Assembly (NCBI GenBank): GCA_937125225.1
Contig: CAKZLE010000032.1
Coordinates: 1 to 64,000, forward strand
From: an uncultured Spirochaetia bacterium
Lineage (GTDB): Bacteria > Spirochaetota > Spirochaetia > CAKZLE01
DNA length: 64,000 nt
Direction: 5' to 3'
In this document: positions 1-64,000 of the stretch, in pieces
How positions within the stretch are numbered: the stretch's first letter is position 1
How the letters are laid out: the number at the start of each line of letters is the position of its first letter
The notes under the pieces: generated by a model
Databases searched by the model: none
Told to the model about the DNA's origin: nothing
What the model saw: only the letters and a program-made list of their open reading frames with translations
Translations under genes and position numbers: made by a program

Positions 1-299
1 GGATCAAAGTCAATGCGATGGCACCAGGTCCTATAGAGACCGACCTGATGAGGCGAGTAGGATCAGACAAGCAATTGTTCGATACTATCCTGTCTCGAAC
101 ACCCCTAGGAAGAATCGGATCCACAAAAGAGTGTGGTCGACTCGCAGTATTCCTAGCATGTGAAGATTCTGATTTCATCATGGGACAGTCCATCTATAAC
201 GATGGAGGAAGAAGCTTTCAGGCCTTCCCTGTTCCAGGATACAAGACCATCACTGATGAAGACTATGATTTTCTTCAGCAGAAGCGGGAGGATCAGTAA
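1..299 (+). CDS. SDR-family oxidoreductase, C-terminal part (gene runs off the left edge)
   Basis: This is the C-terminal third of a short-chain dehydrogenase/reductase. The frame is open from the window edge and reads IKVNAMAPGPIETDLM, the conserved stretch after the catalytic Tyr-Lys of classical SDRs. The terminal pattern (GRIGSTKECGRLAVFLACEDSDFIMGQ, broken here only by listing) and an NDGG ending are also typical. The Rossmann N-terminus, catalytic Ser/Tyr/Lys and start codon lie outside the window. The stop overlaps the next ATG by one base, so it is translationally coupled to the isomerase-like gene and belongs to a sugar-acid or deoxysugar catabolic operon. The substrate cannot be told. 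The first ATG in view is internal and not a real start. Confidence 0.85.
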   Translation, partial: IKVNAMAPGPIETDLMRRVGSDKQLFDTILSRTPLGRIGSTKECGRLAVFLACEDSDFIMGQSIYNDGGRSFQAFPVPGYKTITDEDYDFLQQKREDQ

Positions 300-1717
300 T
301 GAGTTATCCAAAAGTAGGATTTATCACCTTCGGTGATCATAGACCAGACATGTGGGAAAAGGTATTTTCTCATAAAACGATCCCGTTACATGCCAAGGCT
401 ATTGAGACATTGAAAGAGTTACCCATAGATCTTGTCGTATCTTCAGATATCGCAAGAACACGTGAACAGATCAATATCGCAGTGGATGAACTGAAAGCTG
501 CAGGTGTTGAACTATTGATCGCCCATATCCCCTGCTGGACATCACCAAACCTAGTCGTCCACGGTGTCCAGCGGATGGGATTATATACTATTCTTGTAGG
601 AAACACAGACCCTGGTACGCATGGTTGTGTTGGTCTTCTCGGTGCTTCTGGAGCCCTTGCACAGATCGATTATCCTCATAAGAATATCAGAGACAAATAC
701 TCAGTTGCCTCCTACGAGAAGAAACTTCTTCCTCTCATCAGAGCAGCTGCCGTAAAAGAGAAACTCAAAGGTTCTGTCTTTGGCCTCTTTGGTGGACGTT
801 CCATTGGAATCGACACCGGTCTCTTTGATCCTATGCAGTGGAGAAGTCAGTTCGGGATTGATACAGAGCATCTTGCTCAGATAGAGATCGTTCGATTAGC
901 CGAGATGATGCCACAGGAACGAATCGATAAGACACGAGAGTGGATGGAAGAGAATGCTCTTGCTATCGATTATAATGATGATAAGTTCACTAAAGAGAAG
1001 TTTGATTTCCAATTAGCCTGTTATCTAGCTACCAAGGATCTTGTTAAAGATTATGGGATGGATTTCATTGCTATCAAATGTATGCATGAGCTCTCGAACT
1101 CCTATATCCCTCAATGTATGACACAGGCTCTTCTTGCAAACCATGAAGATGCAGAGGGGGCAAAGGAGACTACTCCTATTGCCTGTGAAGCTGATGCAGA
1201 TGGTGCTTTGACTCAGCAGATCCTGAAGATCCTTTCAGGAGGACTTCCTACCTTCTTTGCCGATGTGTCACACATCGATGAGGAGAGGGAGATGGTCTAT
1301 TGTGTGAACTGTGGAGCGATCTGTGTCTATTATGCTGGTCGGAATCAGGATACCAAAGAGAATCTCAAACAGATCCGGTTCAAACAGTCAGTTCGACCTG
1401 CAGGTGGTGGAATAACCTATTTCAACGCCTCTGAAGGTCCTATGCAGTTAGCTCGTCTCTATAGAAAGGCTGGTAAGTATAAGATGGCTATCATCCCTTG
1501 TAATGCGGAGAATCCAACGCAAGAGATGGTCGATGAGTTCGTAGAAGCACGAGGTCCTCATCAGTTACCAACCCTCTTTGCAAAGGTGAATTTTGATCTT
1601 GAACGATTCATCAATGAGTATGGGTCTAACCATATCTCAGGTGTGGCTGGTAATTATCTTACAGAGTTATTGGAAGTATGCGATCTTCTAGGAATAGAAG
1701 CCGAAGTATTTGGTTAA
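299..1717 (+). CDS. L-fucose/L-arabinose isomerase-family protein
   Basis: The 472-residue protein resembles the FucI/AraA isomerase fold, mainly the group of fucose-isomerase-related proteins found in sugar-catabolic clusters. Visible hallmarks are an N-terminal Rossmann-like half, a GLFGGRSIGIDTG segment near residue 160, a CMHELSNSYIPQC region near 260, and a C-terminal barrel-like domain with EGPMQLARLYR. It would be cytosolic and metal-dependent if it is a true aldose-ketose isomerase. It is tightly coupled to the SDR gene upstream and followed 25 bases later by an HpcH/HpaI aldolase, so a route from a deoxysugar or sugar acid to pyruvate plus an aldehyde is plausible. Many members of this subgroup lack a proven substrate, so I assign the family only. 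Confidence 0.8.
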   Translation: MSYPKVGFITFGDHRPDMWEKVFSHKTIPLHAKAIETLKELPIDLVVSSDIARTREQINIAVDELKAAGVELLIAHIPCWTSPNLVVHGVQRMGLYTILVGNTDPGTHGCVGLLGASGALAQIDYPHKNIRDKYSVASYEKKLLPLIRAAAVKEKLKGSVFGLFGGRSIGIDTGLFDPMQWRSQFGIDTEHLAQIEIVRLAEMMPQERIDKTREWMEENALAIDYNDDKFTKEKFDFQLACYLATKDLVKDYGMDFIAIKCMHELSNSYIPQCMTQALLANHEDAEGAKETTPIACEADADGALTQQILKILSGGLPTFFADVSHIDEEREMVYCVNCGAICVYYAGRNQDTKENLKQIRFKQSVRPAGGGITYFNASEGPMQLARLYRKAGKYKMAIIPCNAENPTQEMVDEFVEARGPHQLPTLFAKVNFDLERFINEYGSNHISGVAGNYLTELLEVCDLLGIEAEVFG

Positions 1718-1742
1718 GCAGATACAAAAGGAAGGAATAAAG

Positions 1743-2522
1743 ATGTTAGAAAAGAATAAGAACTGGGTAAGACATGCCCTTAAAGATGGAAAGAAGATCG
1801 GTGGAGCTTGGTTACAAGCTGGTAGCCCAATAACTGCAGAGGTCATGGCTGAAGCAGGTTATGATGCATTGATGATCGACCTCGAGCATGGACCAGGGGA
1901 TATCATGTCAACGATCCTCCAGATTCACTCTATGAAGGGTGAAGTAGCAGTACCTTTCTCAAGAGCTCCTTGGAATGATTTCGTTCAGATCAAGAGAATT
2001 CTCGATGCAGGAGTATATGGTCTGTTAGTTCCCTATGTGAACACCAAAGCGGAGGCTCTAGATGCCGTATCAGCAGTATCTTACCCATTAGAGGGGATAC
2101 GTGGTGTTGCCGGCTCTCCAAGAGCTGCTCACTATGGGAACAAGTCCATGGAGTATCTCGCTAGTGCCAATGAAGAGGTCTACCTGATGACAGCTGTAGA
2201 GACTCCAGTCGCTGTTGCAAACCTGGACGAGATACTCACCGTAGAAAGACTTGATGGTATCTTCATTGGACCGATGGACCTTGCTACGAACATGGGCCAT
2301 TTTGGTAATCCAAAACATCCAGAGGTACAGGCTGCCATCAAAGAGGTAGAAGAGAAGGTCTTCGCCGCTGGTAAAGTCCTCTCGACAGTTGCTGGAACCT
2401 GGGAAGATGCAAAAGCGAAATATGATAAGGGATACCAACTAGTATTCTTCTTCTCTGATACTACTGCATTAGGTGCAGCAGCTAGAGCAAGACTTGCTGA
2501 GTTCAGAGAATATACTAAATAG
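1743..2522 (+). CDS. HpcH/HpaI-family aldolase (class II, 2-keto-3-deoxy sugar-acid type)
   Basis: This is a 259-residue pyruvate-dependent class II aldolase of the HpcH/HpaI (citrate lyase beta-like) barrel family. It shows the MIDLEHGP strand, VPYVNTKAEA, the RGVAGSPRAAHYG loop, an AVETPVAVAN segment with the metal-binding Glu, and FIGPMDLATNMGH with the metal-binding Asp. Family members split 2-keto-3-deoxy-L-rhamnonate, 4-hydroxy-2-oxoheptanedioate and related acids into pyruvate and an aldehyde. The ATG at 1743 is preferred over the in-frame start at 1710 because AAGGAAGG lies just upstream. It is the last gene of the SDR-isomerase operon and is followed by a terminator. A second member of the family lies at 24903. 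Confidence 0.88.
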   Translation: MLEKNKNWVRHALKDGKKIGGAWLQAGSPITAEVMAEAGYDALMIDLEHGPGDIMSTILQIHSMKGEVAVPFSRAPWNDFVQIKRILDAGVYGLLVPYVNTKAEALDAVSAVSYPLEGIRGVAGSPRAAHYGNKSMEYLASANEEVYLMTAVETPVAVANLDEILTVERLDGIFIGPMDLATNMGHFGNPKHPEVQAAIKEVEEKVFAAGKVLSTVAGTWEDAKAKYDKGYQLVFFFSDTTALGAAARARLAEFREYTK

Positions 2523-2542
2523 ATATTAGCCTTCATTGATTC

Positions 2543-2594
2543 ACGGACTGGTAACCTATCATTCTTATGGTAATACCGGTCCGTTTGTATTTTT
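2543..2594 (+). terminator. Rho-independent terminator of the SDR-isomerase-aldolase operon
   Basis: ACGGACTGGTA (2543-2553) pairs with TACCGGTCCGT (2574-2584) with one G-T wobble, and TTGTATTTTT follows. It sits 20 bases after the aldolase stop. Confidence 0.75.
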
Positions 2595-2625
2595 AGACAT
2601 TATGAGATTGGCTCACTATAAAAAT

Positions 2626-2659
2626 AGAAAAAGATAGAATACGTATTCTATCTTTTTCT
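2626..2659. promoter_or_regulatory. 34-bp perfect palindrome, operator 1 (probable LacI-family site)
   Basis: Each arm is 17 bases with no central gap, and the centre is GAATACGTATTC. The palindrome overlaps the expected -35 region of a promoter whose -10 hexamer TATAAT is at 2671-2676. A central CpG is usual for LacI-family operators, and a LacI-type regulator is encoded two genes downstream. The flanking A/T runs could also let it act as a weak hairpin terminator, but the second copy of the core 53 bp away favours an operator. Confidence 0.7.
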
Positions 2660-2670
2660 GAGATCTGTGC

Positions 2671-2676
2671 TATAAT
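2671..2676 (+). promoter_or_regulatory. -10 hexamer TATAAT for the NTF2-like pair
   Basis: A perfect TATAAT lies between the two palindromes. The -35 region is poor (about 2648-2653) and is buried in operator 1, so repression by occlusion is likely. Confidence 0.55.
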
Positions 2677-2686
2677 GCATACAAGT

Positions 2687-2704
2687 TGAGAATACGTATT
2701 CTCA
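2687..2704. promoter_or_regulatory. 18-bp perfect palindrome, operator 2 (probable LacI-family site)
   Basis: TGAGAATACGTATTCTCA is fully symmetric and shares the 12-bp core GAATACGTATTC with operator 1. The centres are 53 bp apart, close to five helical turns, so both sites face the same side of the DNA. It lies just after the predicted transcription start and before the start codon at 2744. Confidence 0.7.
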
Positions 2705-2743
2705 CTTTATATGTTTAAGATGATAAGATACAAGGAGGAGTTG

Positions 2744-3313
2744 ATGGATATAAAGCAAATGCTCGAAGAGCGAAAGCGATTCAATGATTACATTGATAAT
2801 TGTAAGTTCGAAACCCCTGAGGAAGTCGCAAGATTGTTCAAGGAATACACGAACTTGATCTGGGATAAAAAACTGGTAGGGTTGTGTTATGATTTCTATA
2901 CCGATGATATTGTGATACACCGAGAGGGTGGAGTGACCGCTATAGGCTATGAGGGGGTCATCGCTGCAACTTTGAGTTTTATGGCTTCATTCCCGAACCT
3001 TAAGTTTCAGTTTCTTGATATCTTCGCTGAAGGGAATCCTGAGGATGGATACCGATTTGGTCAGTCTCTCTACTATGTTGGTGAGAATAACGGATACAGC
3101 TCCTATGGTGAACCCACCGGGAAGACTATGTCTCCCGATGATAACCTCTGTCTTGGACTCTGTGAATGTCTGGTCAAGAAGGTTGAGGGAAGATGGAAGA
3201 TCGTGGAGGAGTGGCTCGTTCGAAGTGGTGATGCACTTGAAGAGATCATGACCAAAGATAAGACTGAAGAAGAATCTGTAGCAATCAGTGCAGAACTTGA
3301 AGTGGAGGCATAA
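2744..3313 (+). CDS. NTF2/SnoaL-like protein A of a tandem pair
   Basis: A 189-residue soluble protein whose size and pattern fit the SnoaL-like (NTF2-like cone) fold. It has an N-terminal helix pair, a YDFYTDDIVIHREGG strand, a GYEGV helix, an FPNLKFQFLDIFAEG strand and a terminal VEGRWKIVEEW strand. Some relatives are polyketide cyclases, dehydratases or isomerases; many only bind small ligands. The start at 2744 has a strong AAGGAGGAG site; the in-frame ATG at 2711 would precede that site. The gene directly follows two palindromic operators and is followed by a diverged paralog and the LacI regulator. A role in handling the LacI inducer or a related substrate is an inference. The acidic C-terminal 25 residues look disordered. 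Confidence 0.65.
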   Translation: MDIKQMLEERKRFNDYIDNCKFETPEEVARLFKEYTNLIWDKKLVGLCYDFYTDDIVIHREGGVTAIGYEGVIAATLSFMASFPNLKFQFLDIFAEGNPEDGYRFGQSLYYVGENNGYSSYGEPTGKTMSPDDNLCLGLCECLVKKVEGRWKIVEEWLVRSGDALEEIMTKDKTEEESVAISAELEVEA

Positions 3314-3317
3314 GGTT

Positions 3318-3830
3318 ATGATGATATGTAATAAATACTCAGATGAGATCAAGGTACTCCGAAGGAGTATCGAAGCCAATACTTTCTCTGATATCGAAGC
3401 GGTCAGATCATTTATTCGGGACTATACCAAATTAGTCTATGACTTCAAGATGATCGGACTGATCTATGACTACTATGATAAGAATATCATCTATAGAAAA
3501 GAGAACAGATTGACGATCACAGGGGTCGAGAATCTAGTCTTTGATATCCTAGAACTTCTTGCAACCTTCCCTGATATGACTGTAGATCTAGAGAGCATCA
3601 TCGTCTCTGGTGATGTCGATAGTGGATACAAGGTCTGGAGACGGATGAGATACCATGGTACGAACACTAATCATACGAAGTTTGGTGCACCTACAAACAA
3701 GGAACTCGGTGACGGGTGTCTAGGACTCAGCATGATGTTCCTTAACAAGGTGGATGGCAGCTGGAAGGTAACCGAAGAACACAATCCAATCAGCTATTCC
3801 TACATCAGGGATGTCTGTACCGCTGAATAA
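3318..3830 (+). CDS. NTF2/SnoaL-like protein B of a tandem pair
   Basis: A 170-residue protein that aligns along its length with the preceding gene product: SFIRDYTKLVYDFKMIGLIYDYYDKNIIY here matches the corresponding helix-strand unit there, and both end in a DGSWKVTEEH or EGRWKIVEEW strand. The pair therefore arose by tandem duplication and then diverged strongly. The start at 3318 lies four bases after the stop of protein A with a GGAGG site inside the end of that gene, so the two are coupled and may form a heteromer, as NTF2-like proteins often dimerise. No catalytic dyad can be assigned. The function is unknown. Confidence 0.62.
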   Translation: MMICNKYSDEIKVLRRSIEANTFSDIEAVRSFIRDYTKLVYDFKMIGLIYDYYDKNIIYRKENRLTITGVENLVFDILELLATFPDMTVDLESIIVSGDVDSGYKVWRRMRYHGTNTNHTKFGAPTNKELGDGCLGLSMMFLNKVDGSWKVTEEHNPISYSYIRDVCTAE

Positions 3831-3839
3831 TCAATAGTA

Positions 3840-3863
3840 CTGCGAGAGAATCATCTCTCGCAG
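3840..3863. terminator. Hairpin between NTF2-like pair and lacI-type gene
   Basis: CTGCGAGAG (3840-3848) and CTCTCGCAG (3855-3863) form a 9-bp stem with a 6-base loop. The following GATATTCTTCT is only moderately T-rich, so it may be a weak terminator or a processing signal that lowers regulator expression. Confidence 0.5.
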
Positions 3864-3895
3864 GATATTCTTCTACGTAATATGGAATAGATAGT

Positions 3896-4927
3896 ATGAG
3901 CAGTGAAGAGGACCAGAGACCACTAAAACGAATCACCTCAATCGATGTAGCCAAGCGGGCAGGCGTCTCCCAGTCCACGGTATCCCGTGCACTGAACCCT
4001 AATAGTAAGCTCTCTCCTGCTCTGAGGGAGAAGGTTCTGTCCTCCGCGAAGGAACTCAACTACCGTCCCAATGCTATAGCGAGGGGGATGTCTTCTCGTA
4101 ATACGCATATCATCGGGCTTACCATTAGTGATACGGTCAGTTCTTACTACTACAAACTCCTGAAACTCTTTACGAAGAAGATGCATGAAGCTGGATTACA
4201 GTTGATGCTTTTCAACACTTCTGAACATGCAGATATGGACAGAGTGCTCGACCGACTCATTGAGTACCGGGTGGATTCTCTCATTGTCGAGGGGGTCGCG
4301 GTCTCGAAGGATTTCATAGGCAAGTGCGCAGAACAGGAGATTCCGGTCATCCTCTTCGGGAGGAATATTCCTGATGTCAAAGCCCATACGATCTGCCTTG
4401 ATGATGTTGCCTGTGGACGAAAGGTCGCACGTCTTCTACATCAGACGTATGCAGAGAGTTATGCTTTTATTACTGCTAAAGAGGACAAAGACTCTAGTCG
4501 TAATAGGATGACTGGGTTCTCAGATTACCTGAGTGAACAGGGAATTCCCTCTCCTCAGGTGGAAGGAGCCGGCTTCTCCTATGAAGAAGGATATGCTGCT
4601 GCGATCAGGCTGCTGACCGGAGAGAATCCTCCTGATGCTATCTGTTGTGTGACTGATATCATCGCATTAGGAGTCATGGATGCTGCACGTCATAAGCTAG
4701 GCCTGAAAATCCCGGAAGATCTTTCTGTTATAGGATTCGATAATATAGACGAAGGGAAGATGGATGCTTTTTCCCTTACAACTGTCAGTCAACCAATAGA
4801 GGCCATGGTCGATGCTTCGATCGAACTGCTAAAAGCATGGCAGAGAAATACTCCTACAGAATATGATCTGCAACTCTTCGAAGGGGGACTTGTCCTGAGG
4901 GACTCCGTGAGAACCCTGAAAAACTAA
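3896..4927 (+). CDS. LacI-family transcriptional regulator
   Basis: A 343-residue repressor or activator. Residues 17-64 form the LacI helix-turn-helix (SIDVAKRAGVSQSTVSRAL) and hinge (NYRPNAIARGM). Residues about 70-335 form a periplasmic-binding-protein-like effector domain ending in the usual GFDNIDEGKMD and TTVSQP segments. The gene follows the NTF2-like pair in the same direction. Palindromes with a GAATACGTATTC core, which carry the central CpG usual for LacI operators, lie before that pair; related sites lie before the cupin operon (23152) and the Liv operon (11454). The effector is probably a sugar or sugar acid handled by the neighbouring enzymes (inference). No strong ribosome site precedes this start, which suggests low expression. 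Confidence 0.9.
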   Translation: MSSEEDQRPLKRITSIDVAKRAGVSQSTVSRALNPNSKLSPALREKVLSSAKELNYRPNAIARGMSSRNTHIIGLTISDTVSSYYYKLLKLFTKKMHEAGLQLMLFNTSEHADMDRVLDRLIEYRVDSLIVEGVAVSKDFIGKCAEQEIPVILFGRNIPDVKAHTICLDDVACGRKVARLLHQTYAESYAFITAKEDKDSSRNRMTGFSDYLSEQGIPSPQVEGAGFSYEEGYAAAIRLLTGENPPDAICCVTDIIALGVMDAARHKLGLKIPEDLSVIGFDNIDEGKMDAFSLTTVSQPIEAMVDASIELLKAWQRNTPTEYDLQLFEGGLVLRDSVRTLKN

Positions 4928-4972
4928 ATGCTCGCATTCCTTTTATTAAAGGATACAGGAGTCACCTTTCAC

Positions 4973-6061
4973 TTATGATGAAAGATACGTTATGATCTCC
5001 TCTACTGATGGAGGACATCCCTTGATATGTTTTCTACAGTTGAACGTACAATTACCGATACCGATTCTATCCTCTATATCTTTACAGAGAGCCTTGTCTC
5101 TGAAGGCCCTGCCGATAACGAACTGTTCTTTACACTGAGTCTGTCTCAAGGCCTCTATGAGATTGGCAAAGCATGAGGAACAGGCATCTCTCTGATCGAT
5201 CTGAGAAGCGACTTCTTTGAGTATTGGGTCCTGTACAAAACTCTTCCCTGGAGTCTCTTCCTTATTGATCTCTCTCAGTCCATCAGCCGGATCATAGAGT
5301 TTCCCGACTCCCAATTCAGCAGATCTCGTGATATAGGGGACCTCTTCAGGTTTTACTCCAAGGAGTGAGACTGCATAACTGTCGATGAGGACAGGATCAC
5401 TGCAGAACAGGATTCTATTCATATCAGAAGGGGACCCTCCCTCTTCGAAAGTGGGGTCTCCACAGATCCCGTCCATGATGATGAAATCCTGCCTGAGGAC
5501 TGTGTTCAACCTTGCGATCGGTTCATGAAGACCTTCTGAATGGAACCGTCTCTTCTCACAGTCAGGGATACACCCCTTCAGGTTCTTCAATGCACCTGTA
5601 TACCGAGTCTGACAATGCCCTTTGAGTACAGGCATATTGATCAGTACATCGAAGTCTTTCATACAGTCACAGACATCTAGAGAGAAATCCTCAGAATAGA
5701 TCGAATCATAACCGATCTTCTGTGTATCGATGAGTGGAACATGATACCTATCTGATAAAGCGGTATAACCACACCTCTTGAAGGCTCGCTCTGTCGAATC
5801 TCCCACCCAGGATCCTTCGGCTATCGTGATCGAGTTGAAACCATGAGTTTGCAGGTATTTGATAGTTCCCTCGACGATCTCAGGATGGGTGGTCGCCCCC
5901 TCCTCAGCAGGTTGGGCCACTACCAGATTCGGTTTAAGACAGATCCAGGAATTCTTCCTGATCCTCTTAGCGAGTTCTACCGCCTCTAATAGTTCTATAG
6001 TCATTCTCTGTAGTTCTTGTGAACCGTGAATCACGGTGATTCCCTGCTGAATATGATCCAT
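4973..6061 (-). CDS. DUF362-domain protein, possible Fe-S protein
   Basis: A 362-residue protein of the DUF362 family. Motifs seen are ICLKPNLVVAQP near residue 40, the EGSWVGDSTERAFKRCGY segment, INMPVLKGHCQTRYTGALKN (the family core) and CSDPVLIDSYAVSLLG. The last 80 residues carry about eight cysteines in the spacing CSSC, then C, C, CTFNC and GCP, which suggests a metal or Fe-S site. Family members often accompany ferredoxins and are thought to bind nucleotide or metal, but the reaction is not established. The ATG at 6061 is preferred because AAGGAG precedes it. It is divergent from the lipoprotein gene at 6208 and has an extended -10 (TGCTATACT) upstream at 6089-6097. Confidence 0.8.
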   Translation of the reverse strand: MDHIQQGITVIHGSQELQRMTIELLEAVELAKRIRKNSWICLKPNLVVAQPAEEGATTHPEIVEGTIKYLQTHGFNSITIAEGSWVGDSTERAFKRCGYTALSDRYHVPLIDTQKIGYDSIYSEDFSLDVCDCMKDFDVLINMPVLKGHCQTRYTGALKNLKGCIPDCEKRRFHSEGLHEPIARLNTVLRQDFIIMDGICGDPTFEEGGSPSDMNRILFCSDPVLIDSYAVSLLGVKPEEVPYITRSAELGVGKLYDPADGLREINKEETPGKSFVQDPILKEVASQIDQRDACSSCFANLIEALRQTQCKEQFVIGRAFRDKALCKDIEDRIGIGNCTFNCRKHIKGCPPSVEEIITYLSS

Positions 6062-6140
6062 GTTGGGCTCCTTCAAACGTGCGTAACAAGTATAGCATAC
6101 CTTTTTCTATTGAAGGAATCAGGGATATGAGTTTTAAAAC

Positions 6141-6169
6141 TTGACTAGAAAAATAAGCTAATATATACT
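6141..6169 (+). promoter_or_regulatory. sigma70-type promoter of the lipoprotein gene
   Basis: TTGACT (6141-6146), a 17-base spacer and TATACT (6164-6169), followed 38 bases later by the start codon with AAAGGAG. Confidence 0.7.
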
Positions 6170-6207
6170 GATTTAATGCACAGTCAACCTGTGTGAAAGG
6201 AGTCTCC

Positions 6208-7032
6208 ATGAAAAGAAATATCATAATAATCGCTGTAATACTTATCTTGTCGATAGCGACTACGAGTTGTTGGCTCCTTCCTGATACTACCTTCACAATC
6301 ACCTTTGATGAGAATAGTGGATATGGGACGATGGAAGATCAGACTTTTCAGGGAGATGGTAGCGTGACTCTCGAAATGAATACCTTTAGTCATCAGGTAA
6401 ATACATTCGTCAGCTGGAATACTATGGCGAATGGGACAGGAATCTCATATACAGATGGGCAGACGATCACTCCTGGACCTGTAGATCTGACCCTCTATGC
6501 GATTTGGTCAGAGAATCTCACCAATAATGGCCACTTGATCTATCATAGTTTCACTACCGATAATGTGATCGATCTTAGAGATGGCGAAATAGCTTTTGGC
6601 CATTTTATCACGATAGATTTTGTGAACGGTGCTATCCTGTTCGATCAGAGTGCTGATGAGACTCTTGTTCAATTCTATCAAGAGGATAATCATGTTGAGG
6701 TATTCGGTTATTTACGACTGTATCTTTCAGATAATGTGAAGTCCATAGAAGCTGCGAGTGGAGAGTTGCAGCATATCGCAGGTAATACCATGATCGATGC
6801 AACTACCTCCTGGGTTGGAAATAATGGTATTGGTGATATCAGTGGATTCAATAACTGGGGTGATGAGAGCAATGTCTTTATCCCAATAAAAATGAAGATC
6901 AACTCTTCAGCGATCTACTACTATGGTTATATTGAGGTCTCTTTTGTTGATGATCCGGGTCTTCTCACGATTCATTCGATCGCCTATCGAGATGATGGTT
7001 CATCCCTGGTTGCAGGAGAGCAACCTGAATAA
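6208..7032 (+). CDS. Surface lipoprotein with one InlB-type (Flg_new) repeat
   Basis: A 274-residue secreted protein. The start at 6208 follows AAAGGAG; residues 1-20 are a signal peptide ending in a lipobox-like LSIATTSC, so the mature protein would begin with lipidated Cys. Directly after it is one Listeria-Bacteroides/InlB B-repeat of about 70 residues, from FTITFDENSG to LTLYAIW, with the expected VSWNTMANGTGISYTDG core. The remaining 170 residues form beta-rich sequence of no recognised family. Such repeats are common on extracellular proteins and can mediate adhesion. The gene stands alone with its own promoter and converges on the GH4 gene. Confidence 0.75.
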   Translation: MKRNIIIIAVILILSIATTSCWLLPDTTFTITFDENSGYGTMEDQTFQGDGSVTLEMNTFSHQVNTFVSWNTMANGTGISYTDGQTITPGPVDLTLYAIWSENLTNNGHLIYHSFTTDNVIDLRDGEIAFGHFITIDFVNGAILFDQSADETLVQFYQEDNHVEVFGYLRLYLSDNVKSIEAASGELQHIAGNTMIDATTSWVGNNGIGDISGFNNWGDESNVFIPIKMKINSSAIYYYGYIEVSFVDDPGLLTIHSIAYRDDGSSLVAGEQPE

Positions 7033-7059
7033 TAAGGGGTCCAAGGCTTGGGGTATCTA

Positions 7060-8427
7060 TTACTTGATATAACCTAACCAATGACTCTGATAATCGAGCA
7101 TGACATCTACTAGTTCAGGTATCTTCGCTATTGAATCGATCACAGGATTGACTAGAAGTGCCTGAATGACCAGATCTCTGCTTCCCTCTAAAACTGCATC
7201 AGCTAGAAGATCATAGGTTCCTGTATAGTTACGAAGCAGAGCCCCGAATCCTTTTGGATAATCGGGGAAGGCTACACCTTTGATCCCTGACTTTGATACG
7301 ATCCCGGGGACCTCGACTGCGACTCTTGCAGGAAGGTCCGGGATCAGTCCATCATTCATGATATTCACTGCAGCCTCTTCCATATGAGAATCCTCAAGCA
7401 TAGCTTCGATGATGGGAACACTCCTCTCATGAGCACCACTTGTCTTCAACTTCAGGTCGGGATAATCCATGGACAATGAGTACCTATAGAAGGTATAGAA
7501 GTCTAGAATCCCTTGATGATCTGCTACTTCATAAGCCCATTGGAGATACTCTCCGATATGACTGTCCGAGGTGATCGGTAATAGGTGAAATCGCTCAAAG
7601 ATTTGTTTGAAGAGGGTCCTGTCACTCCAGGGACGTGAACTCTTTGTCACTTCACTCATGAATCGTTCGGTCGCTCCTTCGGTCTGTATCGTCAAACCGG
7701 TCCTCTTCGCAAAGGCAAGAATATCACTGTAACCGGGTTCAGTCGAAAAAAGGGCAGGGGTTCTCTCCATGACCAATTGGTAGGCATCTTCTCCTGAATC
7801 TTTATAGGAGGCATTGAGCATGACACTGAAGTGGTTTAATCCTGCAGCCCTGAATGCAATATTATCTAGGGATGTATCCATGATTGCCGGAAGATATCGT
7901 TTCAACGATGCGATCTCATGACACATACCGATGAATCTTATCTCAGGGTATTTTCTCTTCACAGTAGTTACGATAGCTGTCATAGGGTTGGAGTAGTTGA
8001 ACACATAGGCCTCAGGACAGATCTTCATGATATCATCACAGATCTCCAAGATCGGGGGAATGATTCGTAATGCATGGAATATTCCTCCGGCACCACCGTT
8101 CTCACCATAGACCTGTCTGATCCCATACTGTTGTGGAACTTTCCAATCCTGATCCCAAAGTTCGAAACGATCTCCGACCTCTATGGAGATGATCACATGA
8201 TCAGCATCTTTGAGAGCTTCTGCTCGATCATTTCCTGCTGAGATAGTGAAAGGAAGTCCATGAGACTCTATGAACTCTTTAGAACGGGAGTAGACCTTCG
8301 TTACCATCTCTTCGTTGATATCGAGGAGAGCTATATGAGTTCCCTTGAGTCTCTCACTCTGAAAGATATCCTCGAGCATCCCATAACCGAACTGTGCACT
8401 ACCTGCGCCAATGAGTACGATCTTCAT
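7060..8427 (-). CDS. Glycoside hydrolase family 4 (alpha-galactosidase/alpha-glucosidase type)
   Basis: A 455-residue cytosolic GH4 enzyme. These hydrolases use NAD and a divalent metal and work by oxidation at C3 and elimination. The N-terminus has the dinucleotide loop GAGSAQFG; NYSNPM, GMCHE (metal-binding Cys) and AAGLNHF (metal-binding His) mark the active site. Length matches the family. The spelling is closer to the alpha-galactosidase/alpha-glucuronidase branch than to 6-phospho-glucosidases, but the sugar cannot be fixed from sequence alone. It is preceded by AAGGATAGG. No sugar PTS gene is nearby, which agrees with an unphosphorylated substrate. The gene is transcribed alone on the minus strand and converges with the lipoprotein gene. 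Confidence 0.88.
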   Translation of the reverse strand: MKIVLIGAGSAQFGYGMLEDIFQSERLKGTHIALLDINEEMVTKVYSRSKEFIESHGLPFTISAGNDRAEALKDADHVIISIEVGDRFELWDQDWKVPQQYGIRQVYGENGGAGGIFHALRIIPPILEICDDIMKICPEAYVFNYSNPMTAIVTTVKRKYPEIRFIGMCHEIASLKRYLPAIMDTSLDNIAFRAAGLNHFSVMLNASYKDSGEDAYQLVMERTPALFSTEPGYSDILAFAKRTGLTIQTEGATERFMSEVTKSSRPWSDRTLFKQIFERFHLLPITSDSHIGEYLQWAYEVADHQGILDFYTFYRYSLSMDYPDLKLKTSGAHERSVPIIEAMLEDSHMEEAAVNIMNDGLIPDLPARVAVEVPGIVSKSGIKGVAFPDYPKGFGALLRNYTGTYDLLADAVLEGSRDLVIQALLVNPVIDSIAKIPELVDVMLDYQSHWLGYIK

Positions 8428-8469
8428 CTTACCTATCCTTATACTTTAGTGATATGAAACTGTATGAGA

Positions 8470-8498
8470 ATTATAGATCTGTTGGGTGGTGAAGTCCA
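8470..8498 (-). promoter_or_regulatory. Probable promoter of the GH4 gene
   Basis: On the minus strand, TGGACT (complement of 8493-8498), 17 bases and TATAAT (complement of 8470-8475). Confidence 0.5.
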
Positions 8499-8535
8499 TG
8501 AAAAAAAGGCTACGAAATATTTGGGGTTGTATAGT

Positions 8536-8570
8536 AAAAGACAGATCCCCGATGTCTATCGGGGATCTGT
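8536..8570 (-). terminator. asnA: Rho-independent terminator of asnA
   Basis: A perfect 13-bp stem (8541-8553 with 8558-8570, core GATCCCCGAT) with a 4-base loop, followed on the minus strand by CTTTT. It lies 16 bases after the asnA stop. Confidence 0.85.
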
Positions 8571-8586
8571 TACCTAGATTTGTTCT

Positions 8587-9627
8587 CTACATCAATTCGA
8601 TTGAGTTCTTCAAACATTTCTCTCGGAGCTCTAATGGCCAAAGACTCGCCTGCACCTCTCCGATATGAGCCTTGCGAAGGAGGAACATACATAGACGGGA
8701 CTGTCCGATACCACCTCCGATAGATTCAGGGAAGTCTCCATTGAGGAGCCTCTTATGGAACATCAGTTCTGCCCTCTCTTCACATCCTCGAATGTTCAGC
8801 TGTCTTTTCAATACATCGACACTGACTCGTATGCCCATGGAGGAGAGTTCGAAGGTTCTCTCAAGAACAGGATTCCATAGGAGGATATCCCCATTGAGTC
8901 CATGAAAGCCTCCTTCAGTCTCTGTACTCCAGTCATCGTAGTCTGGAGCTCTTCCATCATGAGGTTTACCATCGGACAGATCGTGACCGATCCCGATGAC
9001 GAAAACCGCTCCATATTGCTTAGCAACTAGAGACTCTCTTTCTGTTGGATCGAGGTCTGGGTACATCTTACAGAGCTCCTCCGTCTGAATGAAGGTGATA
9101 TTCTCCGGTAGGATAGGGGTAATCGTAGGATAGTTCTCATATACCGTGAACTCAGTAGCGACTAATGTTGCATAGATCTTTCGAACGGCATCTTTCAAGA
9201 ATTCAAGATTACGTTGCTCAACTGAGATAGATCTCTCCCAGTCCCATTGGTCTACATAGTAGGAGTGGAGATTATCTGGTTCTTCATCAGGTCTGATCGC
9301 ATTCATGTCTGTGTAGAGTCCATAACCTGTTGGGATCTTATAATCACCGAGCATCATACGTTTCCATTTTGCTAGAGACTGTGGGATCTCTGCAGTGGTC
9401 CCTTCCATTCCCTTTGGAGTGAAGGATACCGGTTTCTCGATTCCATTGAGGTCATCGTTGACCCCGGTTCCAGCTTCTAGGAAGAGAGGAGCCGTCACTC
9501 TTCTGAGCTTCAGCTGAGCAGATAGATAGGTTTGGAAGAACTGTTTGATCGTAGCGATCGCAAGTTCAGTCTCCTTCAGATTCAAGATCGATCTATATCC
9601 TTCGGGGTAGTAATATTGTGCACTCAT
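8587..9627 (-). CDS. asnA: Aspartate--ammonia ligase (asparagine synthetase A)
   Basis: AsnA makes asparagine from aspartate, ammonia and ATP through an aspartyl-AMP intermediate; it is a homodimer with a class II aminoacyl-tRNA-synthetase fold. Diagnostic stretches include LRRVTAPLFLEAGTGVNDDLNG, the FTPKG segment, YKIPTGYGLYTDMNAIRPDEE, DQWDWE and the C-terminal SIGGGIGQSRLCM loop. The product is 346 residues, slightly longer than the roughly 330 of enteric AsnA. The second ATG (9627) is preferred because AAGGAG is eight bases upstream of it and only two from the ATG at 9633. It is monocistronic, with its own promoter and terminator. Confidence 0.95.
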   Translation of the reverse strand: MSAQYYYPEGYRSILNLKETELAIATIKQFFQTYLSAQLKLRRVTAPLFLEAGTGVNDDLNGIEKPVSFTPKGMEGTTAEIPQSLAKWKRMMLGDYKIPTGYGLYTDMNAIRPDEEPDNLHSYYVDQWDWERSISVEQRNLEFLKDAVRKIYATLVATEFTVYENYPTITPILPENITFIQTEELCKMYPDLDPTERESLVAKQYGAVFVIGIGHDLSDGKPHDGRAPDYDDWSTETEGGFHGLNGDILLWNPVLERTFELSSMGIRVSVDVLKRQLNIRGCEERAELMFHKRLLNGDFPESIGGGIGQSRLCMFLLRKAHIGEVQASLWPLELREKCLKNSIELM

Positions 9628-9660
9628 ATTCATTTCTCCTTATTTGAAGCTATATTCTAA

Positions 9661-9689
9661 CTGATAAGAAAGATAAAGTGTAGAGTCAA
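9661..9689 (-). promoter_or_regulatory. asnA: Probable promoter of asnA
   Basis: On the minus strand, TTGACT (complement of 9684-9689), 17 bases and TATCAG (complement of 9661-9666). Confidence 0.5.
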
Positions 9690-9767
9690 ATATTTCTTGA
9701 TCAGGTGCTAGAGGTCAATATGAGGATACAAAACTTCTCTAATATATAGGTAGTATAGAAGTATTTG

Positions 9768-11192
9768 TTAACGCTCTTTTGTGAGGTACTGTTGATTCTT
9801 ACTCTTTGGAACCTCTGGCATGGTAAGGGCTAGAAGACCAGATCGTACGAGTGGGTTGATGTATTCAGCTATGATATAGGCTTGTGTATACCCGAATTCC
9901 CTTGCGATCGCTGCCCTACCTCTTGGCTTGTGACAGTACCTGAGAATATCGATCTCAGTATTGGACATGGTATGGCCACTCTCCCCGACCTTAGAACAGA
10001 AGAGGGTCACCTTGAATGTCTCTCGATCCTCCTGAAAGAGGGGTCTAGGTAAGCCCTGTTCATTGCAGGAATAGGTGGTGATAGGGATACCGGAGAATCT
10101 ACTATCCGAGTTCATGAGGATCTCTACAGCACTTGCTAGATGGGGGTTTCTGATATCTACAGCACCGGATCCGAGCTCCTCTATAGATATGCCACCGTAG
10201 AGAGTCCCTGGAGACTCTATGACGAGATGGTCCTGATAGATATGGATATCGATCGGTTTGTTCCTAGTGAATTTGCTGTAATCACGATGGATGAGGGCAT
10301 TGAGTACGATCTCACGAACAGCGATAGATGGATATTGTGGGGTATGGGATCCGGAGTTCTGAGATTTTATCTCTGCATTCCGTTTCATAACCTGTTTGAT
10401 GAAGCTCAAGGTGTCAGAAAGAATCTGAGGGATTGTCCCCTCGATCTTCTTATACTCTATGAGTTGATTCTCTATCGATTCATTGGATTCTCGGTAAACA
10501 CTTACTGCGATACAGAGGTTGGGGAAATAAGCCTGAGGGTAAATGCCGAACATCATGAGACCACAGATAGTGGGTTTTCCCTCTTGAGTGACTCCTTGAA
10601 GATCAAGCGTATGCTGATCATCGAGCTGAAGGACATGGGGTTTCATTGCTCTGAGTCTGTCAAGATACTGAGAGAGAAGACTCTTATTGAAAGATTCGAT
10701 TCCGGCTCTTTGGATTATTGAGAGATCATCAACGATAGATTCTCTGAAAGCATCATAGGTGTAGATCTCGAAGGCAGACATGATGGTATCTTCTCCATCC
10801 ACTCTCAAATATGAACCTCGGTACTTCCCAGCGCCTTTATAGAAACAGGGTTTTTCATAGGTGCTACATTCCTGAATCTCTGCACTGACGACCTGTTTAG
10901 ATTCAATACTGGCAATAGAATAGTGTGGAGAGACTACAGGACTCATTTGTGCACACTGTTCAGTGATCTTCTCACAAAGAGTCTCTACATCTGTGATTCC
11001 TTCGATCCTTTTCGATATAACATCAATACCGAAGATGATGATTCCCCCATCTCTTTGATTGGCAAAAGCAGAGAGGGTAGGATAGATAGTATATGGAGTG
11101 TAGTCTTCAAAATCAGAGATCGATATTCTGTTCTCGTCAAAAGCGTTCTGTTGAATCGTTTCGATTATGAGGGATAATTCTTCTGCTAACAT
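9768..11192 (-). CDS. AlbA_2/Schlafen-type ATP-binding regulator
   Basis: A 474-residue protein of the family annotated as ATP-dependent or putative DNA-binding transcriptional regulators. Residues about 15-130 match the AlbA_2 (Schlafen-like) domain, with LSAFANQRDGGIIIFGID and KYRGSYLRVDGED. Residues about 285-370 match the GHKL-like HATPase_c_4 domain, with AVREIVLNALIHRDY and VIESPGTLYGG. The last 75 residues form a winged helix-turn-helix (SNTEIDILRYCHKPRGRAAIAREFGYT). It is probably a cytosolic regulator, sometimes linked to stress or defence, but its target is not visible. It begins with ATG after GGGAGAG and stands alone between asnA and the Liv operon. Confidence 0.8.
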   Translation of the reverse strand: MLAEELSLIIETIQQNAFDENRISISDFEDYTPYTIYPTLSAFANQRDGGIIIFGIDVISKRIEGITDVETLCEKITEQCAQMSPVVSPHYSIASIESKQVVSAEIQECSTYEKPCFYKGAGKYRGSYLRVDGEDTIMSAFEIYTYDAFRESIVDDLSIIQRAGIESFNKSLLSQYLDRLRAMKPHVLQLDDQHTLDLQGVTQEGKPTICGLMMFGIYPQAYFPNLCIAVSVYRESNESIENQLIEYKKIEGTIPQILSDTLSFIKQVMKRNAEIKSQNSGSHTPQYPSIAVREIVLNALIHRDYSKFTRNKPIDIHIYQDHLVIESPGTLYGGISIEELGSGAVDIRNPHLASAVEILMNSDSRFSGIPITTYSCNEQGLPRPLFQEDRETFKVTLFCSKVGESGHTMSNTEIDILRYCHKPRGRAAIAREFGYTQAYIIAEYINPLVRSGLLALTMPEVPKSKNQQYLTKER

Positions 11193-11396
11193 TCGATCTC
11201 TCCCGAAAAAATAGCCATCTATGATCGATCTTACCTGGGATCGAACTGAAAAACGTCTATTAATCCTGCCGTTCTTCAGGAAATCAGGTAAAACTAAAAG
11301 AAATTAGAAGGATTACGACTGGTTTATACGCTTTTTTACGAAAATAGAGCGGACTTACCATGAATTTATTTAAATCACAACTAATTTAAAATTATC

Positions 11397-11426
11397 TTGA
11401 CAGATATATAATAGCACACATAAAAT
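11397..11426 (+). promoter_or_regulatory. sigma70-type promoter of the Liv-type operon
   Basis: A perfect -35 TTGACA (11397-11402), an 18-base spacer and -10 TAAAAT (11421-11426). The inverted repeat ACACATA-AAA-TATGTGT (11416-11432) overlaps the -10, which is a likely repressor site. Confidence 0.75.
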
Positions 11427-11453
11427 ATGTGTAAAGATAATTTATACAAGAAT

Positions 11454-11463
11454 AATACGTATG
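11454..11463. promoter_or_regulatory. Possible LacI-type operator copy (AATACGTATG)
   Basis: In register, TAATACGTATGC matches 10 of 12 positions of the GAATACGTATTC core found at 2626-2704. It lies about 20 bases after the predicted transcription start and 30 bases before livG. Confidence 0.4.
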
Positions 11464-11492
11464 CTAAATATTAGTATCGAAAGGGGATTCAA

Positions 11493-12218
11493 TTGTTGAC
11501 TATCGATAAGGTGACCAAAGAGTTTGGAGGCCTGAAAGCTGTTAATGATGTAAGCTGTACCGTGAAAGAGGGGTCGATCGTTGGATTGATCGGTCCCAAT
11601 GGTTCTGGTAAGACTACCTTATTCAATGTGATTTCAGGGGTATACAAACCAACCGCTGGTACCATCATGCTAGATGGGAAAGATATCAGTTATCTCAGTG
11701 CTCACAAAAAGACCATGATGGGGATGGCTAGGACATTCCAGGTGGTAAAACCGTTCAATAACATCAGTGTGTTAGAGAATGTGATGGTAGGTTCCTATCT
11801 TCATAATCATTCTCATCATAGATCAGAGGAATTCGCTAAGGGGATCCTTGAAAGACTCGAGATTGATCAGTTCGCTGATGAATATCCGAAGAATCTTCCT
11901 CTAGCTATCAAGAAGAAGGTCGAGATAGCTCGTGCTCTAGCAACCTCACCAAAGATCCTCTTACTCGATGAGGTCATGGGTGGCTTGAATCCTCAGGAGA
12001 CGGATCAGGTCCTACAGACTATCGTGAAACTCAATGAAGAGGGAATGACGATCGTTGTCATCGAACACAAGATGCGTTGTATCATGGCGATCGCCGAAAA
12101 GGTCATTGTCCTAGATAGTGGGAAGATGATCGCGATGGATGTCCCTGAGGTGGTTGCCAAGAATCCAGAAGTCATCAAAGCGTATTTAGGAGATGAGTAT
12201 CATGCTGAAGATAAATAA
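11493..12218 (+). CDS. livG: Branched-chain amino-acid-type ABC transporter ATPase (LivG-like)
   Basis: A 241-residue cytosolic ATPase of the HAAT (LivG) family. It carries Walker A GPNGSGKTT, the family segment KPFNNISVLENVMVGSY, Walker B ILLLDEVMGG and the switch His in VVIEHKM. The start is one of two adjacent TTG codons (11493 or 11496) about six bases after AAAGGGG; there is no ATG or GTG in a suitable place, so translation starts at UUG. The canonical LSGGQ signature is replaced by LPLAIKKKVEIARAL, as in many LivG proteins. It is first in a six-gene operon of two ATPases, two permeases, an acyl-CoA dehydrogenase and a binding protein. The solute may be a branched or organic acid, not necessarily an amino acid. 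Confidence 0.9.
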   Translation: MLTIDKVTKEFGGLKAVNDVSCTVKEGSIVGLIGPNGSGKTTLFNVISGVYKPTAGTIMLDGKDISYLSAHKKTMMGMARTFQVVKPFNNISVLENVMVGSYLHNHSHHRSEEFAKGILERLEIDQFADEYPKNLPLAIKKKVEIARALATSPKILLLDEVMGGLNPQETDQVLQTIVKLNEEGMTIVVIEHKMRCIMAIAEKVIVLDSGKMIAMDVPEVVAKNPEVIKAYLGDEYHAEDK

Positions 12219-12906
12219 TATCGCTTCTGGATATGGAGAGAGTCAGGTCCTATTTGATGTCTCTCTTTCGATCCCAGAGGGTCAAATCGTATCCCTTGTA
12301 GGTTCTAATGCTGCCGGTAAGACTACCCTGATCAATACGATCAGTGGCCTCAACCGAGTCTGGTCAGGATCTATAGAGTTCTTAGGTGAGGATATCACAA
12401 AGACTTCTCCTGCAGACCGAGTCGAGCTCGGATTGGTACAGACTCCAGAGGGTAGAAGACTCTTTCCAGATCTTTCGGTCAAAGATAATCTCCTTATGGG
12501 TTCATACCTCAAGAGTGTTCGAGGAAAACGTGAGAAGAATCTAAAGAATGCCTATGACCTGTTCCCAAGGCTCTATGAGAGAAGAGATCAGATGGCAGGT
12601 TCTCTTTCAGGTGGAGAGCAGCAGATGTGTGCGATCGCAAGATCACTGATGACTTGTCCAAAATTGCTGATTCTCGATGAACCTTCATTAGGACTTGCAC
12701 CGATATTGATCATGCAAGTCTTTGAGATCATCAAAGATATCCAGAAGGAGAACGTTACCATCCTTCTTGTTGAGCAGAATGTACAGCAGGCACTGAAGCT
12801 TGCCGATAAAGGATATGTCCTTGAGAGCGGTAAGGTCACCATGGAAGGTACAGGAGAATTCCTCCTTCACGATGACGGTTTGAGGAAAGCATATCTCGGT
12901 ATGTAA
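12202..12906 (+). CDS. livF: Branched-chain amino-acid-type ABC transporter ATPase (LivF-like)
   Basis: The second ATPase of the importer, 234 residues. Walker A is GSNAAGKTT, with Ala where Gly is more usual; the signature is LSGGEQQMCAIARSL, Walker B is LLILDEPSLGL and the switch His position is Gln in LLVEQNV, which is normal for LivF. The ATG at 12202 is preferred over 12193 because AGGAG lies at the right distance only for the former. It overlaps the end of livG by 17 bases, giving tight coupling and equal amounts of the two ATPases. Confidence 0.92.
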   Translation: MLKINNIASGYGESQVLFDVSLSIPEGQIVSLVGSNAAGKTTLINTISGLNRVWSGSIEFLGEDITKTSPADRVELGLVQTPEGRRLFPDLSVKDNLLMGSYLKSVRGKREKNLKNAYDLFPRLYERRDQMAGSLSGGEQQMCAIARSLMTCPKLLILDEPSLGLAPILIMQVFEIIKDIQKENVTILLVEQNVQQALKLADKGYVLESGKVTMEGTGEFLLHDDGLRKAYLGM

Positions 12907-12918
12907 TCAGGAGGAACG

Positions 12919-13800
12919 ATGTTACTACAATTAATCATATCAGGGATTCTACTTGGTGGTGTATATGCACTGACGAGTATGGGCCTATCCCTTGTTTTCG
13001 GTGTTTCTAAAATAGTCAATTTTGCCCATGGTGACTTTGTCGTTATTGGTATGTATTCAGCATTATCAATCTTCTATGTCACAGGATTAGTTCCCTATAT
13101 CTCATGGATAATCGTCATTCCGATCTCATTTGGAGTGGGGTATCTCGCATACCAACTCATGAAAAGAACGATCGGTGAGGATGTGAACCAGATATTCATC
13201 ACTATCGGACTTTCCATGATCATTCAGAATCTGATCCTGATGCTCTACAAATCAGATTACAGAGCTATGAAATCATTGTTTGACAGCTCGATAAAACTAG
13301 GGAATGTATATATTTCCTATGAGAGTCTATTAGCCTTTGGGATCGCTGTGCTCGTGACGATCGGCTTCCTTTGGTTCCTCAATAAGACTGATACAGGAAG
13401 AGCCATGAGAGCTGTCTCACAAGACAAGAGTGCAGCAAGTCTCATGGGTGTCAAAGTCGAAAAGATCAGTGTACTAGCCTTCGGGCTCGGTATCTCGATG
13501 GCCGGTCTTGCAGGTTGTCTACTCTTGACTATGTATGCTGCATACCCGACAGCAGGTGGTGTTTATAACCTCCTTGCTTGGGTCATCGTAGTATTAGGTG
13601 GTCTAGGTCAAGTTGGAGGAGCTTTAGCTGCTGCATTCATCATTGGTATCTGTGAGACACTCACAGGATTCTATATCGGTCCTGACTTCAGACAGGTGGT
13701 CTATTACCTGTTCTTTATCGCGATCCTGATTATTAAACCACAGGGATTGTTCTCCGGTATCAAATTGCATAAGAAGGTGAAAGATGAAGTTACTGAATAA
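12919..13800 (+). CDS. livH: Branched-chain amino-acid-type ABC permease (LivH-like)
   Basis: A 293-residue inner-membrane permease with about eight hydrophobic segments. It has the LivH opening GILLGGVYALTSMGLSLVFGVSKIVNFAHGDF and the EAA-like cytoplasmic loop around RAVSQDKSAASLMGV near residue 165, which contacts the ATPases. It starts 12 bases after livF with AGGAGG. It pairs with the LivM-like protein encoded next, which it overlaps by 17 bases. Confidence 0.92.
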   Translation: MLLQLIISGILLGGVYALTSMGLSLVFGVSKIVNFAHGDFVVIGMYSALSIFYVTGLVPYISWIIVIPISFGVGYLAYQLMKRTIGEDVNQIFITIGLSMIIQNLILMLYKSDYRAMKSLFDSSIKLGNVYISYESLLAFGIAVLVTIGFLWFLNKTDTGRAMRAVSQDKSAASLMGVKVEKISVLAFGLGISMAGLAGCLLLTMYAAYPTAGGVYNLLAWVIVVLGGLGQVGGALAAAFIIGICETLTGFYIGPDFRQVVYYLFFIAILIIKPQGLFSGIKLHKKVKDEVTE

Positions 13801-14770
13801 TAAAATCATAAGATGGGCAGCTTTTTTCCTTGTGCTCATAATCGCAGGACTTGTAGTAGATAACAATTATTATCTCGATATCCTGATCACCGTAGTCTTC
13901 TATGCTTGCATGGCATCAGCTTGGAATATCGTCGGAGGCTATGCAGGTCAGGTATCCGTAGGTCACGTAGCATTTCTTGGACTCGGGGCCTATACTTCAA
14001 CGATCCTTTTCCTCAAATTGAATATTACCCCATTGATCGGGATATTCGCAGGAGGGATCATGGCTATGGTCCTCGCCCTATTGATCGGGTTCCTCACGAT
14101 AAGACTGAGAGGTCCGTTCTTTACTCTTTCGACTATCGCTATCGCTGAGATCCTGTTGGTCTTAGCCGTCAGATTCCATGGACTGACAGGTGGTTCCGAG
14201 GGGTTGAACATCCCCTATAGACCCTCTGTCTATAACTTCGTATTCAAGAGCTACTTCACCTACTATATGATGTTCATTCTATTGATGATCGCTATAGTCG
14301 CCGTGATCAGCTATATAAACAAATCTCGAACAGGATTCTACCTGAGAGCTGTCCGTGAAGATGAGACAGCTGCCTCTTCTCTTGGTGTTGATGTCCTAAG
14401 ATCAAAATTGACTGCATTGCTCGTTAGTGCCTTCTTTACCGGAGTCGGTGGTGCATTGTATGCCCAATATCTGCTGTTCATCGACCCCCATACCGTGTTC
14501 ACTGTATCCTTCTCAACGAAGGTGGCAGCGTTATCGATCGTCGGTGGGATCGGGACGGTCATCGGACCGATCGTTGGTTCGTTCATTCTCACCCCATTAG
14601 AGATCTTCCTGAGATCGCAGCTTGGTGGAACCTATCAGGGGTTATATCTCCTGATCTATGGGGTCATCATGGTATCAGTCATCCTCATCATCCCAAAAGG
14701 GATCTATGGGGCTCTCAGTGATGCGATAAAAAGAAGAAGGAAGCAAGTGAAGAATGAGTTATCTGCTTAA
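13784..14770 (+). CDS. livM: Branched-chain amino-acid-type ABC permease (LivM-like)
   Basis: A 328-residue permease with roughly nine membrane segments. Diagnostic parts are ASAWNIVGGYAGQVSVGHVAFLGLGAYT near residue 45, LRGPFFTLSTIAIAEI, and the coupling loop YLRAVREDETAASSLGVD near 190. Its start lies inside livH (17-base overlap) and its end overlaps the acyl-CoA dehydrogenase gene by 17 bases. Three overlaps of the same size in this operon point to strong translational coupling. Confidence 0.92.
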   Translation: MKLLNNKIIRWAAFFLVLIIAGLVVDNNYYLDILITVVFYACMASAWNIVGGYAGQVSVGHVAFLGLGAYTSTILFLKLNITPLIGIFAGGIMAMVLALLIGFLTIRLRGPFFTLSTIAIAEILLVLAVRFHGLTGGSEGLNIPYRPSVYNFVFKSYFTYYMMFILLMIAIVAVISYINKSRTGFYLRAVREDETAASSLGVDVLRSKLTALLVSAFFTGVGGALYAQYLLFIDPHTVFTVSFSTKVAALSIVGGIGTVIGPIVGSFILTPLEIFLRSQLGGTYQGLYLLIYGVIMVSVILIIPKGIYGALSDAIKRRRKQVKNELSA

Positions 14771-15902
14771 CGGTAGGGAACAGCGCATCTTAGAGGATGC
14801 TATTGCATATGGTAAGAGACACTTCGAACCATATGCTGCTCAATGGGAGTCAGAAGGACGATTCCCTTCAGAGACCTATACAAGATTAGGGGCTGACGGG
14901 TATCTGGGAATGTACATCGATAAGACCCTTGGAGGACAGTCGATGAGTTTCCTGGAGTCGGCATTGATCTATGAGGGCTTGTCTAGATCGAGTTTTTCCA
15001 TGACCTTAGCCATCGAATGTCATAATAACATGTCATATGAGATGTCGATATTCGATACCTCTGATGAGGTCAAAGGTCTCCTACCCGGGATGGTAGGAGG
15101 AGATGAGCTGCTCGCCTTTGGTCTTACTGAACCTCAGGCAGGTTCAGACCCGAACTCAATGAGTTCGTATGCGACTCCCGTTGAAGGAGGCTATCTGCTT
15201 AATGGCCTCAAGACCTGGGTAACCAACGGCTGTGAAGCGACCCAATTCGATGTGACGGTAAAACTTGGTGGAGCTGACGAACGTCAGATGGTCACGTTCC
15301 TCATCGATATGTTCACAGAAGGATTGGAGATTGTCAGTGATACGAAGACTATGGGTGGAAACCTGTTGTCCAAGGCTGTGATCAGGATGACCGACTGTTT
15401 TGTTCCTGCTTCTAGACTGGTGTCGCGCAATGGATACAAAGATGCGATCTTTTCCGTATTGATCGCGAGGATATTCACCCCAGCGATGGCTATAGGCTTA
15501 TGTGAAGAGGCTATAGAGAGTACCGCTGAGTATCTAGGAGAGCGTATCCAGTTCGGTAGACCTCTTCTGAGTAATCAGACAATACAGTGGGAACTTGGAG
15601 AATTACAGGCAAAGGTTGAGGCTGGGAGACAGCTTGTCTACCATACTGCTGCAATGATGGATACAGGTGTCATGCCAAAGCGTGAGGCAGCTATGTCCAA
15701 GCTCTTCTGCGGTGATCTTGCAATGGAAGTGACGACAGCCTGTTGCCAGTTGATGGGTGCAGAGGGTTATAGGACTGGAAGCAAGATCGAAAGACTCTTT
15801 CGAGAGGCGAAGATGGCATCGATAATCGATGGGACATCAGAGATTCAGAAGTTATTACTTGGTGCGGATCTAGTGAAACGCTATGTCGGCCGAGAATACT
15901 AA
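14754..15902 (+). CDS. Acyl-CoA dehydrogenase family protein
   Basis: A 382-residue FAD flavoprotein of the acyl-CoA dehydrogenase family, which oxidises acyl-CoA to enoyl-CoA and passes electrons to ETF. It shows LTEPQAGSDPNSMSSYATP and TWVTNGCEATQFDV (flavin and substrate loops), the GERIQFGRPLL helix, CCQLMGAEGYRTGSKIERLFREAKM and the C-terminal IDGTSEIQK. Usually this last motif is EGT with Glu as the catalytic base; here it is Asp359. The alternative Glu of isovaleryl-CoA dehydrogenase is not evident either. The gene is embedded in the Liv-type operon, which suggests that the imported acid is activated and oxidised. No acyl-CoA ligase or ETF gene lies within the window. Confidence 0.88.
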   Translation: MSYLLNGREQRILEDAIAYGKRHFEPYAAQWESEGRFPSETYTRLGADGYLGMYIDKTLGGQSMSFLESALIYEGLSRSSFSMTLAIECHNNMSYEMSIFDTSDEVKGLLPGMVGGDELLAFGLTEPQAGSDPNSMSSYATPVEGGYLLNGLKTWVTNGCEATQFDVTVKLGGADERQMVTFLIDMFTEGLEIVSDTKTMGGNLLSKAVIRMTDCFVPASRLVSRNGYKDAIFSVLIARIFTPAMAIGLCEEAIESTAEYLGERIQFGRPLLSNQTIQWELGELQAKVEAGRQLVYHTAAMMDTGVMPKREAAMSKLFCGDLAMEVTTACCQLMGAEGYRTGSKIERLFREAKMASIIDGTSEIQKLLLGADLVKRYVGREY

Positions 15903-15919
15903 ATAAATGGAGGAATCTA

Positions 15920-17173
15920 ATGAAAAAAGGATTGTTAACGGTATTATTGATCTTATTGGTACCATTCTGCCTGATGGCAAATGGTGCGCAGGAAGCTGAA
16001 GTCGTAGAGGATGCTCCTATCAAGATAGGAATGATGTTCGCTCGAAGTGGTGCCTTAGGACTCATGGGGGAAGAATCTCTCCAGGCAGGACTGATCGCTA
16101 TCGAACAGATCAATGCTCGTGGTGGTATCAATGGAAGGATGCTAGAACCTGTTATCGCAGATGTTCCTGACACGACAGCGGCACAATCAGAAGCAAACAG
16201 ACTCTGTCAGAAAGAGGGTGTGAAGATCTTCTTGGGTACTTATGGTTCATCATTGTCTTCAGTAATGACCGGTGTCATCAATAGGAATGGTGGTTACTAC
16301 ATGGAAGTCATCTCTGTAGCTGATGGTATCACTGACCGAGATATGGATGGTATCTACCGACTCCACTTCAAGGGATCTGAGATGGGAAAATCAGCGATCG
16401 ATTTCCTTGCAGAACTTTGTGATAAAGAAGATATCGCATATAGTGATGTGAATCTTTCTCTGTTCTATGAGAACTCGGACTTTGGTATGTCAACTGGTAT
16501 CGGATACAACATCGGTGCTGAGAAATACGGTATGAACGTAGTCGTTGATGAAAGCTATTCAAAAGATACTCCTGACACATCCCCACTCGTATTGAAAGCG
16601 AAAGATGCCGGAGCTAACTTCGTAGTCATGACCCCTTATATCAATGATGCAATCAACTTTGTCAATAACTCAAAGAACCTTAACTTCGCACCTCTAGGAT
16701 TCCTCGGACTCGGAACTGGTTTCAGTCTCCCTGTATTCTGGGAAACATTGGGAGAAGATGCTCAAGGTATGTTCGACTGTGACCCTCTACAGACTCCATC
16801 ACTGGAAACCATGCTTCCCTCAATGGTCGAACCCTACAACGAATTCGCAGGAATCGTACAAGAGAGACTTGACCATGACCCTATCGTAGTCAACATGTTG
16901 ACCTGGCAGGCAATGTGGTTACTTGCTAACCATGTCATGATGGTTGCAGAAGACCCAGAAGATATCGATGAACTCATCGCTATCACAGATAAGCTTGACT
17001 TCCCTGCAGGTTCTCTCCCAACAGGTCACGGAGTAAGCTTTGATTCAACAGGTCAGAACTCACGATGTCAGATTGGTGGAATGCAGTGGCAGGATGGAAA
17101 ACTGGTGAATGTATATCCAGAAGCTATGGCAACGAATGAGGTTGTAGATTTCCCCTTCGCAGGATGGGAATAG
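15920..17173 (+). CDS. Liv-type ABC transporter substrate-binding protein
   Basis: A 417-residue periplasmic binding protein of the LivK/Peripla_BP_6 family. Residues 1-20 form a signal peptide, and the mature chain begins near ANGAQEAE, a form typical of spirochaete binding proteins. The PIKIGMMFARSG strand, AIEQINARGGINGRMLEPVIAD and TYGSSLSSVMTGV segments are family hallmarks. It is the last gene of the operon, 17 bases after the dehydrogenase, with GGAGG before the ATG, and is followed by a strong terminator. The ligand is not predictable; the acyl-CoA dehydrogenase partner suggests a carboxylate. Confidence 0.92.
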   Translation: MKKGLLTVLLILLVPFCLMANGAQEAEVVEDAPIKIGMMFARSGALGLMGEESLQAGLIAIEQINARGGINGRMLEPVIADVPDTTAAQSEANRLCQKEGVKIFLGTYGSSLSSVMTGVINRNGGYYMEVISVADGITDRDMDGIYRLHFKGSEMGKSAIDFLAELCDKEDIAYSDVNLSLFYENSDFGMSTGIGYNIGAEKYGMNVVVDESYSKDTPDTSPLVLKAKDAGANFVVMTPYINDAINFVNNSKNLNFAPLGFLGLGTGFSLPVFWETLGEDAQGMFDCDPLQTPSLETMLPSMVEPYNEFAGIVQERLDHDPIVVNMLTWQAMWLLANHVMMVAEDPEDIDELIAITDKLDFPAGSLPTGHGVSFDSTGQNSRCQIGGMQWQDGKLVNVYPEAMATNEVVDFPFAGWE

Positions 17174-17192
17174 GATCTGACCCTTTATGATG

Positions 17193-17238
17193 AACGCCCT
17201 CTATCTGTTCTATAGATCAGTGTAGAGGGCGTTTTTTA
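17193..17238 (+). terminator. Rho-independent terminator of the Liv-type operon
   Basis: AACGCCCTCTA (17193-17203) pairs with TAGAGGGCGTT (17223-17233) and a run of six T follows from 17232. The 19-base loop can fold a second small stem. Confidence 0.9.
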
Positions 17239-17397
17239 TCATAGAATCAGAAATTGCCAGTGAGAGTATATAGCCCATAGGGAGTAAGGATTCTGTGATA
17301 ACCCAACAGGGCCCGTAACTCCTGTGATCTATAGGTTGCGAGGCTGTTTAAAAGATAATCCGGTAGATTCCCAACCTATTATTCGATCCTTAAAAGT

Positions 17398-17427
17398 TTG
17401 ACAGTATAGAACCGTAAAACCTATAAT
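17398..17427 (+). promoter_or_regulatory. Consensus promoter of the MFS sugar porter gene
   Basis: TTGACA (17398-17403), 18 bases, TATAAT (17422-17427). Both hexamers are perfect. The expected start of transcription (17434 or 17435) falls on the ATG at 17435, so the mRNA may be leaderless. Confidence 0.75.
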
Positions 17428-17434
17428 GGGAAGT

Positions 17435-18820
17435 ATGATACAAGACACTGAAGTTAGGGGAAATCGATATCTTTGGAGTATCTGTCTCATCTCTTCTATG
17501 GGAGGGCTCCTATTCGGCTATGATGCTGTAGTGATGTCAGGTACTATTCCCAAGGTTATCGAGCAATTCAATTTCAACTCTTTTCAATTAGGTTTTCTAG
17601 TCAGTTGTGTGCTCTGGGGTTGTGCAGTTGGCTCAGTGCTAGGTGGTCTATTATTGGATCGGGTTGGTAGGAAACGTATGATGATCTTATCTGCCTTGAT
17701 CATTTTTGGCTCAGCTTTTTGGAGCGGTCTGGCGAGTAGCCCCAATCAGTTGAATATGGCTAGGCTCCTCGGTGGGGTTGGTGCTGGATTGGCAATCACT
17801 ACTTGTCCTCTCTATGTCTCAGAGGTAGCCCCTGAGAACTCTCGCGGTCGATTGGTGAGTCTTTACCATTTTTCCGTCTGCCTTGGCATAGTTCTGTGTG
17901 TCTTTGTGAACTGGGGGATCTTTTCGCATGCAGATGCCTATAGTAGCACCGCTACCATTCCAACATTCTGGAAATGGCTTACTATCGATCAATATTGGAG
18001 GGCGATGTTCTTTTCAGAATCTCTTCCTGGAATCATCTTCCTCTTAGGGGTCTTCATGATTCCTGAAAGCCCACGTTGGCTAGTTCAGGAGGGGGAGCTG
18101 CAGAGAGCCGATCTCATCTTGAAGAGAATAAATGGTGAGGCTAGAGGGGCTATGATCGGGAAAGATATCCTAAAATCTTTACAGAATCAAAAGCAGAGTC
18201 ATTTCTCCGACCTATTCTCTCATCAATTAAGACGACCACTCACTTTGGCTATATTCGTGTGTATCCTATCTGAAGCCTGCGGTATCACTGCGATTCTCTA
18301 CTATGGACCACAACTTCTGGAACACAGTGGTATATCATTAGGTCACTCTCTAGGCGGATTTGCCATCATTGCTATAGTGAATCTTATCTTCAATCTTATT
18401 GCGATACTATTCATGGATAGGGCTGGACGTAAGAAGCTCTTGGGAATTGGGGCAACAGGTTGCATGCTCTCTCTAATAGCTATTGGAACGCTCTTTTTAA
18501 TAGGGGACTCCGGACTGATCATAGTGGTACCATTCATTACCTTCATGGCGTTCTTCGGATTCTCAGTAGGACCAGTCAAGTTCATCATCATATCTGAGAT
18601 CTTTCCGAATCAGATTCGAGGGAAAGCTGTCTCAACTGCTACCATATTCATCTGGCTGACAAGTGCTGTGGTAACACAGCTGTTTCCCATTATGAGAGAT
18701 TTCATTGATACTGGCTATATTTTCTATTTCTTTGCATTCGATCTATTGGTCTTATTGCTTTTAGATATTCTCTTTATTCATGAGACAAAAGGTAAGTCTC
18801 TTGACGAAATCAATATATAG
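17435..18820 (+). CDS. MFS sugar porter (sugar/proton symporter family)
   Basis: A 461-residue, 12-segment major facilitator of the sugar porter family. It has GGLLFGYDAVVMSG in TM1, DRVGRKRMM after TM2, PESPRWLVQEGE at the end of TM6, DRAGRKKLLG after TM8 and GPVKFIIISEIFP in TM10. All match the xylose/glucose/arabinose symporters. The in-frame ATG at 17426 overlaps the perfect -10 hexamer, so the ATG at 17435 is preferred; there is no ribosome site. It is followed by a hybrid kinase gene 44 bases downstream. The sugar is unknown, and no sugar kinase or isomerase is adjacent. Confidence 0.9.
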   Translation: MIQDTEVRGNRYLWSICLISSMGGLLFGYDAVVMSGTIPKVIEQFNFNSFQLGFLVSCVLWGCAVGSVLGGLLLDRVGRKRMMILSALIIFGSAFWSGLASSPNQLNMARLLGGVGAGLAITTCPLYVSEVAPENSRGRLVSLYHFSVCLGIVLCVFVNWGIFSHADAYSSTATIPTFWKWLTIDQYWRAMFFSESLPGIIFLLGVFMIPESPRWLVQEGELQRADLILKRINGEARGAMIGKDILKSLQNQKQSHFSDLFSHQLRRPLTLAIFVCILSEACGITAILYYGPQLLEHSGISLGHSLGGFAIIAIVNLIFNLIAILFMDRAGRKKLLGIGATGCMLSLIAIGTLFLIGDSGLIIVVPFITFMAFFGFSVGPVKFIIISEIFPNQIRGKAVSTATIFIWLTSAVVTQLFPIMRDFIDTGYIFYFFAFDLLVLLLLDILFIHETKGKSLDEINI

Positions 18821-18864
18821 TATAATCTTATGAGTAATCCATGTTGGATGGAAAGAGAGCTTGT

Positions 18865-21183
18865 ATGAAAAATGATGATGAGATTAATGAATATGAACAG
18901 AGAATCAAGGTACTGGAAGAGCAGGTCCTTCAATTAATACAGGAAAATGAACGACTCGAACAGAGTGAGCAGATGTTTCAGGCCTTGTTCGACCAAGCCG
19001 GTGGCTATTCATTGATTCTTGATCCTAATACTCCTGATGGTATTCCCCTTATTCTAGATGCCAATAAAGCAGCCTGTGAACACCATGGGTATCTAAGGGC
19101 AGACTTTATTGGGAAACCTGTAGATCTGATTGATGATGAGGCAGGAAAGCAAAGAGTCATTGAGAATACCAAGAAGATCATGTCAGGAAACCCCTTCCAT
19201 ACAGAGAATAGGCATATGAGAAAGGATGGTACCTATTTCTTTGTATCAGTGAATGCTCAACGTATCGTCTTCAAGAATAGATCCCCGCTAATACTGTCTA
19301 CTGAATATGATATAACTGAACGGATAGAGATGCAGAATGCCCTACAGGAAAGTGAAAGACGCTTCCGCATGGCAATCCTTAATCTTCCTTTTCCCGCGAT
19401 GATACATGCAGAAGATGGGGAGATTCTCCTGATCAATAATGTGTGGCTGAAATTATCTGGGTATGATTACGAAGAGATCGATTCTCTTGAGAAATGGACT
19501 AACAGAGCCTATGGCTTTGATCATGAAGCATACCTAGACTTCTTGAATCGGGTATATGCAAAGGAACAAAGAATCCTAGATGAGGAATTCACTATTACCA
19601 AGAAAGATGGGAATAAGCTCTTTTGGGTATTCTCAACAGCTCTTGCAGGAGATCTTCCTGATGGTAGGCGGTTCATCATCAGTACAGCAATCGATATCAC
19701 AGAACAGAAGAAGGCCGATCAGGAGATCGCAGAGTTATCACGATTTCCCTCTGAGAACCCGAACCCTGTCTTACGGTTTGATGAAAATGGAGAAATCATA
19801 TATACCAATTCTTCGGGGGAAGTGCTTTTAGAGAATCTCTTAGAGACTGACAAGCAGGTATGTGCTCAAGAGTTCTATCAAAAGATATCAGAGGTCATTG
19901 AGACTCAACAGATGCAGATCTGTGAGATCACAGTGGGTGATACCTGGTATCTCCTGAACTTCGCTCCAGTCCCAGGTGAACTGTATATGAATATTTATGG
20001 GACTGATATATCAGATACTAAAAAACTCCAAAAAGAGTTCATTCATTCAGAGAAGATGAATGCTATCGGTCAACTAGCCGGTGGGATCGCCCATGATTTT
20101 AATAATATGCTTGGTGTGATCATAGGGTATAATGAGATGACCATGCTCAAGACTGATAAAGATCATATCACCTATCCCTATCTTATAGAGATCATGAAGG
20201 CAGCAGATCACTCTTCAGCTTTGACCAAACAGCTTCTTGCATTTGCTAGAAAACAACCTATAGCTCCGAGTAACTTGGATTTGAATCTAATAGTACAGAA
20301 ATTCTACAAGATGTTCGAACGTCTCATTGGGGAGCAGATCTCACTCGAGATAGATCCTACTGATGAGTATCTTCAGGTGTTTATTGATGAGGCACAGTTC
20401 ATACAGATCCTCACGAACCTCTGTGTGAATGCAAGAGATGCGATCGGTAAGGATCTGTCGGGTCTCGTGATCATCAAGACCCAGAAGGTCTCCATAAATG
20501 AAGAATATGGATCAAGATTTCCTGAGGGATCAGCTGGGGAGTATGCACTCCTTTCGGTCAGTGATACCGGTTGTGGTATGGATGAGACAACGAAAAAACG
20601 CATGTTCGAACCATTCTTTACCACAAAGGATACCCATAAAGGTACAGGGATGGGCTTCTCTACGGTATACGGCATCGTTAAGCAGAATAAGGGGTATATC
20701 TATGTGTATAGTGAGATTGGGGTAGGGACGACAATCAATATCTATCTACCGATCTCTGAGATCGGTCACCCGGAGAAGAACAGAAAGAAGAGACGAATAC
20801 CTAAGAAGAAACAATTCAAGACCATCATGATCGTCGAGGATGAACCGGCATTGCTCCTATTGAACAAGACGATCCTTGAAGATCTTGGTTATACAGTCAT
20901 CGAATCAATAGCTCCATCTGAAGCTTTGACTCTTGCTGCAGATTTTACAGGAGAGATCGATCTCCTGTTGACCGATGTGATCATGCCCGGTATGAATGGA
21001 AAAGAGCTGAAGCATAAGATTCTGGATATATACCCTCATATTACCTATATATATATGTCGGGTTATACTGCAGACATTATTGAGAATCAAGGAATCCTAG
21101 AGGATAAGATCCATTTTATCCAAAAACCCTTCTCTCGGTTTGATCTAGCAGCAAAGATCTTCGAGGTGCTCGGAAAGGGATGA
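18865..21183 (+). CDS. Hybrid sensor histidine kinase with PAS domains and C-terminal receiver
   Basis: A 772-residue soluble hybrid kinase; no membrane segment is seen. Order: a coiled coil (residues 5-40), two clear PAS domains (about 35-155 and 160-280, each ending in a DITE motif), a third shorter PAS-like unit (about 290-385), HisKA with LAGGIAHDFNNML (His410), a GHKL ATPase domain (N box NLCVNARDAI, G1 VSDTGCGM, G2 GTGMGFST), then a receiver with phospho-acceptor Asp704 in LLTDVIMPGMNG and Lys in QKPF. The ATG at 18865 follows AAAGAGAG; an in-frame ATG at 18841 has no ribosome site. No output domain or cognate regulator is adjacent. The sugar porter upstream may be related to the signal, but this is a guess. 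Confidence 0.9.
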   Translation: MKNDDEINEYEQRIKVLEEQVLQLIQENERLEQSEQMFQALFDQAGGYSLILDPNTPDGIPLILDANKAACEHHGYLRADFIGKPVDLIDDEAGKQRVIENTKKIMSGNPFHTENRHMRKDGTYFFVSVNAQRIVFKNRSPLILSTEYDITERIEMQNALQESERRFRMAILNLPFPAMIHAEDGEILLINNVWLKLSGYDYEEIDSLEKWTNRAYGFDHEAYLDFLNRVYAKEQRILDEEFTITKKDGNKLFWVFSTALAGDLPDGRRFIISTAIDITEQKKADQEIAELSRFPSENPNPVLRFDENGEIIYTNSSGEVLLENLLETDKQVCAQEFYQKISEVIETQQMQICEITVGDTWYLLNFAPVPGELYMNIYGTDISDTKKLQKEFIHSEKMNAIGQLAGGIAHDFNNMLGVIIGYNEMTMLKTDKDHITYPYLIEIMKAADHSSALTKQLLAFARKQPIAPSNLDLNLIVQKFYKMFERLIGEQISLEIDPTDEYLQVFIDEAQFIQILTNLCVNARDAIGKDLSGLVIIKTQKVSINEEYGSRFPEGSAGEYALLSVSDTGCGMDETTKKRMFEPFFTTKDTHKGTGMGFSTVYGIVKQNKGYIYVYSEIGVGTTINIYLPISEIGHPEKNRKKRRIPKKKQFKTIMIVEDEPALLLLNKTILEDLGYTVIESIAPSEALTLAADFTGEIDLLLTDVIMPGMNGKELKHKILDIYPHITYIYMSGYTADIIENQGILEDKIHFIQKPFSRFDLAAKIFEVLGKG

Positions 21184-21241
21184 CCTGAAATGAGCTCTGG
21201 TTCAAGGGTTGAGGTTCCCATATGCCCTTTTCAGGTCTTTC
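21182..21241 (+). terminator. Possible terminator after the hybrid kinase gene
   Basis: GACCTGAAA (from 21182) can pair with TTTCAGGTC (21229-21237), with a long loop and a short T run. It is weaker than the other terminators in the window. Confidence 0.4.
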
Positions 21242-21294
21242 AAGAGCAATCAATATACAGCTCTATCTTTTATCTACTTATCTATTCTCTTCTT

Positions 21295-21322
21295 TTCTGC
21301 CATAATATCTCTTATGGCAGAA
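21295..21322 (+). promoter_or_regulatory. ettA: Hairpin that buries the ettA start codon
   Basis: TTCTGCCATAA (21295-21305) and TTATGGCAGAA (21312-21322) form a perfect 11-bp stem with a 6-base loop. The ettA ATG (21314-21316) lies in the right arm, and no Shine-Dalgarno sequence precedes it. This suggests control of initiation, or slow initiation, by mRNA structure. Confidence 0.55.
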
Positions 21323-22996
21323 GATAAGAAGATAATATATTCAATGGTTGGTGTCTCCAAAAGATACCAGAACAAGATCATCCTCAAAGAGATCTACCTG
21401 AGCTACTTCTATGGAGCTAAGATAGGGGTGTTAGGCCTCAATGGATCGGGAAAGAGTACCCTTCTGAAGATCCTTGCAGGTGTCGATGAGGAGTATGATG
21501 GAGAGACTGTGATTTCTGATGGGTTCACCATCGGTTATCTTGAGCAGGAACCTCTATCTGATGAGAAGAGAACGGTACGTGAAGTTGTCGAAGAGGGGGC
21601 TTCAGAGGTTCTCGGACTCTTGAAAGAGTTCGAAGAGATCAATGAGAAGTTTGCCGAAGAGATGACTGCTGATGAGATGGACCGGCTCCTTGATAGACAG
21701 GGAAAGGTTCAGGATCGTATAGAACAGCTCGATGGTTGGGATGTAGAATCCCGTCTTGATATGGCGATGGATGCTTTACGTTGTCCCCCTGCGGAGACGA
21801 CTCTCGATACAGTATCTGGAGGAGAGCGTAGACGGGTGGCTCTATGTCGGCTACTCCTACAAAAACCTGATATCCTTCTTCTTGATGAGCCGACAAACCA
21901 CCTTGATGCAGAATCTGTGGCATGGTTGGAACATCATCTGCAACAGTATGCAGGGACTGTCATAGCAGTGACTCACGATAGATATTTTCTCGATAATGTG
22001 GCGGGTTGGATTCTGGAACTCGATAGAGGAGAGGGGATTCCCTGGAAGGGAAACTACTCATCCTGGCTCGAGCAGAAACAGGAACGACTGAGGGTGGAAC
22101 AGAAACAGGAAAGTAGGAAACAACAGACCTTGCAGAGAGAGCTTGAATGGATCAAGATGTCTCCTAGAGCGAAACATGATAAGTCGAAGGCGCGGATCGG
22201 TGCCTATCAGGCGATGGTTAGTGAAGATAGGAAGGATCAGGATCAAGAGCTTCAGATCAGAATACCCAAAGGGCCAAGATTGGGAAATCTGGTATTTGAA
22301 GGAGAGCATGTCTGTGCCGGTTATGGTGATCGGGTACTTATCGATGACTTGGATTTCTCTCTTCCTGCTGGAGGAATCGTGGGAATCATTGGTCCTAATG
22401 GTGCCGGTAAGACTACCTTCTTGAGACTTCTCACTGAAGAGATCGAACCAACCTCTGGAACGGTCAGAAGAGGCGAGACCGTTTCCTTAGGCTATGCTTC
22501 ACAGATGCGAGAGGCCTTGGACCCCAATCAGAGTATCTGGCAATGTCTTTCAGGTGGACAGGAGCAGATGAGCATAGGAGGACGGTTGATCAACTCGAGA
22601 GCCTATTGTGCGCAGTTCAACTTTACCGGAGGGGATCAGCAGAAACTTCTCGGGGTACTCTCTGGTGGAGAGAGGAATAGAGTGAATCTAGCCCTTACCC
22701 TCAAAGAAGAGTCCAATGTACTCCTACTTGATGAACCTACTAATGATCTAGATGTGAATACCATCAGAGCATTAGAAGATGCGATATTCTCATTTGCCGG
22801 TTGTGTCGTGGTGATCAGCCATGATAGATGGTTCCTAGATAGGATATGTACCCATATCCTAGCCTTTGAAGATGATGGATCACTTCATTGGTTCGAAGGT
22901 AACTTCTCTGAGTATGAAGAGGACAAGAGAAGAAGACTAGGAGTTGATTCTATCATACCAAGACGATTGAAGTATCGAGCCCTTACAAGAGATTGA
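21314..22996 (+). CDS. ettA: Energy-dependent translational throttle protein EttA (ABC-F)
   Basis: A 560-residue ABC-F ATPase that binds the ribosomal E site and adjusts early elongation to ATP/ADP levels. Two ATPase halves are clear. The first has GLNGSGKST, VSGGERRRVALCRLLL and LLLDEPTNHLD; the second has GPNGAGKTT, LSGGERNRVNLALTL and LLLDEPTNDLD. Between them is the linker (about residues 240-330) that contacts P-site tRNA. The DRYFLDNVAGWILELDRGEGIPW stretch and the PRRLKYR end are EttA features, and the length matches (about 555). The ATG at 21314 fits homologs; the upstream in-frame extension to 21209 is not conserved-looking. It is monocistronic, with a hairpin over its start. Confidence 0.93.
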   Translation: MAEDKKIIYSMVGVSKRYQNKIILKEIYLSYFYGAKIGVLGLNGSGKSTLLKILAGVDEEYDGETVISDGFTIGYLEQEPLSDEKRTVREVVEEGASEVLGLLKEFEEINEKFAEEMTADEMDRLLDRQGKVQDRIEQLDGWDVESRLDMAMDALRCPPAETTLDTVSGGERRRVALCRLLLQKPDILLLDEPTNHLDAESVAWLEHHLQQYAGTVIAVTHDRYFLDNVAGWILELDRGEGIPWKGNYSSWLEQKQERLRVEQKQESRKQQTLQRELEWIKMSPRAKHDKSKARIGAYQAMVSEDRKDQDQELQIRIPKGPRLGNLVFEGEHVCAGYGDRVLIDDLDFSLPAGGIVGIIGPNGAGKTTFLRLLTEEIEPTSGTVRRGETVSLGYASQMREALDPNQSIWQCLSGGQEQMSIGGRLINSRAYCAQFNFTGGDQQKLLGVLSGGERNRVNLALTLKEESNVLLLDEPTNDLDVNTIRALEDAIFSFAGCVVVISHDRWFLDRICTHILAFEDDGSLHWFEGNFSEYEEDKRRRLGVDSIIPRRLKYRALTRD

Positions 22997-23016
22997 TACC
23001 GGTAGGAAGGCCACTG

Positions 23017-23043
23017 ACCTCTCGAAGGCTATCAGAGGTTTTT
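23017..23043 (+). terminator. Terminator after ettA
   Basis: ACCTCT (23017-23022) pairs with AGAGGT (23034-23039) and TTTTT follows. The stem is short. Confidence 0.55.
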
Positions 23044-23103
23044 CTAGCGAAATAGTGTATATAGGGTATAATAGAGTTACGACTTATTCATCATAAGAAT
23101 GAT

Positions 23104-23142
23104 CAGATAGGTGGAACCGTACAATACGTACGGTTTTATCTG
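23104..23142 (+). promoter_or_regulatory. Two-tier hairpin/inverted repeat before the cupin operon
   Basis: AACCGTAC (23115-23122) and GTACGGTT (23128-23135) form the inner arms around AATAC; CAGATA (23104-23109) and TATCTG (23137-23142) form an outer stem. It could be a protein operator or an mRNA leader structure. A TATAAT hexamer lies upstream at 23067-23072. Confidence 0.5.
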
Positions 23143-23151
23143 CCTATATAT

Positions 23152-23163
23152 GAATACGTAGTC
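23152..23163. promoter_or_regulatory. Probable LacI-type operator before the cupin operon
   Basis: GAATACGTAGTC matches the core GAATACGTATTC of the 2626-2704 operators at 11 of 12 positions. It lies 26 bases before the cupin start codon. Confidence 0.55.
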
Positions 23164-23188
23164 AGTATGTAAGAAAAGGAGCCAATAT

Positions 23189-24187
23189 ATGAACTATGAA
23201 TCAAACAAACATCTTGTTAGATTTGCGGATCTTGAATATGCACGTGCAGCCTTCATCGATGCACGAATCCCAGGTAGCCACCTCAAAGAGAACTATTGCA
23301 TCGTCGGGGCCGGTGTTTCTCAAGATAGTAGACAACCGGTCCACATCAGGGAGACCGATGGATTTCATCTTGGTGCAGCGGGACAACCACCTGGGATCCT
23401 GAACTCTCTTCATAGCCATCGCACTGCTGAGATCTTCATGGTCTATAAGGGTACTTTCAGGATCTATTGGGGACCAGAAGGAGAGCATGAAGCTCTTCTT
23501 GGACCTGGTGATATGATCACTGTTCCTATTCATTGCTTCAGAGGCTTTGAGGTGGTCGGGATCGAGAGTGGGTTCATGTTCGTCGTCTTAGGGGGTGATG
23601 ATTGCGGTGGGGGAGTCATATTCCATCCGACTATCCTCTCCGAGGGGCAAAAGTATGGACTTTACCTCAAGAAGGACAAGACCCTTGCCGATACGGTGAT
23701 CGGAGACCCTGTGCCTGAAGCATCGGAACTTTTTCCTCCACTCACCGCTGAGGAGGTCGCTGAGTTCGACAACTATTCAGTCGAGGAGATGATGAAGTAT
23801 GTGTCGCTTAAGGCTGACAGGACACCACGAGAGAGTGCCTTCACCGCCTCTGGAACCTTTGACTGTTATCACGTTTCAGGTCACCCGGACCACGATGATG
23901 ACTTTGAAGTGAAGAGTAACGATGGAGTGAGTATCTACAGCTATGAGATCCCTGAAGGTGGCTACGTCCCGATGCATCGAAGATCAGAGAATCAGGTACT
24001 GGTGAACCTATCAGGAGATGTAAGGCTGACCTTCAGTGATCCAGAACTGATGCCGATACTATTAGGACCTGGGGATACCTATGATCTTCCCAAAGCATTG
24101 GGAGTCGAGCTCGAGGGGGTCAGAGAGACTGGATATGTCTATTGTATCGTACATGGTGATGATGTGAGTGCACCTGTGGTATTATAG
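23189..24187 (+). CDS. Bicupin protein
   Basis: A 332-residue protein with two cupin barrels. The first (about residues 55-145) has HSHRTAEIFMVYKG, matching the HxH...E metal-binding motif, and the GPGDMITVP strand. The second (about 245-325) has GGYVPMHRRSENQVLVNLSG and GPGDTYDLP, where His appears only once, so its metal site is weaker. Bicupins include dioxygenases, decarboxylases and isomerases; no specific one is clear. It starts after AAAAGGAG and is followed three bases later by an alpha/beta hydrolase and then an HpcH/HpaI aldolase. The three are probably steps in one catabolic route, for example opening of a lactone or ring followed by aldol cleavage (inference). Confidence 0.78.
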   Translation: MNYESNKHLVRFADLEYARAAFIDARIPGSHLKENYCIVGAGVSQDSRQPVHIRETDGFHLGAAGQPPGILNSLHSHRTAEIFMVYKGTFRIYWGPEGEHEALLGPGDMITVPIHCFRGFEVVGIESGFMFVVLGGDDCGGGVIFHPTILSEGQKYGLYLKKDKTLADTVIGDPVPEASELFPPLTAEEVAEFDNYSVEEMMKYVSLKADRTPRESAFTASGTFDCYHVSGHPDHDDDFEVKSNDGVSIYSYEIPEGGYVPMHRRSENQVLVNLSGDVRLTFSDPELMPILLGPGDTYDLPKALGVELEGVRETGYVYCIVHGDDVSAPVVL

Positions 24188-24190
24188 ATT

Positions 24191-24919
24191 ATGATGAAGA
24201 TACTATTCCTACCGGGGCTCCTATGTACCTCTGAGATTTTCTCTTACCAGATGGCTCGTCTTCCCCAAGGGTTTGAAGCTTTACCGGTAACATTGGCGAA
24301 TCGGAAAAGTATATCTGCTATCGCTGAAGAGATTCTAGCGGATCTGAGAGAACCGGTGATCCTTTGTGGGCTCTCGATGGGTGGGATAGTTGCGATGGAG
24401 ATAGTAGCACAAAGGGCTGATCTCGTTGCGGGGATGATACTTCTCGATACCAATGCTCTAGACGAGGGCCCTGTTGTCTCACAGAACAGGAACAGACTCG
24501 TGGCTATCTCAGAGTCTGAAGGTCCTGGCCTCATGTCACTCAAACACTTGATGAGAGTTCTCGTCCATCAAACTCGTGAACAGGATAAAAGCTATATTGA
24601 CAGAGTCTATGATATGGCAGAGGAGGTCGGTCATGAGTGTTTCATCTCTCATGCTGAGGCCCTTGCATCGAGAAGAGATTATTCCTCGGTACTGCAACGC
24701 TTCGGCAGACCAGTCAAGATCATCTATGGGGACAGTGACATGCTCACCCCAGAGCCGAGACAGAGACATCTCGTTTCTCTTTTAGCTATGAATTCGGTCA
24801 CTGTGATTCCAGAGTGTGGGCACTTGAGTTCCTTAGAGTCGCCTGTAGAAGTATCAGAAGTTGTGAATTTGTGGTTGACTAGCCATTTCAAGGAGTATTT
24901 AGATGTTGAAGAAGAGTAG
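24191..24919 (+). CDS. Alpha/beta hydrolase
   Basis: A 242-residue cytosolic alpha/beta-hydrolase. The nucleophile is Ser62 in GLSMGG; the acid is Asp in YGDSDMLTP (near residue 180) and the base is His in CGHLSSLE (near 205). The oxyanion region is LPGLLCTSEIF at the N-terminus. Its size and layout resemble 3-oxoadipate enol-lactonases and related esterases. No strong ribosome site precedes it, but it starts almost at the cupin stop (two ATG codons, 24191 and 24194), so it is probably translated by coupling. It overlaps the aldolase gene by 17 bases. The substrate is presumably an ester or lactone intermediate of the same pathway. Confidence 0.85.
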   Translation: MMKILFLPGLLCTSEIFSYQMARLPQGFEALPVTLANRKSISAIAEEILADLREPVILCGLSMGGIVAMEIVAQRADLVAGMILLDTNALDEGPVVSQNRNRLVAISESEGPGLMSLKHLMRVLVHQTREQDKSYIDRVYDMAEEVGHECFISHAEALASRRDYSSVLQRFGRPVKIIYGDSDMLTPEPRQRHLVSLLAMNSVTVIPECGHLSSLESPVEVSEVVNLWLTSHFKEYLDVEEE

Positions 24920-25670
24920 GGTCAAACAGTTGTTGAAAGAGGGAAAGGTCGTATACGGGACATTCGTGAAGTCGACTGATCCTGCGATCATCGAGATACT
25001 TGGGCATATCGGGTTTGATTTCATCATCATCGATAATGAACATATCGGTATGAGCAAACAGACGCTTACCCAACTCATCAGGGCGGCACAACTCGTGGGG
25101 ATCGAACCGATCGTACGGGTAAGAAGTAAGGATACTCAAGAGATCTTACAGACTCTCGATGCCGGTGCACAGGGGGTTCAAGTACCCAATGTTGATACGA
25201 AAGATGATATGAGACAAGTATCAGATGCTGTCTACTTCGCACCAAAGGGATCTAGAGGTTTCGCAACGACTTCTCGTGCTGCACAGTATGGGATCTCAAA
25301 TATCGATGACTATGTAAAAGAGGTCACCGATCAGCTCATGATCATCACTCATTGTGAGACCGTGGAGAGTGTCCGGACCTTAGAGGAGCAGATATCTTTG
25401 AAGGCTCATGATGCCTTCTTCATCGGGCCGATGGATATGTCACAGTCTGCCGGAGTCATCGGCCACCCCGAAGATCCCAGAGTTGCGAAGGTGATCACTG
25501 AAGCTATCGAGACCTGTAAAAGACATGGGATACCATTTGGGACAGTCGTAGGCTCTAAAGAGGCTCTAGATACATATATTGGGCTTGGGATGCAGTACGC
25601 GGTACTGAAATCAGATTTTGGTTTCCTTATCGATGGAGCAAAGAGGATGTTGAAAGATATTAAGGGATGA
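24903..25670 (+). CDS. HpcH/HpaI-family aldolase, second copy
   Basis: A 255-residue class II pyruvate aldolase barrel. Hallmarks are FIIIDNEHIGMS, VQVPNVDTKDDMRQ, the GSRGFATTSRAAQYG loop, HCETVESV with the metal Glu, and FIGPMDMSQSAGVIG with the metal Asp. It has the same family and layout as the product of 1743-2522 but differs in many positions, so the two are likely to have different aldehyde products. It overlaps the hydrolase gene by 17 bases and ends the cupin operon. Confidence 0.88.
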   Translation: MLKKSRVKQLLKEGKVVYGTFVKSTDPAIIEILGHIGFDFIIIDNEHIGMSKQTLTQLIRAAQLVGIEPIVRVRSKDTQEILQTLDAGAQGVQVPNVDTKDDMRQVSDAVYFAPKGSRGFATTSRAAQYGISNIDDYVKEVTDQLMIITHCETVESVRTLEEQISLKAHDAFFIGPMDMSQSAGVIGHPEDPRVAKVITEAIETCKRHGIPFGTVVGSKEALDTYIGLGMQYAVLKSDFGFLIDGAKRMLKDIKG

Positions 25671-25690
25671 CAGGCTCTGCGCATGAATCC

Positions 25691-25720
25691 TTGGGGTACT
25701 GCAAGGTCACAGTACCCCAA
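25691..25720 (+). terminator. Hairpin terminator after the cupin operon
   Basis: TTGGGGTACTG (25691-25701) and CAGTACCCCAA (25710-25720) form a perfect 11-bp stem with an 8-base loop; the following TAAACTCTCTCTTTT is pyrimidine-rich. It may also stop the converging minus-strand operon. Confidence 0.7.
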
Positions 25721-25733
25721 TAAACTCTCTCTT

Positions 25734-25973
25734 TTAGTAGTTCTCTCCAGCTGCCTTCACGTTTCCTGCTGCTGAAGCGTGACATGGAGTCACCCCATAT
25801 ACCATACCACAATGACAGGCTGCCTCATGAGTCCTCATGATGAATGATTTTCCGCATCCATCACATGCGATGACAAATGGTGCAGGAAGAGGGTGACCGG
25901 AGAATCCCATCATCCTCAGTTTGTTTACGATCTCTTTTCCATTGGCAAATTCTGCTGAACATCCTTCGTGCAT
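25734..25973 (-). CDS. 79-residue Cys/His-rich protein, last gene of the SBP-GTPase-ABC operon
   Basis: A small soluble protein with CDGCG (Cys37, Cys40), then HEAACHCG (His49, Cys53, His54, Cys55) and TPCH (Cys64, His65), plus Cys5. The spacing suggests a zinc-ribbon-like or other metal-binding fold. I do not recognise a characterised family. It starts after AGGGAGAT, 12 bases beyond the ABC ATPase gene in the same operon. As a metal-binding partner of an NTPase set without a permease, it could be a metallochaperone or an acceptor of the assembled cofactor. That is an inference. Confidence 0.65.
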   Translation of the reverse strand: MHEGCSAEFANGKEIVNKLRMMGFSGHPLPAPFVIACDGCGKSFIMRTHEAACHCGMVYGVTPCHASAAGNVKAAGENY

Positions 25974-25985
25974 TATAGTATCTCC

Positions 25986-26981
25986 CTATCTATTCTCATG
26001 TAATCTCTCTCCGTTTCTTAAGAGGTTCCGCAAGTGATTGGTCCTTGCATCTAATACTTCCAACTCTACGAGGATCGAACGCTCCTCTTCGGTTGTCTCT
26101 ATCACCTTTGCTATCCCACCATTCTGGATGACAAGACGTTTGTCCCCAAGAAGGGCTAATACTGGATCATGTGTTGCCATCAGGACGATCTTATCTTCTG
26201 AGAGTAGCAGATCGAGTGCTCTCTTACGATCGATCCCGGCATTCTCGATCTCATCGATGAGAATGACTGGGGATCTGCTGAGAACTGCTGTGTCTGCGAT
26301 CATGAGGGCTCTGCTCTGCCCTCCACTCAAACTGGTTATCGGTGTATCGGGTTGAAACTTCTCACCGGCAAGATCATTACCTTTCTCTATGATATGGGTC
26401 ACGACTGTATCGATATCCTCTAACATCCTACTCTCGGCATGTAGCCGTACGAACTCCTCAACACTCAAGTCCATGACGAAGTTCATATTCTGTGAGAGTT
26501 GTGCTACAAGCTTGTCAGAGATGGAGAATCTCCACTTGGATTCAGGGATGTCATCATTGACGAAGATCGTCCTGTTCGTTGGAGTATCTTTCTGTGCTAC
26601 CCATTCAATATCGGCAAGAAGTCGGCTTTTTCCAGATCCAGTCGGTCCTACGATCGAGATGATCTGACCAGTCTTGAGCTCGAGTCTATCGAACCCCTCA
26701 GGGGCACCACTCTTATCAGTCCCTGGGTAGATGGTGATCGAAGAGACCTCATCTGCACCCTCATTGAGGAACTCCTTCATCTGGGTTATGAAGAGGTTGA
26801 GGTTCTGCTCAAGTGATTCTATTTCAAAGGCGAACTCCTCTGCAGTCTCTGCAGACATTCCCCCGATGATATCGTTGATACTCCTCTCTTGATTTCCCTC
26901 TACTGGGATATTGTTCTCTTTGAGGAAGGTATCCACATAGGGATGTTCTTCAAGAAGTAGTCCCAATGGTCTATGTATCAT
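25986..26981 (-). CDS. ABC-type ATPase with an N-terminal DUF1858/ScdA_N-like helical domain
   Basis: A 331-residue soluble ATPase. Residues 1-75 form a helical head (PLGLLLEEHPYVDTFLKENN) that resembles the DUF1858/ScdA N-terminal helical domains, but without their cysteines. Residues about 80-310 are an ABC ATPase: Walker A GPTGSGKSR (112-120), signature LSGGQSRALMIAD, Walker B VILIDEIENAG and switch His in MATHD. The Walker B context resembles ATPases that are not typical importers. It has no membrane segment, and no permease gene is nearby. The ATG follows AAGGAGAG and overlaps the GTPase gene by 11 bases. The head shared with the SBP-like protein suggests that they bind a common partner. 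Confidence 0.75.
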   Translation of the reverse strand: MIHRPLGLLLEEHPYVDTFLKENNIPVEGNQERSINDIIGGMSAETAEEFAFEIESLEQNLNLFITQMKEFLNEGADEVSSITIYPGTDKSGAPEGFDRLELKTGQIISIVGPTGSGKSRLLADIEWVAQKDTPTNRTIFVNDDIPESKWRFSISDKLVAQLSQNMNFVMDLSVEEFVRLHAESRMLEDIDTVVTHIIEKGNDLAGEKFQPDTPITSLSGGQSRALMIADTAVLSRSPVILIDEIENAGIDRKRALDLLLSEDKIVLMATHDPVLALLGDKRLVIQNGGIAKVIETTEEERSILVELEVLDARTNHLRNLLRNGERLHENR

Positions 26982-27681
26982 TGCTCACACTCTCCTTCAG
27001 ATCTATCTTTCTTACATTACCCATCTGATAACTCTCACCGATCCTCTTCTCTCCAAGACAATAAGAGCACAATGCTGATGGCATACTGAATCGTAGCTCC
27101 ATCCCTTTGAGTGAGGTGATATGGTTCCCCTCGTCATAGAGGAGGGTACTCAGTTCATAACAACCCTGACCAGTAAGGCCATTCACGTTAAGAATGACAG
27201 CTCTGGGATTCACCGCCTGGACTCGGGATGCGAAGACCTCTCGCTCTGCCTGAGAGACGATATCTCCCTTGGTGATCACGATGATATCTGCAGTCTTGAG
27301 CATAGGTCCGATCTTCTTAGGGGTATTGATACCACTGAGGTTATCGATTACGCAGACGGCTTTGATTCCCTTGATATAGGGGGAACACCTATTACAGAGA
27401 CCAGCTGACTCACTGATGAGTAGATCATATTCAGAATCCAGTCCCCAATCGACGACTGCTTCGATATTCGAAACGAAATAGTGGTCGGGGCAGAGTGAAC
27501 CTGAGAGGCCCTTCTTCACAGGGATCCCTGCCTTCTCATAGAGTAGGTCATCATCAGTATACAGGCAATCGAACTTCACGACAGCTGGCTTGACTGATCT
27601 CTTATCAAGTGCTGCTAGAGTCTTGAGGATCACTGAGGTCTTACCTGAGGAGGGAGGACCCGATACGGTTACTAGATTCAT
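26971..27681 (-). CDS. SIMIBI-class GTPase (HypB/UreG/CobW-like) with CxxC motifs
   Basis: A 236-residue GTPase. Walker A is GPPSSGKT (8-15); ESAG (91-94) is the G3-like region, followed at once by CNRC (96-99); TKGD (137-140) is the guanine-specificity motif; a second pair is CSYC (205-208). HypB, UreG and CobW-type proteins use this fold to deliver nickel, zinc or cobalt to enzymes, and the CNRC position is where a metal is gated by nucleotide in those families. The ATG at 27681 follows AAGGAG and overlaps the preceding stop as ATGA; an in-frame extension to 27720 is less likely. No hydrogenase, urease or cobalamin gene is in the window, so the client is unknown. Confidence 0.75.
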   Translation of the reverse strand: MNLVTVSGPPSSGKTSVILKTLAALDKRSVKPAVVKFDCLYTDDDLLYEKAGIPVKKGLSGSLCPDHYFVSNIEAVVDWGLDSEYDLLISESAGLCNRCSPYIKGIKAVCVIDNLSGINTPKKIGPMLKTADIIVITKGDIVSQAEREVFASRVQAVNPRAVILNVNGLTGQGCYELSTLLYDEGNHITSLKGMELRFSMPSALCSYCLGEKRIGESYQMGNVRKIDLKESVSNDT

Positions 27682-28907
27682 TTTACGGCTCCTTGGGAGG
27701 CATTGAAGGTCTCCGTGCATTCTTTGATCAATCCTGCGATATCATGGGAGTAGATAAAATCCCATCCTAACCATTGGAATGGCTGTTCTGATGATATCCC
27801 ATTATCCACTGCAGGATTGACGCTGGGGAAGAATCCTTTGTCTCTCATGACGACACCCACCTCCTCAGACTCGAAGAACTCGACGATTGGAGCTAACTCC
27901 TCCCGTTTCTCTTGTTTTGATGCGAGGAAGATAGGACTCAGGATAGAGCCGTCTTTGGGCCATACTACCTGCAGACTCGTTCCTGGGAATACCATACGTG
28001 TGAAGAACCAGGGAAGGACCGTCACTGCTGGTTTGATCTCATCCTTTTTGTTCTTCACCATCTGTGCTGGATGCATAGACCCGAGCATGTTCCTTCCCAA
28101 GGCCTTGATCGCCTCGATACCTCGATTCTTATAGAGGGTGAGGCAGACCGCATTGAACAGATCAAAATCTTCTACAGGAAGGCTGATAGATCCGGTGAAT
28201 TCCTCAGAGAGCAGATCATCCCAGGTCTCAGGAGCCTTACGCCCGTGTAGTTCTAGGGTATCGACAAGGAATATTGCAGGGACACCCCCAACTATCGAAT
28301 AGTTGTTCTGGGTGTCTTTCAGATCAAGACCGTCGAAGCAACTGTTGAACTGTGGTAGTGCTGAGAGATCTTCAAAGGCATTCTGGTCTCTATGCTTTCC
28401 ATAGAGAGTTGGGTCGAAGAATAGTTCGAAACCTGCAGAGATGATGAGATCGGGAAGATCTTTTAGTTCTTCTACCTCTCGAATCTCATCCTCGAGCCAA
28501 CCAAGACCACCCGAAGCGGATTGGAGTCGATAGTTGATCGATTTTCCCATAGTTCTCCCATATTCCTTCTCGAATCTGGTGAACTGGTCTATGAGAGGTA
28601 TCTTTATCGGACAAGGAAGTATCCCAGCGACAGTACAGCTTCCTTCTGTCTCATAGGTACTGATACCCTCTTCAGCCATAATATGTTTCTGCTCTATGAT
28701 CTCCTCTAAGAGGGTCATGAAGATCTCGGGATTCTTCTTCTTGGCCTGCATGGCTGCCTTGAAGGTGAGCATCTTCCCGATTCTTGCAAGTTGTGCATCA
28801 TCAGTCAGTTGAGGGAACCCATTGGCGATGAATATCTCCCTAGTCTCCGGGTATGCTTCGATGATGTTATAAATGGTATCTGTTGATTGTATAGTTCTTC
28901 TTTCCAT
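27678..28907 (-). CDS. Cytosolic solute-binding-protein fold with DUF1858-like N-terminal domain
   Basis: A 409-residue protein. Residues 1-75 form a DUF1858-like helical domain (TIYNIIEAYPETREIFIANGF). Residues about 90-400 resemble Fe(III)- or spermidine-type extracellular solute-binding proteins: GGVPAIFLVDTLELHG, APETWDDLLSEEF, VVWPKDGSILSPIF and GFFPSVNPAVDN. No signal peptide or lipobox exists at the N-terminus, so the binding protein should stay in the cytosol. The DUF1858 family is often linked to redox or hybrid-cluster proteins. It is the first gene of a four-gene operon with the GTPase, the ABC ATPase and the Cys-rich protein. Its ligand may be a metal or metal complex (inference). 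Confidence 0.75.
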   Translation of the reverse strand: MERRTIQSTDTIYNIIEAYPETREIFIANGFPQLTDDAQLARIGKMLTFKAAMQAKKKNPEIFMTLLEEIIEQKHIMAEEGISTYETEGSCTVAGILPCPIKIPLIDQFTRFEKEYGRTMGKSINYRLQSASGGLGWLEDEIREVEELKDLPDLIISAGFELFFDPTLYGKHRDQNAFEDLSALPQFNSCFDGLDLKDTQNNYSIVGGVPAIFLVDTLELHGRKAPETWDDLLSEEFTGSISLPVEDFDLFNAVCLTLYKNRGIEAIKALGRNMLGSMHPAQMVKNKKDEIKPAVTVLPWFFTRMVFPGTSLQVVWPKDGSILSPIFLASKQEKREELAPIVEFFESEEVGVVMRDKGFFPSVNPAVDNGISSEQPFQWLGWDFIYSHDIAGLIKECTETFNASQGAVK

Positions 28908-28941
28908 AAGGTGAATATACTAAAAAACAGGTAATCCGACA

Positions 28942-28962
28942 GTAACTTATGTTACGATTATA
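28942..28962. promoter_or_regulatory. -10 region and small operator between divergent SBP-like and kinase genes
   Basis: On the minus strand a TATAAT (complement of 28957-28962) serves the SBP-GTPase-ABC operon, though no good -35 is seen. The inverted repeat GTAAC-TTAT-GTTAC (28942-28955) covers the expected transcription start and may be an operator. Confidence 0.4.
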
Positions 28963-28991
28963 GCATTAATTATATGCAGGGCTCTCAGTTG

Positions 28992-29000
28992 TGATATACT
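28992..29000 (+). promoter_or_regulatory. Extended -10 promoter (TGATATACT) of the kinase gene at 29007
   Basis: TGATATACT has the TGn extension and no clear -35. Its expected start of transcription coincides with the ATG at 29007. Confidence 0.5.
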
Positions 29001-29006
29001 ATATGC

Positions 29007-30704
29007 ATGTCACATACTAAAAGGATTGAATCTGTTATTGAGAAAGATACGAGTAACTCTATAGATGATCTAAATGATCTTTTGAATAATTTTCCTACTC
29101 CATTCTTTGAAGAGGACTTTACTGAAGCCCAACATAAGATCGACTCTCTACGAGAGTCTGGTATTGATGATATAACTGCCTATCTAAAGAAATACCCCGA
29201 GACAGTACGAAGTATTGCCCAGTCAATCAAGATATCTCGTGTGAATTATGCAATGTTAGCTTTGTATGGCCTTGAATCCTTAGATCAATTTTACAAGACT
29301 GTCGATGAGATAGTTCCAGAATCCTCTTATGATGACTTCATTCTTCAGCTCATGACCATCATCGATGGCGCTGACTACTTTGAACAGGAGTTCTGTGATG
29401 AGAGTGGTATGGGGAAACAGGTTTTCACCATTTTGACAGTCTCAGTGATCGATCGGGAGAAGTATGGATTATCTAAGGTCATGATAAATGTGACTGATAT
29501 CTCAGAAAGAAGAAGAGTCCAAGAGCAAAAGAGAGAACTTGAGGAGAGGCTCAAACAGGCTGAGAAGTTCGAAGCGATAGGGCTCATAGCAGGAAGTGTC
29601 GCTCATGACCTGAATAATGTCCTTATTGGTGTAGTGAGTTTCTCTGACATGTTGTTATATGGGATGGATGACAATGATTCTTTGAATGACTCATTGAGCT
29701 TCATCAGAGATGCAGGACTCGATGCAGCAGATATCGTACAGGATCTCCTGAGCCTCTCAAAGCGGGGAACCTCTGATAAAGAACCGGTCAATCTCAATAC
29801 CATAATAACAGAGGTATTAGACTCTTCGGCCTATAGAGATGCCCGGACTAGACAACTCGAGGTGGAGGTCCGATTAGATCTTTCAGAAGACTTGAAGGCA
29901 GTTAATGGATCCCCTCCCGACCTTCGAAAGATGCTCCTCAATCTCCTGTTGAATATTCAGGATAAAGACGGACAAGAGGTTCTTGTAGAGATCAAGTCTG
30001 AGAATTGTGATAACAATGAGATCAAACTGGAAATACCTGATAAAAGTGCAGAAGAGTATATCAAGATCACCGTGACTGAGCATGGAACTGAGTTATCCGA
30101 GGTTGATATCACCAAGATATTCGATCCGTTCTATTCAAAGAAGAAGCTAGGGTATAGTGGGTCAGGCTTAGGGATGACTATCGTACAAGGTGTCGTGTTG
30201 GATTCAAAAGGATTTATCAGAGTATCTAGTACACCCGGATTCTCAACAGAATACAAGATCTTTCTCCCTGTGATCAATGAGACAGTCGTAGCTATTCAGG
30301 CTAAAGAGGTCTCTGATTCAATTAAAGGTAAAGGGGAACTTATCCTTGTCATCGATGATATGGATATTCAAAGGACCATTGGTACAGATGTTCTCAAGAC
30401 CTTAGAATATGAGGTCGTTGGTGCTGAAAGTGGTAAGAAAGCGTTAGAACTCATAGAGAGGGGAATAACACCGGATCTCATACTCCTTGATATGATCATG
30501 CCGGATATGGACGGTCTTGAGACCTACCTGGCAATCAAGGAACTCCTCCCAGATATAAAGGTCGTGATCGTCAGTGGCTATGCTGAGTCGTATCGTGTCA
30601 GGACGGCACTGCAAGAGGGTGTGAATGATTACGTGAGTAAACCCTATACCTTAAAACATCTTGGGCAAGTGGTCCGAGATGTACTTGATCAGAAGACTGA
30701 TTAG
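29007..30704 (+). CDS. PAS hybrid histidine kinase with degenerate ATP lid
   Basis: A 565-residue soluble protein and tandem paralog of the next gene. Order: an N-terminal region to about residue 30, a PAS-like domain (about 35-165, with FEEDF and VNYAMLALYG), a coiled coil, HisKA with AGSVAHDLNNVL (His200), a GHKL domain and a receiver (Asp495 in LLDMIMPDMDG). The ATP-binding G1 box, normally DxGxG, reads EHGTE (358-362), and the N-box region lacks the usual Ala (NLLLNIQDKD). ATP binding is therefore doubtful, and the protein may act as a phospho-acceptor or phosphatase partner. No ribosome site precedes the ATG, and the -10 lies only seven bases away, so it may be leaderless. Confidence 0.82.
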   Translation: MSHTKRIESVIEKDTSNSIDDLNDLLNNFPTPFFEEDFTEAQHKIDSLRESGIDDITAYLKKYPETVRSIAQSIKISRVNYAMLALYGLESLDQFYKTVDEIVPESSYDDFILQLMTIIDGADYFEQEFCDESGMGKQVFTILTVSVIDREKYGLSKVMINVTDISERRRVQEQKRELEERLKQAEKFEAIGLIAGSVAHDLNNVLIGVVSFSDMLLYGMDDNDSLNDSLSFIRDAGLDAADIVQDLLSLSKRGTSDKEPVNLNTIITEVLDSSAYRDARTRQLEVEVRLDLSEDLKAVNGSPPDLRKMLLNLLLNIQDKDGQEVLVEIKSENCDNNEIKLEIPDKSAEEYIKITVTEHGTELSEVDITKIFDPFYSKKKLGYSGSGLGMTIVQGVVLDSKGFIRVSSTPGFSTEYKIFLPVINETVVAIQAKEVSDSIKGKGELILVIDDMDIQRTIGTDVLKTLEYEVVGAESGKKALELIERGITPDLILLDMIMPDMDGLETYLAIKELLPDIKVVIVSGYAESYRVRTALQEGVNDYVSKPYTLKHLGQVVRDVLDQKTD

Positions 30705-30782
30705 ATATTCCCACCAGATTATTTTTTTGATACTCTCTGAATTAGAATCATGATATAATTTTTAATATTGTGGGGTTCAAAT

Positions 30783-32570
30783 ATGAATGATTTTATTGAT
30801 CTACGAAAGAAACTATCTATATTATGGGATACCCATAGTCTGAAGGATAGTCTTCTTGTAGATATATATCAGCTCCTTGATAAGATCGAGACGAAGAACA
30901 GTGAGAAAGATCTACATATACATCGGTTAAAAAGCACCCTCAATAACTTTCCGAACCCCATCTTCGAAGAGGACTTCACTGGTGCACGGATCATTGTTGA
31001 ATCTCTTCGAGCCGATGGGGTCACAGACGTTGAGCGATATTTACGAGAACATCCTGAAATCGTCGAAGAGATCGCTCAGTCTGTGAGCATCACTGAAGTC
31101 AATTATGCTGCTCTTGAACTCTATGGATTTGAGTCATTCGAAGAGTTCTATAGAGATCTATCTTTTCTTATCGGTAGGGAATCATACGGGGATTTCATCA
31201 AACAGTTCCTCGCAATAATCGATGGTGCAGATCATTTCGAGCAGGAGATGCAGAATACGAACGAGCTTGAAGAGTTAGAGCATCTGATCATTACCTTATC
31301 AGTCATTGAAAGGGACCAATATGGGATATCACGGGTATTATCAACCGTACAAGATATCTCAGAATTGAAACGAGTTCAGAAGCAACAGGTGGTACTTGAG
31401 GACAGATTGGCACAGGCAAAACAGTTCGAGGTTCTCGGAAAGCTTGCTGGAGGGGTAGCCCATGACCTGAATAATGTCTTGGTGGGGCTGGTGAGTTATC
31501 CTGATATGCTCATGTTCGGAATGAGTGATAATGACCCCATGAAAGAGCCATTGAAGACCATAAAAGAGGCCGGAGATGATGCAACAGGTATCGTACAGGA
31601 TCTTTTGACTATGTCTCGGCGAAGTGCGAATGTCTATGAACCTGTAGATATGAATCATCTTATCGATACCGTATGTTCCTCTGATGTGATAGGAAACCAT
31701 TTGGATGAGAAGCCTCAAGTAACTTTAGAGTTAGACCTAGAGGAGGAGCTTCCGTTGATCTCTGGCTCTTTGTCACATCTGAGGAAGATGCTCTCGAATC
31801 TGGTCATCAATGCGATAGAGGCTCAAGTGAGCAAGGGGACTGTGACCATTTCGACTACGCGGAAGCTTGTAGATGCCTCTTCACAACAGCAACTAGATAT
31901 CCTCTCAGGCCCCTACATTCTCATCAGTGTGACTGATCATGGAAAAGGTATGCGAGAGGATGAGATCGCTCAGATCTTTGAGCCCTTCTATTCCAAGAAG
32001 AGCTTAGGCTATAAGGTCTCAGGAATCGGGATGACGGTGGTAAAAGGGGTCGTAGAGGAACATCAGGGAAGTATCTCTGTTGAATCCCGATTGGATGAAG
32101 GAAGTTCCTTCCGTATCTATCTGCCAGCTCCACTAGATATATCGATGAAAGAGATCAGTGATGAGAAGCTGAATGAAGAGATCATGGGACATGGTGAGTC
32201 TATCCTAGTCGTTGATGATATGGATCTTCAACGTTCGATCACCATGAAGACACTAGAGCGTCTTGGGTATGAGGTGAAAGGTTCTACGAGTGGTGAAGAG
32301 GCGATGCAGCTCTTTTCAGAAGGAATAGCGCCTGATCTGGTGATCCTTGATATGATCATGCCTGGAATGGATGGTCTGGAGACTTGTATCAATCTGTTGA
32401 AACTCAACCCAAGACAGAGAATCGTCATGTTAAGTGGATTTGCTGAATCTGTACGAGTCAATGAAGCATTGGAGAAGGGAGCCTTGGGATTCATACACAA
32501 ACCCTATACTGTTAAGAAGATCGGATATGAGATAGCAGATTTCTTGAAGAGGGATACCGGTGCGAAATAA
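30783..32570 (+). CDS. PAS hybrid histidine kinase (intact paralog)
   Basis: A 595-residue soluble hybrid kinase. It has a longer N-terminal helix region than its neighbour, a PAS-like domain (about 60-195), HisKA with AGGVAHDLNNVL (His227), a GHKL domain with N box NLVINAIEAQ, G1 TDHGKGM and G2 GYKVSGIGM, and a receiver with Asp523 in ILDMIMPGMDG. Unlike the upstream paralog, the G1 box is intact. The ATG at 30783 is preferred over the in-frame TTG at 30768, though the ribosome site is weak (GGGG). A TGATATAAT extended -10 lies at 30751-30759. Its end overlaps the next kinase gene by 11 bases, so they are co-translated. Confidence 0.88.
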   Translation: MNDFIDLRKKLSILWDTHSLKDSLLVDIYQLLDKIETKNSEKDLHIHRLKSTLNNFPNPIFEEDFTGARIIVESLRADGVTDVERYLREHPEIVEEIAQSVSITEVNYAALELYGFESFEEFYRDLSFLIGRESYGDFIKQFLAIIDGADHFEQEMQNTNELEELEHLIITLSVIERDQYGISRVLSTVQDISELKRVQKQQVVLEDRLAQAKQFEVLGKLAGGVAHDLNNVLVGLVSYPDMLMFGMSDNDPMKEPLKTIKEAGDDATGIVQDLLTMSRRSANVYEPVDMNHLIDTVCSSDVIGNHLDEKPQVTLELDLEEELPLISGSLSHLRKMLSNLVINAIEAQVSKGTVTISTTRKLVDASSQQQLDILSGPYILISVTDHGKGMREDEIAQIFEPFYSKKSLGYKVSGIGMTVVKGVVEEHQGSISVESRLDEGSSFRIYLPAPLDISMKEISDEKLNEEIMGHGESILVVDDMDLQRSITMKTLERLGYEVKGSTSGEEAMQLFSEGIAPDLVILDMIMPGMDGLETCINLLKLNPRQRIVMLSGFAESVRVNEALEKGALGFIHKPYTVKKIGYEIADFLKRDTGAK

Positions 32571-35500
32571 GAGGCGATTCCTCATAATCATCCTGTTGAT
32601 ACTCCTCTCTTATCAGAGTATCTTCTCTGACCCTCTCATGATCCAAGCAGGTGCTGAATATGGATATCCCCCCTATTGTATCATTGATGGAAAAGGTGAA
32701 GCGGACGGATTCTCAGTAGAGCTTTTGACTGCCGCCCTAGAGGTCATGGGCTATGATGTGGAGTTCTCTATTGATACCTGGCAAAACATAGTGACAGCTC
32801 TTTCTCAAGGTGATATCCAAGTCCTTCCGTTGATGAGTCGGAATCCAGATCGAGAGGAAACGTTTGATTTCACATTCCCCTATATAACGATGAACGGGAC
32901 TTATGTGGTACATGAAGAGGGCAAGATGCCTGCTGATGTCGAAGACCTCGTAGGTCTACGAGTCGGCGTCATGGAGGGTGATAGTGCGGCCTCTTATATT
33001 GAAAGCCTAGATATCGAGATGACCATTTTAACAGCGCCAACCTCGGAAGAGGTGCTCAGGATGCTTGATGCTCAGGAGATCGATGTTTGTATCATGCAAA
33101 GATATAGTGCTTTTGAACTCATAGAGGAACTTGGGTTAGAGAATCTTATAGTCAGTAATACCATAATCGGTGACCTTGCTATGCATTTTTGCTTTGCTGT
33201 CAAGGAGGGGGATTCAAAACTCCTATCTATCTTGAACGAGGGTCTCGCTACGATCATCTCTAATGGGACCTTCGTAACATTACAAGCTGAATGGTTCTCA
33301 CATACTAATACTTCAAGAAGACGATACAATAGGATTGTGGTTGGTGGTGATGATAATTACCCTCCTTTTGAATTTATCGATAATGATGGAGAGCCATCAG
33401 GGTTCAATGTGGATCTTACTAAAGCGATCGCTGAGGAGATGGGTTTAGATATTGAAATACGATTAGGACCATGGAATGAGATCTATGGGGAACTTCTAGA
33501 TGAAGAGATCGATATTCTTCAAGGAGTCTTGTACTCTCCTGATAGAGAGAAAGAACTATCCTTCTCTCAAGCCCACACTGCGATTGAATATGTTGCGGTG
33601 AATAGGGAAGGTGGAAAGGAGATTCGATCTCTAGAGGATCTCTCTGATCAGATGATCATCGTTCAGGAACAGGATATCATGCATGAGATACTCATAGATG
33701 CTGGATTTGAGCATCAGCTCATTCTTGTTCCCTCTCAGACAGAGGCTATGATCCAGTTACAGCATGGAAACGGTGATTGTGCAGTGATTTCCAGACTGTC
33801 AGCCTATTATACTATCGAACATCTTGGACTTGAAGGTCTCAGTATTGGTAAGAAGACCTTGGCGAACCCTCAGTATAACTATGGTTCACTAGACTCTTTT
33901 GAGAATAGACTCTATCCCTTCTCAGAAGGGCTGGCTGTATTAAAGGCCTCTGGTGAATATCGTGATATCTATACTAAATGGTTTGGAGCCTATACCAGTG
34001 AGAAAGGCTTGAGTCAGGATCAGATAATAAGGATCCTGATATTCATAGCGATACCACTCCTGTTGATCATATGTTTGGTCTACCTGTGGATACGTATGTT
34101 AAAGAGACAAGTTCGTCTTAGAACCAATGCGCTGGCTGTAACTACTACTGAACTTGAGAGTCATGTCCAGGAGTTGACGAAGATTCGTAGAAGATTGAGT
34201 GAAAGAGAACAACGGTTCTCCTATGCTGTCGAAGGTACGAGAGATGGCCTCTGGGACCATGATCTTATAACAGATTATTGTTATCATTCTGACCAGTATG
34301 CGAGGATGTTAGGGTATGATCCCCAAGATCTCAACCGAACAACACATACCTGGTTGGGATTGTTACACCCCAATGACAAAGAACGTGCGGTAAGCACCCT
34401 AGAACGTTACATCAAAGATCACGTGCAGATATATGAGACCTCCTATAGATTACGAAATCGAGAGGGCTCCTATAGGTGGATCTCGACACGAGGGCGTATC
34501 ATCTATGATGAGAAGGGAAAAGCTCTCAGGATCGTCGGTTTCAACACAGATATCACCGATAAGGTAAGAGCAGAGACTGAAAAAGAGGCTCAAGAGATCA
34601 AATTCCATAAACTATTCAACACACTAGCTGATCCCATCTGTATCCTATCTCCTAGCGGTACTATTCTAGAGATGAACTATGCAGTCGAATCAGTCTTTGG
34701 ATATGCTGAGGATGAGCTTCTGAACAAACCTATTGAATCAGTCTTCCCTGATATCAGAGAATTGGATATCAAAAAGATCCTTCATATCCTCATCTCAGAT
34801 AATTCTTATCTTCTTACTCATGAAGTCGCACGAAAAGAGGGGGAGAAGTTCTTGTGTGAGATCAATATGAGTCTTTCCTCTTTTAAGGGAAAGAAGGCGA
34901 TCCTTGCGATCATCAGAGATGTTCATGAACGCAATAGACTCGAGGAACTCCAGCAGAGGAATGATAAGCTCAACTCCTTGGGAATCCTTGCAGGAGGGAT
35001 CGCACATGACTTCAATAACCTCCTCAGTAGCCTGTTCGGGTATCTAGAACTTGCTCAAATGGCAAGTAGTCCACAAGATGGGATTCATGAGTACTTAGAT
35101 AAAGCCATACAATCGTTCGAGAGGACGAAGAACCTTACCATGCAGCTCCTGACCTTCTCAAAAGGTGGGACTCCGAAGTTGAAGTCAGATACTGTATATG
35201 CTACAATTCAAGAGAGTGCAGAATTTGCTCTATCGGGTTCGAAGATCGGTATTGATTTTATATTTCCCATGGAACATTGGCTCGTCGACTTTGACCGAAA
35301 TCAGATATCTCAAGTGATAGATAATCTTGTTATCAATGGAAAGCAGGCCATGCCTGATGGTGGCAAGCTGTCGATTGAAGTAGAGAATATGATGGTAGAG
35401 AAGATCTCTTCAATCGATCTCCCTCGAGGTGATTATGTCTCGATCAAGGTCACTGATACGGGAATAGGAATATCTTCTAGGATAGTCGATAAGATATTCG

Positions 35501-36057
35501 ATCCCTATTTTTCTACGAAGAAAGCAGGGTCAGGGTTAGGTCTTGCTACCTGTTATTCCATCATACAGAAGCATAATGGGATGATCACCGTAGAGTCTCA
35601 TATAGACGAAGGTACTACATTTTCTATTTTTCTACCACGATCCAATAAAGTATTGGATTCTGATATACCAAGCAAGGGGGAAGTTATGGAACAGTTTGAA
35701 GGGGTGATCCTAGTAATGGATGATGAGAAGGCGATATTGGATATCACCTCAAAGATGCTAGAGATGATGGGTTTTTCTGTGTTGACGGCTTCTCATGGTG
35801 AAGAGGCTTTAACGGTATTGGCCGATCATCCTGAGATCTCTCTTGGATTATTCGATCTTACTATTCCTGGAGGTCTTGGTGCTCGAGATATCATTGAACA
35901 GGTCCTCGAGATACATCCTGAACTTCCTGTCATAGCGACTAGTGGGTATTCGGATGATCAGATCATGTCAAACCCAGCTCAATTCGGATTTGCCGCTAGT
36001 CAGGCAAAGCCCTATAAGATGGCCGAACTGATGAATGCGATAAAATCAGTACTATAA
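32560..36057 (+). CDS. Membrane hybrid kinase with two SBP_bac_3 sensor domains and PAS domains
   Basis: A 1165-residue receptor. It has a signal or anchor segment (5-22) and then two tandem extracellular SBP_bac_3 (polar amino-acid-binding) domains, about 25-250 and 258-478, both starting with a YPPF/YPPY element. These are followed by one membrane helix (about 488-510), PAS domains (about 550-675 with a PAC motif, and 685-800), HisKA with AGGIAHDFNNLL (His816), an intact GHKL domain (DTGIGI) and a receiver (Asp1099). This is the BvgS/EvgS type of direct periplasmic ligand sensor, but ends in one receiver without Hpt. Translation starts at GTG after AGAGGG, inside the end of the previous gene. 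The ligand is probably an amino acid or other small polar molecule. Confidence 0.88.
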   Translation: MRNKRRFLIIILLILLSYQSIFSDPLMIQAGAEYGYPPYCIIDGKGEADGFSVELLTAALEVMGYDVEFSIDTWQNIVTALSQGDIQVLPLMSRNPDREETFDFTFPYITMNGTYVVHEEGKMPADVEDLVGLRVGVMEGDSAASYIESLDIEMTILTAPTSEEVLRMLDAQEIDVCIMQRYSAFELIEELGLENLIVSNTIIGDLAMHFCFAVKEGDSKLLSILNEGLATIISNGTFVTLQAEWFSHTNTSRRRYNRIVVGGDDNYPPFEFIDNDGEPSGFNVDLTKAIAEEMGLDIEIRLGPWNEIYGELLDEEIDILQGVLYSPDREKELSFSQAHTAIEYVAVNREGGKEIRSLEDLSDQMIIVQEQDIMHEILIDAGFEHQLILVPSQTEAMIQLQHGNGDCAVISRLSAYYTIEHLGLEGLSIGKKTLANPQYNYGSLDSFENRLYPFSEGLAVLKASGEYRDIYTKWFGAYTSEKGLSQDQIIRILIFIAIPLLLIICLVYLWIRMLKRQVRLRTNALAVTTTELESHVQELTKIRRRLSEREQRFSYAVEGTRDGLWDHDLITDYCYHSDQYARMLGYDPQDLNRTTHTWLGLLHPNDKERAVSTLERYIKDHVQIYETSYRLRNREGSYRWISTRGRIIYDEKGKALRIVGFNTDITDKVRAETEKEAQEIKFHKLFNTLADPICILSPSGTILEMNYAVESVFGYAEDELLNKPIESVFPDIRELDIKKILHILISDNSYLLTHEVARKEGEKFLCEINMSLSSFKGKKAILAIIRDVHERNRLEELQQRNDKLNSLGILAGGIAHDFNNLLSSLFGYLELAQMASSPQDGIHEYLDKAIQSFERTKNLTMQLLTFSKGGTPKLKSDTVYATIQESAEFALSGSKIGIDFIFPMEHWLVDFDRNQISQVIDNLVINGKQAMPDGGKLSIEVENMMVEKISSIDLPRGDYVSIKVTDTGIGISSRIVDKIFDPYFSTKKAGSGLGLATCYSIIQKHNGMITVESHIDEGTTFSIFLPRSNKVLDSDIPSKGEVMEQFEGVILVMDDEKAILDITSKMLEMMGFSVLTASHGEEALTVLADHPEISLGLFDLTIPGGLGARDIIEQVLEIHPELPVIATSGYSDDQIMSNPAQFGFAASQAKPYKMAELMNAIKSVL

Positions 36058-36067
36058 AGAAGTATAC

Positions 36068-36847
36068 ATGACAAAAGATGAGTTAGAAGAATTACAGAAT
36101 AAACGTCGGTTTGATTTCTTTCAAAGGACCTTGCGAACAATGGTTGTCCTTTGTCTCTCATTTATGATCTATAATATGTTTCACGATATCATAATTGGAT
36201 TCTCTCTTTTAGGTTTTAGTATCTTATTGGGAAGTCTTCTTTGGGTTTGTAGGTACTTCTCTTATGTGAGGTGTTTTAGAGCTTTAGCTGTCCTTCTACT
36301 TATAGGGACTTCGCTTTTGCTATACATACAGCCTGATATTCCTTTTTATTATCTTTATAGTATGACGTTACCTTTATGTTTCATTATCCTTCTCGGGAAA
36401 TTCGAGGGTGGAGTATTCTCAACTATACTTCTAGTAAGTGTGAGTATGATCTATTGGTTCTCTATTGGTAGAGATGAAGGTGGTAGGGTGGGTATAACTA
36501 ATCTTCTCATTCTTTCATCTGCTATTACTACCATTGGTTATATATCTATCAGAAATGAGTTAATGTTCGAAGAGATCTATAAAGGGTATGAACATAAGAA
36601 CAGTCTGTTGAAAGATGAGCATCAAAGATATCTGACTGCTCAGCAAGAGGTGAGAACCTTGACAGGGACTCTTCCCGTTTGTAGCTCCTGTGGCCAGGTT
36701 CGTGATGAAGATGGTAACTATACATCTCTTGAGACCTATATACGAAAACATACTGATACAGCGATCAGTCACGGATTATGCCCGGATTGTCTCCAAAAGC
36801 TATATCCTGATATCTCCTATGAGATCTTACAAAAACATGATACATGA
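36068..36847 (+). CDS. Six-helix membrane protein with C-terminal CxxC...CxxC cytosolic domain
   Basis: A 259-residue protein. Residues about 18-165 hold five or six membrane helices, followed by a short coiled coil (175-200). The C-terminus has VCSSCGQVRDEDGNYTSLETYI and HGLCPDCLQKLYP, a four-Cys module seen at the ends of many PAS, REC and membrane signalling proteins. It may bind zinc or sense redox state; the function is not known. It lies ten bases downstream of the SBP-type kinase in the same direction and may serve as its partner or output (inference). No enzyme domain was recognised. Confidence 0.65.
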   Translation: MTKDELEELQNKRRFDFFQRTLRTMVVLCLSFMIYNMFHDIIIGFSLLGFSILLGSLLWVCRYFSYVRCFRALAVLLLIGTSLLLYIQPDIPFYYLYSMTLPLCFIILLGKFEGGVFSTILLVSVSMIYWFSIGRDEGGRVGITNLLILSSAITTIGYISIRNELMFEEIYKGYEHKNSLLKDEHQRYLTAQQEVRTLTGTLPVCSSCGQVRDEDGNYTSLETYIRKHTDTAISHGLCPDCLQKLYPDISYEILQKHDT

Positions 36848-37211
36848 GTCTTAACGGTAGTGTAGAGATTGGCCTTGAGGCAACCTCCAACGATTTTCCT
36901 TCCTAGGCCGTGAAAATCACCAAGAGAGGTGCCGAGAATAACAGAGCTCCCGTTGAGAATAGCGGAAGAAGTCTATCAGTGACCTCTGAAGCTACCTTTG
37001 AACAGATATAGTGTTGTGAGAGGGTGATATTACCATGAACGGTAAAGTCTGTATTCATCTGCTCGATCGTTGGGATCACGATCGAGAAAAGGATCTTTTC
37101 AGGTTCTATTCCTGAGGCAAGAGCTTCATCGATCACCTTATATGCCAACACTCGATTTGTAGCAAGTAGTGCCGTGTAGTGACTTCCAGAGAATGTTTTT
37201 ATATGGTCCAT
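36817..37211 (-). pseudogene. Remnant of a corrinoid (B12)-binding protein
   Basis: The frame from 37211 encodes about 87 residues of a B12-binding_2 helical cap (VIDEALASGIEPEKILFSIVIP and similar) and then runs into unrelated hydrophobic codons and a stop at 36903. In another frame of the same strand, the next codons read SVILGTSLGDFHGLGRKIVGG, which contains the DxHxxG cobalt-ligand motif of the Rossmann half. A one-base frameshift near residue 87 explains both. The shifted frame ends at 36817, after only about 35 residues, inside the end of the neighbouring gene, so most of the Rossmann domain is missing. No corrinoid methyltransferase remains nearby. A sequencing error alone would not restore the truncated end. 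Confidence 0.72.
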
Positions 37212-37280
37212 GGTCCCCTCTGTATCGATTATACCATACTATTTAGGTGAGATATTCAAATATTCATCCATTGGCAGACC

Positions 37281-40200
37281 TCATCTTCCTAGAATCTGTT
37301 TTACCTTCTTGGTGAACGAATTGATCGTGAACGGTTTCTGGAGAAATGCTGTACCATCTATGAGGATTCCCTGGTTGATGATCACATCAGAGGTATAACC
37401 TGAGAGATAGAGGACTTTTATCTGGGGAAGGACCCCTTTGATCTTCAACGAGAGGTCTTTACCGTTCATCTCTGGCATGATCACATCGGTGATAAGAAGA
37501 TTGAATGAGTTCTCTTCAATTGCTTTTAGAGCTTGTGTTGGGGAGTCTACTGCCATAACTTGGAGACCCATCTCTTTTAGGATATGGTATTCGAGTTTTA
37601 AGATTGTCTGCTCATCCTCAACGAGAAGAATCGAGATCTCCGATTCTATTCTAGTACTAGGTATTATCTCTTTGACAGGTTCTGGGATCGATTGTTTCGT
37701 TGCCGGGAGGTAGATCTTAAAAGTCGTTCCTCTATCGATCTCACTATATACATGGATGAAACCGTTATTCTGCTTCACTATCCCATAGACCGTCGACAGG
37801 CCGAGTCCTGAGCCCTCTCCTCGTGGTTTAGAGGTATAAAATGGTTCGAAGATATGCGCTTGCTCCTCTGTGCTCATTCCTTTCCCAGAGTCTGAAATCG
37901 TCAGGACCACAAAGTCTCCGGTATCTATTCCCCCTGCTTGAAGACCCAGTATTGAATCGACGGCGATCGTCTCGGTCGTGATGGTGATTGTCCCTGTCTC
38001 TTTGATGGCATGGCTCGCATTCACTACGAGATTGGTAAGGATCTGATCTACCTGAGAGGAGTCGATATAGATGGATTGTGGTGCTTTACTAGGCAGCCAG
38101 GAGATCTCGATCTGTTCACCTACGAGTCTTCGTAACATTGAAAGGAGATTCTCTATAGTGACATTAAGATCGAGGACCTCTTTAGTCGTCATCCCCTTAC
38201 GTGCAAAGGTCAAAAGCTGTTTTGTAAGGGTCGCAGACCGCTCTGCTGCAGATTGTATCTCCTTTAGATTCTGGTAGAAGGGAGATGAACTCTCAGCAAG
38301 TTGCAAAGAGAGTTCCGTGTTGCCGATGATCACACTGAGCATATTGTTGAAATCATGTGCGACACCACCTGCAAGGCGACCGATAGAGTCAAGTTTCTGC
38401 ATCTGAATCAATTGGTCCTGTAATACCTGATGCTTTCTCTCTGATTCCTTTCTCGCTGAGATATCACGTGCGATCCCATAATAGAAGGTCTCATTCTTTA
38501 TCAAGAAACGCTTGCCACTGACCTCTACTGGTAAAAGATCCCCATCTTTCTTCTTATGTCCTGTCTCAAATGTTCTCACCTCATTCTCCGGTACATCAGC
38601 CCAGAACTCTCTGAAACTCTCAATGGAATAGTTGGGGTCGATCTCTTTGATAGACATCCCTATGAATTCTTCAAAAGCATATCCCAATCTTGTATATGCA
38701 GAACTATTAGCTTCGATAAATATTCCTTTATGATCTAAAAGGAAGATAGCATCTGTTGCGGTCTCAACTAGGGAACGATATCGCTGCTCACTGAGTAACA
38801 GTTCTTTCTCGGTCTTCACTTGTTGTGAGATATCCATATGAGTACCTATGAGACGAATAGCCTTGCCTGTACCATCGAATATCGCTTTTGCTCTCGAAAG
38901 GATATCGACCCAATGTCCGTCTTTATGCTTCATTCTTAGATTTATCTTGAATCTGTCAAGTTCTCCTGAGATGACTTTCTTTTGCATCTCCCAAGCTCTA
39001 ACAGCATCTTGTGGGTCAGTGAGTTCTTCCCATACTGATAAGTGTTGCCGCAATTCATCCATCTCATACCCTAGCATAGCTTTCCACTCAGGTGAGAAGT
39101 AGACCTCATCGGTCAATAGATCCCAATCCCAAAGACCATCATGGGTTGCGTTCATAGCCTCTTCGAACTGATTCTTCGTATGTTCGAGTACTCTCTGAGT
39201 TTTCCGTAACTCGGTGATATCGTCCCCAGAGCAGAGAAGTCCCGTGATACTCCCGCTTGAATCTTTGATCGCTGAATTATTCCAGGCGATGAGTTTTAAT
39301 TCACCGGAGTTAGTGACTACCTCATTCTCAAAATACTGGTATTTCTCAGGATCCTCGAGGATGTCATGAAATACCTCATTGACCTTGGTCCTATCCCCTT
39401 CAGGAATACAAGTATCAAACCAGGATCTTCCCTGTAGATCCTCTTTCTTATAGCCAAGAAGCTGGGCCCCCTTAGTGTTAATAAGTGAGATCTTACCTTC
39501 TCGATCAATCGCAATGATGATGGACTTCGTGATATCAAGGTAGTTCTCAGTCCGCTCCTTTTCACGACGGAGTCTCTGTTCGAACTGTTTCCTTCTCGTA
39601 ATATCGATGATAAATGCGCAATACGCCTCGACTTCACCATCTGCCCCGATCTTCGGATGGACAGACATGTGAACAGGGATGATCTTTCCCTCTTTTGAGA
39701 TATATTCCTTCTCATACTCGATGGGTTCTTTAGTCTCATGGAGTCTTTTGAGGTTCTCTGCCTCTACCGATTCCCACTTCAAAGGTGTCAGGACCTGGTT
39801 CCAATCTAATCGTTGAAGTTCCTCCCCAGTATAGCCGAGCATCTGTTGGTAGGCAGGATTACTGAGGCCCATAGAACCATCAGGATATCCGATGGCTACT
39901 GAGATGTTGGCCTTATTGATGATATCACTTAAGAATGCCGCCTCTTCCTTGCTTGCCTCTAATGATGCTTGAAGTTCCTCCTGTTCGGTGACATTAGTAC
40001 TACAAATAAGAAAGAGCTCTCTACTACCTTGATTCTTCAATAAAGATACTCTATTGAACCAAATGGTCTGACTTCCATTGAATAGACTCTCATTGAGCTG
40101 ATAAAAGCTCGTTTGACCCGTTGCTTTGGCATGTTGTATTGCCCTCTTGATAGTCTCTATCCTGCTTGGATCGAGCCTTTCGAAAAGTGTGGTTCCGATG

Positions 40201-40877
40201 ATCTTCTCACGAGAGATATCAAAAGCAGATTTGTTTATATCATGGATCACCGTATCCTCATCGATGACGGTGAGAAGGTCGGGGGAGTTCTCATAGATCC
40301 CGGAGAGTAGTGATAAGTTTCTTTTACTCTCTTCAAGAAGTCTGAGCTGTTCATCTTGATGCCTCATAACCGTGAGTGCATGGTTGATCATATGTGCTAT
40401 GATCTTGGATTGTTCATGAACTACAGGGGTGAATGCTATCGTCTCGATAGATAGCATCAGTATCCCAAAGGTCTCACCTCTGAAGACTAGGGGATTGATG
40501 AGTGTCGTGAGCTCTTTACTCTTTCTTGCTATGGGGCAGCTAGGACAATCAGCATATCTTCCAACGGATACTTGCGTCTCGTTGACGGTGATACTCCTGA
40601 TAAGGCAACATCTTTCCTCCTTTTTCTTGATCAATGAATCAAGGACTTCCAATTCATCTAGTGAGAGATCTCCATAGCTTTCGTGTATATGATTGTGATC
40701 GTCAAGGAGGAATATGGCCGAGTTCTTGAACTGCTTTTCTAATACAGCCACAACATGAGAGAGCAGTCCTTCCTTATTATGGTATTCCTCTATACAAGCA
40801 TTCAGCTCTGAGAATAAAGACAACATCTGAGATAAAGCCAAGTCTTGGCTCATAGGTGGTGTACTAGGTGACTCCAA
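37281..40877 (-). CDS. Large soluble GAF/multi-PAS hybrid histidine kinase
   Basis: A 1198-residue cytosolic kinase without a membrane segment. Order: a GAF-like domain (about 25-175, with CPSCPIARKS cysteines), five PAS domains (about 190-305, 315-430, 440-555, 565-690 and 695-810, several with PAC motifs), HisKA with AGGVAHDFNNML (His841), an intact GHKL domain (N box NLVVNASHAI, G1 SDSGKGM, G2 GEGSGLGLST) and a receiver (Asp1131 in LITDVIMPEMNG). It begins at TTG: AGGAG stands seven bases before it, while the first ATG (40853) has no site. The CxxCxxA-type segment in the GAF unit might bind a metal. It is followed upstream on the same strand by the HD-GYP gene only 33 bases away, so both may share a transcript. 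Confidence 0.88.
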   Translation of the reverse strand: MESPSTPPMSQDLALSQMLSLFSELNACIEEYHNKEGLLSHVVAVLEKQFKNSAIFLLDDHNHIHESYGDLSLDELEVLDSLIKKKEERCCLIRSITVNETQVSVGRYADCPSCPIARKSKELTTLINPLVFRGETFGILMLSIETIAFTPVVHEQSKIIAHMINHALTVMRHQDEQLRLLEESKRNLSLLSGIYENSPDLLTVIDEDTVIHDINKSAFDISREKIIGTTLFERLDPSRIETIKRAIQHAKATGQTSFYQLNESLFNGSQTIWFNRVSLLKNQGSRELFLICSTNVTEQEELQASLEASKEEAAFLSDIINKANISVAIGYPDGSMGLSNPAYQQMLGYTGEELQRLDWNQVLTPLKWESVEAENLKRLHETKEPIEYEKEYISKEGKIIPVHMSVHPKIGADGEVEAYCAFIIDITRRKQFEQRLRREKERTENYLDITKSIIIAIDREGKISLINTKGAQLLGYKKEDLQGRSWFDTCIPEGDRTKVNEVFHDILEDPEKYQYFENEVVTNSGELKLIAWNNSAIKDSSGSITGLLCSGDDITELRKTQRVLEHTKNQFEEAMNATHDGLWDWDLLTDEVYFSPEWKAMLGYEMDELRQHLSVWEELTDPQDAVRAWEMQKKVISGELDRFKINLRMKHKDGHWVDILSRAKAIFDGTGKAIRLIGTHMDISQQVKTEKELLLSEQRYRSLVETATDAIFLLDHKGIFIEANSSAYTRLGYAFEEFIGMSIKEIDPNYSIESFREFWADVPENEVRTFETGHKKKDGDLLPVEVSGKRFLIKNETFYYGIARDISARKESERKHQVLQDQLIQMQKLDSIGRLAGGVAHDFNNMLSVIIGNTELSLQLAESSSPFYQNLKEIQSAAERSATLTKQLLTFARKGMTTKEVLDLNVTIENLLSMLRRLVGEQIEISWLPSKAPQSIYIDSSQVDQILTNLVVNASHAIKETGTITITTETIAVDSILGLQAGGIDTGDFVVLTISDSGKGMSTEEQAHIFEPFYTSKPRGEGSGLGLSTVYGIVKQNNGFIHVYSEIDRGTTFKIYLPATKQSIPEPVKEIIPSTRIESEISILLVEDEQTILKLEYHILKEMGLQVMAVDSPTQALKAIEENSFNLLITDVIMPEMNGKDLSLKIKGVLPQIKVLYLSGYTSDVIINQGILIDGTAFLQKPFTINSFTKKVKQILGR

Positions 40878-40910
40878 TTCACAACTCCTAATATATCCTA
40901 TTCTTGGGGA

Positions 40911-42398
40911 TCAACTAAGAATCAGATCCTTCAAGATCGAGACGATCTGTTTATCGATCTTTCCCCTCTGTGCATCATCATCAAGGATCATAAATGCTTT
41001 ATCTATTGAGAATCCTAATCGATAGGGTCGATCAGTGGTAAGGGCATCATAGATATCTGCAACGGCTAGGATCCTTGAACCTAACAGGATCTCATCTCCT
41101 TTGAGTCCATCAGGATAACCCGAACCATCGAGCTTCTCATGATGGTGACGGATCGCATCAAGAGAGATCCCAAGATTGTCTTTGAGGGGTACACAGATCT
41201 GATAACCAAGAAGTGGGTGTTTCTGGATCTCAAGGAATTCCTCATCAGTAAGAGCTCCCGGTTTGTTCAAGATCGATTTATGGATACCGATCTTACCGAT
41301 ATCATGTAACTGACCTGCCGTGACTAGTTTATCGAGCATATCATTATCAAGCCCTAGAGCGAATCCTATCTGGCGAGAGAGTTGAGAGACTCTGATGGAA
41401 TGACCTTGAGTATAGGAATCCTTGACCTCTACGATATTAGTAAGAGAGAAGAGGACATTCTCAAAGTCTGTGAGTTTTTTATTCAACTCATGCATATGCA
41501 GAAGTGATTTGGTACGGGCAAGTAACTCTGCCTGTTGAAAGGGTTTTGTGACGAACCCATCTGCACCAGCATCGATTCCGGTGAGTTTCACCTCAGGTGC
41601 CTCTAACGTAGTCATGAGGACCACTGGGATCAATCGAGTAGCAGAGAACTTCTTGATTCTCCTGCATAGTTGGAACCCATTCATCTTTGGCATCATGATA
41701 TCTGAGATGATCAGATCGATTGGATGGCTCTTTACGAACTCGATAGCCTCTTCACCATTACTGGCAAAATAGATGTGATATCCATAATTCCTGAGCTGGA
41801 ATTCTATGATCTTTCCATTGAGTTTATCATCATCGACCACAAGGACCGAATACTGAGAAGGGTCCTTAGGAGCTTCAGGAGAATCCAATGAGATGATCCT
41901 AGATCTCCCGTCTTGTTTAGCAAGGTCTAGGGATTCTTTGGCACTGTCATATAGATCTTTGAAAGTCGTACCCTTTGTTGGGAATGAGGCTAGGCCAATA
42001 GAGATAGTTATCTCATTCTCGAGTGACTCTTCGATATGTGATTTTATCCGTTCAGCAACGAGAATCGCATCATCACCAATGCTACCATCAAGTTGGATCG
42101 CGAACTGGTCTCTCCAGAGCCTAGCTGCGATATCACTTTTTCTTATACTCTCAATAATATGATCACCGGTCTTCTTGAGCAGGTGATCCCCCTGCAAAGT
42201 CCCATATTTACTGTTATAATGAGAGAAGTTAGTGATATCGATAAGTGCTAATGTGAAACGTTTAGAACTTCGTAAGGACTGTGTACAGATGATATCGATC
42301 AGGTGCCTGAAAGAGCCATAATTATGTAGACCTGTCAAATCATCGAGGAAAGATTTCTCTACAACCTGTTCATATTCTGTGAGTATCTTATCAATCAT
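40911..42398 (-). CDS. Degenerate-GGDEF / receiver / HD-GYP phosphodiesterase
   Basis: A 495-residue soluble protein with an unusual order. Residues 15-170 are a GGDEF-fold domain whose signature is WRDQF (95-99) in place of GGDEF, so cyclase activity is unlikely. Residues about 182-300 are a receiver (Asp233 in LIISDIMMPKMNG, Lys in TKPF). Residues about 320-490 are an HD-GYP domain with intact His365-Asp366 (LHDIGKIGI), HPLLG, HHHEK and GSGYPDGL motifs, so it should hydrolyse c-di-GMP. The degenerate GGDEF half may bind GTP and regulate it. The predicted minus-strand promoter is TTCTTT-N17-TATACT (42430-42458). It precedes the big PAS kinase gene, which may phosphorylate its receiver. Confidence 0.88.
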   Translation of the reverse strand: MIDKILTEYEQVVEKSFLDDLTGLHNYGSFRHLIDIICTQSLRSSKRFTLALIDITNFSHYNSKYGTLQGDHLLKKTGDHIIESIRKSDIAARLWRDQFAIQLDGSIGDDAILVAERIKSHIEESLENEITISIGLASFPTKGTTFKDLYDSAKESLDLAKQDGRSRIISLDSPEAPKDPSQYSVLVVDDDKLNGKIIEFQLRNYGYHIYFASNGEEAIEFVKSHPIDLIISDIMMPKMNGFQLCRRIKKFSATRLIPVVLMTTLEAPEVKLTGIDAGADGFVTKPFQQAELLARTKSLLHMHELNKKLTDFENVLFSLTNIVEVKDSYTQGHSIRVSQLSRQIGFALGLDNDMLDKLVTAGQLHDIGKIGIHKSILNKPGALTDEEFLEIQKHPLLGYQICVPLKDNLGISLDAIRHHHEKLDGSGYPDGLKGDEILLGSRILAVADIYDALTTDRPYRLGFSIDKAFMILDDDAQRGKIDKQIVSILKDLILS

Positions 42399-42429
42399 GT
42401 CAATTCCTTCAGTAAGATATCTAGCCTAA

Positions 42430-42458
42430 AGTATATCATGATTCTCTTCGACAAAGAA
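42430..42458 (-). promoter_or_regulatory. Probable promoter of the HD-GYP/kinase pair
   Basis: On the minus strand, TTCTTT (complement of 42453-42458), 17 bases and extended TGATATACT with -10 complement of 42430-42435. Confidence 0.45.
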
Positions 42459-42678
42459 CAAAGATTGAAAAGATAAGGTATATACTGTCCCTTTTTGGCT
42501 CCTCCAAGGGGTATCACCCCTCCAGATGGCCCTCGATCGTATGAAGTTACAACTCATTTTTCTGAGCTTCAGGTATTTCTTGATGGCAATATGGCATCAA
42601 GGATGGTAGAATCTCTAGAAGGGTTTTGAAAAATTCTCTTCAAAAGTCAAATTGATCATTTTTGATGAAGGATATGAG

Positions 42679-45600
42679 ATGGGAGAAAAAACAGACCTGC
42701 GAATTCGAATTCGGAAGGTCATAGTCATCACCGTGGTAGCAGTATGCTTTAGTTTAGGGCTGCTCACTGCATTCATCTATCAGGGGAGTTCTCTTGAGGG
42801 ATCAGCAGCAAACCATGCTATTCGAACAAAGACTCTTGCCCCAGAGACGATATCTATCGGTGTTCTGGCAAAGCAGGGTGTTGAAAAATGTTTAGCCCAG
42901 TGGGGACCTACAGCAGATTATCTTGATGGGGTGGTTCCTGATCACACTTTTAAGATTGTTCCTTTGAGTTTTGAAGAGGTCTATGGGGCGGTAGAGAAGG
43001 AAGAGGTTGATTTCATCCTCGTGAACTCTTCTATGTATGTCGAGTTAGAGATTCTCTATGGAGCGACTCGAATAGCCACTTTGAAGAACATGAGATTAGG
43101 GGCTGACTATATCAGATTCGGTGGAGTCCTCTTTACCCATAGGGACCGTGATGATATACATGGTTTGCAGGATCTTAAGGATATGACATTCGGTGCAGTA
43201 GCACCGAACTCCTTTGGGGGTTGGCAGATGGCCTGGAAGGAGCTGTTGATAAACGGGATCGATCCCTATAAAGACATTTCATCCCTCGAATTCCTTGGAA
43301 CTCATGACGCGGTAGTCTATGGGGTCCTAGAAGGTCAGATCGATGCGGGAACTGTTCGTTCGGATACGCTAGAGAGGATGGCTCAGGGGGGAGAGATCGA
43401 TCTGAATGATTTCAAGATCCTACAACCGTGTGATGGGACCTGTGGCTTCCCCTTCATCCATTCAACGGAACTCTATCCTGAATGGCCTATGGCAAAGACT
43501 GATCATATCTCAAATGATCTCGCCGATAAGGTCACTGTTGCACTCATGCAGATGACAGCAGAAGATACTGCAGCGCTATCAGGTAAAGTCGCAGGCTGGA
43601 CGGTCCCTCAGAATTATCAGACCGTTCATGATACCCTGAGATTCTTGCAGCTATCTCCCTATGAAGATTATGGGAAGATAACTCTACAGGAACTGGTGAT
43701 CCAATATAGATACTTCATCATCATATTCTTTCTGTTATTACTGGCTATCACTATCCTTTCGAATAGAGGATTCAATCTGAGAGATAAAGTCACCATAGCT
43801 CTAGAGTACTCCAAGGAGATGGAGAAGAAAGCTGATCAGGCGAATGAGGCCAAGAGCCAGTTCCTAGCCAATATGAGTCATGAGATAAGAACTCCCATGA
43901 ATGCGGTCATAGGGTTATCTGAATTGATGAAGAAGACCGATATGAGTGATAAACAACAAGATTATACAGATAAGATCCATCTGTCTGCCAAGAACTTATT
44001 GGGTATCATCAACTCTATCCTAGATTATTCGAAGATCGAAGCTGGGGGGATGACTATCGAGGAATCTCCCTTCGATCTTGATATGGTCTTAACGAGTATT
44101 TCGAATCTTTTGACGATAAAGGCTGAAGAGAAGGGGCTAGAGCTCCTATTTGATATTGCTCCAGATATTCCATACCATCTGATCGGAGATTCCCTCAGAT
44201 TCTCTCAGATATTGATCAACCTGACGAACAATGCCCTGAAGTTTACCCCTAGTGGTCATATAATCATCCGTATGTCGCTCAATAACGAGTTGTTAGCTAA
44301 ACGGGAAACACTTCCTGTCTGGGAAAATCCTGTTATGATCGATATCAAAGTCATAGATACTGGGATAGGTATGACAGAAGAGCAGATAGAGAATCTGTTC
44401 AAACCGTTCAGCCAGGCTGATTCTTCAGTGAGTCGTCAATATGGGGGGACAGGACTTGGACTTACGATCGCAAAGCAACTGACCGAACTCATGCATGGAA
44501 GTATGCAATTAGAGAGTGAACCAGGGGTTGGTACTACGTTCTCTTTCAGTGTCATGTTCAAAGAACAACAATCGGTGGCAAAGCAGTTCATCAGTCCTAA
44601 AGAACTCAATGGCCTAGAGATCCTCGTCGTAGATGATAATGCTATCGCTCGTGATATCATCCTAGATATCATCACCTCTTTCGGCTTCTCGGTGACTGCT
44701 GCTAATTCAGGGAGAGAGGCGATCGAACTGATCGCGCAGAAACGTTGCCATCCGGCCTTGATCATCATGGACTATCAGATGCCTGGAATGACAGGTCTCG
44801 AGGCTGTGAGAATACTTCGGGATACCCAATCTCAGACTATCCCTCCATCTATTCTCATGCTATCTGCCTACGGGAAGGATGAGGTGAAACGAGATGCAAA
44901 AGATCTTGGAATCTCAAGGTTCCTTGATAAACCGGTGAATCCCTCCTACCTGTTCGATGCTATCATGCAGATCTTCGGTGTTGAGGGGCAGACCACACTA
45001 CTAGAGGAGGGTTCTCAAGAGGGACTCTCACATGATCTCGATGCGATCCGTGGGGCAAGGATCCTATTAGCTGAAGATAATGATATTAACCAGCAGGTTG
45101 CCGTAGAACTTCTTGAGAGTGAGAGCTTCTCGGTCACGGTTGCTGGAAACGGGGCTGAAGCAGTAGAGCTCCTACAGAAGAGCCGGCTTTCTCCTTTTGA
45201 TGCAGTACTCATGGATATTCAGATGCCAATCATGGATGGAAGGACTGCTACCAAGATCATCAGAGAATCTTCTGAGTTCTTCTCGGATATTCCGATCATC
45301 GCTATGACAGCACATGCACTGAGTGAAGAGCGTGAGAAGAATATCTCATTTGGGATGAACGATCATGTCACTAAACCTATTGATACGAAGTTATTGTTTT
45401 CAGCACTCACAAAATGGATAGCTCCCAAAGAGACACCCCTAGTCCATTCACCGACTAAAAGAGAGCCTCAAGAGATCGAGCTCCCTGAATCCTTCGAGGG
45501 GTTCTCCATAGAGGAGGGGCTTACACGAGTGGCAGGGAATAGGGTCCTTCTCAGTGATCTTATAAACTCATTCTGTACTAAATATCAGCAATCGGGTATT

Positions 45601-46077
45601 GAGATCAAGGACGATATCGAAAAGGGAGATCTTCAAGAGGCCTTGCGCTCTGTACATACTTTGAAGAGCGTCAGTGGGAATATTGGTATGAGAGAGATAT
45701 CTGAGATCTCTGCACAGATCGAAATGGGGTTGAAACAAGGTGAATCAGTCTCATTACTCGTAGATACGTTGATACAGGAGGTAGCTCTTGTCATCCATAC
45801 TCTTGAGGGGTATAGGAATAGAATAGAAGCGCAGGATAAGAAGAGAATAAGAGAGGTTGATAAGGTCAGATTCCTGGAGCTATCCGAAGGTTTTCGAGAG
45901 TTACTCATCGAGAATGATACTTCGGCTTTAGACCTTCTTGAACCCATGAAAGATTGTATACCAAAGATTTATGATACTATGCTTGAGGAGATCGAATACC
46001 TAGTGAAGGACTTCTCGTTTGAAGAGGCACAACAACATATCGAATCACTACTGACTTTGATCAAAGGAGACAAATAG
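42679..46077 (+). CDS. Hybrid kinase with PhnD-like periplasmic sensor, two receivers and Hpt
   Basis: A 1132-residue membrane phosphorelay protein. One helix (about 12-32) is followed by a periplasmic phosphonate-binding-like (PhnD/TtrS-type) domain to about residue 330, a second helix (about 345-365) and a linker. Then come HisKA with MSHEIRTPMNAV (His401), GHKL (DTGIGMT, GGTGLGLT), receiver 1 (Asp698), receiver 2 (Asp846) and an Hpt domain with HTLKS (His993). The ATG at 42679 has AAGGA at the right distance; 42652 does not. A partner output protein would be needed, and the REC-GGDDF cyclase gene starts one base after its stop, making it the likely target. The 280 bases upstream of the start hold only short inverted repeats. 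Confidence 0.9.
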   Translation: MGEKTDLRIRIRKVIVITVVAVCFSLGLLTAFIYQGSSLEGSAANHAIRTKTLAPETISIGVLAKQGVEKCLAQWGPTADYLDGVVPDHTFKIVPLSFEEVYGAVEKEEVDFILVNSSMYVELEILYGATRIATLKNMRLGADYIRFGGVLFTHRDRDDIHGLQDLKDMTFGAVAPNSFGGWQMAWKELLINGIDPYKDISSLEFLGTHDAVVYGVLEGQIDAGTVRSDTLERMAQGGEIDLNDFKILQPCDGTCGFPFIHSTELYPEWPMAKTDHISNDLADKVTVALMQMTAEDTAALSGKVAGWTVPQNYQTVHDTLRFLQLSPYEDYGKITLQELVIQYRYFIIIFFLLLLAITILSNRGFNLRDKVTIALEYSKEMEKKADQANEAKSQFLANMSHEIRTPMNAVIGLSELMKKTDMSDKQQDYTDKIHLSAKNLLGIINSILDYSKIEAGGMTIEESPFDLDMVLTSISNLLTIKAEEKGLELLFDIAPDIPYHLIGDSLRFSQILINLTNNALKFTPSGHIIIRMSLNNELLAKRETLPVWENPVMIDIKVIDTGIGMTEEQIENLFKPFSQADSSVSRQYGGTGLGLTIAKQLTELMHGSMQLESEPGVGTTFSFSVMFKEQQSVAKQFISPKELNGLEILVVDDNAIARDIILDIITSFGFSVTAANSGREAIELIAQKRCHPALIIMDYQMPGMTGLEAVRILRDTQSQTIPPSILMLSAYGKDEVKRDAKDLGISRFLDKPVNPSYLFDAIMQIFGVEGQTTLLEEGSQEGLSHDLDAIRGARILLAEDNDINQQVAVELLESESFSVTVAGNGAEAVELLQKSRLSPFDAVLMDIQMPIMDGRTATKIIRESSEFFSDIPIIAMTAHALSEEREKNISFGMNDHVTKPIDTKLLFSALTKWIAPKETPLVHSPTKREPQEIELPESFEGFSIEEGLTRVAGNRVLLSDLINSFCTKYQQSGIEIKDDIEKGDLQEALRSVHTLKSVSGNIGMREISEISAQIEMGLKQGESVSLLVDTLIQEVALVIHTLEGYRNRIEAQDKKRIREVDKVRFLELSEGFRELLIENDTSALDLLEPMKDCIPKIYDTMLEEIEYLVKDFSFEEAQQHIESLLTLIKGDK

Positions 46078-46078
46078 C

Positions 46079-47050
46079 ATGAATGAGAAAAAAGAGATAC
46101 TTATTATTGATGATACAGCCGAGGTCATCAGATCCTTGATATCCCTATTAGGAGAGTATCGGACATTCTTTGCAAAGTCTGGTGAACGTGGGATCGAGAT
46201 GGCTATCGAGAAACAGCCTGATCTGATCCTTCTAGATATCATGATGGGTGGTATTGATGGTTATGAGGCTTGTAGACGTCTACAGATGAATAGCAAGACT
46301 AAAGATATCCCTATCATCTTCATCACCGCAGTCTCTGAGGCTATGGATGAGGCGAAAGGCTTCGAAGTGGGAGGGGTCGACTATATCACTAAACCGTTCG
46401 TTCCTCTAGTCGTACAGGCTCGTATCAGAAATCAATTGAGATTGTCAGAGTCTCTCCGCGAGTTAAGAAGACTCTATAAACTAGCTCTTGATGCTAATCC
46501 TATTACCGGGCTACCGGGAAATAACAGCATCAAGAAATTCATCGAGTCTTCCTTAGTCGAGAAGATCCCCTATATGATCATCTATGGTGATCTTGATAAT
46601 TTCAAAGCCTTCAATGATGTCTATGGCTTTGCCCATGGGGATGAGGTGATTCTCTATACTGCTCAATTGTTAGAGAAGGTAGCTCGATCCTATTGTGATA
46701 CCTGCTCTTTTGTCGGCCACATCGGTGGAGATGACTTTGTGATCGCGATCCCCTCTGAATTCGGTAAAGCTTTCCTAGAAGATTTCATCACTCAATTCGA
46801 TGAGGGGATTGAGGCTTTCTACTCTCGAGAGGATCTGAAAAGAGGGACTATCAAGACTGAAGACAGGAAAGGGGTCACACAGGAGTATCCGGTGATCTCT
46901 ATCAGCCTATCGGGAGTCGACCTGACCATTCGGACTTTTTCGAGTTATCTAGCGATCATTGATGTATGTGCTGACCTGAAACACCAAGTCAAGAGTATGC
47001 CAGGCAGTGCGTATCTCATAGATCGTAGGCGTGATGAACAAGAAGAGTAA
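46079..47050 (+). CDS. Response regulator with diguanylate cyclase output (REC-GGDDF)
   Basis: A 323-residue response regulator. Residues 5-125 are a receiver (Asp53 in LLDIMMGGIDG, Lys in TKPF). Residues about 150-310 are a GGDEF domain with GGDDF (216-220), GDLDNFKAFND and HGDEVI, an accepted active variant for making c-di-GMP from two GTP. The start has AAGGAG nine bases upstream, inside the end of the hybrid kinase gene, so the two are co-translated, and the kinase Hpt is the likely phosphate donor. C-di-GMP made here could act on PelD, encoded 15 kb away, and be removed by the HD-GYP protein encoded divergently. Confidence 0.88.
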   Translation: MNEKKEILIIDDTAEVIRSLISLLGEYRTFFAKSGERGIEMAIEKQPDLILLDIMMGGIDGYEACRRLQMNSKTKDIPIIFITAVSEAMDEAKGFEVGGVDYITKPFVPLVVQARIRNQLRLSESLRELRRLYKLALDANPITGLPGNNSIKKFIESSLVEKIPYMIIYGDLDNFKAFNDVYGFAHGDEVILYTAQLLEKVARSYCDTCSFVGHIGGDDFVIAIPSEFGKAFLEDFITQFDEGIEAFYSREDLKRGTIKTEDRKGVTQEYPVISISLSGVDLTIRTFSSYLAIIDVCADLKHQVKSMPGSAYLIDRRRDEQEE

Positions 47051-47071
47051 GGGTGGTGAAAAATCAAAGAG

Positions 47072-47100
47072 TTGACTTGTAGTGATTACAGATATATATT
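47072..47100 (+). promoter_or_regulatory. Promoter of the HD-domain gene
   Basis: TTGACT (47072-47077), 17 bases, TATATT (47095-47100). Confidence 0.65.
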
Positions 47101-47109
47101 TAATCCAAT

Positions 47110-47796
47110 ATGTTTTTACGAATAGAGAGTCTTAATATCCTGAAGATGGACAAACGTTATATAGGCCGCCTGTTTCTATTAGTATGCTTGATACTTCCCC
47201 TAGCTATGGCCGATACGATAATCACGACTCATTACATCTCGATCATAGCTATCACTGCGCTTCTTAGCCTCCTTTTTGCAGTACATCTTTTCTATGTCTC
47301 TGTAAGAGCTGAATATAGCCAATATGTATCCTTCAGACCTACGAAAGCTGAATATGTCTCTTTAGTTCATGACATCCTCTATCATGACGAGTTCATGAGA
47401 TTACAGGAGTACTTTCACCATTCAGGGCATATCTACGACCATGTCAAGCGAGTCTCATATATCGCCTACAGTATCACGAAGATCTTGAGTCTCGATTATC
47501 TCGCAGCTGCTCGTGGGGGATTACTCCATGACTTCTTTCTGTACGACTGGAGGGAGAAGAAGAGATCTGACGAATCAAGATCATCACACGGGAGGGAACA
47601 TCCTCATATTGCACTTGAGAATGCAGAAAGATACTTCTCAGTCTCTAATCGAGAGGCAGATATCATCGTAAATCATATGTTCCCCAAGACTATTCGCCCT
47701 CCCAAGTATATCGAGGGTGTCGTTGTCTCTTTGAGCGACAAGATAGCTGCAGTATTCGAATACTGTAGAAGACCTTTCATCACTGCTAGCACCTAA
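47110..47796 (+). CDS. Membrane-anchored HD-domain hydrolase
   Basis: A 228-residue protein with two membrane helices near residues 20-65 and then a cytosolic HD domain. It shows HSGHIYDHVKRVS, GLLHDFFLYDW (the HD pair), SHGREHP and IVNHMFP histidines, and the distal Asp in VVSLSDKIAA. This resembles small HD phosphohydrolases of the type annotated as HDIG proteins, probably acting on a nucleotide. The first ATG (47110) lies very close to the predicted transcription start; the in-frame ATG at 47146 (MDKRYIGR) could be the true start and leaves a 40-base leader. It overlaps the converging nucleotidase gene by four bases. Confidence 0.75.
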   Translation: MFLRIESLNILKMDKRYIGRLFLLVCLILPLAMADTIITTHYISIIAITALLSLLFAVHLFYVSVRAEYSQYVSFRPTKAEYVSLVHDILYHDEFMRLQEYFHHSGHIYDHVKRVSYIAYSITKILSLDYLAAARGGLLHDFFLYDWREKKRSDESRSSHGREHPHIALENAERYFSVSNREADIIVNHMFPKTIRPPKYIEGVVVSLSDKIAAVFEYCRRPFITAST

Positions 47797-49175
47797 TCGT
47801 CTATAGCATCAAGAACTGCCTGTTCATGTGGAAGGATCATCTTCTGTGGTCGGAAGTAGAATCTAGGTGAATACTCATAGAGATCGGAGACCTTGGTCAT
47901 ATAGACACAGGCATATCTTTCAACCTGTTCAGCATAACGACTCTCCTCAGAACCGGCTCTTAGGATCTCTCCCCAGTAGGGATTGAAGAAACTCGAGTAG
48001 AAGTTTATGAGTCCTGAGATCTCACTGTTGATTTCGTCAATCTGCTTGAATTGTGAATCAAGAGAAACATAGGGATGTCCAGGTGTCTCATACCGCCGTC
48101 TATCTGCATTATTGATTTCCTGTTCGAGGAGCCCCTTCTTCTGCATCAGTTCATCGATCTTCTTCTGCGTCTCATAGGCATCTCGGACACCTCTCATCTC
48201 ACGGTCAAGGTCTCCGAGGACAAGGGCCGTTCTCCAGTTGCAGGTCTTCTTGATCGATACGACATCCCCATAGATATGGTCTCCAAGATAGAGGATCTCA
48301 TTTCCCTGTAGCCCTAGGCCCTCTTGAAGTTTACTCGAACAACCTCCCTGGTAGATCCCGGGAGTAACCGGCCCCTCCTGGTTCTCCATGAGACCTGTAT
48401 CAGGGTCGATCTTGAGGAACCTGTTCGAACGTTCGAAGAATCTCGGTTTGTCGGCATAGGTGATGACAATCTCGAATATCTCCTGCCAACTCTCATGATC
48501 TTTCAGAAATGGATTGACGGCATAGTCGAGAAGAGCCTTCGTATAGGAGAAGTCTGAGTTCGTGATGATCATCAGACGTTTATGATACCGTTTATAACGT
48601 TCTAGGAGCCTTGCCACATAGGGGTCCTTGATAACATAGGTCGAAAAATCTCTTTTAATGATATCTTTCAAGGTGCCATCCTGGTGGATACTGTCCATCG
48701 TCTTACTGATCGTTGAGAGAATCTGTGAAAAATCGGGAAGGGCCTCTCCCTGTCTTTTCAACGAGACGAGTTGAGAGAAGATGACTCCGGTAGAGATGGC
48801 GAAAGCGGTATCAAGACTAACGAAGTTAGAGTCTCTGATATCGATAGCCATATTCTGATAGATCTCATTCTGTCTTCTGAAGGGCACCTCCTCAAGCCCA
48901 AAGTAGGATCGCTTCACCTTGTTATATCTACTGAGTTGGAGCATATGGCCATTTCTCAGATCGATGACCAGTCCGACGATCGCTCTGTCGAATTCGAAGA
49001 CCAGTGAATTCAGGGCCTTTGGATATCCCTGCTCTTCGATGAGACGTCTCATGACGAGGTCATATACGAGCCCTTCAAAACGTTCGGTATGATAGCCTAC
49101 AAGGGTATAGTCCATATCGAAACCGATCATTCTTATCTTCTTCATATTCAATGTTCTATTCACAAATACCGGCAT
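47793..49175 (-). CDS. HAD-family 5'-nucleotidase (cN-II-like)
   Basis: A 460-residue cytosolic HAD phosphatase of the HAD-IG 5'-nucleotidase family, related to the eukaryotic purine nucleotidase cN-II. Motif I is GFDMDYTLVGYHT (nucleophile Asp and acid Asp), motif II is ITNSDFSY, and motif IV is LGDHIYGDVVSIKKTCNWRTALVLG, close to the cN-II pattern. It dephosphorylates nucleoside monophosphates in this family, possibly IMP or GMP. The ATG follows AAGGAG at a good distance. It is monocistronic and divergent from the NapH-like gene. Confidence 0.9.
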   Translation of the reverse strand: MPVFVNRTLNMKKIRMIGFDMDYTLVGYHTERFEGLVYDLVMRRLIEEQGYPKALNSLVFEFDRAIVGLVIDLRNGHMLQLSRYNKVKRSYFGLEEVPFRRQNEIYQNMAIDIRDSNFVSLDTAFAISTGVIFSQLVSLKRQGEALPDFSQILSTISKTMDSIHQDGTLKDIIKRDFSTYVIKDPYVARLLERYKRYHKRLMIITNSDFSYTKALLDYAVNPFLKDHESWQEIFEIVITYADKPRFFERSNRFLKIDPDTGLMENQEGPVTPGIYQGGCSSKLQEGLGLQGNEILYLGDHIYGDVVSIKKTCNWRTALVLGDLDREMRGVRDAYETQKKIDELMQKKGLLEQEINNADRRRYETPGHPYVSLDSQFKQIDEINSEISGLINFYSSFFNPYWGEILRAGSEESRYAEQVERYACVYMTKVSDLYEYSPRFYFRPQKMILPHEQAVLDAIDD

Positions 49176-49275
49176 AGAGTCTCCTTCTCAGTTCTTATTA
49201 TAGTGTACGGAAACCCTCAGCATGATACCAGTCTTTTATAGGGAATTAACTGATTATTAATGACTGACAATTTCG

Positions 49276-49320
49276 ATTAAGAAATCTTAATTTGTCTTTG
49301 ATCTTCACAGCTGTTATAAT
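49276..49320 (+). promoter_or_regulatory. Promoter and possible operator of the ferredoxin-membrane protein gene
   Basis: TTGTCT (49292-49297), 17 bases, TATAAT (49315-49320). Directly upstream is the inverted repeat ATTAAGA-AA-TCTTAAT (49276-49291), which abuts the -35 and may be an activator or repressor site. Confidence 0.6.
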
Positions 49321-49355
49321 CAGCATAGTTCAATGATCCATGAGGGGGATAATCC

Positions 49356-50897
49356 ATGGCAATACAGAAATCTCATTTGAGGAAGATCATCCAGTTGTTC
49401 TTCTTCGCTTTGATCGCACTTATTGTGATCTCACACACACTTGAAGAGTCCGGAGTCACGATTCCTCTTCTCAGTGGGGCCTCTCTTCATGCGGTATGCC
49501 CGTTTGGTGGGGTCGTTACCATCTATAATCTGATCGTCGCAGGGTCTTTCATCCCTAAGATCCACGGGGCCTCATTTGTCCTCATGATAATCGTCTTCGC
49601 AACAGCTATTCTCTTTGGACCGGTATTCTGTGGATGGATCTGTCCTTTTGGGACTTTTCAGGAATGGATAGCCTCTTTAGGTAAACGATTATTCAAGAAT
49701 CAATATGGAAAGATCATACCCAAAAGAGTCGATGGTATGCTACGTTATCTGAGATATGTAGTTCTCCTTTGGGTCATCATCATGACAGCAACCTCTGCTA
49801 CGTTGGTCTTCTCTGCATATGATCCCTATTATGCCCTGTTCAATTTCTGGACCGGAGAGGTGTCAATCACAGGGTTCATCACTCTTGGTATCGTGCTATT
49901 ACTATCTCTTGTCGTCAATCGACCCTTTTGTAAGTATGCCTGTCCCTACGGAGCTCTTTTGGGGATGACGAACTGGTTCAGGGTCTTTCCTGTCAGACGA
50001 AAGGCTGCGACCTGTATCAACTGTTCCAAGTGTGACAAGGCCTGTCCAATGGATATTGAAGTCTCAAAAGGAGAGCGGGTCAATGATCATCAGTGTATCG
50101 CCTGTATGGAATGTACCTCAGAGGCGGCCTGTCCAATTGAGAATACTGTTGAAGTCACCGGGCCCAAATCCACTAGTAAACTATCTATAAGAGTCTCTCT
50201 GATCGCAGTCATGGTATTAGTCACTATGTTTGGAGGTATCGCTTTGAGTTCCGCATTCGGTTGGTGGTCTACTGAGAGCAGTAAAGTCCCCCGTCTGATC
50301 AAAGAGGGGGTTGCCGCCGGAGAGTATGATCCAACCGATATTAGGGGCTCCTACAGCTTCGGTGATATAGAAGAGGCCTTTGGTGTCCCTGCAGAGTTAC
50401 TTGCTGAGGCTTATGGCTTTGATATCGCTCTAGCAGAGACAATCAAAGCAAAAGATATCGAGAACCTCTATCTTGAGGTAGGTACTGATAGTGTACGGTA
50501 TCTGACTGCCCTGTATTCAGGACTTCCCTTTACCGTGACTGATGAGTCGATCCTAACCGATAGAGCCTTAGAGTTACTTAGAGATGCGGGCAAGTTGACA
50601 GAGGAGCAGTTTGCTGAGTTGAACTCGAAACCTCTCTTCGCACTACCGAATACGAAGATCTCTGAGATCCCGGTTGAGGATCATGTAGAGGAGGTTATTA
50701 TAGCAGGGGTCCTAGATATAAAGGGTAAGCATACTATCGCTGATGTTATTGAGATGGGGGTATCTCAAGAGTTGATAGAACAGGCCCTAGGCCAGGGTGT
50801 CAAGCAGAGCGATAACCTGAGAGATCTCTGTGTTGAGTTAGGAGTCGAGTTCTCTGATGTGAAGGCTGAGATACAACGATTGGTTGATACTCTTTGA
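49356..50897 (+). CDS. NapH/CcoG-like polyferredoxin membrane protein
   Basis: A 513-residue membrane Fe-S protein. It has about five helices (near 12-30, 70-90, 130-155, 170-190 and 270-300), with two cysteine motifs in the membrane loops (FCGWICPFGTFQEW and FCKYACPYGAL). Between helices there are two [4Fe-4S] sites, CINCSKCDKACPM and CIACMECTSEAACP; the latter has one extra spacing. The C-terminal 200 residues carry two copies of a conserved unit starting with DIRGSYSFGDIEEAFGVP and DIKGKHTIADVIEMGV, probably in the extracytoplasmic space. Members of this type move electrons between quinone or flavin carriers and periplasmic acceptors. The partner oxidoreductase is not visible here. Confidence 0.82.
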   Translation: MAIQKSHLRKIIQLFFFALIALIVISHTLEESGVTIPLLSGASLHAVCPFGGVVTIYNLIVAGSFIPKIHGASFVLMIIVFATAILFGPVFCGWICPFGTFQEWIASLGKRLFKNQYGKIIPKRVDGMLRYLRYVVLLWVIIMTATSATLVFSAYDPYYALFNFWTGEVSITGFITLGIVLLLSLVVNRPFCKYACPYGALLGMTNWFRVFPVRRKAATCINCSKCDKACPMDIEVSKGERVNDHQCIACMECTSEAACPIENTVEVTGPKSTSKLSIRVSLIAVMVLVTMFGGIALSSAFGWWSTESSKVPRLIKEGVAAGEYDPTDIRGSYSFGDIEEAFGVPAELLAEAYGFDIALAETIKAKDIENLYLEVGTDSVRYLTALYSGLPFTVTDESILTDRALELLRDAGKLTEEQFAELNSKPLFALPNTKISEIPVEDHVEEVIIAGVLDIKGKHTIADVIEMGVSQELIEQALGQGVKQSDNLRDLCVELGVEFSDVKAEIQRLVDTL

Positions 50898-50902
50898 CTT
50901 AG

Positions 50903-50970
50903 ATGGTAGAGTCCTTATGTGATACACAAGGAGTGCATATGAGTATGATACATAAGGACTGTTCCACCAT
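50903..50970 (+). promoter_or_regulatory. Stem-loop enclosing the start site of the Cof-type phosphatase
   Basis: AGTCCTTATGT (50910-50920) and ACATAAGGACT (50950-50960) form a perfect 11-bp stem, with ATGGT/ACCAT as a possible outer extension. The 29-base loop holds the AAGGAG site and the start codon at 50939, so initiation may be affected by folding. Confidence 0.5.
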
Positions 50971-51787
50971 AGATATCAAGGCGATCGCCTTTGACTTCGA
51001 TGGGACGTTATTGAATCCGAATAAGGAGTTGACCCCAAAGACCCTAGAGGCTGTCGAACTTCTCAAAGAGCGAGGGATCTCCATCATTCTCGCTACCGGC
51101 AGGTCCTATCGGGCGATGCTCCCATTGCAACAACAGCTCAAGACCCATACTCCCTCTATCAATTATAATGGTGCTGCAGTGTATGATGTGACTACCGGAG
51201 TCGCTATCCATGAGGTCCTCCTCGAAGAGGAGATCGCCAGGAAGATCATAGCCTATGGAAGAGAGTATGGACTCCATACCCATGGCTTCCGTCATGAGAG
51301 ATTACTCTTTGAGGTTGAGACACCAGAGATCACAAACTATCAGAATCACGTGAAGTTCTCTGGGACGAAGGTAGATTTTGACTCCTATGATTCACTTGAG
51401 ATGACAAAGATGATGTATATCTCGGATGATAAGAAGACCATCGCTCATATCGCGTCTCTTCTCGAAGCAGAGTTCGGGCAACGTATCCAGCATTGCTATT
51501 CTTTGTCTACCTACTATGAGATGACAGATGGGAGTGTAAACAAGGGAAGAGCCCTTTCGATGGTCCTTGAGGAAATCAAGGTTGATCAAGCTCAATCTAT
51601 GTCGTTTGGAGATGGGCATAACGATCTCCCGATGCTCCTCTTCTCTGAGATCGGGGTCGTCATGGCAAATGCAAGTGAAGAGGTCCGGAAACAGACGGCC
51701 TATACCGCCTTGTCAAATACCGAGGATGGTGTTGCTCACTTTCTTGATGATTTCTTTAAACTGCAACTTTTTGAAACAAAATTGTAG
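50939..51787 (+). CDS. Cof-type HAD phosphatase
   Basis: A 282-residue class IIB (Cof/YidA-type) HAD hydrolase. Motif I is AFDFDGTLLNPNKE, motif II is LATGRSYRAM, Lys is in VNKGRAL, and motif IV is SFGDGHNDLPML; a large cap domain lies between. Such enzymes act on sugar phosphates, flavin mononucleotide or phosphorylated vitamins, with broad preference. The ATG at 50939 is preferred because AAGGAG is seven bases upstream; an in-frame ATG at 50903 exists. It lies close to the end of the NapH-like gene and may be co-transcribed with it. Confidence 0.88.
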   Translation: MSMIHKDCSTIDIKAIAFDFDGTLLNPNKELTPKTLEAVELLKERGISIILATGRSYRAMLPLQQQLKTHTPSINYNGAAVYDVTTGVAIHEVLLEEEIARKIIAYGREYGLHTHGFRHERLLFEVETPEITNYQNHVKFSGTKVDFDSYDSLEMTKMMYISDDKKTIAHIASLLEAEFGQRIQHCYSLSTYYEMTDGSVNKGRALSMVLEEIKVDQAQSMSFGDGHNDLPMLLFSEIGVVMANASEEVRKQTAYTALSNTEDGVAHFLDDFFKLQLFETKL

Positions 51788-51879
51788 AATAACCAAATAA
51801 ATTATAAATATTTGTTGCAATCACTCATAAATCGTGTTTTTATATATCTTTCATAAGATAAAAAACTGGAGGAAACACT

Positions 51880-53268
51880 ATGAGTGAGTATACCTATGAT
51901 GTTCTCATCATCGGAGCAGGACCCGGAGGATATGTCGGGGCTATCAGGGCCGCACAGCTTGGATTATCGGTGTGTCTTGTCGAAAAGCATAAAGTCGGTG
52001 GGGTATGTCTTAATATCGGATGTATTCCTTCAAAGAGCCTGATCCATCAGGCAGAGACCTTCTCACATATCTCAGATCTTGAACGGATGGGGGTGACCAT
52101 CGATCCCTCTTCTTTCTCATATAAGAAGGTCTTTGAGAAATCTCGTGTGGTAGCAGACAATCTTTCAAAGGGGGTCTCCTTTCTATTGAAGAAGAATGGC
52201 GTGGTCCTTCTTGAGGGTACTGCAGTAATTACGGGTGATCATGAGGTGAGCGTCGATGGTGAGCCACCGGTCACCGCTGGGTCGATCATCATTGCGACAG
52301 GGTCTCTTCCTAGAGAGATACCCGGTTTTGAATTCGATGAACAACAGATCATCTCCTCCACAGGTGCCCTTATGAGCAGTGAACTGCCCAAGAGTATCTG
52401 TATTCTTGGTGGTGGTGCTATCGGGTGCGAGTTCGCCCATATCCTGAATGCGTTCGGAGTAGAGGTCACCATCATTGAGATGTTAGACCATATCCTCCCT
52501 CTAGAGATGGAAGAGACGGCAAAACTCCTGACTCGAGCTTTCAAAAAGCGAAAGATCAAAGTCCTCACGAATACAAAAGCTCTTAGCCAGAGCTATGCAG
52601 ATGGACTCTGTTCGATAACGGTTATGGATGCAAAAGGTAGGGAGAAGGTGATCGAAGCCGAAAGACTGATGGTTGTGGTTGGACGAGTCCCTAACACTTC
52701 AGGTCTAGGCCTAGAGGCTGTCGGGGTAACCCTTGAACGCGGGTTCGTCAAGACGAGCGCCTGGTATGAGAGTGATGTCCCTTCCATCTATGCGATTGGA
52801 GATGTGATCCCATCACCTCTTCTTGCTCATGTTGCCTCAAAAGAGGCTGAGATCGCAGTAGAACATATAGCAGGTCTCTCCTCTGCTGAAGGTGTCGATC
52901 CACTCTTGATCCCTAAATGTGTCTATACAGAACCTCAGGTAGCAAGTTTCGGCCATACCTCAGCAAGCTGTGAAGCAGCTGGAATCAATGTGAAGATAGC
53001 CTCTTTCCCCTATAGAGCGTCAGGAAAGGCTCAGGCAGTTGATGCTGTAGATGGTGAAGTGAGGATCTTAGCAGGCGAAGATGATCAGATACTCGGTGCT
53101 GCGATCATAGGAGCAGATGCTACTGAGATGATACATGAGCTTTTAGTCGCAAAAGAACATGGACTGACGGTGAGGCAGGTAGCCTCTACTATCCATGCTC
53201 ATCCGACTCTTTCAGAATCGATCGCAGAGAGTCTTAAAGCTATTCATGATGAGGCGATCCATATGTGA
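51880..53268 (+). CDS. lpdA: Dihydrolipoyl dehydrogenase
   Basis: A 462-residue FAD/NAD disulfide reductase (E3). It shows the FAD site IIGAGPGGYVGAIRAA, the redox pair Cys43/Cys48 in GGVCLNIGCIPSKSL, the NAD site ILGGGAIGCEFAH, the second FAD motif YAIGDV and the catalytic C-terminal HAHPTLSE. E3 reoxidises lipoyl groups of 2-oxo-acid dehydrogenases or the glycine cleavage system. No E1, E2 or lipoyl carrier gene is within the window, so this gene stands alone. AGGAGG is a clear ribosome site. It converges on azlD with three bases between. Confidence 0.93.
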   Translation: MSEYTYDVLIIGAGPGGYVGAIRAAQLGLSVCLVEKHKVGGVCLNIGCIPSKSLIHQAETFSHISDLERMGVTIDPSSFSYKKVFEKSRVVADNLSKGVSFLLKKNGVVLLEGTAVITGDHEVSVDGEPPVTAGSIIIATGSLPREIPGFEFDEQQIISSTGALMSSELPKSICILGGGAIGCEFAHILNAFGVEVTIIEMLDHILPLEMEETAKLLTRAFKKRKIKVLTNTKALSQSYADGLCSITVMDAKGREKVIEAERLMVVVGRVPNTSGLGLEAVGVTLERGFVKTSAWYESDVPSIYAIGDVIPSPLLAHVASKEAEIAVEHIAGLSSAEGVDPLLIPKCVYTEPQVASFGHTSASCEAAGINVKIASFPYRASGKAQAVDAVDGEVRILAGEDDQILGAAIIGADATEMIHELLVAKEHGLTVRQVASTIHAHPTLSESIAESLKAIHDEAIHM

Positions 53269-53271
53269 GGG

Positions 53272-53583
53272 TCAGCCGAAGAGCTGTAAGATCGAGAAGG
53301 TCATGATAATGCTTGAAAGGATGGGTAGGATCATACCTCCTCGAAACCAAGCTATGAGCCCCGCGAGGACTATACCTCCGATTCCGGCTATGGCTATCGG
53401 TTGAAAATCGAGAAGGACCCCTGGGAAGATAAGGGCTCCTAACGCTGCGATTGGCATGAGTCTTAGGAACTTACCCACCTTCTTTGGGAGTCTATCAAGA
53501 CCTTTCAGTAAAAAGGGGATGAGTCGCGGAAGGAAGGTGACCACCGCTGAGAGTAGGATATAGGGGAGCATGGCTCTTGTCAT
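53272..53583 (-). CDS. azlD: AzlD-family branched-chain amino acid export subunit
   Basis: A 103-residue membrane protein with three or four helices, matching AzlD in size and motifs (FLPRLIPFLL and the GALIFPG loop). It works with AzlC to export branched-chain amino acids. Its start overlaps the azlC stop as ATGA. Confidence 0.88.
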   Translation of the reverse strand: MTRAMLPYILLSAVVTFLPRLIPFLLKGLDRLPKKVGKFLRLMPIAALGALIFPGVLLDFQPIAIAGIGGIVLAGLIAWFRGGMILPILSSIIMTFSILQLFG

Positions 53584-54293
53584 AGAGTTGCTCCCGTGGG
53601 TTCCTCATCGTTCAATGTGAAAGTTCCGATCAGTGCAGAGGCTCCCATCGATATGGCAAAGGCCCATCCAGTAGAAATGGAGAAACGAATGATCAAGATA
53701 GAGTTGATTACCGCGGCTATCATTGCAATCACCAGGAAGGAATGGCGCTTCTTTACCTCAGAGGCTAGTAGAGCCGTGAACATCGCATAGAGTGTGATCC
53801 CAACACTATGTTGGATCCCTGCAGGTAGGATAGAGCCGACAAGGAACCCGGTAAGGGTCCCAGATACCCAGCCGAACCAAGAGGTGATCTCGATCCCCAC
53901 CATGAATGGTGTTGATATGATCCCCACCTGTGCGGAGGCTACAGTGAAGACCTCATCGGTATTCCCAAAGGCTATCATAGCCCTTATGATCGGATTGCGC
54001 TCTTTGATCCTTGGAGCTAAAGATGCACTCATGAGCAGGTATCGTAGATTCACTAACAGCACCCCTATGACCACTTCAGATAGAAGCGCTCCGGTCGCAA
54101 TGAGATTGACTGCAAAGAATTGGCTAGCACCTGCAAAGTTGGTTATCGAGAAGAGGGCTGTCTCTAGGAAGAGGAGACCTGCATCTTTAGCGATGAGGCC
54201 GAAAGCTATCGCTGCAGGGAAATACCCTATACTGATAGGGATCCCTGCATACACTCCTGCGATCAGATCTTTTTTAGTCTGTTTTGGTCTCAT
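53580..54293 (-). CDS. azlC: AzlC-family branched-chain amino acid exporter
   Basis: A 237-residue inner-membrane protein with about seven helices. It has the AzlC hallmarks GVYAGIPISIGYFPAAIAFG near the N-terminus, NFAGASQFFAVNLI, and NLRYLLMSASLAP. AzlCD exports branched-chain amino acids and analogues. The ribosome site is weak (AGAGGG about 14 bases upstream), so expression may be low. It forms a two-gene operon with azlD and diverges from the Pel cluster. Confidence 0.9.
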   Translation of the reverse strand: MRPKQTKKDLIAGVYAGIPISIGYFPAAIAFGLIAKDAGLLFLETALFSITNFAGASQFFAVNLIATGALLSEVVIGVLLVNLRYLLMSASLAPRIKERNPIIRAMIAFGNTDEVFTVASAQVGIISTPFMVGIEITSWFGWVSGTLTGFLVGSILPAGIQHSVGITLYAMFTALLASEVKKRHSFLVIAMIAAVINSILIIRFSISTGWAFAISMGASALIGTFTLNDEEPTGATL

Positions 54294-54392
54294 GATAAAG
54301 CTTAAACCCTCTATAAATGAATTTAATCTATTTTATTCATCCCGAATATGTGTTGCATCATACTAATTGATATGCCAAGAAGTTGCAATTGA

Positions 54393-54421
54393 TTGCTCAG
54401 GATGGTGGAGTGTGGTATAGT
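54393..54421 (+). promoter_or_regulatory. Probable promoter of the pelEFG operon
   Basis: TTGCTC (54393-54398), 17 bases and extended -10 TGGTATAGT with TATAGT at 54416-54421. No c-di-GMP riboswitch core is visible in the 60-base leader. Confidence 0.55.
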
Positions 54422-54461
54422 TTTCTTAATGACACTAAATTAAGAGGATGTACGAGAATCA

Positions 54462-55541
54462 ATGGCAGAGAAGTCTTTTTCCCGTGATGAGATACAATCT
54501 CTCTACTTCAAATACACCAAACATCCCTGGATCTATCCGTTCATTGCCGGATTGATCTGCATCCTAGACGTCGTCCTTATCGTCCTGTACTATTATAATA
54601 CCTATGTACTTGATAGGCAGAATCTGATCTTACTACTGCTACTTGCACATGTGGGACTTACCGTTGGTTTGTATTTCAATAGAAGAAGATCCTCTCCCCA
54701 AACGAAGAATATTTCACCGGTTCTCTTTCTAGTCATTCCCGGAGTGGGGGGGCTTATCTATGGAGTCCCCTATATGGTCCTCTATGGTTTGGGTTCGAAG
54801 AATGCACAGATAGAATACAAACATGCCTATACTGAGGAAGAGGAGATCAAATACGAGACGAAGGTCAGTGTGGATTTCTCTCAGATATCAAAGCTCATGG
54901 ATATGTCTGGGGTGTTCAGTTATTCAAATGCTTTGAACAAGAAAGAGGTTATCGTCGATCTCCTCTCATCTGAGATCATACAGAACTGTAAGACTCTCAA
55001 ACGAGGTCTAGATGATGAGGACCCAGAAGTCGTCCACTATACAGCGACTACTTTGAACTACCTTGAGAACAAGTTCGAACAGTCGATTCGTGAGGCAAGA
55101 GATGCGGCAGCAGAGGATCTGACTAAAAAGAACTTGGAAGCTCTCGTGACGCTCTATGAGAATTACATCTTCTCTGGGCTTCTCGATGATGATATCGTCC
55201 CGATCTATATGAAGAAGATCATTGAGATCCTTGAACTGCACGTTGATACCTTCGGTACTGATCTTGATGTAGTGAAGCATCTTGCACGTTGTTATATGAA
55301 ACAGGGAAAAGGGAAAGAGACCCTAGATCTCCTACAGGAGGTAGCTCGAGAGAATCCGGATGATGTTGAGATCCAGTTCACGCTCATGAACTACTTCTAT
55401 GAAGAGGGAGATCTTGTCCAGGTGAAGAATCTAGCTATGATCATCGATTCGATCGGAGATAATATTTCAGAAGAACAGAGAAAACGAATACAATTTTGGA
55501 TACAGGATGAAACTGAGGAAACCGAAGAAAAAACAGATTAA
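54462..55541 (+). CDS. pelE: PelE-like membrane protein with TPR-type repeats
   Basis: A 359-residue inner-membrane protein. It has two or three helices in the first 110 residues (near 20-42, 52-70 and 85-108) and a cytosolic helical part with TPR-like pairs near residues 265-340. PelE helps anchor and assemble the Pel synthase complex with PelD, PelF and PelG. PelE proteins are poorly conserved, so the call leans on position: its gene overlaps pelF by 35 bases, and PelG and PelD genes follow. The ribosome site is not strong. Confidence 0.72.
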   Translation: MAEKSFSRDEIQSLYFKYTKHPWIYPFIAGLICILDVVLIVLYYYNTYVLDRQNLILLLLLAHVGLTVGLYFNRRRSSPQTKNISPVLFLVIPGVGGLIYGVPYMVLYGLGSKNAQIEYKHAYTEEEEIKYETKVSVDFSQISKLMDMSGVFSYSNALNKKEVIVDLLSSEIIQNCKTLKRGLDDEDPEVVHYTATTLNYLENKFEQSIREARDAAAEDLTKKNLEALVTLYENYIFSGLLDDDIVPIYMKKIIEILELHVDTFGTDLDVVKHLARCYMKQGKGKETLDLLQEVARENPDDVEIQFTLMNYFYEEGDLVQVKNLAMIIDSIGDNISEEQRKRIQFWIQDETEETEEKTD

Positions 55542-57078
55542 GCTCTTTAGGGGCGAACTCGATAATAGAAAGCCACGTGATTGGGGCCGAAAAGGTGTGT
55601 CCTTGGAGCCTGACGGGAAGACTATCTGTCTCATCTTGGAGGGGGCCTATCCCTATATTGCAGGAGGTGTCTCTTCTTGGGTACAGCAACTTCTGACTGT
55701 CATGAAGGATTATCGATTCAAGATCCTGACGATCATGGCCAGTGAAGATCAGGTAAAGGATATCAAGTATACCTTTCCTGAGAATGTCATCGAATTCAGA
55801 ACGATATATCTCTATGACTTTATGAATTTAGATGAGACGAGGAAACATCATATCAGGTTATCGGCTGAAGAGAAGGAGGAGTTGAGAAAGTTCACCTTCT
55901 TCGATGCTACGATCAATTGGGAGGTGATGACTCATCTCGTCTGTGACCCGACACGTATTGGGAACACGATCGATTTTCTCATGAGTAGTAACTTCTTTGA
56001 TAACCTCACGGCTCTCTATCTTGAACGCTACGAGGAGGAGGGGTTCACCCTCTTCTTCTGGACTTTCAGGTCTATGTTAGCGACCCTGATCTCTGTCATG
56101 CAGCAACCTCTTCCAGATGCTGATGTCTATCATGCGATATCAACAGGCTATGCAGGTCTGATCGGTCTGATCGGAAAATTCACCTTCGGAAAACCGTTCA
56201 TCCTCACAGAACATGGTATATATGCTCGTGAGCGGGAGGAGGAGATCCTGAAGGTGGATTGGGTCAAAGGTCCCTATAAGAAGCTATGGATCGACTATTT
56301 CTATTTCCTTTCACGGGGAGCCTACCAGACCTGTGATCTTTCCATAGCACTTTATGAACATAACAGTCTGATACAGAGAGGTCTCGGTGTTGACCCGGAA
56401 CGAGCCTATGTCATCCCTAATGGGGTTGATTATGAGGGGTTTCCCAGACATAAGGATCCACATGAGACTTTCAATATAGGGGCTATTCTCCGAGTCGTCC
56501 CGATCAAGGATGTGAAGACTTTGATAAAAGCCTTCAGTTATGTATATGATACCTATAAAGATACATTACTCTATATCATCGGACCTGATGAGGAGGAGGA
56601 GGACTATGCGAGAGAATGCAGAGACCTCGTCTCCGAACTGGGTTTGAAAGAGCAGATCATCTTCACCGGACAAGTCAATATCAAAGAGTATATGCCCATA
56701 TTGGATGTCATCGTCCTGACTTCGATATCAGAGGCCCAGCCCCTAGTCATCTTGGAGGCATATGCCTGTGCGACAGCTGTGGTCTCTTCTGATGTTGGAT
56801 CCTGTCGTGACCTCGTTGAGGGGGTTGGGGATGGCTTCGGTAATGGTGGGATCATCACTAAACCGGTATCACCTAGAGAGACAGCTGATGCGATCATCTA
56901 CTTCTATGAGAACCCAGATGTGTTGAAACAGTATGGGCTAAATGGGCTCGAGCGTACCAAGGTCATATATAGCAGAAAAGCTGTATTTGAGGCATATGAT
57001 GAGATCTATCAGATCTCTCTGCAGAGTGCTCGTGGAGAGGATGTGCAGATCGGATTACATATTGGAGATATGAAATAA
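55507..57078 (+). CDS. pelF: Pel polysaccharide glycosyltransferase PelF
   Basis: A 523-residue cytosolic GT4-type glycosyltransferase that polymerises the Pel chain from UDP-sugars. It has the DUF3492-like N-terminal half starting near ICLILEGAYPYIAGGVSSWVQQL, the EHGIYARERE motif near residue 240, PNGVD near 300 and a GT-B nucleotide-sugar site with ISEAQPLVILEAYACATAVV near 420. It partners with PelD, which activates it on c-di-GMP binding in characterised systems. Its start lies inside pelE and its stop is one base from pelG. Confidence 0.92.
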   Translation: MKLRKPKKKQIKLFRGELDNRKPRDWGRKGVSLEPDGKTICLILEGAYPYIAGGVSSWVQQLLTVMKDYRFKILTIMASEDQVKDIKYTFPENVIEFRTIYLYDFMNLDETRKHHIRLSAEEKEELRKFTFFDATINWEVMTHLVCDPTRIGNTIDFLMSSNFFDNLTALYLERYEEEGFTLFFWTFRSMLATLISVMQQPLPDADVYHAISTGYAGLIGLIGKFTFGKPFILTEHGIYAREREEEILKVDWVKGPYKKLWIDYFYFLSRGAYQTCDLSIALYEHNSLIQRGLGVDPERAYVIPNGVDYEGFPRHKDPHETFNIGAILRVVPIKDVKTLIKAFSYVYDTYKDTLLYIIGPDEEEEDYARECRDLVSELGLKEQIIFTGQVNIKEYMPILDVIVLTSISEAQPLVILEAYACATAVVSSDVGSCRDLVEGVGDGFGNGGIITKPVSPRETADAIIYFYENPDVLKQYGLNGLERTKVIYSRKAVFEAYDEIYQISLQSARGEDVQIGLHIGDMK

Positions 57079-57079
57079 T

Positions 57080-59596
57080 ATGGCTGGAATTGGGTTTTCC
57101 CTAAGGAAAATGATCAAAGATGATAGTTCCTATTCTACTCGTGTACATGCCTGGTTTCATACAGCCATCGTCTCTGCTGGCCCTTGGATCATCAGTATCA
57201 TCACGATCAATCTGATCCTGGCCTTCTCGAAACGATGGAACCTCGCCTTCGTAGAGCGTGAACTGCTTATTTCCGCTATCATCTATAGTACTCTGTTCTC
57301 TCAGATCCTCACGGCTCCATTTCAGATGGTCGTCACACGATATATAGCAGACAGGATCTATAAAGAGGAATATGAGTATATAAAACCCTCCTTCTGGGGC
57401 GTTGCTGCACTTATCTCGATCTTGAGCATCGCACTTGGTATCTGGTTCTATAGAGATTCCGAATTACCCATCGAATTTCTCTATCTCTGCGTTGCCCTTA
57501 CCGTTGTGCTGTCCTGTCTTTGGATCCTTATCGTATATCAATCAACGTTGAAGAATTTCAAGTTAGTCACGATGTCGAATATTCTTGGGACCTTCGTTAC
57601 CTTTGCCCTTATCCTCTTTCTGGCAAACAACCCCTTGAGTTTCAATGAGTTCAGTGGAGCTACGAACCTCCTCCTTGCCTACCTTGGTGGTATCGTCTTT
57701 TTCACGCTGTTCCTCTTGATCGCCTTTCTATCAGAGATGAAGGAGGATAATGGTAAGATCTTTCACTTCATCAGGTACTTTCACAGTGAACCGAGTCTAT
57801 GGCCGATCGGACTGCTCTATTCTGTCGCTATCTGGATCGATAATATTCTCATGTGGTTCTCTCCGATCAGCGTTCAGCTGTTTGGGTTATATCGTTATGC
57901 ACCCTATTATGATGTAGCTACGTTCTACTCATATCTGACTATATTACCCTCTACCATGCTCTTCATGGTTTTGATCGAGACTGATTTCTATGTGAAGTGT
58001 AGAGAGTTCTTTCTTGCAGTTCTCAGGAATGGCCCCTATTCTGAACTCAAGACATTTGGAGATAGGATGTGGCAATCACTCCAGAGGAATATATTGCAGA
58101 CTTTCGAGATTCAGTTATTCATCACGATCATCATCATCATTCTCTCTAAATCACTCTTTCCCCTATTAAATGTCCCTGAGGGATCAAGACAGATCTTTGT
58201 CATCTATGCATTAGGAGCTTTCTGTAACTCCTTCATCCTGATCTTCATGCAGGTACTATTGTATATCGGGGAGAGAAACAGGACTTTGTTCCTTATGGTG
58301 ATCTTCTTAGTGACGAATGTGGTCTTCACGCTTCTCACCTTAGCTCTTGGTGAGAGCTATTATGGCTTTGGGTTCTTCCTTTCCGCATTTGTAACGATGC
58401 TTGTAGGACTCTATATGACCTATATGGGATATAAGAGGGTCATTCAGCATACCTATATGACACAGCCTGTGTATACCAAGGTGAAGAATCGTCCTTTTGA
58501 ACGATTAGAGGAATGGATAGATAAGAGACTCACAGATCAAGATGCGCTTGATAAACTCGTTCTAGAGAAGCGAAGAAAGAAGGCCATAGCAGCTGGCATT
58601 GAACTAGATGAACTAGATAAGGACTTTCTTGAGAAGACCGAGGAGACCAAAGAACCTGAAGATACTGCTAATAAGATATTGCTATCAGATCTGTTCGCAG
58701 CAGGTGAGTATGTTGTCCCCGAAGCAGAGGAAAAGGATTTCCCAGAGGATATCACCAAGCTCGAGACAGCTTATTCACAGAGCATGTCTTTATCTCAAGA
58801 AGAACCCCTCAGAAAGGATGCTGCTCCAATAGCGACTGAGGGCAAAGAGGATCTCTCTCCTGACAAGAAGGTCTCAAAAACAAGAACGGTACATGTGAGC
58901 GTGAATAAGAGGGTAATCAATCCTGAAGAGGTTATCGAGGATCTTCTCGCATCAGAGAAAGTACCACCTCTTGGAGATATCTTAGCATCTGAGGAGAAGA
59001 CATCAGATAAAGCGATAGAAGAACTTCTTTCCTCAGAACCTGAACTCATAGAGCAAAAGAGTCTCTCTCATGAAGATGAGAGTCCTGAGTCTATTATTGG
59101 TGAACTACTCTTATCTAAGGACGACACATCTGAGAACGTAGTCTTAGAGACTAATACATCGCTTGAGGAATTAATAGCAGCAGAAGAGGGAAGAACAGAG
59201 AAGGGCTTCCTGAAAGACGTCTCTAAAGTGAGCGAAATGACTCTTGAAGAGCTCATTGCAGCAGAGGCTGAGACCCATATGGATGAACTTGGCGGTACTG
59301 AGGTATTTATTCAGGAACCCGAATTAACCCTTGAAGAATTCATAGTAGATGAGAACGTGAAAATTATCAAAGAGTCTTCTCCTATCGAAGAAGAGACTGA
59401 GATCAAGACCTATACCGGAATCATTCTTGAAGAGGAAGAAGAACAGCCTGTCGATGATGATCCTCTAAAGAGTCTGATCTCATCCTATCTGAAGAAAGAA
59501 GAGGTCTACTGGGATAAGAAGGTAAAAGATATGAGTAGCTCTACTCAGAGGAAGAAGAGACCTTCAGGAAGAGTAGATGAGAGCCCTGAGAAGTGA
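57080..59596 (+). CDS. pelG: PelG-type polysaccharide flippase with a long acidic repeat tail
   Basis: An 838-residue protein. Residues 1 to about 465 match PelG (starting MAGIGFSLRKM), with about 12 membrane helices, related to MATE/MOP flippases; it moves the Pel chain across the inner membrane with PelF. The usual protein is about 460 residues. The remaining 370 residues, encoded from about 58470 to 59593, are highly acidic and probably disordered. They carry about eight copies of a short motif of the form [IL]-[EG]-[ED]-[LIF]-[LI]-[AS]-[ASD]-E, such as IEDLLASE, LGDILASE, IEELLSSE and LEELIAAE (twice). No domain was recognised in the tail. It is in frame and not an artefact of a missed stop, since the pattern is regular. 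Confidence 0.85.
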   Translation: MAGIGFSLRKMIKDDSSYSTRVHAWFHTAIVSAGPWIISIITINLILAFSKRWNLAFVERELLISAIIYSTLFSQILTAPFQMVVTRYIADRIYKEEYEYIKPSFWGVAALISILSIALGIWFYRDSELPIEFLYLCVALTVVLSCLWILIVYQSTLKNFKLVTMSNILGTFVTFALILFLANNPLSFNEFSGATNLLLAYLGGIVFFTLFLLIAFLSEMKEDNGKIFHFIRYFHSEPSLWPIGLLYSVAIWIDNILMWFSPISVQLFGLYRYAPYYDVATFYSYLTILPSTMLFMVLIETDFYVKCREFFLAVLRNGPYSELKTFGDRMWQSLQRNILQTFEIQLFITIIIIILSKSLFPLLNVPEGSRQIFVIYALGAFCNSFILIFMQVLLYIGERNRTLFLMVIFLVTNVVFTLLTLALGESYYGFGFFLSAFVTMLVGLYMTYMGYKRVIQHTYMTQPVYTKVKNRPFERLEEWIDKRLTDQDALDKLVLEKRRKKAIAAGIELDELDKDFLEKTEETKEPEDTANKILLSDLFAAGEYVVPEAEEKDFPEDITKLETAYSQSMSLSQEEPLRKDAAPIATEGKEDLSPDKKVSKTRTVHVSVNKRVINPEEVIEDLLASEKVPPLGDILASEEKTSDKAIEELLSSEPELIEQKSLSHEDESPESIIGELLLSKDDTSENVVLETNTSLEELIAAEEGRTEKGFLKDVSKVSEMTLEELIAAEAETHMDELGGTEVFIQEPELTLEEFIVDENVKIIKESSPIEEETEIKTYTGIILEEEEEQPVDDDPLKSLISSYLKKEEVYWDKKVKDMSSSTQRKKRPSGRVDESPEK
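58680..59370 (+). repeat. Coding repeats of a short acidic motif in the PelG tail
   Basis: At least eight spaced copies of an eight-residue motif resembling LEELIAAE. They are diverged at the DNA level, so they are protein-level repeats and not recent tandem DNA duplications. Confidence 0.6.
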
Positions 59597-59607
59597 TGAT
59601 CACTTCT
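59589..59607. terminator. Inverted repeat across the two converging stop codons
   Basis: AGAAGTGAT (59589-59597) and ATCACTTCT (59599-59607) are symmetric around one base and contain both TGA stops. It may be a compact bidirectional terminator, or a by-product of similar protein ends (EK-stop and KK-stop). Confidence 0.4.
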
Positions 59608-61462
59608 TGACTTCTAGGAGTTCTATCGTAGCAACCGGTTTAGTGATCGTCACGAAATAGAGCCCATCCCTATCAAGAGAGTGCAATGTGATACCATCGG
59701 TATCTATGATAGGATAATCGACTCTAAGATAGGCATTCGTTGGTCTAGGGGCATCTTTTAGCCAGATGGTGATGATTGAATCATCTTTCCTTGTATACAT
59801 CTCAAGGTCCTCATAATCCGCATAGTCCAAAGAAGCGACATAAGGTGTCACCGGTTCTAGATAGGGGAACCTTTCAAAAGTCTCATCGAGGATCTGTGTG
59901 AAATCCTCAAGCAGGTCGCTCCAAGGCATCCCATCAGATCTTATAGGATCAAGGACATCATCAGGGTGTATGAAATGGTGAAAGACTCCGATCTCAGCTA
60001 TTGCATTATAGATATACCACATCATCTTCTTCTCATAGAGATAGCCTGAACTGAAGCGAGGTAGGTCATAGACCCCTGGGAAATAGGGGTTCTCACCAAA
60101 CTCCTGAATAAGAGTCTCTTTCTCACCCTTTGACCCGGTATAGAGGCCTGCAAAAACTTTGAGATCAGGAAAAGCAGCTAAGATAGCCTCTTCGGAGAGT
60201 CTGTTAGCCATATTCGAAGGTGGGACATAAGTCCGGTAGGTAACCTTACCCACAATCTCATCCATCTCTGATTCCAGATAGTCTAGGGCCTCAGTCATAG
60301 CTTCTGCGGATGGCCAAGGATTATAGTTATAGTAATCAAAATCAATAAGACCCTCTGTGATCAGGGAGTTGTGATTATAGCCATGGATACCGAGTTCACC
60401 ACCTACCTCGTCAAGTTTACGTGCGAAATAGCTGATGTTCTCCAGATCCTTCTCAGCGAGCTTCTCAAAGGGTGGGGTGGTATCCTTATTGTAACTACCT
60501 ATGATCAGACCGGCATAGATAAGATCATATTTGGCACCGAGGTCTCGTATATCAGACCACCAGATATCTTTGAAGAACTTATTGATGTCTCTATGGTATT
60601 CGGTGAAGATCTTTGCATCAGTTCCTAATGGAATAGGTGCGGGAAAGTCATCGATATTAAAGATCTTCTTGTTGAATACCGTAGATACTCCATAGGAGCT
60701 ATGATCGAGAAGGTATTGAAGGAAGATCCCTCGATTCGATTTGTCCTGAAAGATGGTCGTGTTCGCATAGAGAACTGAACCCTTTCCATACTGATGTGAC
60801 CATAAAAGGGGTAACCTCTCATCTGATTCAAGGAGTACCACACAATCTTCATCAACATTGAGTTTAAGTGAAGAAGAAGGAAAGGCCTTTGGATTCACCC
60901 TAATCTCATCGATCCCAGGGAAAAGAGGCTTCATCAAATTTACTCCCAAGGTCTCAGTGAATTCCTTGAGGTCTGAGAACCCGGCCAATTCAGCCAATCT
61001 TGCATCAAATGTCCTTAACATGATACTGAGATAGGTCCCTGTCTCAACTAGTCGCTCGATAGTTTTGATCTGCTCATCACTGAACATATTCGAGATCTCA
61101 TTGGTGAAGACGATATGATCATGGCTATCGATAGATGCTAGGACGGCAGAAGTATCAGCACTATTGATATCATGGGCTTCATACTTGATATGAGCATTCC
61201 TAAAGATCTGAGTCAGGTGATAATAGGTATTTGAGTTATGATGGGCATCACCATCATAGAAGACTACATAGGTGTCATAAATCTCAGGGAACTCTTCAGC
61301 AGAAATCATCTGTGACTGACGTTCCTGCATGTCAGATCTTTGTGAGGAACTGACCCAAAAAGCCTCTGGGACAAAGTTAAACACCTTCAAGAATTGAAGA
61401 GTTATCCCAGTGAGTATAACGATTATTATTACAAGAAGATAACGGACTGCATTCTTTCTCAT
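59600..61462 (-). CDS. DUF2194 protein, membrane-anchored CE4-like deacetylase of the Pel locus
   Basis: A 620-residue protein with one N-terminal membrane anchor (7-25), an N-terminal alpha/beta region, a polysaccharide-deacetylase-like barrel and a C-terminal beta part. Metal ligands are likely Asp271/Asp272 in NIDDFPAP and His360/His364 in HGYNH; HFIHPDD adds a further catalytic-site His. In Gram-positive-type Pel clusters such a protein takes the place of the PelA deacetylase domain and removes acetyl groups from Pel GalNAc/GlcNAc. It is the second gene of a two-gene operon with pelD (4-base ATGA overlap). Confidence 0.82.
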   Translation of the reverse strand: MRKNAVRYLLVIIIVILTGITLQFLKVFNFVPEAFWVSSSQRSDMQERQSQMISAEEFPEIYDTYVVFYDGDAHHNSNTYYHLTQIFRNAHIKYEAHDINSADTSAVLASIDSHDHIVFTNEISNMFSDEQIKTIERLVETGTYLSIMLRTFDARLAELAGFSDLKEFTETLGVNLMKPLFPGIDEIRVNPKAFPSSSLKLNVDEDCVVLLESDERLPLLWSHQYGKGSVLYANTTIFQDKSNRGIFLQYLLDHSSYGVSTVFNKKIFNIDDFPAPIPLGTDAKIFTEYHRDINKFFKDIWWSDIRDLGAKYDLIYAGLIIGSYNKDTTPPFEKLAEKDLENISYFARKLDEVGGELGIHGYNHNSLITEGLIDFDYYNYNPWPSAEAMTEALDYLESEMDEIVGKVTYRTYVPPSNMANRLSEEAILAAFPDLKVFAGLYTGSKGEKETLIQEFGENPYFPGVYDLPRFSSGYLYEKKMMWYIYNAIAEIGVFHHFIHPDDVLDPIRSDGMPWSDLLEDFTQILDETFERFPYLEPVTPYVASLDYADYEDLEMYTRKDDSIITIWLKDAPRPTNAYLRVDYPIIDTDGITLHSLDRDGLYFVTITKPVATIELLEVKK

Positions 61463-62745
61463 ACTGCTCGTTCCAGTCTGAAACCTAAGGAGTCGAATAT
61501 ACGCTTCTCTACGATGATGTAGTTCTCCTCATCGGTCGCAGGTAATAGTACTCTTGCCATATTATGCAACTGATCATAGCAAAGATAGTCTACATTTCTT
61601 AGGGTTCTCTGCAGCTTTGGTATGACCTCATCAGAATCGAGAAAACCCAGATCATAAGATGCCTGGCAGTAGGGAAGACCGTATTTCTCTTTTCGGACCT
61701 TCTCCTCTTCTAACTGTCGTTCATACTGTGGTAGCTGTAACATGTTTGGATGGTCGATTCCCATAAGATGGAACTGTTTGTCGATCTCAAGTGCCTGTGA
61801 AAGGGCTTTTGCTATCCATTCACTGATGACCTGGAAGATACTGAAGCTATATTCTGTAACATATTCGAATTCAATATCTTCGATATCGATGATACCTATG
61901 ACCTCACCTTCAGATATGATAGGAGCACTGAAGATCGGAGCATTCTCTCCTGCTTCAATAGCCCATCTCACAGCTTTCTGTTTTGCTATGAGTTTATTAT
62001 ACATCGGTGAATCGGTATATTTCCTGGAACTGACTTTCTGACCCTTATTCCCGAATCTGATCTTCAAACGCATGAAATCCCCATTCTCGATCGTATAGAT
62101 CGATAGGGCTCTTGCTTTGATGAACTTATAGAGTAGACCTATTGCCTCGGTATATACCTTCTCTGGGTTGGTAGTCTGTAGTGATGATGCGATATCATAG
62201 AGTGAGAAGATGCTGTACTCTGATCCTACAATCTGTTCCTTGAGTTCATTATACATCTGAATCGTCTTCTTATAGGTCTTCTCAAGGTCATCATATTCTC
62301 TCAGGACTTCGACATTGGCATCCCTCATCTCTTGGATCTTTCTTGAATTCGAATCATAGATCCTTCCTGTAAGATAACCACCAAGGGTGAATATCAAAGG
62401 GAACTTGTAATATTCATAACTCTGAAAGAAGAGGATAGGGTCTAGATCAAGGAATGAATAGGAGAAGAAATAGATCAGGGAAGATAGCAACGCAGATAGA
62501 AGACCTGCAAGGAACCCATGTCTCACCCCGATAAAACAGGAGACGAACATAAGAGGGTGGATGTTCATTGTGAGAAACGAATACTGGATCTCTGGTACCA
62601 TCAGAAAGACTGCTACAGTCAGACCATAGAGGATCGCAAACTCTGCGACCATTCCCCAGAAGGAACGAAACAGGGTATTCAGACGTGAGAGACTAAGCGC
62701 TTTGTCTATAGTACTTTGATTCAATCCAGAATACTTCTTTTTCAT
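61459..62745 (-). CDS. pelD: PelD-type c-di-GMP receptor
   Basis: A 428-residue inner-membrane protein. It has four helices in the first 130 residues, a coiled coil (about 135-170), a GAF domain (about 185-310) and a C-terminal GGDEF-like domain that has lost its catalytic signature. The I-site RxxD is kept as RNVD (383-386), which in characterised PelD binds c-di-GMP and switches on PelF. The promoter is TTGGCA-N18-TATAAT (62764-62793). It lies on the opposite strand to pelEFG and is expressed with the DUF2194 deacetylase. The call is well supported by domain order and context, although sequence identity to proteobacterial PelD would be low. Confidence 0.85.
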   Translation of the reverse strand: MKKKYSGLNQSTIDKALSLSRLNTLFRSFWGMVAEFAILYGLTVAVFLMVPEIQYSFLTMNIHPLMFVSCFIGVRHGFLAGLLSALLSSLIYFFSYSFLDLDPILFFQSYEYYKFPLIFTLGGYLTGRIYDSNSRKIQEMRDANVEVLREYDDLEKTYKKTIQMYNELKEQIVGSEYSIFSLYDIASSLQTTNPEKVYTEAIGLLYKFIKARALSIYTIENGDFMRLKIRFGNKGQKVSSRKYTDSPMYNKLIAKQKAVRWAIEAGENAPIFSAPIISEGEVIGIIDIEDIEFEYVTEYSFSIFQVISEWIAKALSQALEIDKQFHLMGIDHPNMLQLPQYERQLEEEKVRKEKYGLPYCQASYDLGFLDSDEVIPKLQRTLRNVDYLCYDQLHNMARVLLPATDEENYIIVEKRIFDSLGFRLERAV

Positions 62746-62763
62746 CCTTGACCTCTAAATACG

Positions 62764-62793
62764 ATTATACTGGAAAAAAAGAGATTTTGCCAA
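62764..62793 (-). promoter_or_regulatory. pelD: Promoter of pelD
   Basis: On the minus strand, TTGGCA (complement of 62788-62793), 18 bases and TATAAT (complement of 62764-62769). Confidence 0.65.
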
Positions 62794-62810
62794 CAATTAT
62801 AGATTGTCGG

Positions 62811-62847
62811 TAAATAAAGTATACCTGAGGGTTACCTCAGGTATACT
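62811..62847 (-). terminator. Terminator of the MFS transporter gene
   Basis: A perfect 13-bp stem (62818-62830 with 62835-62847, core ACCTGAGG) with a 4-base loop, followed on the minus strand by TTATTT. Confidence 0.8.
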
Positions 62848-62852
62848 ACTGG

Positions 62853-64000
62853 TCATTCGACTGCTTCTCCACGCTTCACACCAGACATGATAAAGAATGC
62901 GATGAGCATACAGACTGCTGCGAATAGGAAGATAGCTCTGAAGCCGAAGATATCTATGAACCCTCCTGTGATAGGAGGCGCGATGATCGAAGCGAGCTGT
63001 GAGAAGAAATAGTAGAGACCTGTATAGATACCCATATCTGAGTAGGTCGCCATCTGCCATAACATGGGAAATGAGTTCGTGATGATCGAGACCCAGAACA
63101 TACCGAAGAAGAACATCAGTATCCAGAAGGTTATCTGTTTTGCCATGACACTCAGACCGAGAGATGTCGTGATAGGGTCATGAAAGAATACTGCAAGGAG
63201 GATCCCGCTGAGAAGGAGGAGGGCTGTTCTGATCGTTCGTTTACGACCATGTCTATGGGCGATGATACCAGAGGGAATCGCAAAGATCGCGTATGCGATA
63301 CCGACCATCCCTGCTGCTAGTGCCGCAGTACCTGATGTGGTCTGCAGGATGTCTGTGGAATAGAGGCCGATGAAGGGAAGGACTCCCTGATAACCGATGA
63401 ACCAGAAGCAGAGGGAGATGAGTATGAGGACGGCACTCCTGTCATCTGCTTTGAAGATGATCTTCAAGGATTCTCTGATCGTAGGGCCTTTTTCCTTGGT
63501 ATCACTCTCGTAGTTCTCTCGTTTCTCTTTGACGAAGAAGAACAGTAGAATCGTTGAGATAAGTACAAGGATACTTGCTACTGGGAAGGCTAGGATCTCT
63601 TTGGTGGCACCCCTTCCTGGTAGGTTGATAGATACATTCATCAACTGAGCGAGTCCGATAGTACCGACGATCGAGGCTATACCTCCCATGGTATTTATGA
63701 CTCCATTCGCCTCTGATCGTAATTCTCCAGGGATGATATCTGGCATCAGCGCAACAACAGGTCCACGGGCTGATTGTTTGAATACGTTCAGCAGGAAGAT
63801 CGATATGATCAGAGCCCATAAAGAGGAGAGTACGGAGAAGGGGATGATCCCGAATGCTATTGCGGTCATGGGTAACATCGATACAATATAGGGCATCCTT
63901 CTTCCAATACGAGTCCGAGTCCTATCTGAAAGTGCCGAGACAATAGGGATAAGGCATATGGCGAAGACATTGTCGAGGGTCATGATGATGCCGATCCAAC
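62853..64000 (-). CDS. MFS transporter (SLC45/GPH-like), gene runs off the right edge
   Basis: The visible 382 codons encode about ten membrane helices of a major facilitator. The frame is open to the window edge and begins WIGIIMTLDNVFA, so the first ATG in view (63983) is internal. Motifs are LDNVFAICLIPIVSALSDRT and TRIGRRMPYI between TM2 and TM3, AGMVGIAYAIFAIPSG, and HRHGRKRTI between TM8 and TM9. This pattern fits the sucrose/GPH-like (SLC45-type) proton symporters. The N-terminus and the promoter are outside the window. Confidence 0.82.
   Translation of the reverse strand, partial: WIGIIMTLDNVFAICLIPIVSALSDRTRTRIGRRMPYIVSMLPMTAIAFGIIPFSVLSSLWALIISIFLLNVFKQSARGPVVALMPDIIPGELRSEANGVINTMGGIASIVGTIGLAQLMNVSINLPGRGATKEILAFPVASILVLISTILLFFFVKEKRENYESDTKEKGPTIRESLKIIFKADDRSAVLILISLCFWFIGYQGVLPFIGLYSTDILQTTSGTAALAAGMVGIAYAIFAIPSGIIAHRHGRKRTIRTALLLLSGILLAVFFHDPITTSLGLSVMAKQITFWILMFFFGMFWVSIITNSFPMLWQMATYSDMGIYTGLYYFFSQLASIIAPPITGGFIDIFGFRAIFLFAAVCMLIAFFIMSGVKRGEAVE

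Follow-up and report, generated by a model that had tools for sequence, protein, structure and literature searches.

Two palindromes around the promoter of an NTF2-like gene pair are probable operators of the neighbouring LacI-family protein in an uncultured Spirochaetia bacterium

Layout of the locus

The 64-kb stretch of DNA that we analysed (the window) carries, near its start, a promoter region followed by three genes on the plus strand, two of which encode NTF2/SnoaL-like proteins and the third of which, lacI, begins 65 bp past the second and encodes a LacI-family protein (Table 1). The operon upstream, with genes for an SDR protein, a FucI-like protein and an HpcH/HpaI aldolase, ends at position 2522. 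The strong terminator-like hairpin after it suggests that the block of palindrome, promoter and palindrome beyond it is a unit of its own. The first NTF2-like protein most likely starts at ATG 2744, after GGAGGAG, rather than at 2711, because this ribosome-binding site and ATG are kept in G001, the sole other genome of the same family among those that we searched. The hairpin between the second NTF2-like gene and lacI has a counterpart of other sequence in the same intergenic place in G001 (locus L047, about 6345-6400, minus strand), and it is possible that this hairpin is a partial terminator or a processing site that sets the level of the repressor.

Table 1 Features of the promoter region and the genes that follow it (positions in the window)
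Feature	Position	Strand	Remarks
Predicted intrinsic terminator	2543..2595	+	-21.9 kcal/mol, z -5.0; T-rich tract after the hairpin
Putative operator O1	2626..2659	.	34-bp perfect palindrome AGAAAAAGATAGAATACGTATTCTATCTTTTTCT; core GAATACGTATTC at 2637-2648
Predicted extended -10, TGCTATAAT	2668..2676	+	between O1 and O2; inferred from sequence
Putative operator O2	2687..2704	.	18-bp perfect palindrome TGAGAATACGTATTCTCA; core GAATACGTATTC at 2690-2701
NTF2/SnoaL-like protein 1 (189 aa)	2744..3313	+	first gene of the putatively regulated operon; 87% identity to G001 counterpart
NTF2/SnoaL-like protein 2 (170 aa)	3318..3830	+	30% identity to protein 1
Hairpin between NTF2-like gene 2 and lacI	3840..3863	+	-17.7 kcal/mol, z -5.1
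LacI-family repressor (343 aa)	3896..4927	+	recognition helix VSQSTVSR, hinge ARGM

The NTF2/SnoaL-like pair is rare, with relatives in 4 of 395 genomes of the class. A search of the PDB with the first protein returned no sequence relative, its AlphaFold model, for which the alignment had two sequences, was of low quality (pLDDT 55.8) and gave weak NTF2- or cystatin-like matches in Foldseek (E >0.001), and NCBIfam gave no name to any of the target proteins.

Two perfect palindromes with a common core

The preliminary description had reported a 34-bp and an 18-bp perfect palindrome that share a core and lie around a TATAAT hexamer with their centres 53 bp apart, and all of these positions were confirmed: the core starts at 2637 in O1 and at 2690 in O2, with TATAAT at 2671-2676 in between. 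No other perfect palindrome of at least 18 bp occurs in the window, for which independent base use predicts 0.27 palindromes of that length and 5e-6 of at least 34 bp per 64 kb; the longest in 60 windows simulated with an order-2 Markov model was 26 bp. A further perfect palindrome of 16 bp, CAGTATTCGAATACTG, lies at 47750-47765. The figure of 0.004 exact 12-bp matches per 64 kb, given in the same description, is correct, and the scan of the whole genome for the core that it proposed, which we carried out by pattern searches, found GAATACGTATTC twice in 3.43 Mb, at O1 and O2 only, where about 0.2 copies would be expected.

The marks of LacI-family operators, an even palindrome of 16-22 bp with a central CG, are present in O2 and in the core of O1, and even, CG-centred palindromes are used by 1173 of 1303 LacI-type factors (PMC4052901). 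At 34 bp, O1 exceeds the usual range of lengths. The base at -7 is A or G, where the family usually has T, and this counts against reading them as operators.

Alternatively, O1 might serve chiefly as a hairpin in RNA, such as a back-up or antisense terminator of the upstream operon, and contain the core by chance. Its predicted fold is strong (-17 kcal/mol, z -6.2), its minus strand has a U tract and a terminator-like score, and its outer arms, AGAAAAAGATA, are longer than any LacI footprint. However, the stem has few G-C pairs, the upstream operon is already closed by the terminator-like hairpin at 2543-2595, and the core is found again in O2 and in both G001 sites; O1 of G001 is a perfect palindrome over 12 bp only. 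We regard a hairpin that contains the core by chance as highly unlikely.

Conservation of the promoter in a second genome

G001 has the same gene order, and its LacI is 73% identical to that of the window. Its promoter retains both cores intact, 54 bp apart, and an extended -10 as well, TGTTATACT; the ribosome-binding site is likewise retained. In both genomes the O1 core stands 22 bp from the -10, and the interval between the -10 and the O2 core measures 13 or 14 bp. Over the 34 bases that run from the O1 core to just beyond the -10, 20 are identical and 14 differ. The long arms are reversed, such that in G001 it is O2 that forms the longer palindrome, of 26 bp. As the arms are not conserved, what both genomes keep is the core and its placement at the promoter. 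The sites had earlier been said to go with LacI 3896-4927 and to control the NTF2-like pair, and the presence of sites, promoter, genes and LacI together in G001 supports that assignment.

The LacI-family protein and its relatives

LacI 3896-4927 consists of an N-terminal LacI helix-turn-helix domain (PF00356, E 4e-16) and a C-terminal periplasmic-binding-like sensor domain (PF13377, E 3e-26), and its best PDB matches include structures of CcpA, PurR and the lac repressor. Residues 11-314 align to lac repressor 2-306, and the 29 residues that remain end near lac position 335. The tetramerisation helix of the lac repressor occupies approximately positions 340-357; by alignment, LacI 3896-4927 lacks such a C-terminal helix.

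We compared 92 LacI relatives, excluding the LacI proteins of the window and of G001. The motif GNATACGTATNC was found within 1.5 kb of lacI for 15 of the 22 relatives with a VSQ[SA][ST]VSR helix and for 0 of the 70 with other helices (Fisher p 2.6e-12, which is a guide only, as the rows are related, with several from Planococcus for example, and the helix class was defined post hoc). The 24 helix-bearing LacI proteins form one well-supported clade that joins this genome's class and Bacillota and includes Planococcus, Pullulanibacillus and clostridial MAGs; upstream of lacI in Pullulanibacillus camelliae lie two TGAATACGTATTCA sites, 84 bp apart. The motif is missing nearby in seven of the 24 clade members, six of which are a subclade of their own (L048, L050, L051, L152, L155 and L156), and when we sought a shared motif in this subclade, GATTACGTAATC-like words turned up near just two members, L048 and L156, which is not enough to establish one. 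The preliminary description held that the motif standing before unrelated genes in species without this LacI would speak against the assignment; in genomes without a close LacI relative, the core matches that we inspected (in G005, Planococcus C5 and others) were all chance matches inside ORFs.

The base at -5 of the half-site varies with residue 27 of the protein, which aligns with lac repressor position 18. In half-sites that go with Ser27 it was A in 24, C in 11 and T in 1 (A or C in 35 of 36), and in those that go with Ala27 it was T in 36, A in 6 and C in 2 (T in 36 of 44); as covariation this amounts to about three against three separate lineages. That the motif tracks the recognition helix across two phyla, and the -5 base the specificity residue, further supports the assignment of the sites to this LacI. 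These data suggest a candidate specificity rule of one residue and one base, which is directly testable and is to us the most interesting part of the analysis, and they assign a definite operator word to an uncharacterised LacI subfamily that occurs in Bacillota and in this genome's class.

Operators of the subfamily are sometimes perfect or near-perfect palindromes of 26-36 bp (L049 139-172, L157 12621-12656 and L047 7525-7550), far longer than a LacI footprint, and stand close upstream of gene starts. Such extended palindromes would form RNA hairpins in a 5' leader or between genes. Elsewhere, at G067:C185 (L148 9072-11860), the GNATACGTATNC motif is absent; there, three tandem NTF2-like genes stand beside a histidinol-dehydrogenase-like gene, with carbon-nitrogen-hydrolase-like and transporter-like genes and a LacI of a different helix.

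Proposed mode of repression

O1 adjoins and overlaps the -35 region, in which the window has a weak hexamer. With a transcription start about 7 bp past the -10, near position 2683, as predicted from the sequence, the centre of O1 would lie near -41 and that of O2 near +12. We think it very probable that O1 and O2 are the operators of LacI 3896-4927, whose dimers would flank the promoter, block RNA polymerase and silence the NTF2-like pair together with lacI; binding by this protein, the direction of control, the effector and autoregulation are what we infer from the arrangement. One dimer would occupy each palindrome, its recognition helices contacting the GAATAC half-sites and its hinge helices inserting in the minor groove at the central CG. 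The dimer at O1 would abut the -35 side of the extended -10 promoter and that at O2 would span about +6 to +18, and the two would exclude the polymerase by double steric occlusion. The NTF2-like pair would then be off, as would lacI, which would be reached by read-through, until an effector released the repressor; this effector would probably be a metabolite of the sugar or sugar-acid type. Gene order makes autoregulation of lacI likely, perhaps damped by the hairpin that precedes it; among studied LacI-type factors 72% are autoregulated, and tandem sites stand before about 20% of LacI-type operons (PMC4052901).

The preliminary description had also favoured cooperative or looping repression. 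In looping, a LacI tetramer would hold O1 and O2 together across five helical turns and enclose the promoter in a small loop. The spacings of 53 and 54 bp do correspond to 5.05 and 5.14 turns at 10.5 bp per turn. However, the protein ends before the tetramerisation helix, a spacing of 53 bp is shorter than any in the classic lac series studied in vivo, which starts at 57.5 bp (PMC1762422), and site pairs at related loci are 35, 36, 48, 84 and 110 bp apart, with no common helical phase. On these grounds the looping claim did not hold up, and we judge it very improbable; promoter geometry suffices to account for a spacing of about 53 bp. Two dimers might instead cooperate on the same face of the DNA without forming a tetramer, either by touching or via bent DNA. 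The near-integral phase in both genomes would fit this, and a precedent exists in the cooperative LacI-type pairs inferred at 22 and 32 bp (PMC4052901), but 53 bp is far above those distances, a phase seen in two genomes is too little to indicate a constraint, and other clade members deviate from it. Cooperation of this kind therefore seems to us rather unlikely.

Occlusion by LacI dimers at O1 and O2, the reading that we prefer, would place the locus close to the local repressors of the LacI family (Ravcheev et al. 2014, PMC4052901; for instance CcpA, PurR and RbsR), with which it shares the domain make-up of the protein, an even palindrome that has CG at its centre and G at -6, and an operator upstream of the neighbouring operon with tandem sites and a single-locus regulon. 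In contrast to those systems, the genes controlled here would encode SnoaL/NTF2-like proteins and not plain sugar enzymes, and one operator has grown to a 34-bp perfect palindrome. As in the lac operon of Escherichia coli, whose O1 lies at about +11 and is joined by auxiliary operators, the main operator would lie near +12 and a second one upstream, but the spacing is 53 bp here and at least 92 bp there, the upstream site here is at the -35 region and the repressor here has no tetramerisation helix. A search of 5.39 million papers for the core word gave no match, and the half-site GAATAC was not matched to a named regulon; searching for ATACGTAT together with LacI gave no recognisable operator among the matches listed. 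We regard O1, O2 and this LacI as a well-supported and previously undescribed instance of a common switch, which as a switch is ordinary.

A paralogous LacI and the adjoining catabolic cluster

The same genome encodes a LacI paralog, 33-34% identical to LacI 3896-4927, on contig C4 (168670-169671), with operators GTATACGTATAC at C4:165304, 169739 and 171971 and a hybrid, GAATACGTATAC, at 163335. C4 ends within a creatininase-like gene, before which lie genes for a TRAP transporter (DctM, DctP), a class II aldolase, an FGGY kinase, the paralog, a transaldolase-like protein, an SGL lactonase and Ldh_2. In G075 and G001 the order continues with creatininase, SDR, FucI-like and aldolase genes, matching the start of the window, which indicates that C4 and the window contig are almost certainly adjacent, with about 1 kb missing. 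Positions 1-2522 of the window form the end of a sugar or sugar-acid cluster with a TRAP transporter, and C4:163000-173384 (L053) carries its head. The analysis also connects the rare NTF2/SnoaL-like pair with sugar or sugar-acid catabolism. The paralog, with its GTATACGTATAC operators, probably controls this cluster, which almost certainly adjoins the locus. Models for sulfoquinovose isomerase and sulfolactate dehydrogenase match cluster proteins far below the cut-off, and we therefore name no pathway.

The C4 paralog with its TGTATACGTATACA operators has the same operator architecture as LacI 3896-4927 with O1 and O2, except for the base at -5 (A here, T in the paralog) and bases outside the core; the pair of Ser27 and hinge ARGM here is replaced by Ala27 and ARSL, and the paralog has several operators across the TRAP-transporter and sugar-catabolic cluster. 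Another regulator, such as this paralog, might be the true ligand of O1 and O2, as its GTATACGTATAC operators differ at -5 alone, hybrid half-sites exist and its cluster probably adjoins the locus. Yet the paralog's cluster lacks GAATACGTATTC, and the -5 base of O1 and O2 suits Ser27 of LacI 3896-4927, not the paralog's Ala27. In G001, moreover, the NTF2-LacI unit is on contig C79 and the catabolic cluster on C31, and the operators of the unit are still kept, which points to this LacI, not the paralog, as the ligand. We consider a different regulator at O1 and O2 quite improbable.

The two LacI paralogs probably act next to each other, on operators that differ by one base per half-site. More tentatively, and with considerable doubt, we suggest that these repressors, at neighbouring parts of one catabolic locus, are insulated by that base alone, -5 A or T being read by Ser27 or Ala27, and that some of the operators are long palindromes that double as transcript hairpins (34 bp here, 26 bp in G001 and 34 bp in G030). 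As for the history of the cluster, positions 1-2155 of the window are 85% identical in nucleotide sequence to L157 (G075:C113), which comes from another family, and 72% identical to G001, of the same family, and this difference suggests horizontal transfer of the catabolic cluster.

Follow-up and report, generated by a model that had tools for sequence, protein, structure and literature searches.

Which regulator, if any, acts on the operator-like sequence that precedes a cupin-hydrolase-aldolase operon in the window, that is, in the whole 64,000-nucleotide stretch of DNA from an uncultured Spirochaetia bacterium (genome G000) analysed here? The first-pass annotation had described this 12-mer as a near copy of an operator located before a pair of NTF2-like genes, and had linked both sites to a LacI-family regulator encoded 19 kb away. 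The 12-mer itself, GAATACGTAGTC (positions 23152-23163, plus strand), is present as described; 25 bases separate it from the cupin ATG at 23189, and it has a single mismatch to the perfect palindrome GAATACGTATTC (11/12). Taken alone, this 11/12 match is at chance level in the genome: GAATACGTATTC with at most one mismatch is found at 10 places in the whole genome, compared with 8 for a reversed-pattern control. The site rises above chance because it is conserved in a related genome, G001, and because all five exact matches to GAHTACGTAGTC in G000 precede the units of one regulon.

The cupin operon and its leader

The operon consists of three genes on the plus strand that encode a 332 amino acid Cupin_2 protein (23189-24187), a 242 amino acid alpha/beta hydrolase that is PcaD-like, at a score far below the equivalog cut-off (24191-24919), and a 255 amino acid HpcH/HpaI aldolase (24903-25670). 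Like the other aldolase in the window, the latter falls between HpaI and GarL, below cut-off. The cupin matched none of the NCBIfam families, a PDB search yielded only a weak match, to the quercetinase QueD (E = 6e-4), and among the 392 genomes of the phylum the only one with a relative of this protein was its own (1/392).

Alignment with G001 reveals a conserved -10-like box, TATAAT (TATACT in G001), at 23067-23072 on the plus strand, with no convincing -35 element; a promoter scan ahead of the cupin gene found no promoter. Between this box and the 12-mer, the leader contains a hairpin with a 15-bp stem and a 5-nt loop (23108-23142, plus strand), the core stem of which, ACCGTAC/GTACGGT, is kept in G001 although the gene upstream differs there. 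The hairpin is stable in the window (leader folding z -2.7, compared with -1.3 for the G001 leader), and an Rfam search of the leader and hairpin produced no family match. The sequence AATACGTA within the hairpin (23123-23130) was considered as a second operator and set aside, being absent from G001.

With one base added on each side, the 12-mer becomes the 14-bp sequence TGAATACGTAGTCA (23151-23164, no strand assigned), the predicted operator discussed below, with CG at the centre and six of the seven arm positions complementary. LacI-family operators are typically even palindromes that have CG at the centre and lie near the start codon (Ravcheev et al. 2014, PMC4052901). Symmetry and conservation at the cupin site span 14 bp, compared with the 16-22 nt expected of such operators, and the centre of the site lies ∼31 bases ahead of the ATG at 23189, at the border of the usual range (140-30 bp). 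With the conservation described next, the sequence before the cupin operon looks like a real, conserved operator-like site of the LacI type.

Conservation of the site in a related genus

In a set of 60 relatives, an orthologous cupin (84% identity) was found in one other genome only, G001, which belongs to another genus of the same family and is the only same-family relative. A transposase gene lies directly ahead of the G001 cupin gene. The inserted element (C40:97072-98811; L044 1573-3312) is of the IS66 type, with IS66-like ends, and is flanked by an 8-base target duplication, GAATTATG; it sits in the start-codon region and cuts the gene off from both promoter and Shine-Dalgarno sequence. 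The original cupin promoter is preserved to the left of the insertion, and in the aligned sequence TGATTACGTAGTCA stands where the window has TGAATACGTAGTCA, with the -10-like box, the hairpin and the Shine-Dalgarno region likewise retained.

At the aligned position, 13 of the 14 bases of TGA[A/T]TACGTAGTCA are identical. The site is thus kept before the orthologous operon, the check that the first-pass annotation had proposed, in one ortholog of one (1/1); this is a single pairwise comparison between sequences that are fairly well conserved around the site too, and the longest string that the two cupin promoters share, TACGTAGTCA, ties in length with their common Shine-Dalgarno stretch. What is kept in G001 is the GTAGTCA half, that is, the half that disagrees with the operator of the LacI encoded nearby, and the base that agrees with that operator is lost. 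The expected match of the cupin site to GAATACGTATTC in both genomes is therefore not what is found, with one mismatch in G000 and two in G001.

The nearby LacI and the NTF2-like pair

The regulator to which the site had been attributed, hereinafter the near LacI, is a 343 amino acid repressor of the LacI family (3896-4927, plus strand) with LacI and Peripla_BP_3 among its Pfam domains and a G001 ortholog that is 73% identical. Ahead of it lie two SnoaL/NTF2-like genes (2711-3313 and 3288-3830, plus strand; conserved in G001), preceded by two copies of the perfect palindrome GAATACGTATTC (2637-2648 and 2690-2701, no strand assigned), the predicted operators 1 and 2 of the near LacI. Exact GAATACGTATTC is found at two places in G000 and two in G001, all before the orthologous NTF2-NTF2-LacI genes and nowhere else in either genome; this restriction makes the assignment of the operator pair to the near LacI well supported. 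A longer inverted repeat (2626-2659), centred on operator 1, scores as a minus-strand terminator and might additionally affect transcription from the neighbouring unit.

A common motif before four transcription units

When one mismatch to TGANTACGTANTCA was allowed, a search gave 13 places in G000 (control, 10) and 8 in G001 (control, 4), and was followed by inspection of gene maps, Pfam domains and promoter sequences. In each of the two genomes, GAWTACGTAGTC precedes four units: the genes for the TRAP transporter DctPQM, an Ldh_2-creatininase-SDR-FucI-HpcH operon, a URO-D gene and the cupin operon. The TRAP genes of G000 have two such sites. All five places with exact GAHTACGTAGTC in G000 lie before these four units, and so do four of the five in G001, the fifth being located before a serA-like gene. 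The latter site, AGAATACGTAGTCA (C75:31836; L079 2837), has no counterpart among the exact matches in G000. The exact motif is not enriched overall compared with the reversed control (5 against 5 in G000, 5 against 3 in G001, 1 against 10 in G421, 1 against 2 in G422 and 1 against 4 in G423). Given the control counts of 5 and 3 in G000 and G001, the argument is from where the matches lie, not from how many there are.

Before the URO-D and Ldh_2 genes, the site immediately follows the -10 box in both G000 and G001, which is the classical position for a repressor, unlike the cupin site, ∼80 bases past its -10-like box. The motif extends beyond these two genomes. In G422, the 12-mer of the cupin promoter is found on the opposite strand (GACTACGTATTC) before a single-contig operon, Ldh_2-creatininase-FucI-URO-D-HpcH-GAPDH-PGK-racemase-LacI-C3, the last gene of which encodes an ortholog of a second LacI-family protein described below; in G421 (apparently the same genome as G049, and counted once), GACTACGTAATC lies ahead of the Ldh_2 operon. 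In both G421 and G422, the site before Ldh_2 is the sole exact match in the genome. The only exact match in G423, which has a LacI-C3 ortholog at 56% identity, falls inside a coding frame. A search of G421-G423 gave no cupin operon, and it looks as if the operon either joined the regulon later or was lost from these genomes.

The sites were first gathered with the cupin site as the guide, and a separate search was therefore confined to the 300 bases before Ldh_2 in four genomes, with the cupin site left unused. The most conserved 12-mer in these regions is GACTACGTAATC (the reverse complement of GATTACGTAGTC), with one mismatch in total, compared with 6 for the best of 40 shuffles that preserve base composition only. 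The longest strings shared by G000 and G001 are TAAGACTACGTAATCATTTT before Ldh_2, AAGATTACGTAGTCATT before URO-D, GATTACGTAGTCA before the TRAP genes and the above TACGTAGTCA before the cupin gene. Each of the 11 sites considered (the nine used for the LacI-C3 matrix below and the two cupin sites, which together represent only about five independent loci) has GACTAC in one half and GAWTAC in the other, an asymmetry that may be the unusual part of this system, although the pattern is suggestive only. A perfect palindrome, TGATTACGTAATCA, was also observed in G001 (C93:21853; L084 4854), between a TetR-type gene and a gene for a 492 amino acid protein without a Pfam match.

Three LacI paralogues and the broken contigs

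G000 encodes three related LacI proteins, each with an ortholog in G001: the near LacI, LacI-C3 and LacI-C4. The LacI-C3 gene (C3:114441-115457) lies in a row with genes for HpcH and for GAPDH-like, PGK and racemase proteins, of which the latter three are named from their sequences, the Pfam checks having covered only the HpcH- and FucI-type genes elsewhere. As expected of the LacI family, the protein contains PF00356 above cut-off (C3:115293-115427) and aligns with the near LacI over its full length; the recognition helix, GVSQSTVSR, is identical in the two. A scan of genome contigs with LacI-C3 returned 36 loci: four, in G001 and three other spirochaete MAGs, at 56-70% identity, and the other 32 at no more than 32%. 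Among the 392 genomes, relatives at E ≤ 1e-75 were confined to its own (1/392).

Palindromes of the TGTATACGTATACA type surround the LacI-C4 cluster in both genomes (L075 3231, 3341, 5310, 9745 and 11977; L077 1227 and 3565), which is the predicted regulon of the third paralogue. The FucI-like isomerase and HpcH aldolase genes at the start of the window (299-1717 and 1710-2522, together 299-2522, plus strand) are the end of this cluster, with operator TGTATACGTATACA, and do not belong to that of LacI-C3. The window FucI-like protein falls far short of both the sulfoquinovose isomerase and the fucose isomerase cut-off, and the Ldh_2 protein on contig C9 is nearest to L-sulfolactate dehydrogenase, below the cut-off for that family.

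In G000, the motif-bearing Ldh_2 promoter and LacI-C3 are on different contigs. The same 77 bases begin C3 (reversed) and C32, the contig of the window, at the window start, and C4 and C9 are identical over their last 77 bases, which implies that the assembly broke in a repeat, the duplicated creatininase-SDR genes. The FucI and HpcH proteins of C3 are each 84% identical to those of G001 contig C78, compared with 66% and 63% for those of the window; the pair at the window start is 81% and 74% identical to that of G001 C31; and the Ldh_2 proteins pair C9 with C78 (77%) and C4 with C31 (73%). Orthology thus pairs C9 with C3 and C4 with C32, and C9 most likely runs on into C3, so that the motif-bearing Ldh_2 operon would contain LacI-C3. 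A join of C9 to the window start was rejected on the same grounds.

Choice of the regulator

The site at 23151-23164 is probably an operator of LacI-C3, and the cupin-hydrolase-aldolase operon accordingly a member of the predicted LacI-C3 regulon. The cupin site matches the motif of the operon that carries LacI-C3, being the same 12-mer on the opposite strand in G422, and the consensus of the LacI-C3 sites, when oriented, is WGAWTACGTAGTCA. The conserved site, the common motif, the co-occurrence with LacI-C3 and, in one genome, the co-operonic layout can be read directly from the genomes. A position weight matrix for LacI-C3 was built from nine sites (four from G000, three from G001 and one each from G421 and G422), leaving aside as unassigned the cupin site of each genome, the serA site of G001 and the remaining places. 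Under this matrix, in a comparison that is partly circular because of the way the sites were first gathered, the cupin sites reach 20.8 and 24.7 bits, the matrix's own sites, left out in turn, score 17.5-26.3, and the cupin-site scores have no equal in the one simulated 3.43 Mb genome that served as background. Under the matrix of the near LacI, the cupin sites score 10.5 and 9.0, compared with 18.5-20.7 for its own sites, and 237 and 388 places, respectively, score equally well or better in one simulated 3.43 Mb genome.

These scores speak against the attribution to the LacI encoded 19 kb away. A circuit in which the near LacI represses both the NTF2 pair, through GAATACGTATTC, and the cupin operon, through the 11/12 variant, is improbable: a single base differs in G000 and the recognition helix is the same as in LacI-C3, but in G001 the site departs from GAATACGTATTC at two positions and no longer has the base that matched, and exact GAATACGTATTC is found at no place in G000 or G001 other than the NTF2 promoter. 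The suggested co-occurrence of the site with the near LacI gene also fails, given that the motif is present, together with LacI-C3, in G421 and G422, where the near LacI has no ortholog (the best matches, at 34% and 37%, are at the LacI-C3 ortholog). The GntR/LacI-hybrid regulator encoded next to the TRAP genes (C9:18910-20010) was discarded as the owner of the motif for a similar reason, as it is present in G000 and G001 and has no match in the motif-bearing G421 and G422. Because LacI-C3 and the near LacI have the same recognition helix, cross-binding of the cupin site by the latter is possible; a dual input, strong from LacI-C3 and weak from the near LacI, through which the two circuits would talk to each other in this species, would also fit the one-base difference in G000, but G001 has not kept the A that favours the near LacI, and we consider this arrangement unlikely, if somewhat less so than sole control by the near LacI. 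Least probable of all is that the 12-mer before the cupin gene is a functionless, chance or neutral resemblance. The chance-level frequency of 11/12 matches genome-wide and the dependence of the conservation on one pairwise comparison are in line with such an origin, but the aligned position is kept, and in the exact form common to the promoters of the three other units.

If LacI-C3 is the regulator, its dimer would sit on the 5' leader of the cupin operon, past the conserved -10-like box and ahead of the ribosome-binding site, and would block transcription until an effector of the sugar-acid type releases it. Release would then occur simultaneously at the TRAP transporter, the Ldh_2-creatininase-SDR-FucI-HpcH-GAPDH-PGK-racemase-LacI-C3-SMP30 operon, the URO-D gene and the cupin operon. 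Binding by LacI-C3, repression and the class of effector are what we infer here. Of the small regulon initially envisaged, the tie between the cupin operon and another HpcH/HpaI aldolase survives; the link to the NTF2 pair is not supported, and the aldolase route in question is the one on C9/C3.

Known LacI regulons and implications

A literature search on these genes returned general papers on LacI regulons and nothing specific, and the main text of the survey by Ravcheev et al. (PMC4052901) contains no word beginning with 'Spirochaet'. As in the LacI-family local regulons of sugar catabolism described in that text, the operator is an even palindrome with a central CG near the start codon, the regulator is encoded within an operon predicted to be under its control, and the targets are transport and catabolic genes; unlike in those regulons, the conserved block is 12-14 bp long, with one GACTAC and one GAWTAC half per site. 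In Lactobacillus plantarum, paralogous LacI regulators have operators that differ at one position (Francke et al. 2008, PMC2329647), with a possible overlap in binding as in the present case. That system involves another phylum and other targets; here, the difference is at the fourth base from the centre and the recognition helix is identical.

It is conceivable, if rather speculative, that a minimal operator code, built on a common TACGTA core, keeps the near LacI (GAATACGTATTC), LacI-C3 (GAWTACGTAGTC) and LacI-C4 (TGTATACGTATACA) separate from one another, with the LacI-C3 sites kept asymmetric and so insulated from the near LacI despite the same helix; under such a code, two of the three paralogues would serve paralogous sugar-acid clusters.

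Overall, this is an ordinary LacI regulon, of a known kind with new members, and an informative case of paralogue operators that differ at one position. The wiring of the locus is corrected in that the nearest LacI, despite its similar operator, is probably not the regulator of the cupin operon, and this uncharacterised cupin-hydrolase-aldolase operon would be assigned to a sugar-acid regulon. The three paralogues, with their closely related operator variants in two genera, form a compact natural set for testing how LacI-family regulators avoid cross-talk.
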